DNA of 38,463 bases from Phycisphaerae bacterium (GTDB lineage: Bacteria > Planctomycetota > Phycisphaerae > Sedimentisphaerales > Anaerobacaceae): assembly GCA_016782755.1 (NCBI GenBank), contig JADHXY010000004.1, positions 1-38,463 of the forward strand, in the 5' to 3' direction. Of the stretch, positions 1-38,463 are shown piece by piece. Each line of letters starts with the position of its first letter. The stretch's first letter is position 1. The notes below the pieces were generated by a model, which saw nothing but the letters and a program-made list of their open reading frames with translations, did no database searches and was not told the origin of the DNA. A program made the position numbers and the translations under genes.

Positions 1-496
1 ATTTTGTGATAGCGGATTTGATATCGGCTCTTATAGTGAAAAGATAAAAAAGCACAGCCGCAAGCCAGAAATACAGGCATGTCGTTTTGATGCTGCTGCG
101 GGAGATGATGTTGTAAAGCGGATTTTTTGCATAAGGCCAGAATATCTGCACGTCCCAGTGATAAACCGCATCAACGAGCACATGAAACCACGCCCCAAGT
201 ATGCCGGAGAGAACGAGTTTCAATATACCGCTTTTGTAAGGGAGTTTTAGTGCGGCCATTATTTTTTTTATGATCGGCCTGGCAGGTATAAAACAGAGAG
301 CGAAAACCACTCCTACAATACCACCGATAAGCAGGGAGTGAAAATACCAGTGCCTGTGCGGCAGCAAGCCGGGCGCAAATAGCACTTCGACATCGATAAT
401 AACATTAGCCAGCACAAAGACCGGTAAGTCTATCCATTTTTTAAACACCAGCCCAAAAAATCCCGACGGCCCAAAATGATAAGGAGTATAAGGCAT
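1..496 (-). CDS. YdjM-like inner-membrane putative metal-dependent hydrolase (partial, runs off the window)
   Basis: The reading frame starts with ATG at 496 and stays open to base 1, so the C-terminus lies outside the window; about 165 residues are visible. The N-terminus MPYTPYHFGPSGFF, the RHWYFHSLL segment and the later HVLVDAVYHWDVQIFWPY stretch fit the YdjM/DUF457 family of membrane proteins, whose conserved His and Asp residues suggest metal binding. Hydrophobic segments lie near residues 23-40, 52-72, 95-110 and 140-158. It begins 7 bases after the stop of the DUF5131 gene on the same strand, so it is probably co-transcribed with it. The biochemical role of the family is not established; the hydrolase label is a family inference. 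Confidence 0.8.
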   Translation of the reverse strand, partial: MPYTPYHFGPSGFFGLVFKKWIDLPVFVLANVIIDVEVLFAPGLLPHRHWYFHSLLIGGIVGVVFALCFIPARPIIKKIMAALKLPYKSGILKLVLSGILGAWFHVLVDAVYHWDVQIFWPYAKNPLYNIISRSSIKTTCLYFWLAAVLFYLFTIRADIKSAITK

Positions 497-503
497 AGCT
501 TTA

Positions 504-1238
504 TTATACAGCTTGAAGCGTATCTTTGACAGCCTGAGGATAATTATCCCAGGTTCTGCCATTTAAGAGTCTGCCGGCTTTCTTTTTATTGACCCCGCCC
601 CATTGTTTGAAAAAGAAAGGTGCATCACTTTTATCGCATCCTGCTTTAATATCCAAAATCCACTCTTTTTTAATTGGCCTTGATCCCGGACCGGATTCGC
701 CACCAACAATTACCCAGTCTATACGGTCTAAAATTAAGGAAGGCAAAGGACCGAGCAACGGCTCTAAAGAAAGAAAACGAATATGAGAGTTTACTTCCCT
801 TAGATCGTCTGCCCGAAAAACATAGTCATCATTCTCAATAGTAACGCCCATCCAAATATTCTTTGTCCAATCCAAAAGAGGTGCAAGCTCTTTGAGTCGA
901 TGCGATCTTTTAGTAAGAATTTGAAATGTATGATGTGAATTTTCGTTCATAACATTAAACACCTGCTGAACAAACTCAACAGGTATGTCTTCATGAAAAA
1001 GATCGCTCATTGAGTTTACAAACACAACTCTCGGTTTTTTCCAATGATAAGGTTCTTTGAGTGCCTCAGGGTGAAGTGTTAATTCAAAGCCGTTTTTATA
1101 TCTCGGCTGGCCCATTGCTTTGAGACGCTTGGCCATTCGCTCCGCATAGCAATTCAAACATCCCGGACTTATCTTAGTACATCCCGAAACAGGATTCCAA
1201 GTCGATTCCGTCCATTCTATCTTGGAATCAATTCCCAT
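504..1238 (-). CDS. DUF5131 (phage Gp37/Gp68-like) three-Cys-motif protein
   Basis: This 244-residue protein has the hallmark of the DUF5131 family: a CX6CX2C cluster at Cys20, Cys27 and Cys30 within WNPVSGCTKISPGC. That pattern suggests an iron-sulfur or metal site resembling radical-SAM chemistry. Other family blocks are visible: VNSMSDLFHEDIP, QILTKR, GVTIEN, FLSLEPLLG, VIVGGESGPGSRP and FFFKQWGG. Length is normal for the family. Its start codon directly follows the stop of the TcmP gene with no spacer, so the two are translated as a unit, which matches the known regular pairing of these families. Substrate and product are unknown. Confidence 0.9.
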   Translation of the reverse strand: MGIDSKIEWTESTWNPVSGCTKISPGCLNCYAERMAKRLKAMGQPRYKNGFELTLHPEALKEPYHWKKPRVVFVNSMSDLFHEDIPVEFVQQVFNVMNENSHHTFQILTKRSHRLKELAPLLDWTKNIWMGVTIENDDYVFRADDLREVNSHIRFLSLEPLLGPLPSLILDRIDWVIVGGESGPGSRPIKKEWILDIKAGCDKSDAPFFFKQWGGVNKKKAGRLLNGRTWDNYPQAVKDTLQAV

Positions 1239-2120
1239 TTAGATTTTCCTTATTAAGTGTTCTGCAATTCTAATAGCAATTGGTGCTCCTTTAGCGTTTC
1301 CGACAGCAAAGAACAATTGAAATAAAGCACTTTCGCGACTATTATAAAATACCTTAGTCTTTTCTGCCACTCCAGAGAATATAGTTCTTAATCTATTTTT
1401 ATAAAAATCCCCAATTCTATCGAAGTCACAGGCCTTAATTATTATATCAACTGATTGGCCAAAAATGTCATCTAAAGTTCGAGTTTTATAAAAATACTCA
1501 AACCAATCTTCTGTTCCAAAAATTCTATTTAAGCGATTATACGAAATTTTACCTGGGTCTTTTGCTAAAAGTCTATTGACTGCCATGAGTGGAAATAGTA
1601 CCCAAACATCAATACATTGGGTTTTTGCGACTGCTTCAATCGTTGGCCATTCGACCTCTGTTGCAAAAGGATCTAAAAATAGAACTGCCCGTGTATTTGT
1701 CCAATTCTCCTTGTTACAATAATTCTTAATGAATTCATTTGCATCACTTTGTATTATTTCAATTTGCCTTTCTTTTTCTGGATGTTCCGTTCTTAACTTT
1801 TCTAGTTCATTAATTTTATTTTTATTACTTTCAATAAAGATATATTTGTGGAACGATGGACTTGTCTCAAGAGCTAATTTTGCCGATCCCTTTAAAAACT
1901 TCTTAGATTCATCTTCTTCCAATTCTTCAAAAAAACCTTGAATATTATATTGCTGTTGCCTTTGCTGGCGATATCCTGTTCCTGCAAATGCATCGATGTA
2001 GACTCTTTTGAAAGGTTGATTTTTCAGTGCAGTATTATAAGCTTCAAGATATTTCTTTAAAATCTCAAGTTTTTGCTCTGTCCAGCTACCACCAAAAAGT
2101 TGTTTGGTATAATCTTCCAT
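1239..2120 (-). CDS. tcmP: Three-Cys-motif partner protein TcmP
   Basis: This 293-residue protein resembles the three-Cys-motif partner family, which occurs beside DUF5131 proteins. It has a Rossmann methyltransferase-like core: YIDAFAGTG near residues 41-49 as a SAM-site-like loop, FIESN as the acidic strand end, and FLDPFATEVEW as a motif IV-like segment. A TKQLFGGSWTEQKLEIL block lies at the N-terminus. Translation starts at the ATG at 2120, preceded by AAGGG on the minus strand. The gene is AT-richer than hldD upstream and the K+ genes beyond, which suggests horizontal acquisition of the pair. Methyltransferase activity is inferred from fold motifs only. Confidence 0.88.
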   Translation of the reverse strand: MEDYTKQLFGGSWTEQKLEILKKYLEAYNTALKNQPFKRVYIDAFAGTGYRQQRQQQYNIQGFFEELEEDESKKFLKGSAKLALETSPSFHKYIFIESNKNKINELEKLRTEHPEKERQIEIIQSDANEFIKNYCNKENWTNTRAVLFLDPFATEVEWPTIEAVAKTQCIDVWVLFPLMAVNRLLAKDPGKISYNRLNRIFGTEDWFEYFYKTRTLDDIFGQSVDIIIKACDFDRIGDFYKNRLRTIFSGVAEKTKVFYNSRESALFQLFFAVGNAKGAPIAIRIAEHLIRKI

Positions 2121-2160
2121 TTAATTTCCCTTGAAAACTATTGATGTCACTTTAAACTTT

Positions 2161-3138
2161 TTATTTTCCTCCCAGGTAGTCTCCTGTTTGCAGGTAGTTC
2201 TGGACATAATCTTTAATTGCCTCTTCAAGAGTTGTGGTTGGTTTTTTAAAACCGGCGTCACGGAGTTTTGTTATATCGGCTTGCGTGTAGTACTGGTACT
2301 GGTTTTTGATCGAATCGGGCATAGTGACGTATTCAATAGCCGCCTTTTTATCCATGGCTGTGAAAACTCCCTTTACCAGATCGTTCCAGCTGCGAGCCTT
2401 GCCGGTGCCAATATTAAAAATCCCGCCGATGTCGGGGTTGTCCATGAAAAACAGTGTCATATCTACGGCGTCCTTGACGTAGATGAAATCGCGGACGTAT
2501 TCGCCGTCACCATAATCGGGGTTTGCACTCTTGAAGAGTTTCACTTTGCCAGTCGCATTTATCTGCTCGAACGATTTTAGTATGAAGCTTCGCATGTCGG
2601 CTTTGTGGTATTCGTTCGGGCCGAAAACGTTAAAATATTTCAAGCCGACTAATTTATCGAGCAACCCCGCCTTGCGCGCCCACAGGTCGAACATCTGTTT
2701 TGAATAGCCATACATATTCAGCGGCGTCAGCTGGTCGATCTCGGTTTCGTTATCGCTAAAACCTTTGCTGCCGTCGCCGTATGTGGCTGCACTGGATGCG
2801 TAGATAAAGCGGGCGTTTTCGGAGATTGCCCACTGGGCGAGATGTTTTGTGTATTCGAAATTGTTTTTCGCTAAATAGGAAGCGTCGGTCTCGGTGGTGG
2901 ATGAGCAGGCACCCATATGGAAAACGGCGGTAATAGCCTTTGGCGGACGGGCGGTGTGGATGAGGTTTAGGAAATCGTCCTTTTCGATATAGTCAGCAAA
3001 TCGGAGGTTGCGAAGGTTTTTCCATCTGCCATCAGTTCCAAGCTGATCGACAATGAGTATGTCGTCAATACCGCGTGCGTTAAGCTGGGCAACGATAGCC
3101 GAACCGATAAACCCTGCCGCTCCTGTTACTATAATCAT
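2161..3138 (-). CDS. hldD: ADP-L-glycero-D-manno-heptose 6-epimerase
   Basis: The 325-residue protein is an extended short-chain dehydrogenase of the HldD/RfaD type. It interconverts ADP-D-glycero- and ADP-L-glycero-manno-heptose, the last step in making the heptose donor for the LPS inner core. Evidence includes the N-terminal NADP-binding GAAGFIGSAI loop, the family block VDQLGTDGRWKNL, the ACSSTTETDASYL region, the ASSAATYG serine strand, the YGYSK catalytic Tyr-X3-Lys, and KYFNVFGPNEYHKADMRS. Length matches the family. It lies 40 bases upstream of tcmP on the same strand, but a functional link is not evident. Its presence implies an outer membrane with heptose-containing glycolipid. Confidence 0.95.
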   Translation of the reverse strand: MIIVTGAAGFIGSAIVAQLNARGIDDILIVDQLGTDGRWKNLRNLRFADYIEKDDFLNLIHTARPPKAITAVFHMGACSSTTETDASYLAKNNFEYTKHLAQWAISENARFIYASSAATYGDGSKGFSDNETEIDQLTPLNMYGYSKQMFDLWARKAGLLDKLVGLKYFNVFGPNEYHKADMRSFILKSFEQINATGKVKLFKSANPDYGDGEYVRDFIYVKDAVDMTLFFMDNPDIGGIFNIGTGKARSWNDLVKGVFTAMDKKAAIEYVTMPDSIKNQYQYYTQADITKLRDAGFKKPTTTLEEAIKDYVQNYLQTGDYLGGK

Positions 3139-3329
3139 CTTCTCGTTTCCTCAGAAAGTACGTATCCAATAAAAAAACAAGCATCAGTATAACCAATAGC
3201 CTTGCAATATCAAGAAAACAGTTTGTTCAGGAATAACTCAGGTTGAAATCTCAAAGAAAACGATATTAGAGCAGAATAATAATTTTATTGGAAAATTTGT
3301 GCCAAAAGTAGTACAAGTTTAAATTAATT

Positions 3330-5108
3330 ATGCAGATACGTTACGAAAACAAGCGTTTGGAACGAGCAACGATCGCTGTGAACGTGCTGTCATCGGCATT
3401 GGTGGCGGCAAGTTTTGTGCTTTTGTTCGGGTTCGATGCGCCGCTGCTGCCGGCTGAGTGGCTTTACGGGGTGCAGTTTGTGCTGCTTTTTGTATTCGTA
3501 GCAGAAAAAATCGTTCGCGGATTCAATGCAACATCACTTAAGGAATATATCGGCGGCTTCTGGTTCGAGATACCGTTATTGATAGGCCTTGTGGTGATGC
3601 TCTGGGGATCGGGGCGATGGTTTGCGGCTGCCAATATTTCTACCGTTCGCCATGTAGCGATAGGTATATATCTTGTGCTCGAGGTGGTATTCAAGCTTTG
3701 CCGCACTACGGTTAATCTGGCGGCTTCGGGTCGTAATCCGACGCGGGTTCTTATCGCAAGCTTTGTGTTTTTGATACTGGTTGGTGCAGGGCTTTTGACA
3801 CTGCCGAGGGCAGCCAGCGGAGAACGGATTAGCTTTGTCGATGCCCTCTTTACCTCGACAAGCGCCACTTGCGTTACGGGGCTTATTGTCAAGGATACCG
3901 GGGCGGATTTCAGCCTGCCCGGCCAGATAGTTATCCTTTCGCTCATCCAGCTGGGCGGATTGGGTATAGTGGTCTTCGGAGCTGTTTTTGCCCTTCTTCT
4001 CGGCCAGGCTTTGAGTCTGCGAGAATCCGTAGCCATGCAGGACATGCTCAGCGCGAGTACGCTTGGGCGGATCGGGAATATGATAGCATTTATTTTTCTC
4101 GGCACGCTGGTTTTTGAGGCTATCGGAGCGGTAAGCCTTTACGGTATGTGGGACAATGCGGCAGGCATGGATCTTAATTTGCAGCATCAATGGTTTTACA
4201 GCATCTTCCACTCCGTCAGCGCATTCTGTAATGCCGGGTTTGCTCTGTTTGACGACAGTTTAATATCATACCAGAGGCAATGGCGAGTCTTTGCGGTTAT
4301 AGTTCCGCTGATAATTCTCGGCGGTCTTGGGTTCGGTGTTCTTTATGATCTGGCAAATATTGCCGCTGACAGGTTCAAGAAACTTTCTATGAAGCTGCTG
4401 AAAAAGAACACTCTATTCAACGACTCGCCAAAACGAATGAGGCTTCAGACAAAAATCGTATTAAGCGTAAGCGGAATATTGATCCTGCTCGGAACGACCT
4501 TTATACTGCTGCTGGAACATTACACAGGACAGGGCAGCCACGAAAGCGGCGGTTTGCTGGGGGCGTTTTTTCAATCGGTCACCGCAAGAACAGCCGGTTT
4601 CAATACCATTGACATCTCTGCTATGAGCGCACCGAGTAAGTTCATATTAATAATATTGATGTTTATCGGCGGCTCGCCCGGTTCGACTGCCGGAGGTATC
4701 AAAACGGTAACTTTGGCGGTAATCGTAATAAGTGCAATCGCAACCCTCCGAAAGAGGCGCGACGTGGAGATATTTCAGCGCAGTGTAGGCCTTGTGGTTG
4801 TTGGAAGGGCCTTGACGGTGACTTTGCTGTTTTTGGTTGTTCTTCTGGGTGCGGGGCTGCTGCTGAGTATTACAGAATCAGCTGGCGGATTTGATTTTAT
4901 GGATATTATGTTTGAGACGGCTTCTGCACTTGGCACAGTAGGTCTCTCAACAGGAGTTACCGGTGCTTTGACAATGGCTGGCAAATTGATTATCATCGCT
5001 GTGATGCTGATAGGCAGACTTGGGCCATTGACGCTACTGGCAGTTTTGACATTTAATCTCAAGCCTGCAAAATACAACTATCCGGAAGAAGCGATAATCG
5101 TCGGCTGA
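3330..5108 (+). CDS. TrkH/KtrB-family potassium uptake channel subunit with extended N-terminus
   Basis: This 592-residue multi-pass membrane protein has the four pore loops of the TrkH/KtrB family: TSATCVTGL, SAFCNAGF, ARTAGFNT and ALGTVGLS. Each carries the filter glycine. The GGSPGSTAGGIKT segment after the third loop is also typical of the family. At about 590 residues it is longer than classical KtrB (about 450); the extra 130-150 N-terminal residues hold additional predicted membrane helices. Potassium (possibly with sodium) uptake at the inner membrane is the expected role. The gating subunit follows 27 bases downstream. No clear Shine-Dalgarno precedes the ATG, which sits in an AT-rich leader, so the start is a little uncertain. 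Confidence 0.93.
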   Translation: MQIRYENKRLERATIAVNVLSSALVAASFVLLFGFDAPLLPAEWLYGVQFVLLFVFVAEKIVRGFNATSLKEYIGGFWFEIPLLIGLVVMLWGSGRWFAAANISTVRHVAIGIYLVLEVVFKLCRTTVNLAASGRNPTRVLIASFVFLILVGAGLLTLPRAASGERISFVDALFTSTSATCVTGLIVKDTGADFSLPGQIVILSLIQLGGLGIVVFGAVFALLLGQALSLRESVAMQDMLSASTLGRIGNMIAFIFLGTLVFEAIGAVSLYGMWDNAAGMDLNLQHQWFYSIFHSVSAFCNAGFALFDDSLISYQRQWRVFAVIVPLIILGGLGFGVLYDLANIAADRFKKLSMKLLKKNTLFNDSPKRMRLQTKIVLSVSGILILLGTTFILLLEHYTGQGSHESGGLLGAFFQSVTARTAGFNTIDISAMSAPSKFILIILMFIGGSPGSTAGGIKTVTLAVIVISAIATLRKRRDVEIFQRSVGLVVVGRALTVTLLFLVVLLGAGLLLSITESAGGFDFMDIMFETASALGTVGLSTGVTGALTMAGKLIIIAVMLIGRLGPLTLLAVLTFNLKPAKYNYPEEAIIVG

Positions 5109-5135
5109 GGCACGAAATTTTTAGGAGCATAGAAA

Positions 5136-5834
5136 ATGAAGCGTTTTGCTGTTATAGGTTTAGGTCGGTTTGGAAAGAAACTTGCAATCGCATTGGCCAT
5201 GAGCGGAGCGGATGTTATAGCCATCGACAAAGACCGTGAAGAAGTTGACAGTATCCGCGACCAGGTTAGCCTTGCCGTTCGCCTCGACAGTACCGACGAA
5301 GAAGCGATGAAGGCGCAGGGTGTCGACAAGGTGGACGTTGCAATAATCGGGATCGGTCAGGGTACGGGCAAGGGGTTCGAGTCGGCGGTTCTTACAGTCG
5401 TTAACCTAAAGCAAATGGGCGTTAAAAACATATACACCCGCGCAGAGGACCTCACTGCCGGCGAAGTTTTTTCCAAGATCGGTGCAACCGAAGTAATTTA
5501 TCCGGAAATAGAATCCGCACAACGCTGGGCATATAAGCTCATAGCACCACAGATCGGCGAAAAAATCGACTTCGCGCCGGGTTACAGCCTTGCCCGGGTA
5601 AAATCACCTCCGAGCTTCGACGGTAAGACCGTTATGGATATGCAGCTGCGGCAAAAATACAATGTCAACCTCGTTGCAATAAAACGCAGCGAGGATAGCA
5701 AGGCCAAAAAGAGCGAAAAAGGCGACAAAGGCGGAATTATAAATGTTCCCATGCCAAATACAGTCATCTATGAAGGCGATATACTCATGGTGGCCGGCTC
5801 TGATGTCAACCTCGCAAAGCTGCCGCAAGATTAA
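5136..5834 (+). CDS. TrkA/KtrA-family potassium uptake regulatory subunit (RCK)
   Basis: The 232-residue cytosolic protein has an N-terminal RCK domain with the nucleotide-binding loop VIGLGRFGKKLA and the acidic strand end AIDKD. An RCK_C (TrkA_C) domain follows from about residue 145, including GKTVMDMQLRQKYNVNLVAI and a C-terminal YEGDILMVAGS. Such proteins form a gating ring under the TrkH/KtrB channel and respond to nucleotides. An insertion rich in Lys, Glu and Gly (about residues 188-202) interrupts the RCK_C domain. A good ribosome site (TTAGGAG) precedes the ATG. The gene forms a two-gene operon with the channel subunit just upstream. Confidence 0.93.
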   Translation: MKRFAVIGLGRFGKKLAIALAMSGADVIAIDKDREEVDSIRDQVSLAVRLDSTDEEAMKAQGVDKVDVAIIGIGQGTGKGFESAVLTVVNLKQMGVKNIYTRAEDLTAGEVFSKIGATEVIYPEIESAQRWAYKLIAPQIGEKIDFAPGYSLARVKSPPSFDGKTVMDMQLRQKYNVNLVAIKRSEDSKAKKSEKGDKGGIINVPMPNTVIYEGDILMVAGSDVNLAKLPQD

Positions 5835-5995
5835 GATTTCATCAAATATGCCCGACGGCAGCAAATCTGCTATCGTTTGGTTCTGCTGAAGCAAATGTTA
5901 CACAATTGGTAAATATCGGTCAAGTCTTACAGTTGCGCGTGGCAGCAATATGGGTTCACAGATGACTCGTTCAAAACCTCTCGAAGCTTTTTTGT

Positions 5996-6013
5996 GCTTT
6001 TTTTTAATCGAGT
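5996..6013 (+). repeat. Left copy of an 18-bp perfect direct repeat
   Basis: GCTTTTTTTTAATCGAGT is identical to the sequence at 8356-8373. The two copies bracket the 67-aa gene and the C39-like peptidase gene. Both lie at the T-tract end of a terminator-like hairpin. The pair could be a target or attachment duplication, or simply two related terminators. Confidence 0.6.
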
Positions 6014-6153
6014 GCTTTCCGGCCTGATTTTGGTTAAAATTGCAGAAAATTGGAATATATTTGAACCAATCGGGGCAAACTGCGTCTTTACCCGATGATA
6101 AACCAGTGATACAATAATATAGTTGGAACCGACCATTATACAAGGAGTTAACG

Positions 6154-6177
6154 GTGTAAATTTCTTGAAATTTACAC
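6154..6177. promoter_or_regulatory. 24-nt perfect palindrome, candidate operator
   Basis: GTGTAAATTTC and GAAATTTACAC form 11-bp arms around a 2-nt centre. The site lies in a gap roughly 270 bases before the 67-aa gene. It resembles a dimeric repressor site, but no regulator gene is adjacent. Confidence 0.45.
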
Positions 6178-6442
6178 AACCATCGAGTATAATGTACATT
6201 AAATTAGGATAGATGACTAAAATTTAATCAATTTTTACTTGCTTTGTGCCGATAACTATCGGTATATTACGAAGTTTATGTGAGTTTACTTGTTTTTTTG
6301 GTAAAATCTTATTATAGTTTGAGCGTCAACTCACTAACCGCAACTGTTTGAGGAAGGTTCTTTGAGATCAAGTCCAACTTTGAGAAGATTGATATAGTAT
6401 ATAGAACGGGATTAAGGGAAAGCAAACGAGCCAGGAGATATA

Positions 6443-6646
6443 ATGGAAAAACAGAGAAGAGAAGGACTCTCGGCATCTGATTCTCACGGAGAAACTAAGG
6501 CCGAATCTAATCTGAACCAATCGCACCGGATTGGAGCAAAGGGTTACGGACTTGATCAGCGTCAACAAGAAGCTATTGCAGATCTTTGGGCATGGCAAGA
6601 AGCTTCTCTAAAATCTGATATTGTTCTGGGTGGCCCAATAAGATAA
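6443..6646 (+). CDS. Small hypothetical protein (67 aa) upstream of C39-like peptidase
   Basis: I do not recognise this protein. It starts with ATG at 6443 behind a clear AGGAG five bases upstream, which supports real translation. The first 35 residues are polar and charged and look disordered. The second half (GLDQRQQEAIADLWAWQE) may form a helix. It ends in SDIVLGGPIR, so a Leu-Gly-Gly lies three residues before the C-terminus. It has no signal peptide or membrane segment. The peptidase gene begins 36 bases downstream, so the two probably form an operon. The Gly-Gly near the end next to a papain-fold peptidase may point to a substrate-enzyme relation, but this is speculation. Confidence 0.6.
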   Translation: MEKQRREGLSASDSHGETKAESNLNQSHRIGAKGYGLDQRQQEAIADLWAWQEASLKSDIVLGGPIR

Positions 6647-6682
6647 TTTTCACCAGATATCTGATTTTAGGGGGTTTCTCTA

Positions 6683-8302
6683 TTGCACAATGTTTTTGCG
6701 AAAAGCTCACCAGTACCTAAAAAATGTGAGAGTTCTGAGTATTCATTCTATTTCGACCTTATTTCACCTTTGTGGGAAAACTGCGAAGCCAAGGGGGCTA
6801 TTCATCGATTATGTTCTCTTATGCGCAAAATGGGCGTGAAAACTTTGGTTGAAGAGGAACTTGAGCCTAATACCGAAATTCTGAATGAGTTCGAGGATTT
6901 AGAAAAACAGATAAAAGGTGATCTTTCTGAACGGAAAGCGATTCGTTTTAGTTTTTTCTCCTGCCCCTGCACTGACAAATGGTGGGAATATCCCGCGGAA
7001 TCATTTTTGGGCTATGCCGTTATTTTAAAAGCAAAACTTCCAGACAACGATAGTGGTAAAGATATTTCATATATACTCGAATCTGTTACACGACCCCCAG
7101 GTTGGGCCGAGGGTGAAATTTTCAAACAGGTGACAAATTATTATATCCATTGTCATAATACTTTTTTAACCACTATTGGCACAACAAAGCAATGTAAAGA
7201 GCATTCTATTGAGGGGGTGTTCTTTTGTCAGCAAAATACGCTCACCCACGTCTGTGCCCATGCTGCTCTAAGGACGATGCTTAATACTCGCCAAGAATTA
7301 ATTGGTCATAAAGTAACCAATCGAGAACTCAACGACATCTTGAAAGCCAAATTCCCCAAAGATTATACCGATGGAGTTTTCTACACAGGACTATATCCCT
7401 ATCATATGGAAGCAATAGCCACCTATTTCAAGCTCAATATTTTGCCAGCAGATTTTTTAAATATGGGAACAGTGGATTACGCCGAATGGATATATCCTCT
7501 CATTGAATCCGGTTTCCCTGTGTTGCTGGCGTTCTGCCCTACACATTCATTGGGGCATGTAGTTGCTATTTTGGGACATACAATAAACTCAGACAAATGG
7601 GATAGTGAAGCGCATTTGGCCTATCGTCCTGAAGCATTTGGAACATACCACGCAAGTTCTGCTTGGGTAGATCATTTTATAATCAATGATGATAATTTCG
7701 GTATGTATACCTGCATGCCACCAACATATTTGAGAAATAAGCTACTGCCACAATATGACCAGACCCAACGTGCTACATTTGCTTTGGCGTTATTGCCAGC
7801 GAACACTGATGCAGCACCATATGTTGCTGAAAAATCCTCTGTTAGTTTAGTGGAAAATTTGGCAATGTGTTATACACCAACAACAGATAATAAATGGTTG
7901 AATCGTTTATGGGGACAACTTCGACAAAGAAATAAAGGTGTCGTCGCCAGAACCGTAATTTGCAAGAAAGATGCCTATATTGAATCTCTTAAATCACATT
8001 TAGCTGCTGAAGATCAAATTCCAAAAGAACTTTCAATTTGCTCAGAGAATATCATAGTAACCGAAATTAGTCTTCCTGATCTCTATACCTGCAATAAACA
8101 TAAACTTGGCGATGTTGTAAGTGATGCAAAAACAGTTATATCAAATGGAAATCGGTATATACAGTTTATTTGGGGCTGGTTACCAGGAATCCAAGTTCCT
8201 GCAGAACCGAAAGAAGGAATCACACCATCCGATTGGCCAATAAAAACCCATATTCCGTTATTCAGACATTCGAATACTCTCAAACCACATAGTGAATGGT
8301 AA
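6683..8302 (+). CDS. Papain-fold (C39-like) cysteine peptidase domain protein
   Basis: The 539-residue protein uses a TTG start preceded by AGGGGG eight bases upstream. Residues 1-165 are unassigned. A C39-like core follows: FFCQQN (Gln183/184, oxyanion hole), VCAHAALRTML with Cys191 as candidate nucleophile, GFPVLLAFCPTHSLGHVVAILGH with His292, and FIINDDNFG with Asp336. This is the order and spacing of a papain-like Gln-Cys-His-Asp set. The last 140 residues are a separate unassigned region. There is no signal peptide or membrane helix, so it is likely cytosolic. It is neither fused to nor adjacent to an ABC exporter, unlike bacteriocin-processing C39 enzymes. It sits with a small protein in an AT-rich module between direct repeats. 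Function is unknown. Confidence 0.7.
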   Translation: MHNVFAKSSPVPKKCESSEYSFYFDLISPLWENCEAKGAIHRLCSLMRKMGVKTLVEEELEPNTEILNEFEDLEKQIKGDLSERKAIRFSFFSCPCTDKWWEYPAESFLGYAVILKAKLPDNDSGKDISYILESVTRPPGWAEGEIFKQVTNYYIHCHNTFLTTIGTTKQCKEHSIEGVFFCQQNTLTHVCAHAALRTMLNTRQELIGHKVTNRELNDILKAKFPKDYTDGVFYTGLYPYHMEAIATYFKLNILPADFLNMGTVDYAEWIYPLIESGFPVLLAFCPTHSLGHVVAILGHTINSDKWDSEAHLAYRPEAFGTYHASSAWVDHFIINDDNFGMYTCMPPTYLRNKLLPQYDQTQRATFALALLPANTDAAPYVAEKSSVSLVENLAMCYTPTTDNKWLNRLWGQLRQRNKGVVARTVICKKDAYIESLKSHLAAEDQIPKELSICSENIIVTEISLPDLYTCNKHKLGDVVSDAKTVISNGNRYIQFIWGWLPGIQVPAEPKEGITPSDWPIKTHIPLFRHSNTLKPHSEW

Positions 8303-8336
8303 AAACAAAACCGACCCCTCCGAAAGACTAAGAAAA

Positions 8337-8365
8337 GGCTGGACTTTTTCGTCCGGCTTTTTTTT
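8337..8365 (+). terminator. Rho-independent terminator after the peptidase gene
   Basis: GCTGGAC (8338-8344) pairs with GTCCGGC (8351-8357) around a six-base loop, with one G-T pair, followed by eight T residues. It lies 35 bases after the peptidase stop codon. The T-tract is shared with the right copy of the 18-bp direct repeat. Confidence 0.85.
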
Positions 8366-8373
8366 AATCGAGT
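8356..8373 (+). repeat. Right copy of the 18-bp perfect direct repeat
   Basis: This copy is identical to 5996-6013 and overlaps the terminator T-tract. Sequence outside the 18 bases does not match between the two copies, so the repeat has sharp limits. Confidence 0.6.
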
Positions 8374-8490
8374 CCCCTCAGGCGGTGGACCAAAACCGCC
8401 AGCTTTGAATAAACCACCACGATATCCAATAATCGATTACACAGAAAAATATATTGTCAGGCAGCCTCAGCAGTATCGCCAAGAACTTGG

Positions 8491-8518
8491 TTGTTATATT
8501 GAGCGGTTTTTGTATAAT
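8491..8518 (+). promoter_or_regulatory. Candidate sigma-70 promoter for mutS
   Basis: TTGTTA (8491-8496) and a perfect TATAAT (8513-8518) are separated by 16 bases. They lie about 70 bases upstream of the mutS start codon. No other gene on this strand lies in between. Confidence 0.55.
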
Positions 8519-8590
8519 CACCTCTTGATCTGTGGATCAAACTTTACGACTCTTTTTTATACCTGATAAGGCTTAGCGGTAGAGATTATT

Positions 8591-11209
8591 ATGACAGAAA
8601 ACGTTCAAAAACTTACTCCTGCTATGAAGCAGTTCCATTATTTCAAAAAAAAGTACCCCGATGCAGTTCTTTTTTTCCGCATGGGCGATTTTTATGAAAC
8701 CTTTTACGAAGATGCGAAAATATGCTCAAAAGTTCTCGGCCTAACCCTTACAAGCAGGAGCAAGGGAACAAATCCCATCCCCTTAGCGGGCGTTCCTTTC
8801 CATGCCGTTGATGGCTACCTGAAAAAAATGCTCCAGGCCGGCTACAAGGTAGCGGTCTGCGAACAGGTTGAAGACCCAAAAAAAGCACAAGGCGTAGTAA
8901 AACGTGATGTTGTCAGAATAGTCACTCCCGGAACCCTTACCGATGACATGCTGCTCAATGCAAAGGAAGACAATTTCCTCTGTGCAGTCGGAATCGGGTC
9001 AGCCGGGGCGGCACTGAGCTGGATAGATATTTCGACGGGGCATTTTTTCTGTCAGAAGCTTGACGAGCAAAAGCTCTTAGATGAGATACTGCGGCTCGGG
9101 CCGGCAGAGTGTCTGGTGCCCGATATGCGAGGCGAACTTTTCGAGCAGCAAACAAAAGAGCTAACACGCCAGATATCACAGCTTACTGGTGCAGTTATAA
9201 CCGAAAGGCCGGGGTGGTATTTCGACCGACATCAGTGCACCCAGCGATTGATCAAACACTTCAAAACCGCAACACTCGAAGGGTTCGGCATAATTGACTC
9301 AGACGAAAGCATCATACCTGCCGGCGCAATACTCGAATATCTAAACGAGACACAAAAAACCGCACTCGGTCATATATCAAGCCTCAAAAGGATCGACCGC
9401 AAAAACTACCTGCAAATCGACCAGGCCTCACTCAGAAGCCTTGAGGTTCTGCGGACGATGCGAGGCGAAAACCAGAAAGGTTCATTACTTGACAGCATAG
9501 ACATGACACTGACCGGCATGGGCGCAAGAATGCTAAGAAACTGGGTTTGCATGCCGCTGTGTGATGTTGGTGCAATTGAACTTCGCCAGGATGCAGTAGA
9601 AGAGCTAAAAGATTCACCAGACAGGCTTGGAGATATCAGCAGGCAGTTAGGTGACATTTATGACCTCGAGAGAATTGCTGCAAGGGTCAGCACATTTCGC
9701 GCAAACCCGCGAGACCTTCTTGCATTGGCTTCGACTTTAAGACAGATACCCGCTTTGCGTTCTGTTCTGGGGGGTATGGAGTCGGATATATGGCTTGAGT
9801 TGTCGAACGGCTGCGACAGTATCGATGAGTTGGCAGAACTGCTTGATAGTGCAATAAAGCCGGATTCTCCGACACATCTGCGAGGTGGCGGTGTAATTAA
9901 GGACGGCTTCAACCAAAAGCTCGACCAGCTGCGAAGCATATCCAGAGACGGACAGAAATGGCTTAGAGAATATCAAAAATCACAGATCGAACGCACCGGA
10001 ATAGCCAACCTGAAAATCGGATACAACAAAGTATTCGGTTTCTATATCGAATTGAGCGGCTCATCCGCACACAAAGCACCAACGGATTATATCCGCAAAC
10101 AAACCCTCAAAAACGCCGAGCGATACATAACCGAGGAACTTAAAGAATACGAATCAAAAGCAATCGGTGCCAGCCAGACCGCTTTAGAACTCGAGCTGGA
10201 ATTGTTCGAGACCATCAGGCGACAAGCCGCCGAATACGTCGCCAGACTCCAGAAGCTGGCAAATATAATTGCACAGTGCGACTGCCTGACTGCTTTTGCG
10301 ACATTAGCAAGGAAAAGAGCATACATCAGGCCGCAAGTGACAAATAGCGGAGAGCTGTATATAGAGGAAGGCAAGCATCCGGTTTTGGCAGAGAACCTCG
10401 GTGCCGAATTTGTCAGCAACGATATCGAACTCGGCGGCAAAAAGGGCGATTGCATAATAATCACAGGCCCAAACATGAGCGGCAAAAGCACCTATATCAG
10501 GCAAGTCGCTCTTTTGGCACTGCTCGCACAGACAGGCTCGTTTGTCCCCGCAAAATCCGCATCGATTGGAGTTGTCGATAGAATATTCACAAGGGTCGGC
10601 GCCTCCGACGAACTGACACGAGGCCGATCAACATTCATGGTAGAAATGACAGAAACCGCAAATATAATAAATAACGCCACAGAAAAATCTCTTGTCATAC
10701 TCGATGAGGTCGGCAGGGGAACGAGCACCTATGACGGTTTATCGCTTGCATGGGCGATTACAGAACATATAGCAACAAAATTAAAGTGCAGAACCCTGTT
10801 TGCGACACATTATCATGAATTAACAGAGTTAGCGGAGCTTTTTGAGAATATAAAAAATTGCAACGTAGCCGTTCGTGAATGGATGGACGAGGTTATATTT
10901 TTGCACAAGATTGTAACCGGCGGTACAGACAAGAGTTATGGTATTCATGTGGCAAAGCTGGCTGGGTTGCCAAAAACAATACTCCAGCGGAGCAAGGAGA
11001 TACTTGCCGATCTCGAAAGTACGTTTACAAAAGAGGTTAGCGGCGAACATTTATCCAGGCTAAAAACCAAAGAGCCTGAGCAAAACCTGCTTTTTGTTGA
11101 GAAAAACAAAGGTGTACTCGATAAACTTGCTTCGATCGACGTTAATAATCTGACCCCGATAGAGGCGATAAACCTGCTTAATCAGATAAAAAACGAAATC
11201 AAAGATTGA
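8591..11209 (+). CDS. mutS: DNA mismatch repair protein MutS
   Basis: The 872-residue protein is a full-length MutS. The N-terminal mismatch-recognition domain has GDFYETF with Phe34 and Glu36, the pair that stacks on and contacts the mispaired base. The connector, lever and clamp domains follow. The C-terminal ATPase has Walker A GPNMSGKST (about residues 626-634), the Walker B ILDEVGRGTSTYDG stretch and the ATHYHEL switch. The C-terminal tail (LTPIEAINLLNQIKNEI) is the tetramer-forming helix region. The protein starts mismatch repair with MutL, which is not in this window. Transcription appears independent, from the promoter near 8500. Phe-X-Glu marks the MutS1 subfamily. Confidence 0.98.
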   Translation: MTENVQKLTPAMKQFHYFKKKYPDAVLFFRMGDFYETFYEDAKICSKVLGLTLTSRSKGTNPIPLAGVPFHAVDGYLKKMLQAGYKVAVCEQVEDPKKAQGVVKRDVVRIVTPGTLTDDMLLNAKEDNFLCAVGIGSAGAALSWIDISTGHFFCQKLDEQKLLDEILRLGPAECLVPDMRGELFEQQTKELTRQISQLTGAVITERPGWYFDRHQCTQRLIKHFKTATLEGFGIIDSDESIIPAGAILEYLNETQKTALGHISSLKRIDRKNYLQIDQASLRSLEVLRTMRGENQKGSLLDSIDMTLTGMGARMLRNWVCMPLCDVGAIELRQDAVEELKDSPDRLGDISRQLGDIYDLERIAARVSTFRANPRDLLALASTLRQIPALRSVLGGMESDIWLELSNGCDSIDELAELLDSAIKPDSPTHLRGGGVIKDGFNQKLDQLRSISRDGQKWLREYQKSQIERTGIANLKIGYNKVFGFYIELSGSSAHKAPTDYIRKQTLKNAERYITEELKEYESKAIGASQTALELELELFETIRRQAAEYVARLQKLANIIAQCDCLTAFATLARKRAYIRPQVTNSGELYIEEGKHPVLAENLGAEFVSNDIELGGKKGDCIIITGPNMSGKSTYIRQVALLALLAQTGSFVPAKSASIGVVDRIFTRVGASDELTRGRSTFMVEMTETANIINNATEKSLVILDEVGRGTSTYDGLSLAWAITEHIATKLKCRTLFATHYHELTELAELFENIKNCNVAVREWMDEVIFLHKIVTGGTDKSYGIHVAKLAGLPKTILQRSKEILADLESTFTKEVSGEHLSRLKTKEPEQNLLFVEKNKGVLDKLASIDVNNLTPIEAINLLNQIKNEIKD

Positions 11210-11421
11210 GCATTTATGGCCAATTTTTCGCGATTTTTTTAGGAAATATTTGGAAATTTTCTGAAAAACAGTTCAATATTTTCGAATTTTTTTGAAAAAA
11301 AGGGGGTTTTTTCGAGGTTTTTTTGGGCGAAATTTACATTTTCATCGTAGAACGGCTATGAAGTGATGGCTTAATGTCATGAAGTTTTGGTGCCTTAATT
11401 TGTTTTTTGAAAGGCTAAAAA

Positions 11422-12150
11422 ATGACACAGGTCGAAATGATAACCGATCTTTTGAGCAGTTTGCTGCAAAGCAAAAATCCCGCCCGAATAACCGAAAATC
11501 AGCTGGGGTGTTTAGCCAAATCAACCAGCGCACACATAGCAGTTGCAATCCAGAATATTGTCGATGTGGGTACCAGTCCGGCGGAGTTGATGGCTATGTG
11601 GGAGAAGAATAAACGTTTTCTTCCCGATCAAAGCTCGAAGCTGCGCTGCGAGTTGCCGCAAAATCACGTATTGCAGAAAGTTTTAGCTGAGCACGATATG
11701 GTTCTGTGCCTGATGAACGATCTTTATGCAGTCAATAAGCAAGTGCAGAAAATCAGCAGTTTATCGAGTACAAGCCACGAGGTGAGACGGCTGGCATTTA
11801 TCGCCGAACATTTAATTAACTCCGAGCAGCACCGCGAGCGAGAGGAAGAGATTATTTATCCGGCATTGCGACAGAAGGGGTATTCGGGTCTTCTGGAATT
11901 TGTCAGCCGGCAGCATCTTGATCTTAGCCGGGCAGATTACAAGCTAAAAAGCCTTGTCTGGCAAGTAGATGAGATAAACACCGATTTTTTCAAATACCAG
12001 CTCGCCGAATATGTAAATTACCTTGTCCCGAATATGAAAGAGCATATTTTTGTCGAGAATAATGTAATTTACCCTCTTGCGGTTGAGCTTATCAAAGAAC
12101 ATACGGCGTGGGTGAAGATGAAAGAAATATGTGACCAGATATGGTATTAA
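11422..12150 (+). CDS. Hemerythrin-domain (HHE) protein with N-terminal DUF438-like region
   Basis: The 242-residue protein has an N-terminal helical region (about residues 1-65) reminiscent of DUF438, followed by a hemerythrin-type four-helix bundle. Candidate diiron ligands follow the family spacing: VLAEHD, EHLINSEQHREREEEIIYPAL, RQHLDL and MKEHIFVENNVIYPLA, each His paired with Glu or Asp. Such proteins bind oxygen or NO or help repair iron-sulfur clusters, as in the YtfE/Ric group. No signal peptide is seen, so it should be cytosolic. It lies 212 bases after mutS behind a T-rich gap and is probably a separate unit. Whether it senses, stores or repairs cannot be decided from sequence. Confidence 0.85.
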   Translation: MTQVEMITDLLSSLLQSKNPARITENQLGCLAKSTSAHIAVAIQNIVDVGTSPAELMAMWEKNKRFLPDQSSKLRCELPQNHVLQKVLAEHDMVLCLMNDLYAVNKQVQKISSLSSTSHEVRRLAFIAEHLINSEQHREREEEIIYPALRQKGYSGLLEFVSRQHLDLSRADYKLKSLVWQVDEINTDFFKYQLAEYVNYLVPNMKEHIFVENNVIYPLAVELIKEHTAWVKMKEICDQIWY

Positions 12151-12282
12151 GACCTGCTGGCTTTGGAAGAGCGGCTTGGTGATGACGTTAGTGCCCTGTT
12201 GCGGATGTAGATTTGCGGCAGGTTTTTTTTCAGGCCTCTCTGCCAGAAGATTAGAGGTCAGATTTTAGAAAAAGACAAAAAG

Positions 12283-12339
12283 ACCCCGATGGATCGGGGT
12301 GTCGCTTTGCTCCATTTTGACAGTCCCGATTCATCGGGA
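12283..12339. repeat. Two short TCCCGAT/ATCGGGA-type palindromes
   Basis: ACCCCGAT-GG-ATCGGGGT (12283-12300) and TCCCGAT-TC-ATCGGGA (12324-12339) are perfect hairpins with two-base loops. A third member, TCCCGAC-AG-GTCGGGA, lies at 14792-14807 on the other side of the retron. They look like a dispersed extragenic palindrome family. Confidence 0.65.
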
Positions 12340-12485
12340 AACAGGATTTTAATAAAAAATAATAAAATATCCTTAACTTAATTAGTTTTTGGAGTATAAT
12401 TGGCCCAGTTTTTGATGGTCGGCTTTGTTTTGGAGAGTTGTTGTTAAGTATTTTTTGTCACCCAGCCTCCAAATCCAGATTCTTT

Positions 12486-12514
12486 TTGACTGCAAGTGTG
12501 GGAGTGGGTATTAT
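12486..12514 (+). promoter_or_regulatory. Candidate promoter of the retron
   Basis: TTGACT (12486-12491) and TATTAT (12509-12514) are separated by exactly 17 bases. The predicted start near 12521 lies about 28 bases before the a1 repeat of the retron RNA. This placement suits co-transcription of the RNA, effector and reverse transcriptase. Confidence 0.6.
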
Positions 12515-12548
12515 ATGGTCAGATAAAATTAGAATATTATAATTGTGG

Positions 12549-12736
12549 ACTGGGAGATAGTACTGTGCTCTAGTATATGAACCAAAAATTAATGGTTCAG
12601 GATGGTGTTGAGCCGTCCTCTTTTAGGATTTTTTACCTTTCGGTGTGAGAGAAAACTTCTCGCACAGAAGGGTCCTTCTTTAGCGAAAAGTTTTCTCTCA
12701 CACGCTCTGAGTAGGGCACAGTACTGTCTGTCCAGT
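12549..12736 (+). ncRNA. Retron msr-msd non-coding RNA
   Basis: The region shows the expected retron RNA architecture. An a1 segment at 12549-12571 (core AGTACTGTGC) is complementary to an a2 segment at 12709-12736 (core GCACAGTACT). After a1 come two short msr stem-loops: TGAACCA/TGGTTCA (12579-12599) and AGGATGG/CCGTCCT (12599-12619). Then comes a long msd hairpin with 16-bp perfect arms at 12643-12658 and 12688-12703, and an inner AGAAGG/CCTTCT tip. The G at 12573, just after a1, is a candidate branching guanosine, but it sits in TAGT rather than the more familiar AGC context. The RNA directly precedes the effector and RT genes. Confidence 0.87.
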
Positions 12737-12760
12737 TTTGTTTTTTGGGTTGGTATTAAT

Positions 12761-13690
12761 ATGGCACAAGCAACTATTAGGAGAGCTTCTCAACCGCCAA
12801 AGGCTGTAAACGCTATCAAGTCCGTGCTTGGCAGGTCAAATACACTACTCAACACAGATGCAACCATCGTTCTCGCTTGTGGAAAACAGCCTAACCTAGA
12901 TTACCCCGGAGGACGTGATCACATTATAAAATATGCGGAAAAGCACCTCAAGAAGTTCCAATTCTTCGTAGCCGAAAAAGTATTTAAGTCACTTGGTAAC
13001 ACTGGCATAGATTTACTTACATTGGAAGCAAGTCTATTAGATTTCTGTGATTGCATTCTTATTGTCTTGGAAAGTGAAAGCACATACGCTGAATTGGGTG
13101 CATTCGCTATAGATGAAAAATTAGCAAAAAATATGTTAGTCATAAATGATAGCGACTTCGAAGCATGTCAATCTTTTATTTCACTAGGTCCGCTTGCTAA
13201 GATTGACAAGATTTCACGTTTTGGGCCAGTAATATACACCGACTTAAAAACTATACTCAGAGCTGTTCCTGAATTGAAACATAGGTTGTCGAAGATAGAG
13301 AAGAAGAATAGGAAAAGATTTCCTCTTAAAGATTTTGGAGAATTTCAGGAGGCACAAGCAAAAATCAGAATATTATTCCTGCTCGACATGATTACCTTCT
13401 TCCAGCCCTTAAAGTACAAGGAGATCATTGGGCTCTTGAAAACCTATTATGGAAATCATAGTTTCGATATTCACCTTGATCTTCACGTACTTCATGCTTT
13501 GGGACTTATAACTATGATCAAAGAATACTATATGCGACCAACAGACAATCAGAAATTCTTCTTTGCTTACTATGGTTTAAATGAGATATCTGTAAGGTCA
13601 GACGTTGTTAACCATTATCATAAGTATTCGACAGAAAGGGTTTCTATCCTCAAAGATAGGTTAGGTGAACTCCCATGGCTAAATCGCTAA
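12761..13690 (+). CDS. Retron St85-family effector (nucleoside deoxyribosyltransferase-like plus winged-helix region)
   Basis: The start is set at ATG 12761 (MAQATIRRAS), because an upstream in-frame ATG at 12602 lies inside the retron RNA. This gives 309 residues. The N-terminal half has NDT-like features: DATIVLACG as first strand and loop, the CDCILIVLE strand, and ESESTYAELGAFA with a candidate catalytic Glu. The C-terminal half (about residues 205-290) looks like a winged-helix DNA-binding region. In type II retrons, such as Eco1/Ec86, this kind of effector is held inactive by the RT-msDNA complex and released on phage infection, killing or arresting the cell. The stop overlaps the RT start by 16 bases, indicating coupled translation. 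Confidence 0.88.
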   Translation: MAQATIRRASQPPKAVNAIKSVLGRSNTLLNTDATIVLACGKQPNLDYPGGRDHIIKYAEKHLKKFQFFVAEKVFKSLGNTGIDLLTLEASLLDFCDCILIVLESESTYAELGAFAIDEKLAKNMLVINDSDFEACQSFISLGPLAKIDKISRFGPVIYTDLKTILRAVPELKHRLSKIEKKNRKRFPLKDFGEFQEAQAKIRILFLLDMITFFQPLKYKEIIGLLKTYYGNHSFDIHLDLHVLHALGLITMIKEYYMRPTDNQKFFFAYYGLNEISVRSDVVNHYHKYSTERVSILKDRLGELPWLNR

Positions 13691-14646
13691 TCGACATGGT
13701 TGCTACATACTTAGGTCATACAAGAGAGCAGGTTCTCCACTTGAGCTACAGGGCACCCATGACATACAGACGCTATACAATTCCAAAGAAGAAAGGAGGG
13801 AGGCGCCTTATCAATCATCCTGCCAAGCAAACTAAGTCACTTCAATATGCGTTGATGAATATTTTTCTTAGTCAACTTCCTATCCATTCCTGTGCCGCTG
13901 CTTATAAGAAAAAAACTGCATCTGAACATATCCCATCTCCTCTTTTGAAAAATGCCATTCTTCATGCACCATATAGCTATTCAGTTAGAATTGATTTTAC
14001 TGATTTTTTTCATTCAATATCATCTCTTGATTTATTCAACCGAATTAGTAACAATGACATAAATCTTTCGATAAGTGATAAGGAATTTATTGAGAATTGT
14101 CTTTTTGTAAGAGTACCAGAGGGACAAAAAGGGCTGGCCATAGGTGCTCCATCTTCGCCGATTATAAGCAATATCGTTATGTATTCTCTCGATGAACAGA
14201 TAAACGCCATTGCAAACGGCATTTCCGATAGGGTCGCATATAGTAGGTATGCAGATGATATTATCTTTTCTACTAATCTGCGGGGAGGTTGTAATTATTT
14301 TTATCGTGCTATGAGTGAACTTGTAACTAGAACAAGCTCTCCCAAGTTAGTGATAAATAGAAGCAAAACCATGTTTTCATCCCGCGCTAGCCGCCGAGTT
14401 GTAACTGGCTTATTTATTCGACCCGATGGTGGAACTTCTCTTGGCAGACAAAACAAAAGATATATCCGAAAACTTCTCTTTGATCTTAAGCGAGATAACA
14501 TTGAACCGAGAAAGCTAACATATCTCTCCGGATACTTAGCCTTTGCACTTGACGTCGAGCCAGATTTTTATAACCGCCTTGCCCATAAATATGGGGCAGA
14601 ACTTCTTGCAGTTGCCATAGGTAAAACCCACCATGATGTGAGCTGA
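13675..14646 (+). CDS. Retron reverse transcriptase (St85 family)
   Basis: The 323-residue protein is a bacterial retron reverse transcriptase that copies the msd part of the adjacent RNA into msDNA. Motif A is VRIDFTDFFHSI (Asp107). The catalytic YADD lies at residues 192-195 in SRYADDIIFST. The QKGLAIGAPSSPIISN block is RT motif 4. The retron-specific VTG lies at 243-245 in RRVVTGLFI. The usual retron NAXXH region X reads TASEH here, so the Asn is replaced but Ala and His are kept. Length is typical. It overlaps the effector gene, and the RNA lies upstream in the usual order RNA-effector-RT. The gene appears intact. Confidence 0.95.
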   Translation: MAKSLIDMVATYLGHTREQVLHLSYRAPMTYRRYTIPKKKGGRRLINHPAKQTKSLQYALMNIFLSQLPIHSCAAAYKKKTASEHIPSPLLKNAILHAPYSYSVRIDFTDFFHSISSLDLFNRISNNDINLSISDKEFIENCLFVRVPEGQKGLAIGAPSSPIISNIVMYSLDEQINAIANGISDRVAYSRYADDIIFSTNLRGGCNYFYRAMSELVTRTSSPKLVINRSKTMFSSRASRRVVTGLFIRPDGGTSLGRQNKRYIRKLLFDLKRDNIEPRKLTYLSGYLAFALDVEPDFYNRLAHKYGAELLAVAIGKTHHDVS

Positions 14647-14807
14647 GATTGCCGCGCTGCGCTCGCAATGACAAAGAAGGTGGGGATGACAGAGAGGTGG
14701 TATGAAGTGGAAGGGATGCTGTTTTAATAGGTTTCTCCGCTTCGTTCGCTTTGCTCACTTCGGTCGAAATGACCGAGAAGTGTGGGAATAATCCCGACAG
14801 GTCGGGA
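14646..14807. repeat. Cluster of dispersed extragenic repeat remnants
   Basis: The start of the 432-bp gap after the RT gene holds GAGATTGCCGCGCTGCGCTC near 14646, a CTTCGTTCGCTTTGCTCACT segment near 14740, and a TCCCGAC/GTCGGGA palindrome at 14792-14807. These look like widespread non-coding repeat families. No gene is seen in the rest of the gap to 15078, apart from another repeat copy at 14971-15005. Confidence 0.5.
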
Positions 14808-14970
14808 CTTTCAGCACAAGAGATTGAGTATTGTTTCGCCCCGTTGGGGGTTTGGGCTTTTGGGTGTTGATCCCATCGCTCGCGCTCAGGGCTTTTGATG
14901 TGGCGATTCCTTGAAGCTTATGAGGAAATAGGATAGGCGAAAAAACATTTATCCCGGCGGTTTTGTTTTT

Positions 14971-15005
14971 TTATCGAACGCGCAACAACTAAGTTGAATT
15001 GGTAT
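14971..15005 (-). repeat. Partial copy of the ATACCAATTC dispersed repeat
   Basis: On the minus strand this reads ATACCAATTCAACTTAG then GCGCGTTCGATAA. It closely matches 36262-36300 after parB. About four of every five positions agree over some 35 bases. It is an inverted, incomplete copy of that element. Confidence 0.6.
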
Positions 15006-15078
15006 AAGGTTGCTTTGGGGGGTGTTTCATGGTAGAATTTGTCCTTTCGAGTTAAATGCAAATTTATAGGAAATAGAG

Positions 15079-15966
15079 ATGCTAACAGATAATATTCTTG
15101 ATCTTATCGGCAATACACCTTTGCTTCAGCTTAAGGGTGAGCGGATATTTGCTAAGGCAGAGTTTCTTAATCCCGGCGGTAGTATTAAGGATAGGGTTGC
15201 TCTTGCGATGCTTGAGGGTGCGCGGCGGGATGGCAAGCTGAGAGAAGATTCAATTATAGTCGAGCCTACCAGCGGCAATACTGGTATCGGGCTTGCATTG
15301 GTTGGAGGGCTGATGGGTTATCGGGTTAAGATCGTTATGCCGGAGGGGATGAGCGAGGAAAGGAAAAAACTTATCACGGCACTTGGTGCGGAGCTGATAT
15401 TGACCGATGATAAGGAATCTCTGCCGGGAGCAGTGGCAAAGGCGGAGCAGATGGCAAGAGAGGATGATCGTGTATTTGTGCCGCAGCAGTTTGAAAATCC
15501 TGAGAATCCGAAGGTTCATTACGAGCAGACGGCGAGGGAGCTATGGCGGCAGATGGGCGGGGATATTAGCGGGTTTGTGGCTGGGGTCGGCAGCGGTGGT
15601 ACTTTGCAGGGGGTGGGGGAATTCCTTAAGGAGCAGAATCCCGATATAAAAATCGTAGCCGTTGAGCCGAAGAATGTTTCCGCATTGCTCGGGCATGAGC
15701 CGGGGCTGCACCAGATACAGGGGATCGGGGACGGATTTGTGCCGGCTGTGCTGGATGTTTCGCTGGTCGATGACGTGATAGAAGTTACCGACGAAGATGC
15801 TATTGAAACTACGCGGGCACTCGGGAGGGATTTCGGCTGTCTTGTGGGTATCAGCAGCGGAGCTAATGTGTGGGCGGCACGAAAGTTGGCGGAGAAAATC
15901 GACGGCAATATTGCAACGGTATTGCCCGATAGAGCGGAAAGATATTTTTCGACTGCACTGCTTTAA
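15079..15966 (+). CDS. cysK: Cysteine synthase (O-acetylserine sulfhydrylase)
   Basis: The 295-residue protein is a fold-type II PLP enzyme that makes cysteine from O-acetylserine and sulfide. Signatures include NPGGSIKDRVA with the PLP-binding Lys, the substrate loop EPTSGNTGIG, the PLP phosphate loop GVGSGGTLQGVG, and GISSGANVWAA near the C-terminus. The N-terminus (DNILDLIGNTPLLQL) starts as in the family, so the ATG at 15079, preceded by AGGAAATAGAG, is well supported. It is slightly shorter than many CysK proteins but has all key segments. CysK versus CysM cannot be separated with certainty. No cysE is adjacent. It appears to be a single-gene unit. Confidence 0.93.
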   Translation: MLTDNILDLIGNTPLLQLKGERIFAKAEFLNPGGSIKDRVALAMLEGARRDGKLREDSIIVEPTSGNTGIGLALVGGLMGYRVKIVMPEGMSEERKKLITALGAELILTDDKESLPGAVAKAEQMAREDDRVFVPQQFENPENPKVHYEQTARELWRQMGGDISGFVAGVGSGGTLQGVGEFLKEQNPDIKIVAVEPKNVSALLGHEPGLHQIQGIGDGFVPAVLDVSLVDDVIEVTDEDAIETTRALGRDFGCLVGISSGANVWAARKLAEKIDGNIATVLPDRAERYFSTALL

Positions 15967-16108
15967 GCCTGATGCATTTTTCCCCGGCTTGACAACGGTG
16001 AATAACTTTGTTCGCGATCGGTGCCGGATTACAGGCCGGAAAAAAAGGTTGAATACTTCGTAAATATCGAGTAAAAACCTTTCTGAAAGTGATTATAAAG
16101 GATTTTTC

Positions 16109-17182
16109 ATGGCGACACACATCAAATTACCACAACCTGGTCAGAATAACGACGATGCCACAATTATCACAGTGGATGTTGACAGGCACCAAATGGTAAC
16201 TAAGGGCCAGAAGGTCTGTGAGATCGAGACAGATAAAGCCGTGATGGATATCGAAGCGACGGAAAGCGGATTTGTTCAGCATATATTTGTGGCTGAAGGA
16301 CAAACAGTGCCAATGGGCAAAACAATAATGCTGCTCGGCGAAAAGGATGAGCATACGCCGCAGAGCGTTATCGACTCTCTTGTCTGTGAATTGAAAACTG
16401 AGCCTGTTTTTTCCGCAATAGACCCCGCAAACAGCAATGGCAGTACTGATATCGAGGATGACAGCGCGGAAAAGGATGATGCCCCTGTCGATATTTACAG
16501 CTGTAAATTAGGTGACAGCTTCACCCTTTCAAAATTGCAGAAAATAACAGCAAAGAAGATGCTGCAATCAAAACATAATATTCCCTGTTTCTACCTCAAT
16601 ATCGAAGCTGATGTAACTGATCTTGTGTCTTTGAGGGGAAAAATGAATCAGAGCTGCGAGCCTAAGGTTTCTTATAACGATTTTATCATAAAAGCGTTAT
16701 GCTCGTCACTTGAACATTTTCCGATAATGACAGGGCAGATAAAAGGGCGTAAAATTGTAACAGCAGAAAATATCGGTATCGCCCTTGCGATCGAGACGGC
16801 TTTGGGTCTTGTGACGGTTGTTGTCGAAAATGCCAGCCAAATGTCTGTTCAACAAATCGCTGCAAAAACAAAGGGGCTTATCGAAAAAGCAAAAAATAAC
16901 AAACTTAGCCTCAAAAATATCAGCGGGGCATGTATTACAGTAAGCAACCTCGGTTTCTTTGAAGTCGAATCGTTTATTCCAATCGTAGTACCCGGGCAAT
17001 GTTCAATTCTTGGCGTTGGTAAGATACAAGACACTGCAGTTGCCGCCAACGGCCAAATAGATATCAGGAAGATAGTCAAACTTTCGCTTTCGGTTGACCA
17101 CCGAATCGCAAACGGAGCTTATGCCGCTCAATTTCTTGATCATCTGAGAAAATGCCTGCAAACACCCGCTAATTTCCAATAA
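16109..17182 (+). CDS. 2-oxoacid dehydrogenase E2-type acyltransferase with one lipoyl domain, no apparent E3-binding domain
   Basis: The 357-residue protein has an N-terminal lipoyl domain (residues 1-80) with the lipoylation site Lys43 in ETDKAVMDIEA. A linker of about 50 residues rich in Asp, Ser and Ala follows. The C-terminal acyltransferase domain (about 135-357) starts with the typical FTLSKLQKITAKKMLQSKHN and ends with the active-site motif SVDHRIANGAYAAQFL. Two oddities are visible. The linker lacks a recognisable peripheral subunit-binding domain of about 35 residues. The active-site motif has Asn where most members have Asp (HRxxDG). No E1 or E3 gene is adjacent. It could be a pyruvate dehydrogenase E2 or a related acyl transferase. 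Confidence 0.85.
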   Translation: MATHIKLPQPGQNNDDATIITVDVDRHQMVTKGQKVCEIETDKAVMDIEATESGFVQHIFVAEGQTVPMGKTIMLLGEKDEHTPQSVIDSLVCELKTEPVFSAIDPANSNGSTDIEDDSAEKDDAPVDIYSCKLGDSFTLSKLQKITAKKMLQSKHNIPCFYLNIEADVTDLVSLRGKMNQSCEPKVSYNDFIIKALCSSLEHFPIMTGQIKGRKIVTAENIGIALAIETALGLVTVVVENASQMSVQQIAAKTKGLIEKAKNNKLSLKNISGACITVSNLGFFEVESFIPIVVPGQCSILGVGKIQDTAVAANGQIDIRKIVKLSLSVDHRIANGAYAAQFLDHLRKCLQTPANFQ

Positions 17183-17230
17183 TTGCTGAGCTTACACATC
17201 TATCGTTTATTTCAATGTCGATATACAGGT

Positions 17231-17255
17231 TTTTTATCGGCTGGGCCGATAAAAA
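17231..17255. terminator. Terminator after the E2-type gene
   Basis: TTTTTATCGG (17231-17240) pairs with CCGATAAAAA (17246-17255) around a five-base loop, about 50 bases past the E2 stop. On the plus strand the stem is followed by A residues rather than a T-run, so strength is uncertain. The stem's left T-run would serve the opposite strand. Confidence 0.45.
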
Positions 17256-17321
17256 ATAAAGTTTTGTCACGCCTTCTGCCGATGAACGGTTAGATTATAT
17301 TATCTTTTTTTAGTATTGATA

Positions 17322-17335
17322 TGGCATAATTATGC
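17322..17335. promoter_or_regulatory. Perfect palindrome overlapping the likely parA promoter
   Basis: GGCATAATTATGCC is fully self-complementary and contains CATAAT, a plausible -10 element, 26 bases before the parA start codon. Such a placement would fit an operator, possibly for autoregulation, but no binding protein is known. Confidence 0.45.
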
Positions 17336-17360
17336 CTTTTATTAGGAGTCATCGAGAACG

Positions 17361-18695
17361 ATGAAAACAATTGCTATAGTTAACCAAAAGGGCGGATGTG
17401 GTAAAACTACAATTTCAATAAATCTGGCGAGTGCTCTTGCCGAACTTGGAAACAAAACACTGCTTGTGGATATGGACCCTCAGTCGCATTGTGCGGTTGG
17501 GCTTGCGGTTCCCGAAGAGCAAATCGAGCAGAGCATATATGACGTTCTTATCAGTAGCTGCAACGGCGAATCCTTGAAACTGACAGAAACATTATGGCAG
17601 ATAAACGAAAACCTCGACCTTGCTCCTTCAAGTATCGATCTTTCTGCATTTGAACAACAGATGAACGGGATGAGTGAGAAAGAAAACGCATTAATGAATG
17701 TCCTCGATCAGGTTAAGGATCAGTTTGATTATACGATAATCGACTGTCCGCCGGCAGTGGGACTGCTTACGTTTAATGCCTTGAGAGCGGCAGATGAAGT
17801 TGTCGTTCCAGTCGAGACCGGCTATTTTGCTCTTCATGGACTTAGCAAACAGCTTGAGACCTTGAATATACTCTGCCAGCGGTTTAATCAGAAGATCGAT
17901 GTCAGAGTTTTGGCAAGCATGTACGACATCCGGACAAAAATGGCAAGAGAGATATTGGCTGAACTTAGAAACCACTTTGCAGATAAGATGTTTTCAAATG
18001 CCATCAACTTTAATACGAAGATAAAGGAAGCGGCAAGTTTCGGACAGCCGATATGCGAATATGCTCCTTCCAGCAAGGGTAAAAGGGATTTTGAGCTGCT
18101 TGCTAAATCTATTGTAGAACAGGATCAGCAGGATCAGAACAAACAGCTTGTAAACTCGCTCTCCGACCAACTTTCAAGTCTTAGCACTTCAGCAGATGAT
18201 CTGGCTTTGGCTGTGAACGATTTTGAAAAGGACCCCGAAACGATCGAGGTTGAAGAGGAACTCAAAAAGATCGATGAAGAAATATCTAAATACATCAGCG
18301 GCTCGCCTGAACAACTGCTCGGAGATTTAATCGACATAAACGTCGAAAATCTTGATATCATTGAGGACGAAGCCCAGCAGGATCTGCCGACAACCGAGGA
18401 TAAACTCACTGACTATTACGGAGTCAACCAGATAAACAAAGCTGTATATTTTGTTACATTATATCCTAAGGCCGATTTAGTCCAGATCGCCGGTGATTTC
18501 AATAACTGGGTTCCAGAAGAAACCGGCCTTGAGAAAGCAGGGAAAAGCGGAATATGGCAAACAAAGCTAAAACTTAGTCCCGGAAAATATCGCTATCGCC
18601 TGGTTGTTGATGGCAAATGGCAGCAGGACCCTTATAACGAAAAAGTTGAAATGAATCCTTACGGCGATTTTAATTCTATCGTCGAAGTAAATTAA
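17361..18695 (+). CDS. ParA/MinD-type ATPase fused to a C-terminal AMPK-beta-like (CBM48) glycogen-binding domain
   Basis: The 444-residue protein opens with a complete ParA/Soj ATPase (about residues 1-255): deviant Walker A KGGCGKTT at 10-17, VDMDPQSH, and IIDCPPAVGLLT. A linker of roughly 100 residues, acidic and probably partly coiled (VEEELKKIDEEISKY), follows. Residues about 358-444 form an E-set domain like the AMPK beta glycogen-binding module. Its carbohydrate-contact positions look conserved: Trp in GDFNNW, Arg in YRYRLVVDG (Lys in AMPK), Trp in GKWQQDP, and Asn in DFNSIVEV. ParA proteins position DNA or large cargo dynamically; the added domain suggests linkage to glycogen or another glucan. 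It is not beside parB, which is some 18 kb away in this window. Confidence 0.9.
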   Translation: MKTIAIVNQKGGCGKTTISINLASALAELGNKTLLVDMDPQSHCAVGLAVPEEQIEQSIYDVLISSCNGESLKLTETLWQINENLDLAPSSIDLSAFEQQMNGMSEKENALMNVLDQVKDQFDYTIIDCPPAVGLLTFNALRAADEVVVPVETGYFALHGLSKQLETLNILCQRFNQKIDVRVLASMYDIRTKMAREILAELRNHFADKMFSNAINFNTKIKEAASFGQPICEYAPSSKGKRDFELLAKSIVEQDQQDQNKQLVNSLSDQLSSLSTSADDLALAVNDFEKDPETIEVEEELKKIDEEISKYISGSPEQLLGDLIDINVENLDIIEDEAQQDLPTTEDKLTDYYGVNQINKAVYFVTLYPKADLVQIAGDFNNWVPEETGLEKAGKSGIWQTKLKLSPGKYRYRLVVDGKWQQDPYNEKVEMNPYGDFNSIVEVN

Positions 18696-18722
18696 GCCAA
18701 TAACTCATTTCATTTATACCCC

Positions 18723-18754
18723 GCAAGCCCCGGTTCACCCCAGCCGGGGCTTGC
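18723..18754 (+). terminator. Strong hairpin after the parA-CBM gene
   Basis: GCAAGCCCCGG (18723-18733) and CCGGGGCTTGC (18744-18754) form an 11-bp GC-rich perfect stem with a ten-base loop. It lies 28 bases after the stop codon. The T-run after it is short (CTTTGC). Confidence 0.7.
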
Positions 18755-18863
18755 CTTTGCGCATTTCATAGTTGCACTTATGAGTTGAATCCGCTACTTT
18801 ATTAAGGGAAGATTTTTATGGAAGCAGCATTTAAAAAGCCCTGTTATGACATGGAGAATATAA

Positions 18864-19829
18864 ATGCCGGAAGAAAACATTAAAACCCCAAAAGTATTCG
18901 ACGCACTTGAGCTTGCTGTCCAGACTACGATCAACACTCTTTTCAAACCCTTTGACCTTGCAAAATGGTTTGCAATAGGCTTTTGTGCATGGTTGGCGGG
19001 TTTCTCAAGGGGCGGTTTTACTTTTGGTTTTCCATTAAATTTCGAAAAATCCCCAAGCCTTCCACAGCAGATAGATTTGAACCTGCCGCAACTCGGCTTT
19101 TTGGGGATCAGCATAATCTTCACTATTGCCGTTATGTCATTTGGAATATGGCTATTGTTTTTATGGCTGAGCTGCCGCGGCAGGTTCATGTTCCTCGACT
19201 GTGTGGCAAAAAACCGCGGTCTTATCAAAAAACAATGGTCCCAATTCCGACAGCAAGCCAATAGTCTTTTTCTGTTCAAACTGGTACTCACTATTGGGTT
19301 AAGCCTGTTTATGGCTGTAATTGTATTAAGTTCTTTGGTCACAGCCGACAAGTTTAATATTTCTTTCAGCGGCGATACAAGCACTTCAGCAAAGATCGCT
19401 TACGCGGCCTGGGTATTTTCAGTTCCGTCGTGTTTTTTTATAATTTTTTTGATTTTTTTCAAATTTATCAATGATTTTGTGGTTGCTTTGATGTACCTCC
19501 ACAAACTCTCTGTTGCAGCGGCTTTGCGAAAATTCTGCGGGGTTCTGGTAAAGAATAAATCTGCTTTTGCGCTTTATCTATTGTTTTTGATGCTGATAAA
19601 CTCTGCTGTCTTGTGTATTCTTGGAATATTTTTTTTCTTTTCTTTTTGCTGCTGCTGCGGCGGATTTGTGATAGTCACTCTTCTGGCGATACCTTATATA
19701 AGTACTGTTGTGCTTCTCCCTTTGATAGTTTTCAAAAGGGCCTTTTCGCTGAAATTCCTTTCGCAACTTGGCAGTGAATACAACGTTTTTCTCTTAGCAG
19801 AAGAGCCGATTGAAAAAACCGATATCTAA
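18864..19829 (+). CDS. Multi-pass membrane protein of unknown function (DUF4013/DUF7544-like)
   Basis: This 321-residue protein has about six hydrophobic segments, near residues 33-47, 85-105, 133-156, 174-200, 232-256 and 258-283. The N-terminal block FDALELAVQTTINTLFKPFDLAKWFAIG followed by a GFSRGG turn resembles membrane proteins common in planctomycetes and verrucomicrobia that are annotated only by DUF numbers. A run of Phe then four Cys (FFFFSFCCCCGG) in the last third is unusual; the cysteines might be membrane-embedded. The start has GGAG eight bases upstream. It converges with the CvpA-like gene, only six bases between stop codons. No function can be assigned. Confidence 0.7.
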   Translation: MPEENIKTPKVFDALELAVQTTINTLFKPFDLAKWFAIGFCAWLAGFSRGGFTFGFPLNFEKSPSLPQQIDLNLPQLGFLGISIIFTIAVMSFGIWLLFLWLSCRGRFMFLDCVAKNRGLIKKQWSQFRQQANSLFLFKLVLTIGLSLFMAVIVLSSLVTADKFNISFSGDTSTSAKIAYAAWVFSVPSCFFIIFLIFFKFINDFVVALMYLHKLSVAAALRKFCGVLVKNKSAFALYLLFLMLINSAVLCILGIFFFFSFCCCCGGFVIVTLLAIPYISTVVLLPLIVFKRAFSLKFLSQLGSEYNVFLLAEEPIEKTDI

Positions 19830-19835
19830 TTGCTG

Positions 19836-20393
19836 TTAGTTTTGCCCGGAGCCATCTGCAAACTGGTCATCGACCTTGTCGGCAGCCAGAAGATCGGTTA
19901 TCACTTTCTCGACTTTTGCGTTACTGCAATGCAGCGAAAGACAATTTACAAAATCACAGCTTTGCGTCACAATTTTTACTGCTGGCGTCTTAAAGTTTTG
20001 CTCTACAAATTCGCCGCTGCCAAAAGGTGCGGCACAGATCACAAAGAAAGCAAAGCCGGTAAACAAATAACCGCAAATCGCCCCCAGCAATCCTGAGCCT
20101 GCTCCATCAACAAACCTGGGCATGTTAACTTCAAAATCCTTATCGAAAAGAACACTTTTAAAAATATATAAAAAAGCATAGCAAAGACAAAATACAACGG
20201 CTACGCTAATTAATTTATGGTATGGCTCTTTCTGCTGCTCGGATATCATCGCCAGGAAAAAAGGCGTGAGCATAACCGACAGAAAAGTCGATAACATTAT
20301 ATTGAAAAGCGTTAGCCACATGGTATAAAACCTGTGTTTTATGCCGTAAAAACCAAAACCCGCAGCCGCCAGTAATATAAGCCATACTGCCAT
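19836..20393 (-). CDS. CvpA-family-like membrane protein
   Basis: The 185-residue protein has four predicted membrane segments (about residues 2-20, 25-48, 63-80, 95-118) and a glycine-rich turn, FVDGAGSGLLGAICGYLFTG, typical of CvpA/colicin V production-like proteins. The C-terminal 50 residues are soluble and contain three Cys. The usual CvpA family is poorly understood; links to envelope integrity and secretion are reported. The start lies three bases after the GspE-type gene stop on the same strand, so the two form an operon. The family call rests on the topology and the glycine turn, and is less sure than the operon relation. Confidence 0.65.
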   Translation of the reverse strand: MAVWLILLAAAGFGFYGIKHRFYTMWLTLFNIMLSTFLSVMLTPFFLAMISEQQKEPYHKLISVAVVFCLCYAFLYIFKSVLFDKDFEVNMPRFVDGAGSGLLGAICGYLFTGFAFFVICAAPFGSGEFVEQNFKTPAVKIVTQSCDFVNCLSLHCSNAKVEKVITDLLAADKVDDQFADGSGQN

Positions 20394-20396
20394 ATT

Positions 20397-21995
20397 CTAA
20401 ACTCCCCCCATGTTGACAACTCGCTTAACTTCCTCAAACGTCGTTATCCCGCTGATCACTTTTTTCAAACCTTCCATGCGAAGTTTGTTAATCACTTTTG
20501 AGTTTTTCGTCTCTTTTAGATCGGAAAGTTTCAGGCTTCCCTCACAGAGCTTATCTTTAATCTTATCATCGATATCCATCACATCCATTATCGCCGCCCT
20601 ACCGTAATAGCCGGTTTCATTACATTTTTTGCATCCGACTGGTTTGCATATCCTGCTTGTGCTTATCCTTTTTTTAGAAAAATACTGTTTTTGTTCGGGC
20701 GTCAGTTTTGCCGGCTCTTTGCAGTTTTCGCATAAGACCCTTACAAGCCGCTGTGAAACAATAAAACTAAGACCAGCCGCTAACAGCAAATTATTAACCC
20801 CCAGATCCGTTAAACGAATAAGGCTCTCGGCATTGCTGGAACTGTGAAGAGTGCCAAGCACAAGGTGACCTGTCTGTGCCGCTTGAACCGCCATCACTGC
20901 CGTCTCGCTATCGCGAATCTCGCCCACACATATTATATCAGGGTCCTGCCGCAAAAGGCTGCGTAATGAATTCGCAAATGTAATGTTGGCCTTCGGGTTA
21001 ACCTCTATCTGACTGACCGAATCGAGCACATATTCTATCGGGTCTTCTACGGTAACGACATTTTTTGAATTAAGGTCAATCTCATTCATCAGGGCATACA
21101 AGGTTGTCGTCTTGCCGCTGCCGGTCGGCCCGCATATCAGGAGCATTCCCGAACTTTGCTTAACTGAATTTGTCAAACTTTCATAAATCTTACCCGATAA
21201 CCCCATTTCATGGAGCATAAGCATTTGTGCCTGCTGATTTATCACTCTTATAGAAAGCTTCTCCCCTCCGAGCACACCCGCGCTTGCGACACGGAAAAAG
21301 ACACTCCCGCTGGGCAGTTTTCCCATGAAAGCCCCATCCTGGGGCCGCCGCTTTTCGCCGATATCCATCCCGCTGATAACTTTCAAACTGTTGACAACGG
21401 CTACGCATTTTTCCGCCTCGACCTGGCGAACTACACGCAAAAAACCATCGATTCTGCAGCGAATACTATAAACACCATCGCTTTTAGGGTCTATAAGGAT
21501 ATCACTTGCCCTGTCGCTTATCGCATCGAATATAAGCTCCTGGCAGAACTCAATGATTTCATTTGGGTTTCTGTCTGACTTACCCTCCCCGCCGTAAACT
21601 TCACTAAAACTATGGCCCTCGGAATCACATAACTCGATAAGACTGTCGGCTCGTTGATCTGCCGAAAGCAATCCTTTTCTGCCAAGGATGGTTTTATAAA
21701 TATCAGCAGGCAGTTCGGCAATGCTTAACTGGCCGCGCTCGAGCTTTTTTCCCCGGTCGGAGGCATAAAAAAGCGTTATTACAAACGGCCCGAAAAAAAG
21801 ACAACTTAAATTGCACCATGGCCGCCACTTTGCCGGCACTAATATGCTAACCTGGCTGCGATAAAGGCAATAAACACAAAAATATACCCAGCCAACAAGA
21901 AAAATGAACTTTAACAAGCTAAAATTGAGAACAGCGGCTGTTTTAACCGCGGCTAACGGAGCCGCTAAAAACATAACGCTCAATAAGTTCCCCAT
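20397..21995 (-). CDS. GspE/PilB-type secretion or pilus assembly ATPase with N-terminal membrane segments
   Basis: The 532-residue protein has a full type II/IV secretion ATPase core. It contains Walker A GPTGSGKTTT (about 289-297), Asp box VTVEDPIEY, Walker B-like PDIICVGEIRD, His box GHLVLGTLHSSS, and a tetracysteine zinc motif CENC plus CKKC near residues 435-475. Instead of the usual soluble MshEN/N1E domain, the N-terminus (1-80) contains two or three hydrophobic segments, so it seems membrane-anchored. Such ATPases power pseudopilin or pilin assembly. No pilin, GspF or secretin gene is adjacent. The downstream partner is the CvpA-like gene. Confidence 0.9.
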   Translation of the reverse strand: MGNLLSVMFLAAPLAAVKTAAVLNFSLLKFIFLVGWVYFCVYCLYRSQVSILVPAKWRPWCNLSCLFFGPFVITLFYASDRGKKLERGQLSIAELPADIYKTILGRKGLLSADQRADSLIELCDSEGHSFSEVYGGEGKSDRNPNEIIEFCQELIFDAISDRASDILIDPKSDGVYSIRCRIDGFLRVVRQVEAEKCVAVVNSLKVISGMDIGEKRRPQDGAFMGKLPSGSVFFRVASAGVLGGEKLSIRVINQQAQMLMLHEMGLSGKIYESLTNSVKQSSGMLLICGPTGSGKTTTLYALMNEIDLNSKNVVTVEDPIEYVLDSVSQIEVNPKANITFANSLRSLLRQDPDIICVGEIRDSETAVMAVQAAQTGHLVLGTLHSSSNAESLIRLTDLGVNNLLLAAGLSFIVSQRLVRVLCENCKEPAKLTPEQKQYFSKKRISTSRICKPVGCKKCNETGYYGRAAIMDVMDIDDKIKDKLCEGSLKLSDLKETKNSKVINKLRMEGLKKVISGITTFEEVKRVVNMGGV

Positions 21996-22091
21996 AAATA
22001 ATCTCCCATCTAATCAGGAAAAATATAACACATTATAGCCTTATAAGCAAGAAATATCAAATAATTACGTCACTACAACATAATTATATAC

Positions 22092-22125
22092 AAAAAACCC
22101 CGAAGCGACTCCATTCGCAACAGGG
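22092..22125 (-). terminator. Terminator of the TPR lipoprotein gene
   Basis: On the minus strand CCC..GCGA and TCGC..GGG form an interrupted stem with a six-base loop, followed by six T residues (plus-strand A-run at 22092-22097). It lies about 30 bases past the stop codon at 22155. Confidence 0.6.
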
Positions 22126-22154
22126 CTATAGAAAACAATAACTATTTGTAAAAA

Positions 22155-22877
22155 CTATTCTGCTAATTTCTTATCATATTCATCAACTCTGCGGTCGAGC
22201 TTTCTAGTATCAGGGGTATTTTTTGACGGCACTTTAACCGTTATACCCAACCTCCCGAGCTGATTGGCTACGTCAGGCTGATTAGGATTCAACTGAAAAC
22301 TCCTGGTCAGGTAATCATGAGCACGAACCTGGTCGCCATTAGCAAGATAATAGTAACCTATCTGCCTGTTAACCTTCCCGGAATTAGGTGCCAGCCGAAG
22401 GGCCTGTTTGTAACACTCAAGTGCATAATCATCGAGAGTCTGCTCCTGAAACCCAAGTCCCATCTCAAGAGACGCCAAAGCCGACCCGCCTGCCCGCGCG
22501 ATATATTCTTCAGCTAACAATTCTGCTTTTTCAACATCGCCGCCGTCTTTTAATGCTCTAATGCGTGCGGTCTGGGCATCCCTGAGAACAGGATCGAAAG
22601 TCAATGCTATGCTGAACTCACGTTCTGCCTGTGCCCAGCTGCTTTCTTTCTGGTACAGCCTACCAAGCTGATAATGAGCATCGGCATCCTGATATTTACG
22701 TTCAAGCCTTTTTAAGATTTGAGATTTCTGAACTTCCAAAGAAGTGTCGTCTATTTCCTTTTTCTCTTTATTAAAACTTAGGAAATCTTTGGGCAAAAAA
22801 GAATTTTCTCCGCAACCTGCAAAGAAAATGATAACAGAGATTGTTACAATTAGAAAAAAACGTTCAAAAAAAGACAT
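22155..22877 (-). CDS. TPR-repeat lipoprotein
   Basis: The start is placed at ATG 22877 because GGAGG lies five bases upstream and the protein then begins with a signal peptide. An upstream in-frame ATG at 23015 is less likely. The 240-residue product has a lipoprotein signal peptide (MSFFERFFLIVTISVIIF) with lipobox FAGC, giving Cys20 as the lipidated residue. At least four tetratricopeptide repeats follow: AHYQLGRLYQKESSWAQAER, LASLEMGLGFQEQTLDDYAL, VNRQIGYYYLANGDQVRAHD, and a C-terminal PDVANQLGRLG. TPR lipoproteins serve as scaffolds in envelope assembly, including pilus and secretion machines, but a link to the nearby GspE-type gene is only suggested by proximity. Confidence 0.85.
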   Translation of the reverse strand: MSFFERFFLIVTISVIIFFAGCGENSFLPKDFLSFNKEKKEIDDTSLEVQKSQILKRLERKYQDADAHYQLGRLYQKESSWAQAEREFSIALTFDPVLRDAQTARIRALKDGGDVEKAELLAEEYIARAGGSALASLEMGLGFQEQTLDDYALECYKQALRLAPNSGKVNRQIGYYYLANGDQVRAHDYLTRSFQLNPNQPDVANQLGRLGITVKVPSKNTPDTRKLDRRVDEYDKKLAE

Positions 22878-23082
22878 GGTAGCCTCCATTTTTATCAAAA
22901 TAAATGCCTTACTCTCCTGCATGACGTAGATTAAAACCACAGAGCTTACAAATTTAAAGCTATTTTGCCATGCACTAAAAATCTTTGCAAGAAAAATTTT
23001 TTCTTTTTTTTGCAATTAACATGTAATAAAACCGTAGCTATTACGACTACAATGGTAACGATAAGAAAAAAAAGGAGTAAAA

Positions 23083-23610
23083 TTGAAGAAAATTGACTGG
23101 AATCAGATCGTTAAGGAGTTTGGCCCGCTTGTGTGGCACAATGCCTACAAGTTTTTAAATAGCCATGAGGATGCGTCTGACTGCTTCCAATCAACATTTT
23201 TGGAAGCCGTTAAATACTCAAAAAATAAAAAAATAAACAATTACGGTGCTTTTCTTGCAAAAATCGCCACTTCGAAGGCTATTGACATTTTGAGAAAGCG
23301 AAAAGTCAGGATATCCCGAAGCATTGATGATGAATTCGCTGAAGAGATCGTGTCTTCAGAGCGGGACCCTGCCAAAAGCATGGAATCCAGGGAGCTTGCC
23401 GACAAACTCAGAAACGCCCTGGCTGATCTGCTGCCGACTGAGGCGAAAGTATTCGCCCTGAAGCATTTTAATAATATGAGCTATAAAGAAATCGGGGCAT
23501 TGCTTGGAATAAAAAAATCTAACGTGGGGGTAATTCTATTGAGAGCAAAAGAAAAAATCGTGAAAAACATGCAAACTGAAAACATTAAAAGAAAAAGGGG
23601 ACAACTATGA
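23083..23610 (+). CDS. ECF-type RNA polymerase sigma factor
   Basis: The 175-residue protein has sigma region 2 (LVWHNAYKFLNSHEDASDCFQSTFLEAVKY, and a region 2.4-like KIATSKAIDILRKRK) and region 4 (LLPTEAKVFALKHFNNMSYKEIGALLGIKKSNVGVILLRAKEKI). It starts at TTG 23083, preceded by AAAGGAG at good spacing. Its stop overlaps the next start as ATGA, so translation is coupled to the downstream partner. That arrangement fits an ECF sigma factor with a membrane-anchored regulator, as is common in planctomycetes. The target regulon is not visible; self-transcription is likely. Confidence 0.9.
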   Translation: MKKIDWNQIVKEFGPLVWHNAYKFLNSHEDASDCFQSTFLEAVKYSKNKKINNYGAFLAKIATSKAIDILRKRKVRISRSIDDEFAEEIVSSERDPAKSMESRELADKLRNALADLLPTEAKVFALKHFNNMSYKEIGALLGIKKSNVGVILLRAKEKIVKNMQTENIKRKRGQL

Positions 23611-23759
23611 AGTATGATTTTGAATTAGAAAAGGCTATATTAGCACTTAATAACACTCCTATCGTCGAAGGACCGTCTGATGAGTTGATAAAGAGGACGT
23701 TGATGCGGATCGCTGAGACCGAATTGTTAGCGAAAATCGAACATTATGGCACATTTTAA
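23607..23759 (+). CDS. N-terminal segment (50 aa) of the sigma-factor partner, split off by an in-frame TAA
   Basis: This short frame starts with ATG in an ATGA overlap with the sigma gene and ends at TAA 23757-23759. Its sequence (DFELEKAILALNNTPIVEGP, then SDELIKRTLMRIAETELLAK) looks like the cytosolic head that normally precedes the membrane segment in such partners. The next codons, AAG then TTG, continue in the same frame into the long downstream protein. The two frames therefore look like one gene broken by a nonsense codon, or one that restarts translation. The head, possibly the sigma-binding part, would then be made separately. Confidence 0.65.
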   Translation: MKYDFELEKAILALNNTPIVEGPSDELIKRTLMRIAETELLAKIEHYGTF

Positions 23760-23762
23760 AAG

Positions 23763-26700
23763 TTGAGATATAGTAATTTCGCTAAATTTGCCGCCGCAGC
23801 TGTAATAATCTGCATTGGCACTCTGGCACTGCTGACATTTACTGACCGCTTTGAGTTTAATACATCAGGGACTGTGCAAACAAAAAACACAACGGACACG
23901 GGGGCAAATCAAACAGTTACCGATATTTCTAAAATGGGCATAAAAGAAAAAATAGAACTCGCCGGGGAACTGCTATCGCAAAACAAGATAGCTTCGCTTA
24001 TCGCACTGCTTAACGACCCTGACCTGAATGTTCGGCTCACAGCCTATAAGGCATTGAAAAATTCTAACGATCCGCAAGCTATTGCAGCCGTAAGTGCCTT
24101 CGCCGCCCAGCTCGAAGAACTCAGCAATCAAACACCCGACCTGCAGCAAATCACACCCGCCGCAGAACCTAACGAGTCTGAACTGATTAACGCACCAGCA
24201 GATACTCAAGGCAACTTGTTATTTAAAACTGTCGATCAGCTTACAGGTATGCTGCTTGGGAATGTCAAACTCGATATTAAATGGGAGGGCAAAGAACAAT
24301 ATAATGATGTTACAAATAGCGAGGGAGTTTGTAATATCGATTTTGAGGGGCAAAGGCCCGGCGATATAAGGATAGTCGCTTCACTGCCGGGTTTTGTGCC
24401 AAAAACTTTTTACTATACTAAGTATTACGACAAGGCTTTTATAATACCAAAATCCCATACGATGACCCTCGAGCGTGGAACGAGCATTTCCGGCAGGATA
24501 GTTAATCAACAGCAGGAGCCTATCAGCGGCGCATCGGTATTCGTTACAATTCAAACGGACATCGCCCAGCAAAGAATCTCTGAATACAATTTTGTTAATG
24601 ACCATAAAGTCCTCACAGATACTAACGGTTTCTGGAGCTGCGATGTTATCCCAGACAACGCTGATAAAGTCAACCTCCGGCTTTCTCACCCCGATTACAT
24701 AGACGACGAATACTCTGGAAGAACTATCTCGACAAGCACCCCGATAGAAAACTTGCGCAGCGGCAACATTGTATCAGTTATGAAAAAAGGCATACCCGTT
24801 ACAGGAATAGTCGTTGACCGCCAGGGCAATCCCATCAAATCGGCAACTATAAACAAAGGTGAATATACAAGCGATGCTTATAAATGCCGTACAAATCCAC
24901 AAGGCCAATTCAATCTCGGCCATGTAAAGCCCGGCCTTGCTCTGATCACTGTCAGTGCCAAAGGCTTCGCACCGCAACTTGAGGAACTTGATATCAACCA
25001 GGATACCGAGCCGCTCGTATTTACCCTTGAACCGGCACAGAGCATCTACGGACAAATGGTCGATCAGGACGACAAGCCCATCAGCGGTGTATGGATAAAT
25101 GTTGACTCCTGGAGAGGCTACCGAACACTGGACAACGGCTCATATCGAACTCGCACTGGTAAGGACGGAAACTTTGAACTGAAAAATATGCCCAACGAAG
25201 AAATGCTATTCAGTATATACAAACCGGGTTATCTGTCTATCAACAAGCTGCCTATGTCATGCGATACTGCAAAATACACCATCGTTTTGTATCCTCCGGT
25301 AAATGCCAAAGGATCTGTTACAGATGCGGACACAAATGAACCTATCAAGCAATTCACCCTCACAGAAGGTATTCTATGGCAGGGACAGGAAAATGTATCA
25401 TGGCAGACTCATTCCTCAAGAATAAAAACCATGCAGGGACCCGATTACAATTATGACTTTACTTCAGGCGGCGCAGACGGCTTTACTATTCGGATAGCCG
25501 CGGATGGATATTTACCACAGGACTCTAATATCTTCTATATCGACCAGCAAAATATCGTCTGCGACTTCAAGCTCAAAAAAGCGGATAATATCACCGGTAC
25601 CGTACTTTCCGCCGAGGGCAATGAACTTAAGAATGTTCAAATTGCTCTTTGCAGCCCTCGATATTACATAGGCGTTACAAATGGTCGGCTGCAAAATAAA
25701 AATGACTTTAAGACGTATTCCACAAATCAGGACGGCTGGTTTTCGATACCTCCGTTGCCGCAGGACGAAAAATATTCCATACTGTTTTTGCACGATAGCG
25801 GTTATGCCGTTGTTAAAGCAGACCAATACCAAGCAGGCAGTGAAATTACTCTTACTCAATGGTCTGGGATCGAAGGCAACCTGATAGTAGGCGATAAACC
25901 TGCAAGCGGCGAAAATATCGCTTTCTGGCAAGATCGTTCATACAACTCAGACCAAGTAAATATAACATTTGAGCAAACAGTCGTCACGGACGCTAACGGC
26001 AGCTTCAAATTTGAAAAATTGCCAGCCGGCCCAGCTAAGGTCGGGCAGAGAATCTACACCAGCGAAAGAAGCTGGACATATACAAATACCACCCCCGTTG
26101 AAACTCTCGCCGGCGAGATAGTCAATGTACAGCTTGGCGGCCAGGGCAGACCTGTCGTCGGAAGGTTTGCACTCCCCGATAGCTATAAACATCCGGTCAG
26201 CTGGAACGGATATTATGCCTCTATAAAAAAGGACCACAAAAGTTACGCTATAGCCGTTGGTTCTGATGGCAGTTTCCGAGCAGAAAATGTCAAAGCCGGT
26301 AATTATTCGCTGACTATGACTTTGAAAGAAAATGATATCGTCTCTAATTCCGACGGCACAATTTTGAATGGAGAAACGATCGGCACCGCAACCCTTGAGA
26401 TAACCGTAGCCGATTGCAACGAAACATATAATCCTGAACCACTCGATCTGGACACGATCATATTAAAAACTAAAAACCGACCTATGCCCGGCGATACCGC
26501 CCCGCCGCTCGAATTGAAAACCATAGGCGGCAAAGCTATCAGCCTCAATGATTTCGCCGGCAAGATGACTATGCTCGTCTTCGCATCTTTCGATCAGTCG
26601 TATTACACAGAAACTTTCGAAAAGCTAAAAACCGCATGGCAGCCGTTTGAAAACTCATTAGCCTGCTTCTATGTATCGGTTTATGATAAGCCCAGCTCTA

Positions 26701-26894
26701 TTGAATACATCCAGCAAAGCCAGCTCGAAGAAACAACCGGCCTTATTGACGATAATTCAAGAAAAAGTGTTTACGGCAGCTACGGCATCAGCTCACTGCC
26801 CGTTTTAATATTGATTGACGAAAATGGAACGGTTTTACTGCGGAATCCTTCGAAAGTCGTTTTGAAAAATACAATTTTGAATCTGCTCAAATAA
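23763..26894 (+). CDS. Large membrane-anchored protein with carboxypeptidase-regulatory-like repeats and a redoxin-like C-terminus
   Basis: The 1043-residue frame begins at TTG 23763 without a recognisable Shine-Dalgarno, right after an in-frame stop that separates it from its probable N-terminal head. A membrane segment (FAAAAVIICIGTLALLTF) lies at residues 8-27, followed by a HEAT-like stretch (DPDLNVRLTAYKALKN). About seven carboxypeptidase-regulatory-like beta domains follow, e.g. GRIVNQQQEPISGASVFV, GIVVDRQGNPIKSATI and GQMVDQDDKPISGVWINV. The last 140 residues resemble an AhpC/TlpA redoxin (PGDTAPPLELKTIGGKAISL), but the CXXC position reads DQSY, so no thiol chemistry is expected. The bulk should face the periplasm. 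Coupling to the ECF sigma gene suggests signal sensing. Confidence 0.8.
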   Translation: MRYSNFAKFAAAAVIICIGTLALLTFTDRFEFNTSGTVQTKNTTDTGANQTVTDISKMGIKEKIELAGELLSQNKIASLIALLNDPDLNVRLTAYKALKNSNDPQAIAAVSAFAAQLEELSNQTPDLQQITPAAEPNESELINAPADTQGNLLFKTVDQLTGMLLGNVKLDIKWEGKEQYNDVTNSEGVCNIDFEGQRPGDIRIVASLPGFVPKTFYYTKYYDKAFIIPKSHTMTLERGTSISGRIVNQQQEPISGASVFVTIQTDIAQQRISEYNFVNDHKVLTDTNGFWSCDVIPDNADKVNLRLSHPDYIDDEYSGRTISTSTPIENLRSGNIVSVMKKGIPVTGIVVDRQGNPIKSATINKGEYTSDAYKCRTNPQGQFNLGHVKPGLALITVSAKGFAPQLEELDINQDTEPLVFTLEPAQSIYGQMVDQDDKPISGVWINVDSWRGYRTLDNGSYRTRTGKDGNFELKNMPNEEMLFSIYKPGYLSINKLPMSCDTAKYTIVLYPPVNAKGSVTDADTNEPIKQFTLTEGILWQGQENVSWQTHSSRIKTMQGPDYNYDFTSGGADGFTIRIAADGYLPQDSNIFYIDQQNIVCDFKLKKADNITGTVLSAEGNELKNVQIALCSPRYYIGVTNGRLQNKNDFKTYSTNQDGWFSIPPLPQDEKYSILFLHDSGYAVVKADQYQAGSEITLTQWSGIEGNLIVGDKPASGENIAFWQDRSYNSDQVNITFEQTVVTDANGSFKFEKLPAGPAKVGQRIYTSERSWTYTNTTPVETLAGEIVNVQLGGQGRPVVGRFALPDSYKHPVSWNGYYASIKKDHKSYAIAVGSDGSFRAENVKAGNYSLTMTLKENDIVSNSDGTILNGETIGTATLEITVADCNETYNPEPLDLDTIILKTKNRPMPGDTAPPLELKTIGGKAISLNDFAGKMTMLVFASFDQSYYTETFEKLKTAWQPFENSLACFYVSVYDKPSSIEYIQQSQLEETTGLIDDNSRKSVYGSYGISSLPVLILIDENGTVLLRNPSKVVLKNTILNLLK

Positions 26895-26922
26895 TAATTC
26901 TTAAGGCACACACCTCTTTTAC

Positions 26923-26959
26923 AAAAGGGCTGGCATCTTAATAAAATGCCAGCCCTTTT
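26923..26959. terminator. Bidirectional terminator between convergent genes
   Basis: AAAAGGGCTGGCAT (26923-26936) and ATGCCAGCCCTTTT (26946-26959) form a 14-bp perfect stem with a nine-base loop. A- and T-runs on the two sides serve both the large repeat protein (plus) and gyrB (minus). Confidence 0.93.
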
Positions 26960-26983
26960 CATTACGCTTTAGCACTATTAGAG

Positions 26984-29437
<2,454 letters not shown>

Positions 29438-29812
29438 TTATAACACTCCTTTTTCCCCTGTTGTATATATTTTTCCTATCTCTACCTTTATCAAATTAAT
29501 CCGCGACCGAGGACATTGTTTTTTAAGCTCTGCCAACAACTCTCTACTGCACATCCTCAGCTCAGCTGCGTAAACCGGTAAATCTGCTCTTACCAGCAAT
29601 ACTCCTCTCGAAAAATCACTTACCTGACAATGCTCTTTCAAAAGACTCGGCAAAATCTCGTTCCATGCCTTAAAAATAGCACCTGACGTGCTTTGTTTCC
29701 AGGCGATATTCTTTTTTATCCCGATCAGAGACTCGCTTATTTTCTCTGCACTCTGCTTTCTACGAGGCCTGCGAAAAGCTATCAGGTTATTGAGTCCGTG
29801 TATATTTTCCAT
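29438..29812 (-). CDS. DUF721 protein, DciA-like replication helicase loader
   Basis: This 124-residue protein has the DUF721 pattern: a basic N-terminus (FRRPRRKQSAEK), the core IFKAWNEILPSLLKEHCQ, and the GVLLVRADLPVYAAELRMCS strand-helix block ending with INLIKVEIG. DciA proteins interact with and help load the replicative helicase DnaB in bacteria lacking DnaC or DnaI. The position between dnaN and gyrB is a frequent genomic context and supports the role. The stop abuts the gyrB start, so translation is likely coupled. No RecF gene lies in this cluster, where many bacteria have one. The DciA function is a family inference. Confidence 0.85.
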   Translation of the reverse strand: MENIHGLNNLIAFRRPRRKQSAEKISESLIGIKKNIAWKQSTSGAIFKAWNEILPSLLKEHCQVSDFSRGVLLVRADLPVYAAELRMCSRELLAELKKQCPRSRINLIKVEIGKIYTTGEKGVL

Positions 29813-29880
29813 TGAGCCTGATTTCCAAACTGCCTGTTTTTACTACTAAAAAGACCATTGAATGTTGGGTAGGCCTGATT

Positions 29881-30987
29881 TTAATTAAGGCTTATAGGCA
29901 TCAAGACATAGAGAAAATCCTTGCCGCTCTTAATCAAGCCCGGGCGATCGGCATCGCCTAATTCCAGGTCAAATTGCTCTGTATCTATTACCCGCAATAC
30001 ATCTACCAAAAACTGCGGATTAAATCCAATCTCTATCTTATCTCCCGTATAATCCGCCGCCATCTCAACCTTAGAATCCCCTGCTTCGGGTGATCTGCAG
30101 CTGAAGACTATCTTATTCTTTTCTATGCTTAATTTTATTCCTCGCGACTCTTCGCTCGTTACTAAAGCGCTTCGCTTGACAGCACTCATAACTGCATCTG
30201 AAGAAAGAGTGATCTTCTTCGAATAATCAGATGGAATTATATCTTCGTATTTTGGAAAGTTACCTTCCACAAGATTCGAGCTTATAACAACATTTCCACA
30301 TTTGAGACTGATCTGGTTGTCGCCAAATTTTATAGCCACAACATCTTCCTGAGTCCCGCCAACCTTATCCAACAACGACATCGTCTTAGATGGAATTATG
30401 ATCTTAGCGTCTTTGAGATTCTCCTTGGCGGCCTCAATTAAATTCACCTTAGTTCGTGCCAGCCGCCTTCCATCCGTTGCTACTAAAACCAGCTTCTTAC
30501 CCGACATCTGACACAAAATTCCGTTCAGCGCATATCGAGTGCTCTCTTTTGCCGTCGCAAATACACTTTCTTCGATCCCTCGCTGTAAATTTTTAAGGTT
30601 AACTTCAATATCAGCTTCACCTTCAAGTCCGCCAACAGCAGGGTATTGCCCGGGATCCTGACTGTAAATATTAAACAAACTATCACTGCCCCGGATAATG
30701 CAGCTTTCCGCATTCGTTTCTATCGAAAGAACATCCTCAAAGCTTTCCCTCACGATCGCCGCAAACTTGTCAGCAGAGACCACCACTTCTCCCGGCTCTT
30801 TAACTACTGCCTCAGATACCTCGATTTTTATACCAACCTCAAGATCCGTCGCACACATATAAACACTATCGCCGTCAGCAGTTATCTTAACGCATCTCAA
30901 AATCGGCTTGGGCGTTCTCGTCGGGACTACCGATGTTAAAAGTACTAATGCTTCTGATAAAGCGGACCTGTTAAAATCAACCTTCAT
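29881..30987 (-). CDS. dnaN: DNA polymerase III beta sliding clamp
   Basis: The 368-residue protein has the normal length and three-domain layout of the beta clamp. Recognisable segments include MKVDFNRSALSEALVLLTSVV at the N-terminus, ICQMSGKKLVLVATDGRRLA in the middle domain, LVEGNFPKYEDIIP, and the C-terminal end DFLYVLMPISL, which matches the family's usual Met-Pro ending. It tethers replicative polymerase to DNA as a dimeric ring. It is the first gene of a minus-strand unit with the DciA-like gene (68-base gap) and gyrB. dnaA, its usual neighbour, is absent upstream; an AT-rich 750-bp region is there instead. Confidence 0.97.
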   Translation of the reverse strand: MKVDFNRSALSEALVLLTSVVPTRTPKPILRCVKITADGDSVYMCATDLEVGIKIEVSEAVVKEPGEVVVSADKFAAIVRESFEDVLSIETNAESCIIRGSDSLFNIYSQDPGQYPAVGGLEGEADIEVNLKNLQRGIEESVFATAKESTRYALNGILCQMSGKKLVLVATDGRRLARTKVNLIEAAKENLKDAKIIIPSKTMSLLDKVGGTQEDVVAIKFGDNQISLKCGNVVISSNLVEGNFPKYEDIIPSDYSKKITLSSDAVMSAVKRSALVTSEESRGIKLSIEKNKIVFSCRSPEAGDSKVEMAADYTGDKIEIGFNPQFLVDVLRVIDTEQFDLELGDADRPGLIKSGKDFLYVLMPISLN

Positions 30988-31224
30988 AGCCTTTCTCCAG
31001 TCATTCCATTTTTGAAATGATTTTACACCAAAAACGGCAATTCCTCAATCGTTAATTTTTAAAAAGTTACTGTTTTTTTCGCGGTTGAAGCACTCTGATA
31101 GCTTGCCTAAATGTAAATTACAACTAAATCATCCCCTGATTGCATTCCTTACCTTTGTCCCCCCTTCAGCAACCGAACAAAAGACATGCATAAAAGAATT
31201 GTGTATCTGCCGTTGAAAAACAGA
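30988..31224. other. Leader region upstream of dnaN
   Basis: Apart from short T-runs I see no gene or clear structure here. It probably contains the dnaN promoter on the minus strand. The whole gap from dnaN to the ABC-F gene is about 750 bp and also holds the small gene at 31225-31377. Confidence 0.4.
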
Positions 31225-31377
31225 TTACTCATTTCCTATGTGTATTTTGATGTCGTCAACGTGTTCTTTTTTGTCGATGATTTCAACCCTGATATACTCA
31301 AGGCATTCAGTTAAACTGCCTAGGGCTTTATCTGCAACTTCCCCGTCAGAATAAAAAATTCGTACCGTTACATTCAT
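31225..31377 (-). CDS. Small hypothetical protein (50 aa)
   Basis: The frame runs from ATG 31377 to TAA 31225 and has AGGGGG four bases before the start on the minus strand. The product (beginning MNVTVRIFYSDGEVADKALG) has alternating hydrophobic residues. It is acidic in its second half (VEIIDKKEHVDDIKIHIG), compatible with a small alpha-beta fold. No signal or membrane segment is present. It lies in the gap upstream of dnaN, about 240 bases from its start, on the same strand. I do not recognise the family. Coding reality rests on the ribosome site and the protein-like composition. Confidence 0.55.
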   Translation of the reverse strand: MNVTVRIFYSDGEVADKALGSLTECLEYIRVEIIDKKEHVDDIKIHIGNE

Positions 31378-31736
31378 AAAACCCCCTGCTTAAAAAAGGT
31401 ATTGTTTAGAGGATTATAGATTTAATTTACAACAAATCAAATTAAAAGTGTTGTTTTTATATTATTATAAATTTAAAATATATTAGTATTAGTCATATAG
31501 CATGTAATATTGTTAGGTATTAAACCAATAGTGTTGTAATTCATTGCAATAAAACATCTTACAGGAGAAAACCCAAAAAATCACATGTGGACAACTTGTT
31601 AAAAGAAATGTTACATACTATAAAGAATTAACAGCAAAGGGCGTTTACTAAGATTAAAAAAGAAATTTTTATAGGAACTAACACTTTTACTAACAGGTTT
31701 CCCCCAATGTTTATAACAGCCCGAAAGAACTGGTTT
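31378..31736. other. AT-rich gap near dnaN, candidate replication-origin segment
   Basis: This stretch is strongly AT-rich, notably 31420-31520, and has no credible gene. It contains TGTGGACAA at 31586-31594, one base off the strong DnaA box TGTGGATAA. With dnaN, a DciA-like gene, gyrB and parB/parS within 5 kb, an origin here is plausible, but a single near-match box is weak support. Confidence 0.3.
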
Positions 31737-33683
31737 TTACAACCCTTTTCTCTCATAAGCCCGGTATAACAAGTCGAGATATTCCTGTTTTTGCTCACAC
31801 AACTCTTGGAGCTGTAATAATTTAACGTGATCTTTATAAACTTCCTTATTTCCCATTTTCTGGTGAATAGAGTCTATTTCCTCTTCAGTCCCCAAAAGCT
31901 TAGCCTCTATTTTTTCTGCCGGCCAGGTGTTGAATATTTTAAGCTCATCGGGAACTTTTCGCCTGTTTTTTTTGATAGATTGACGAGCAGAAGTTCGACG
32001 AAATTTCTCTTTTTCTGCCTCAACCATGCGGTTTTCAATTAATTCAGAATATGTATCAAAAGAACCGTCAATAAACTCAAAACACCCCACCTTCTTATTA
32101 CCAAGTTTATCAGCACCAATAACCAGCAGCCTCTCAGCGATCCGGTTAAGAAAATAACGGTCATGGCTGACAACGATCACAGTACCTTCGTGTTTTTCCA
32201 GGGCGTTTTCGAGCGCCTCTATACCAGCAGTATCCAGATGATTTGTTGGTTCATCAAGAATTAACAGCTGCCCTGCCTCAGCGACCATCTTACAAACTCC
32301 CAGCCGTCTTTTTTCTCCGCCGCTAAGGTCGCCAACCTGCTTAAAAACATCATCTCTACTGAACAAAAACGCGCCTAACAAACCTCTCAACTGTTGATTA
32401 CTCCGGTGCGGAGCCGACAGATGCATTTCTTCCAAAACACTGTTATCGTCTCCAAAATTTTCCGCCGACTGATCCAGAAATCCAACGCTAACGCTCTTTT
32501 TAATACTAATTTTGCCCTTTGTCGGCTCAAAGTTACCAAGGGCGAGCTTGAGCAAAGTAGTTTTCCCCATCCCGTTTGGCCCAGTTATACCAAGCCGCTG
32601 GCCGGCACTTAATTCAAAGTTCATATTTTCAAAAAGCACGGTTTCCCCAAACTTCATACCCAATTCACAGCAGTTCAATACCGTGCCAGGCCGCTTACTT
32701 TTATCCCCAGATTCAGCAAAAGCAAAATTAAAATCCCTCTTTACCGACTTATATTCATTGTCTCCGGCACTATTATTCAACATTTTTTCAAGATGTTTAG
32801 CCCGGCCCCGTGCAACTTTTTGCATACCCTTCTGGTTTCTGTTGCGATCTATGAAATCTATGGTCTTAGCAACAAAATCACTCTTTTTCTGCTGCTGCCG
32901 ATGAGATTCAAGCTCCATTTGTTGTCTTTGTGCTAAAAAAACAGAATAATTTCCCTTGAACGAAAATGCCCTTTTTCCATTAACCTCAACAACCCTCGTG
33001 ATCACACGATCGAGTAAATACCTGTCATGGCTAACAATCACTGCCGCCCCTTTGTATTTTCGCAAATACATTTCAAGCCACAACTGTCCGTGCCAATCCA
33101 GATTATTAGTCGGCTCATCAAGCAGTATCAAATCCGCATCGCTGACAAGAATCTCAGCAAGCCCAACTCTCGATCGCTGCCCGCCGCTAAGATGATTCAT
33201 ATAAAGGTTGAGCTCGTCTGCACTTAACCCTACTCCCGCAGCAACCTCCTTAACCCGAATATGAAAATCATAACCACCTGCCAACTCAAAAATCCGGCTC
33301 AAATTCTCATATTTAACAAGCAGTCGTTTAACCTTCACTTTGTCATTATGTGATTTTTCGATTTCCGCGGTTATCTTCTCGAGCTGACCTTCAAGCTGAA
33401 CAATATCCTGCCGGCTTTTAGATAAATATTGATAAACCTTTTCACTACCTTCAAATTTTGGCTCTTGCTCAAGGTATCCAATTTTTATATTCGCTTGAAT
33501 GGCGATCTCGCCGAGATCCGGCGTAATTTCTCCACGGATAATTTTTAACAGAGAAGTCTTTCCGCAACCGTTTACGCCAATAAGACCAACTTTTTCACCT
33601 TTATTAAGCTCAAAACCTAATCCGGCAAAGATTTCCTGAAAACCAAAATTCAATCCAATGTCGCTTAGTCTCAAAATAGCCAT
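31737..33683 (-). CDS. ABC-F family ATPase (Uup/EttA-type, ribosome-associated)
   Basis: The start is placed at ATG 33683 (MAILRLSDIGLNFG), which matches the family's usual N-terminus; a TTG six codons upstream is an alternative. The 648-residue soluble protein has two ABC domains. The first has Walker A GVNGCGKTS, LSGGQRSRVGLAE and LLDEPTNNLD. The second has GPNGMGKTT, LSGGEKRRLGVCK and LILDEPTNHLD. An ABC-F linker rich in charged residues joins them. The C-terminal 60 residues form a coiled coil (KIEAKLLGTEEEIDSIHQKM) as in Uup. No membrane segment is present, so it is not a transporter. ABC-F proteins act at the ribosomal E site or on DNA-related processes (Uup). The gene stands alone. Confidence 0.93.
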   Translation of the reverse strand: MAILRLSDIGLNFGFQEIFAGLGFELNKGEKVGLIGVNGCGKTSLLKIIRGEITPDLGEIAIQANIKIGYLEQEPKFEGSEKVYQYLSKSRQDIVQLEGQLEKITAEIEKSHNDKVKVKRLLVKYENLSRIFELAGGYDFHIRVKEVAAGVGLSADELNLYMNHLSGGQRSRVGLAEILVSDADLILLDEPTNNLDWHGQLWLEMYLRKYKGAAVIVSHDRYLLDRVITRVVEVNGKRAFSFKGNYSVFLAQRQQMELESHRQQQKKSDFVAKTIDFIDRNRNQKGMQKVARGRAKHLEKMLNNSAGDNEYKSVKRDFNFAFAESGDKSKRPGTVLNCCELGMKFGETVLFENMNFELSAGQRLGITGPNGMGKTTLLKLALGNFEPTKGKISIKKSVSVGFLDQSAENFGDDNSVLEEMHLSAPHRSNQQLRGLLGAFLFSRDDVFKQVGDLSGGEKRRLGVCKMVAEAGQLLILDEPTNHLDTAGIEALENALEKHEGTVIVVSHDRYFLNRIAERLLVIGADKLGNKKVGCFEFIDGSFDTYSELIENRMVEAEKEKFRRTSARQSIKKNRRKVPDELKIFNTWPAEKIEAKLLGTEEEIDSIHQKMGNKEVYKDHVKLLQLQELCEQKQEYLDLLYRAYERKGL

Positions 33684-33920
33684 TCGTGCGATTAACCTCA
33701 AAAATTTTTCTAACAGTTTAATGTGAAATTATAAACAATTCAACAAATTATACAAACAGCCCAATTTGACAGCCGAAAACCGAAATATCCGATTATACAC
33801 GCTTTTTTTCATAATAGTTTGAAAAACTAAAATCATTTTTTAGCTTAAACCACTTTCTTAGTGAAAAAACCACTCTTTTACAGAAAAGTAAAAATCTTTT
33901 AAATTTTATCTATTTTTCAC
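33684..33920. other. AT-rich divergent gap upstream of the ABC-F gene
   Basis: No gene is seen. The sequence is AT-rich and carries TTATACACG at about 33793-33801, one base off a DnaA box, and a partial repeat (AACCACT twice, 33847-33877). Flanking genes point away from this gap on both sides, so it is an alternative origin location. Confidence 0.3.
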
Positions 33921-33949
33921 TTGATTTTAATTTATTTGTTTTTTATACT
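33921..33949 (+). promoter_or_regulatory. Sigma-70-type promoter of the candidate small RNA
   Basis: TTGATT (33921-33926) and TATACT (33944-33949) are separated by exactly 17 bases. Transcription would begin near 33956, and no coding frame with a ribosome site follows before the hairpin at 34034. Confidence 0.6.
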
Positions 33950-33955
33950 CCGTTT

Positions 33956-34086
33956 TTTAATATATTTCACATCTGGGGGTGGATTTGTTAGAACTTATTC
34001 GACTTTTAAGTCGTACGCCAAATTGAATATCATCGGGCTGAGGTTTTATTCCTCTTCCTCCCTCCCGGCCTCAGCCCGGCTTTTTT
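33956..34086 (+). ncRNA. Candidate small RNA ending in a terminator with a CU-rich loop
   Basis: A promoter at 33921-33949 leads to a transcript of about 130 nt. It contains a CGACTT/AAGTCG hairpin (34000-34013) and ends in a strong terminator: CGGGCTGAGG (34034-34043) paired with CCTCAGCCCG (34069-34078), then GC and six T. The 25-base loop is almost entirely C and U (CCTCTTCCTCCCTCCC core), which can pair with GGGAGG-type ribosome sites. No protein gene precedes the terminator on this strand. I do not recognise 6S, SRP, tmRNA or RNase P features. Confidence 0.6.
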
Positions 34087-34099
34087 ATAAATCACACTG

Positions 34100-34144
34100 C
34101 AGATTGAGAGTTTCAAAACACCTCCTCCCTCTCAGTCTGTTTTT
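34100..34144 (+). ncRNA. Second terminator-type hairpin with an anti-Shine-Dalgarno loop
   Basis: CAGATTGAGAG (34100-34110) pairs with CTCTCAGTCTG (34129-34139) with one G-T pair, followed by five T. The 18-base loop holds CACCTCCTCC, whose CACCTCCT equals the usual anti-Shine-Dalgarno end of 16S rRNA. It follows the first CU-loop terminator by 14 bases and ends about 90 bases before the MBL gene. It may terminate a longer form of the same RNA. Confidence 0.55.
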
Positions 34145-34236
34145 AAAAAGCAAACCTAATCCTTGACGATTAGAATTTAACCGGCTATCTTCAGATTCTT
34201 TCTTATAATACAAAACATCGCAAAAGGAGCGAATAA

Positions 34237-34869
34237 ATGATTATTAAGCAACTTATACTCGGTGATTACCAGACAAATAGTTATGTCTTAAGAAAAGACA
34301 GCTCATCAACAGCCGCTGTTATTATCGACACAGGCCTCGATTCCGCCCCCCTGTTATCCTTTCTTGACGAAAATGATATCATACCAGCAGCCCTTATTCT
34401 GACGCACGGCCACATCGACCACATAAAAGGTTGCAGCGATTTACGCTCCAAATACCCGGATATCGAGGTATACATCCACAATGAAGATGCCCAAATGCTA
34501 ACAGAGTCCGAAAAAAACCTCTCTCAAATGGCTGGAGAGCCGTTTGTAACATCAAAACATGACCATCTACTCAATGATTCCGACACAATCGACATAGTCG
34601 GTATAAGCCTCAAGGTATTTCACACCCCCGGCCACACCCAAGGTGGCATCTGCCTCTATTCTGCCAAGGACAACATTCTTTTCTCCGGCGACACACTTTT
34701 TGCCGATTCAGTAGGAAGAACAGACCTCCCTGGCGGCAGTATGAAAAAACTCATCGAAGGCATAAAAACAAAACTGTTTACCCTCCCTGCCGAAACCCTT
34801 GTTTACCCCGGCCACGGCCCTTCTACAACTATCGGCCAGGAAAAGACTTACAACCAATACCTAATCTAA
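34237..34869 (+). CDS. MBL-fold metallo-hydrolase (glyoxalase II-like)
   Basis: The 210-residue protein has the metallo-beta-lactamase fold motifs: THGHIDH (His57, His59, Asp61, His62) as the first metal cluster, FHTPGHTQGG for the third His, FSGDTLFADSVGR with the bridging Asp, and VYPGHGPST for the last His. Length and motifs match small hydroxyacylglutathione-hydrolase-like enzymes (YcbL type), which hydrolyse thioesters. It lacks the C-terminal substrate domain of classical glyoxalase II. AGGAG precedes the ATG at good spacing, and TATAAT at 34204-34209 may be its -10 box. The exact substrate cannot be predicted. No partner gene is adjacent on this strand before parB. Confidence 0.9.
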   Translation: MIIKQLILGDYQTNSYVLRKDSSSTAAVIIDTGLDSAPLLSFLDENDIIPAALILTHGHIDHIKGCSDLRSKYPDIEVYIHNEDAQMLTESEKNLSQMAGEPFVTSKHDHLLNDSDTIDIVGISLKVFHTPGHTQGGICLYSAKDNILFSGDTLFADSVGRTDLPGGSMKKLIEGIKTKLFTLPAETLVYPGHGPSTTIGQEKTYNQYLI

Positions 34870-34882
34870 TAGTTGTTCTTAA

Positions 34883-34925
34883 TTGTCATTCCCGCTCTCC
34901 TTTGTCATTCCCGCGCAGGCGGGAA
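34883..34925. repeat. REP-like element with TTCCCGC/GCGGGAA palindrome
   Basis: TTGTCATTCCCGC occurs twice, at 34883-34895 and 34902-34914. The second copy continues into a perfect palindrome with TTCCCGC (34908-34914), a four-base loop and GCGGGAA (34919-34925). This resembles dispersed TCATTCCCGC-type repeats. The rest of the gap to parB holds the two parS sites and no gene. Confidence 0.65.
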
Positions 34926-35007
34926 TCCAGTTTGTAGTTTTAGGTTTTAGTTCGTAGGGTACGCAACTTGATGAAAGCTTATCCTTCCCCAACAACAGCT
35001 TCTATTT

Positions 35008-35023
35008 TGTTCCACGTGAAACA
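35008..35023. promoter_or_regulatory. parS centromere site 1
   Basis: TGTTCCACGTGAAACA differs by one base from the bacterial chromosomal parS consensus TGTTTCACGTGAAACA. It lies about 300 bases upstream of parB and should be bound by the ParB encoded next to it. Confidence 0.93.
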
Positions 35024-35085
35024 TTCCTTGTATTTCCAATGGCCTCATATTTTCTCTCTATTTTTATCAACCGCGAATTTTAAAT

Positions 35086-35101
35086 TGTTCCACGTGAAAC
35101 A
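35086..35101. promoter_or_regulatory. parS centromere site 2
   Basis: This 16-mer is identical to parS site 1, at a spacing of 78 bases between starts, about 210 bases before parB. Even the variant base is shared, which points to the preferred local parS form of this organism. Confidence 0.93.
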
Positions 35102-35312
35102 TTTTCTAATTTTTTTAACTTTTTTCTTGGAATATTTCCGATTATTAATGTAAAAAGGGTTTTTAGAAAGGATTGAAGCAAGTCCCGGCTTAAGGATTGC
35201 CTTATTTGCAAAATACAACCTCAATCAACATGCAGGTGCAAATCCATAAGCACAGACGCCCTTTTCAGATTATACAAAAAAAATCGCAATAAAATATTAA
35301 TGGAGCATGGCT

Positions 35313-36263
35313 ATGACTGTAAATAAAAAGGAAAAACCAAAACATCTCGGCAGGGGGCTTGAAGCTCTTCTCGGGTCGCTTACAACCGAAAGTGATGAGG
35401 GCGTAAATCAAACTCCGATTACAGTAAGTGTTCGTAACTATGTACAGGAAAAAGACTTAGGCGAAACCTTAAAAGAATTACCCCTTAATTTAATTTCACC
35501 AAACCTCCATCAGCCACGTACCCAATGGGATCAAAAGCAGTTAGAGCAGCTTGCCGAATCCATCAAATCCAACGGTATAATCGAACCTATCATCGTTAGG
35601 CCAGCCGGCGATCGTTATCAAATCATAGCCGGCGAAAGAAGGTTCCGTGCATCAACTATGGCAGGGCGGGAAAAAATACCAGCCGTAATAAGACTCGCAA
35701 CCGACAGGCAAATGCTCGAACTGGCATTAATCGAAAATATCCATCGAACCGACCTTAATTCACTCGAAAGGGCGAAGGCATACAAAAATTATATCGAAAC
35801 ATTCTCGCTTACCCAGGAGCAAGCCGCTGAAAAACTTAGCGAAAATCGATCCGTAATAGCCAATTATATAAGGCTGCTCGATCTGCCCTCCGAAATCAAA
35901 CAAATGCTAACAGACCGAACACTCTCAATGGGACATGCCAGGGCAATACTCGCGCTGCCCAATGACGACTTAAGGAATAAAATAGCGAAAATGGCCATGA
36001 CAGGGCGGCTAAGTGTCAGAAATGTAGAAGCCCTGGTCAAAAAAACATTATCAAAAACCGAAAAGTCCGATAAAAAACCGAAAAACAAACCGGCAAACAT
36101 ATATGATCTGGAAAACAGTCTGACAAATAAAATGGGTACAAAAGTAACGATCAATACGCAAAAGGGCGGTCAGAGGGGCAAAATCAGCATAGAATTTTAT
36201 TCACTCGACGATTTCGACCGCATAACAGAATTGTTGGGCGTCGAATATGCCAATGAATTGTAA
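35313..36263 (+). CDS. parB: Chromosome partitioning protein ParB
   Basis: The start is placed at ATG 35313 because GGAG then lies seven bases upstream; the ATG at 35307 is too close. The product has 316 residues. It begins with a ParA-stimulating-type basic tail (KHLGRGLEALLGS). The CTP-binding ParB N domain (LPLNLISPNLHQPRTQWD, then IIVRPAGDRYQIIAGERRFRAS and ENIHRTDLNSLERAKAY) follows. Next is a helix-turn-helix (LTQEQAAEKLSENRSVIANYIRLLDLP). The C-terminal dimerisation domain ends it. It loads onto the two parS sites just upstream and spreads to organise the origin region. There is no parA beside it; a ParA-type ATPase fused to a glycogen-binding domain lies some 17 kb upstream. Confidence 0.96.
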   Translation: MTVNKKEKPKHLGRGLEALLGSLTTESDEGVNQTPITVSVRNYVQEKDLGETLKELPLNLISPNLHQPRTQWDQKQLEQLAESIKSNGIIEPIIVRPAGDRYQIIAGERRFRASTMAGREKIPAVIRLATDRQMLELALIENIHRTDLNSLERAKAYKNYIETFSLTQEQAAEKLSENRSVIANYIRLLDLPSEIKQMLTDRTLSMGHARAILALPNDDLRNKIAKMAMTGRLSVRNVEALVKKTLSKTEKSDKKPKNKPANIYDLENSLTNKMGTKVTINTQKGGQRGKISIEFYSLDDFDRITELLGVEYANEL

Positions 36264-36390
36264 TACCAATTCAACTTAATCGTTGCGCGTTCTATCAAAA
36301 AAGCATGGAGCGCAAGCGACATGATAACAAGAAGTTAAGTCTCAGGTTATCTTCACGCAAAGCGCATATATTAATCGGATTTGGTATAAT
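36262..36390. repeat. MITE-like element with imperfect terminal inverted repeats
   Basis: The left end ATACCAATTCAACTTAAT and the inverse of the right end (ATACCAAATCCGATTAAT) are imperfect inverted repeats enclosing about 125 bases without a gene. The left part recurs in inverted orientation at 14971-15005. The element begins at the parB stop codon. Confidence 0.55.
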
Positions 36391-36434
36391 TATTCGCCTA
36401 CAACAGAAACTAAATCCTAATTTAAAGTAAACGT

Positions 36435-36468
36435 AAAAAGGCCGAGCTTCTTTGGCTCGGCCTTTTTT
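36435..36468. terminator. Bidirectional terminator between parB and the signal-peptidase gene
   Basis: AAAAAGGCCGAGC (36435-36447) and GCTCGGCCTTTTT (36455-36467) form a 13-bp perfect stem with a seven-base loop and T-runs on both strands. Confidence 0.93.
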
Positions 36469-36508
36469 ATATCCTTTACACAACCTTGTAAGGAAAATCT
36501 AAGTTTAC

Positions 36509-37450
36509 TCACTTACTTATCTTTCCGAAACGCGACCAATCTTTTGATGGGCAGTAGAGATAATCAGCTTTGCCCTTGATGGTAGCTAATGGGATGGGGC
36601 CGACATGCCTGCTGTCTCGCGTAAAATTACGATTATCTCCAAGAACAAAGCAGTGATGCTCAGGAACCGTTGTTTTAGCAAAATCATGTGATAGTTTATC
36701 ATGGGGTGGCTTGGCCAAGAAAATTTTATATTTGGCATTACCATTAATCTCATAGAACACATCTCCTTCTAAAGGTTTGCCATTAATTTTAATTCTTATA
36801 TTATCCAACATTTTCTGAGGAAGTTTTTGTATTTCAAGTTTTTCATTGTTTACATGAACCTCATTATCTTTGATTTCAATCGTATCTCCAGCAACAGCAA
36901 CAACCCTTTTAATAAAGTTTTGCCGCCTATTCTCGGGATTAATAAAAACTATCATATCTCCTCTTTTAGGATTTTTACTCCTGTAAGCAAGTTTATTTGC
37001 CAGAAATCTGTCATTAGGTACTATAGTTGGATAGTTGGCGGCCACTGGTACTCGAAATGCTTCAAAGTAGTTTGACTTGACATTAGAAGCCACTTCTGTG
37101 GAGCCACCCGCGCTTATTAGTATTAACAGCAGATATACATACCATCGGTTATATTCTTTTAGCTCATAGTTCAGCTTCGCATGTTTTGCGACATAGTAAG
37201 AATCAATTATCGCCATAATGGCTACTGCTAAAGAAGCCAATATCGACATTCCGATGATTACCATTTTTATGGGAACATCAAACATTAGCGTTATCAAAAT
37301 TATGGGCACGAATATGCTGGAAAGAAATGTTAGTAATAATCCTTTTACAATCCTTCCACAATATACATGTCCAAGGCCGGGCATAATTAGTGAAAGGACA
37401 ATTGCATTTAAGGGCTTTCTTTTTTTTGTCTTACCCATTTCTATAGCCAT
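36509..37450 (-). CDS. Signal peptidase I-like protein lacking the catalytic serine
   Basis: The 313-residue protein has an N-terminal membrane domain (four hydrophobic segments, about residues 13-30, 38-56, 63-83 and 104-117) and a C-terminal S26 signal-peptidase domain. Family blocks are clear: RFLANKLAYRSKNPKRGDMIVF, FIKRVVAVAGDTIEI with the general-base Lys181, and VLGDNRNFTRDSRHVGPIP. At the nucleophile motif, where the family reads P-T/S-x-S-M-x-P-T, this protein reads PVAANYPT, so the Ser is Ala138 and the following Met is Asn. Peptidase activity by the usual Ser-Lys pair should be absent. Either it is inactive, acting as a binding or sensing protein, or another residue serves. It follows the small membrane protein gene by 18 bases in a sigma-factor operon. 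Confidence 0.85.
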   Translation of the reverse strand: MAIEMGKTKKRKPLNAIVLSLIMPGLGHVYCGRIVKGLLLTFLSSIFVPIILITLMFDVPIKMVIIGMSILASLAVAIMAIIDSYYVAKHAKLNYELKEYNRWYVYLLLILISAGGSTEVASNVKSNYFEAFRVPVAANYPTIVPNDRFLANKLAYRSKNPKRGDMIVFINPENRRQNFIKRVVAVAGDTIEIKDNEVHVNNEKLEIQKLPQKMLDNIRIKINGKPLEGDVFYEINGNAKYKIFLAKPPHDKLSHDFAKTTVPEHHCFVLGDNRNFTRDSRHVGPIPLATIKGKADYLYCPSKDWSRFGKISK

Positions 37451-37468
37451 TTCAGTTTTCCTTTATAT

Positions 37469-37720
37469 TTAAGTTCCTAAAAACATGTAAACCGTAAAAG
37501 CCATTCTGATGAAACCAGCAACCACACCAGCCGCAACCATTCCGGCTTTTGCAAGCGTGTGAGTATAAATAGCCTCCACAAATCGTTGCACATCCAACAA
37601 AGGTTTTTTCTTCTGTTCGTATTGACACACTTTCTTCATCACCTTTTCTGCGAATTTTGGGTCAACATCGATTTGGCTTCTTTGTTTTTTCCAATCTTCA
37701 TAAACCTTTTCACTTTTCAT
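37469..37720 (-). CDS. Small single-pass membrane protein, candidate anti-sigma factor
   Basis: The 83-residue protein has a charged cytosolic head (VYEDWKKQRSQIDVDPKFAE, then KVMKKVCQYEQ) and one membrane helix near residues 57-80 (AGMVAAGVVAGFIRMAFTVYMF). Its ATG overlaps the sigma-factor stop by four bases (ATGA), so translation is coupled. This is the usual place for an anti-sigma factor, and the small size with a single helix fits a minimal one, but no zinc-binding HXXXCXXC motif is present. I do not recognise a named family. Confidence 0.7.
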   Translation of the reverse strand: MKSEKVYEDWKKQRSQIDVDPKFAEKVMKKVCQYEQKKKPLLDVQRFVEAIYTHTLAKAGMVAAGVVAGFIRMAFTVYMFLGT

Positions 37721-38259
37721 GTGTCATCTTCCTCAAAACTTTTAAGGGCCGGCCTTAGCTTCTTTTTGGCCCTGTTGATTCTCGATTTTATTGTGCCGAT
37801 TCTTACGCCCTCAATTTGTGCTATCTGCTCGTATGGCAGTTTTTCAAATTCAGCCAAGACAAATGCCGTTTTCAGCTTGGTTGGTAAAGTTGTTAAAACT
37901 TGATCCAATCGGTCGAAGAATTCCTGTTGTGCCAGGTTATTGACAGGTGTGAATAAATCTGTATTTTCCGGCACGTTACTCATCGAAAGAACTCTTTTCT
38001 TTTTTGCTGCATTTATGCTTTTATTCCTTGCGATAGTAAACAGCCATGTAGAGAAACTGCTGCGGTTAGGATCAAAATCTTCCAGCTTTTTATATGCGGT
38101 AAAGAAAACTTCCTGAGCAATATCTTCACAAATATGATTGTCGTTAATAATATTTCTTATCATTGTGATAACCGGCCTCTCATATCTCTGTACCAATAAT
38201 CGAAAAGACTCAACATCTCCATCCAATACCGCTCTGATGATGCTGATTTCTTTGATCAT
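37717..38259 (-). CDS. ECF-type RNA polymerase sigma factor
   Basis: The 180-residue protein has sigma region 2 (FRLLVQRYERPVITMIRNII, then DNHICEDIAQEVFFTAYKKL and SFSTWLFTIARNKSINAAKKK) and region 4 (LTTLPTKLKTAFVLAEFEKLPYEQIAQIEGVRIGTIKSRINRAKKKL). The DIAQEVF and TWLFTIARN blocks are classical for ECF group sigma-70 proteins. It is the first gene of a minus-strand operon with the small membrane protein and the serine-less signal peptidase. The regulon is not visible. The remaining 200 bases to the window end are AT-rich, hold no gene and likely contain its promoter. Confidence 0.95.
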   Translation of the reverse strand: MIKEISIIRAVLDGDVESFRLLVQRYERPVITMIRNIINDNHICEDIAQEVFFTAYKKLEDFDPNRSSFSTWLFTIARNKSINAAKKKRVLSMSNVPENTDLFTPVNNLAQQEFFDRLDQVLTTLPTKLKTAFVLAEFEKLPYEQIAQIEGVRIGTIKSRINRAKKKLRPALKSFEEDDT

Positions 38260-38463
38260 TACTTAATTCCAAAAGTTAACCGATAAATTCCCTATCCGGT
38301 TATACAATTAACAATAGCCATAGTTCCACAAATTTTTTTTATCCTGTCTTATCATATAAGTCCGAAATATTTATTTTTTTCTTTTTAAAGCTGGTAAAGG
38401 GTTTTATAATCCTTGGTTGTATTGGCAATGGATTATTGAGAGGTTGGGTTGGTTTATGGATAG

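Follow-up and report, generated by a model that had tools for sequence, protein, structure and literature searches.

What could a signal peptidase-like protein do when it is encoded behind a sigma factor and lacks its own catalytic serine? This question is raised by a locus of a Phycisphaerae bacterium (a planctomycete), for which the first-pass annotation had proposed that an inactive but peptide-binding signal peptidase could sense the secretion load or unprocessed exports. The window, i.e. the whole 38,463-nt stretch of DNA that was analyzed, belongs to contig JADHXY010000004.1 of assembly GCA_016782755.1, a draft of 134 contigs that is 84.6% complete. All positions count from the first letter of the window.

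Organization of the operon

The locus holds the following features:

37717-38259, minus strand: ECF sigma factor gene (180 aa; sigma regions 2 and 4.2)
37469-37720, minus strand: gene of a small protein with a single transmembrane (TM) helix (83 aa; candidate anti-sigma factor)
36509-37450, minus strand: gene of an S26 signal peptidase-like protein (313 aa)
38299-38327, minus strand: ECF-type promoter GGAAC-N16-TGTATAAC, 5' of the sigma gene
37034-37048, minus strand: altered box B, P-V-A-A-N, residues 135-139 of the S26 protein (coordinates computed from the open reading frame)
36435-36467, both strands: strong, bidirectional rho-independent terminator (14-bp stem, T tails on either strand)

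The open reading frames correspond exactly to the order of sigma factor, small membrane protein and S26 protein that had been described for this stretch. The sigma gene and the small gene are joined by a 4-nt ATGA overlap, which is also frequent among the relatives, and 18 nt lie between the small gene and the S26 gene. The terminator closes the operon and sits between it and a convergent parB-like gene.

The sigma factor and its promoter

The 180-aa sigma factor matches Sigma70_r2 (3.7e-19) and Sigma70_r4_2 (7.1e-15) in Pfam. With regions 2 and 4 only, its domain content is that of the ECF type. Its orthologues occupy the same position in the relatives and are 48-82% identical. Another part of the window (23083-26894) encodes a second ECF sigma factor (175 aa) and, after it, a protein of 1043 aa that contains carboxypeptidase-regulatory repeats and, at its C terminus, an AhpC/TSA (thioredoxin-like) domain.

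GGAAC at the -35 position is typical of ECF promoters. With two mismatches at most, GGAAC-N16-TGTATAAC was found 5' of the sigma gene in 30 of 36 homologous loci, compared to about 0.6% for shuffled sequences. The promoter at 38299-38327 is the sole match with at most one mismatch in the whole window genome. Across 36 relatives, 18 of the 22 exact matches fall at the sigma/S26 operon. The remaining four stand against five control matches, and a wider regulon is not claimed. The promoter is conserved, and each genome has practically no other such site, which makes it most likely that the sigma factor acts chiefly on its own operon. Apart from the two regulators, the evident product of that operon is S26. 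The three-gene unit looks autoregulated, and we infer that GGAAC-N16-TGTATAAC is the promoter that this sigma factor recognizes.

Two relatives display variations on this arrangement. In G035, a second exact copy of GGAAC-N16-TGTATAAC (L126, 3277-5104) lies 5' of the gene of a secreted transglutaminase-core protein (3376-4845), which is followed by a remnant of the C-terminal part of S26. This second copy may indicate either another target for the sigma factor or an operon copy in decay. In G095 (L089, 3959-6916), no stop separates the sigma gene from an O-antigen-ligase-like (Wzy_C) gene upstream, and the two are in frame. As the conserved promoter is located within this frame, the sigma factor of G095 probably starts at its own ATG.

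The small membrane protein

In the AlphaFold2 model (pLDDT 80), the small protein consists of three cytoplasmic helices and a C-terminal TM helix (55-82). The chain stops 1-10 residues past this helix and ends in FLGT. Alignment of the orthologues revealed that Trp10 and Arg72 are invariant, while Tyr7, Val27 and Met28 are conserved at 90% or more. A pairing of the invariant Arg in the TM helix with Asp83 of the S26 protein was considered but is not claimed: Asp83 is lost in G131 and G132, while the Arg stays at least in G131.

It had been suggested that this protein is a candidate anti-sigma factor. Its position and topology fit that role; no known anti-sigma domain was matched, as neither a family above the cut-off (Pfam) nor a fold (Foldseek) was found. 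Small proteins of the DUF5056/DUF3379 type are encoded directly after ECF sigma genes. They share with the window protein this gene position, the short length, the single TM helix and the cytoplasmic N terminus. However, the matches to DUF5056 and DUF3379 are below threshold and concern single members only (0.012 and 0.11), and homology is not established. It is as a plausible anti-sigma factor of the adjoining sigma factor that the small protein is treated here. In G145 (L105, 6668-7435), the sigma factor and the small protein share one reading frame of 255 aa. This is either a natural fusion, which would hint at a direct partnership, or the result of a one-base indel where ATGA normally forms the overlap.

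The S26 protein and its altered nucleophile

The third protein is assigned to Peptidase_S26 (PF10502, Pfam; 1.8e-35, residues 124-298, 122.8 bits vs a cut-off of 22.9) and to sigpep_I_bact (TIGR02227, NCBIfam; 2.4e-36, 125 bits vs a cut-off of 47). A membrane helical domain (residues ~13-127), for which weak similarity to DUF6677/TM2 was found below the Pfam cut-off, precedes the S26 domain (~124-305). The positive-inside pattern predicts a location of the S26 domain outside the cytoplasmic membrane. For the AlphaFold2 model, which was built with 16 orthologues (pLDDT 71), the matches in the PDB include E. coli LepB (E 1.5e-10), SpsB and the inactive SipA (4n31; about 1e-5, TM 0.72 by target length).

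When aligned with solved signal peptidases and relatives, VAANYPTI lies over the xSM-PT box and Lys181 over the catalytic Lys. The nucleophile position is occupied by Ala138. Lys181 and box E (GDNR 271-274 and DSR 279-281) are intact, and the claim of an Ala138 beside a retained Lys181 and GDNR..DSR box is thus borne out by the open reading frame and the alignments. The same claim listed Asn139 as a departure from the expected Met. This could not be upheld: among the 41 orthologues (window included) the residue after the Ser position is Met in 21, Asn in 11 and Cys in four, with Glu, Leu and Val among the others. As Asn is so common, Asn139 is a trait of the subfamily, and only Ala138 is a lesion. 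Because the Ser to Ala exchange removes the nucleophile, the window copy is predicted to be inactive, and it should represent a natural catalytic null.

Conservation of the operon

With a profile of 16 S26 orthologues, the gene was retrieved from 37 of the 161 genomes searched within the order and, among 392 genomes drawn from the phylum, from five more distant ones. Upstream sequence is visible in 36 loci within the order. In 33 of them a sigma gene is found immediately upstream of S26, at a distance that would accommodate the small gene, and the order of the three genes, for which a check had been proposed, is strongly conserved. The sigma-S26 order also occurs in other families of the phylum (G524, G267, G262 and G259). 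The flanking genes are not conserved across the orthologous loci compared, so it is the three genes that form the unit. In G022 and G059, S26 occurs without a close sigma homologue and with an intact dyad, which suggests an enzyme that may work outside the module. A trypsin-PDZ (HtrA/DegP-like) gene on the opposite strand, ~2.4-3.7 kb upstream of S26, was observed in eight loci (L078, 9500-10984, and its equivalents in L082, L085, L086, L088, L097, L099 and L103). This neighborhood may be either a link to envelope stress or chance synteny.

The window genome contains one further S26 gene. It encodes a LepB of 506 aa with the GSM motif, Lys and box E intact. A lepB such as had been sought elsewhere in the genome therefore exists, predicted to be active with Ser-Met and Lys in place, and the operon protein is not the only signal peptidase of this organism. 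A separate S26 gene of ~500 aa was likewise found in eight of the ten relatives checked; of the other two, G131 displays a partial frame only and none was found in G095 (genome 67% complete). Given this separate LepB, the operon S26 protein is accessory.

Loss of the serine and of other catalytic residues

Ser is kept in 38 of the 41 orthologues and Lys in 40. The exceptions are the window protein and G006 (both Ser to Ala), G131 (Ser to Thr) and G071 (Lys to Asn). Other catalytic damage was found beside these exchanges, and the affected orthologues are located as follows:

L091 (G071), 6675-7604: Lys to Asn
L108 (G131), 4375-5313: Ser to Thr
L074 (G006), 92-1057: Ser to Ala, with GDNR changed to CDNR; no close sigma homologue found in this genome
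L077 (G010), 7693-8625: Ser and Lys kept, DSR triplet deleted
L082 (G005), 7242-8219: in-frame TAA; no close sigma homologue found

The sister gene in G095 is 79% identical to the window S26 gene and has Ser and Lys intact. The pairing of the two received support of 100/99 in a maximum-likelihood tree in which the dyad columns were masked. On this tree the dyad state changes four times (Ser to Ala twice, Ser to Thr and Lys to Asn), and by this reconstruction the dyad residues have changed about four times independently. Codon 138 (37037-37039, minus strand) reads GCC (Ala) in the window and TCC (Ser) in G095, G004, G035, G012 and G010. Judged from these codons, the missing serine is a lineage-specific loss through the single-base change TCC to GCC. 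In the first-pass annotation, an intact Ser in homologues of the same operon was named as an observation that would count against its reading. This is what was found: nearly all of these homologues, including that of G095, carry an intact Ser, and with 38 of 41 orthologues retaining it the idea that the operon is built around a peptidase without serine had to be abandoned.

Degenerate S26 domains also occur apart from the operon. Some of these paralogues without a sigma operon contain TM2-like domains. They include L116 of G007 (2418-3533, Ser to Gly) and L117 of G039 (4953-5984, Ser to Ala and Lys to Met), together with strongly degenerate domains in L118 of G032 (5045-6031) and L119 of G014 (1964-2959). 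Pseudo-signal peptidases seem to be recurrent in these planctomycetes.

Comparison with known systems

The type I signal peptidases (S26A; E. coli LepB, S. aureus SpsB) share with the window protein the S26 fold and boxes, the Lys base, GDNR/DSR and a membrane anchor, and its same-operon relatives possess the full Ser-Lys dyad. The window protein differs in the Ala at the nucleophile position, the TM2/DUF6677-like N-terminal domain, the operon with an ECF sigma factor and, as often in its subfamily, the Asn after the Ser position. SipA of Streptococcus pyogenes is a signal peptidase fold without the dyad (Asp48 and Gly85) that keeps its cleft and serves pilus polymerization. Its role is essential and non-enzymatic, and the dyad appears to be intact in its homologues of other streptococci (PMC4049620). 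The window protein resembles SipA in that an S26 fold has lost its Ser and family members elsewhere have the dyad. However, SipA has lost both Ser and Lys, whereas the window protein keeps Lys and is found with a sigma factor.

In Bacillus, a signal peptidase is the site-1 protease for RsiV (PMC4183432), and SipP serves as the site-1 protease for RsiP (PMC8844934). The SigV-RsiV and SigP-RsiP systems likewise bring together an ECF sigma factor, a membrane anti-sigma factor (here a candidate) and a type I signal peptidase. In RsiV and RsiP, however, it is an extracellular part that is cleaved, while the small protein of the window has practically none, and the window peptidase is cotranscribed and predicted to be inactive. 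As the small protein lacks an extracytoplasmic domain that could be cleaved, the RsiV/RsiP mechanism is not directly applicable to it, and a role of the S26 protein as site-1 protease on the small protein is not favored. The window genome does encode a member of the site-2 protease family, which is not specific evidence for an RsiV/RsiP-type system.

Constraint on the window copy and competing explanations

The loss of the nucleophile may simply be recent: the accessory peptidase would no longer be needed and its gene, in early decay, would have no role. We regard this explanation as the less probable one, at roughly one chance in four. Its main support is the rate of evolution. In the maximum-likelihood tree the window S26 branch measures 0.23 vs 0.064 for the sister, and relative-rate tests with four outgroups gave chi-square values of 9.3, 2.8, 7.1 and 11.5 for S26, three of the four past the 5% level; for the sigma factor, none passed this level with any outgroup. 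Part of the S26 excess may be a matter of rate and not of selection, because the synonymous distance to G004 is larger for the window S26 gene than for that of G095. The independent catalytic damage in G006, G071, G131, G010 and G005 also agrees with decay. The distribution of the substitutions, however, argues against it. Despite 37 window-only substitutions (relative to the G095/G004 state), none of the 52 near-invariant columns (same residue in at least 34 of the 36 orthologues within the order) is altered, where random placement would have hit ~6 (p about 0.001). The dN/dS between the window and G095 is ~0.16 (maximum likelihood, 0.134/0.829), and the frame, the promoter, the small gene and the sigma gene are all intact. 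By these measures the window S26 gene is probably still a gene under constraint.

The same faster evolution fits relaxed constraint as well as repurposing. A repurposed pseudopeptidase would bind signal peptides or unprocessed exports and report the secretion load to the sigma factor via the small protein. The retained Lys and all other near-invariant residues are consistent with such a role, as are the intact operon and promoter, the several independent dyad changes within one family and the precedent of SipA, whose signal peptidase fold is functional in the absence of a dyad that its homologues elsewhere retain (PMC4049620). The faster evolution of the window S26 protein nevertheless weighs on the other side, and we consider repurposing doubtful. 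Since nearly all same-operon orthologues keep the dyad, any sensor role would have to be one that does not require an inactive enzyme.

According to a third explanation, codon 138 would in truth be TCC (Ser), and the window protein would have the usual activity of an accessory signal peptidase. A single base (GCC vs TCC) in a draft assembly is all that an assembly or sequencing error would require. Such an error is nonetheless improbable: there is an excess of further substitutions along the branch that carries the change, and G006 is changed at the same position within a different surrounding sequence. More improbable still is a protease that works by another nucleophile or a different base. 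It would make sense of the retained Lys181 and box E, but neither the position itself nor its neighbors in VPVAANYP are Ser, Thr or Cys, Thr142 is the PT residue common to most homologues, and no compensating residue is limited to the Ala proteins.

Proposed mechanism

The explanation that we favor, and hold to be reasonably probable, is an autoregulated, self-contained ECF module, found in planctomycetes of the Phycisphaerae type, with an accessory signal peptidase that occurs in the window as a natural catalytic null, probably still folded. The small membrane protein would tether the sigma factor at the membrane until an envelope cue releases it. The released sigma factor would act mainly at GGAAC-N16-TGTATAAC and thereby raise the expression of its own operon. 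The S26 protein would be the output of the module. Beside the housekeeping LepB it would normally provide an accessory signal peptidase activity through its Ser-Lys dyad, with a TM2-like anchor and the peptidase domain outside. In the window lineage, the TCC to GCC change would leave this output catalytically dead. The window copy probably still folds, because apart from the nucleophile the protein is conserved, with Lys181 and box E retained. It may still bind signal-peptide-like ligands and partners and keep any non-catalytic role. We thus infer from the sequences that the S26 protein is the output, that the relatives with a dyad are active and that the null copy still binds.

A sensor function of the whole module may also be envisaged, in which an S26-fold protein would be a sensory partner and not an enzyme alone, bind signal-peptide-like ligands and set the activity of the sigma factor via the 83-aa protein. 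Catalysis could then be lost repeatedly (in the window genome G000, G131 and G071) without loss of the module. This is given a low probability; if true, it would constitute a bacterial pseudopeptidase sensor of the export load.

Significance

Signal peptidases in ECF sigma pathways are known. The open-access literature searched, on signal peptidases with ECF sigma factors in Planctomycetes and on signal-peptidase pseudoproteases, described neither the three-gene unit nor a signal peptidase that is encoded third in an autoregulated ECF operon. For annotation the locus calls for caution, as a profile-based assignment to signal peptidase I, even one that exceeds its cut-off more than twofold (here TIGR02227), can concern a protein that is catalytically dead. 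For the family, natural catalytic mutants occur beside intact sisters that are 79% identical, which offers a direct test of whether it is the peptidase or the peptide-binding fold that matters in this signaling unit.
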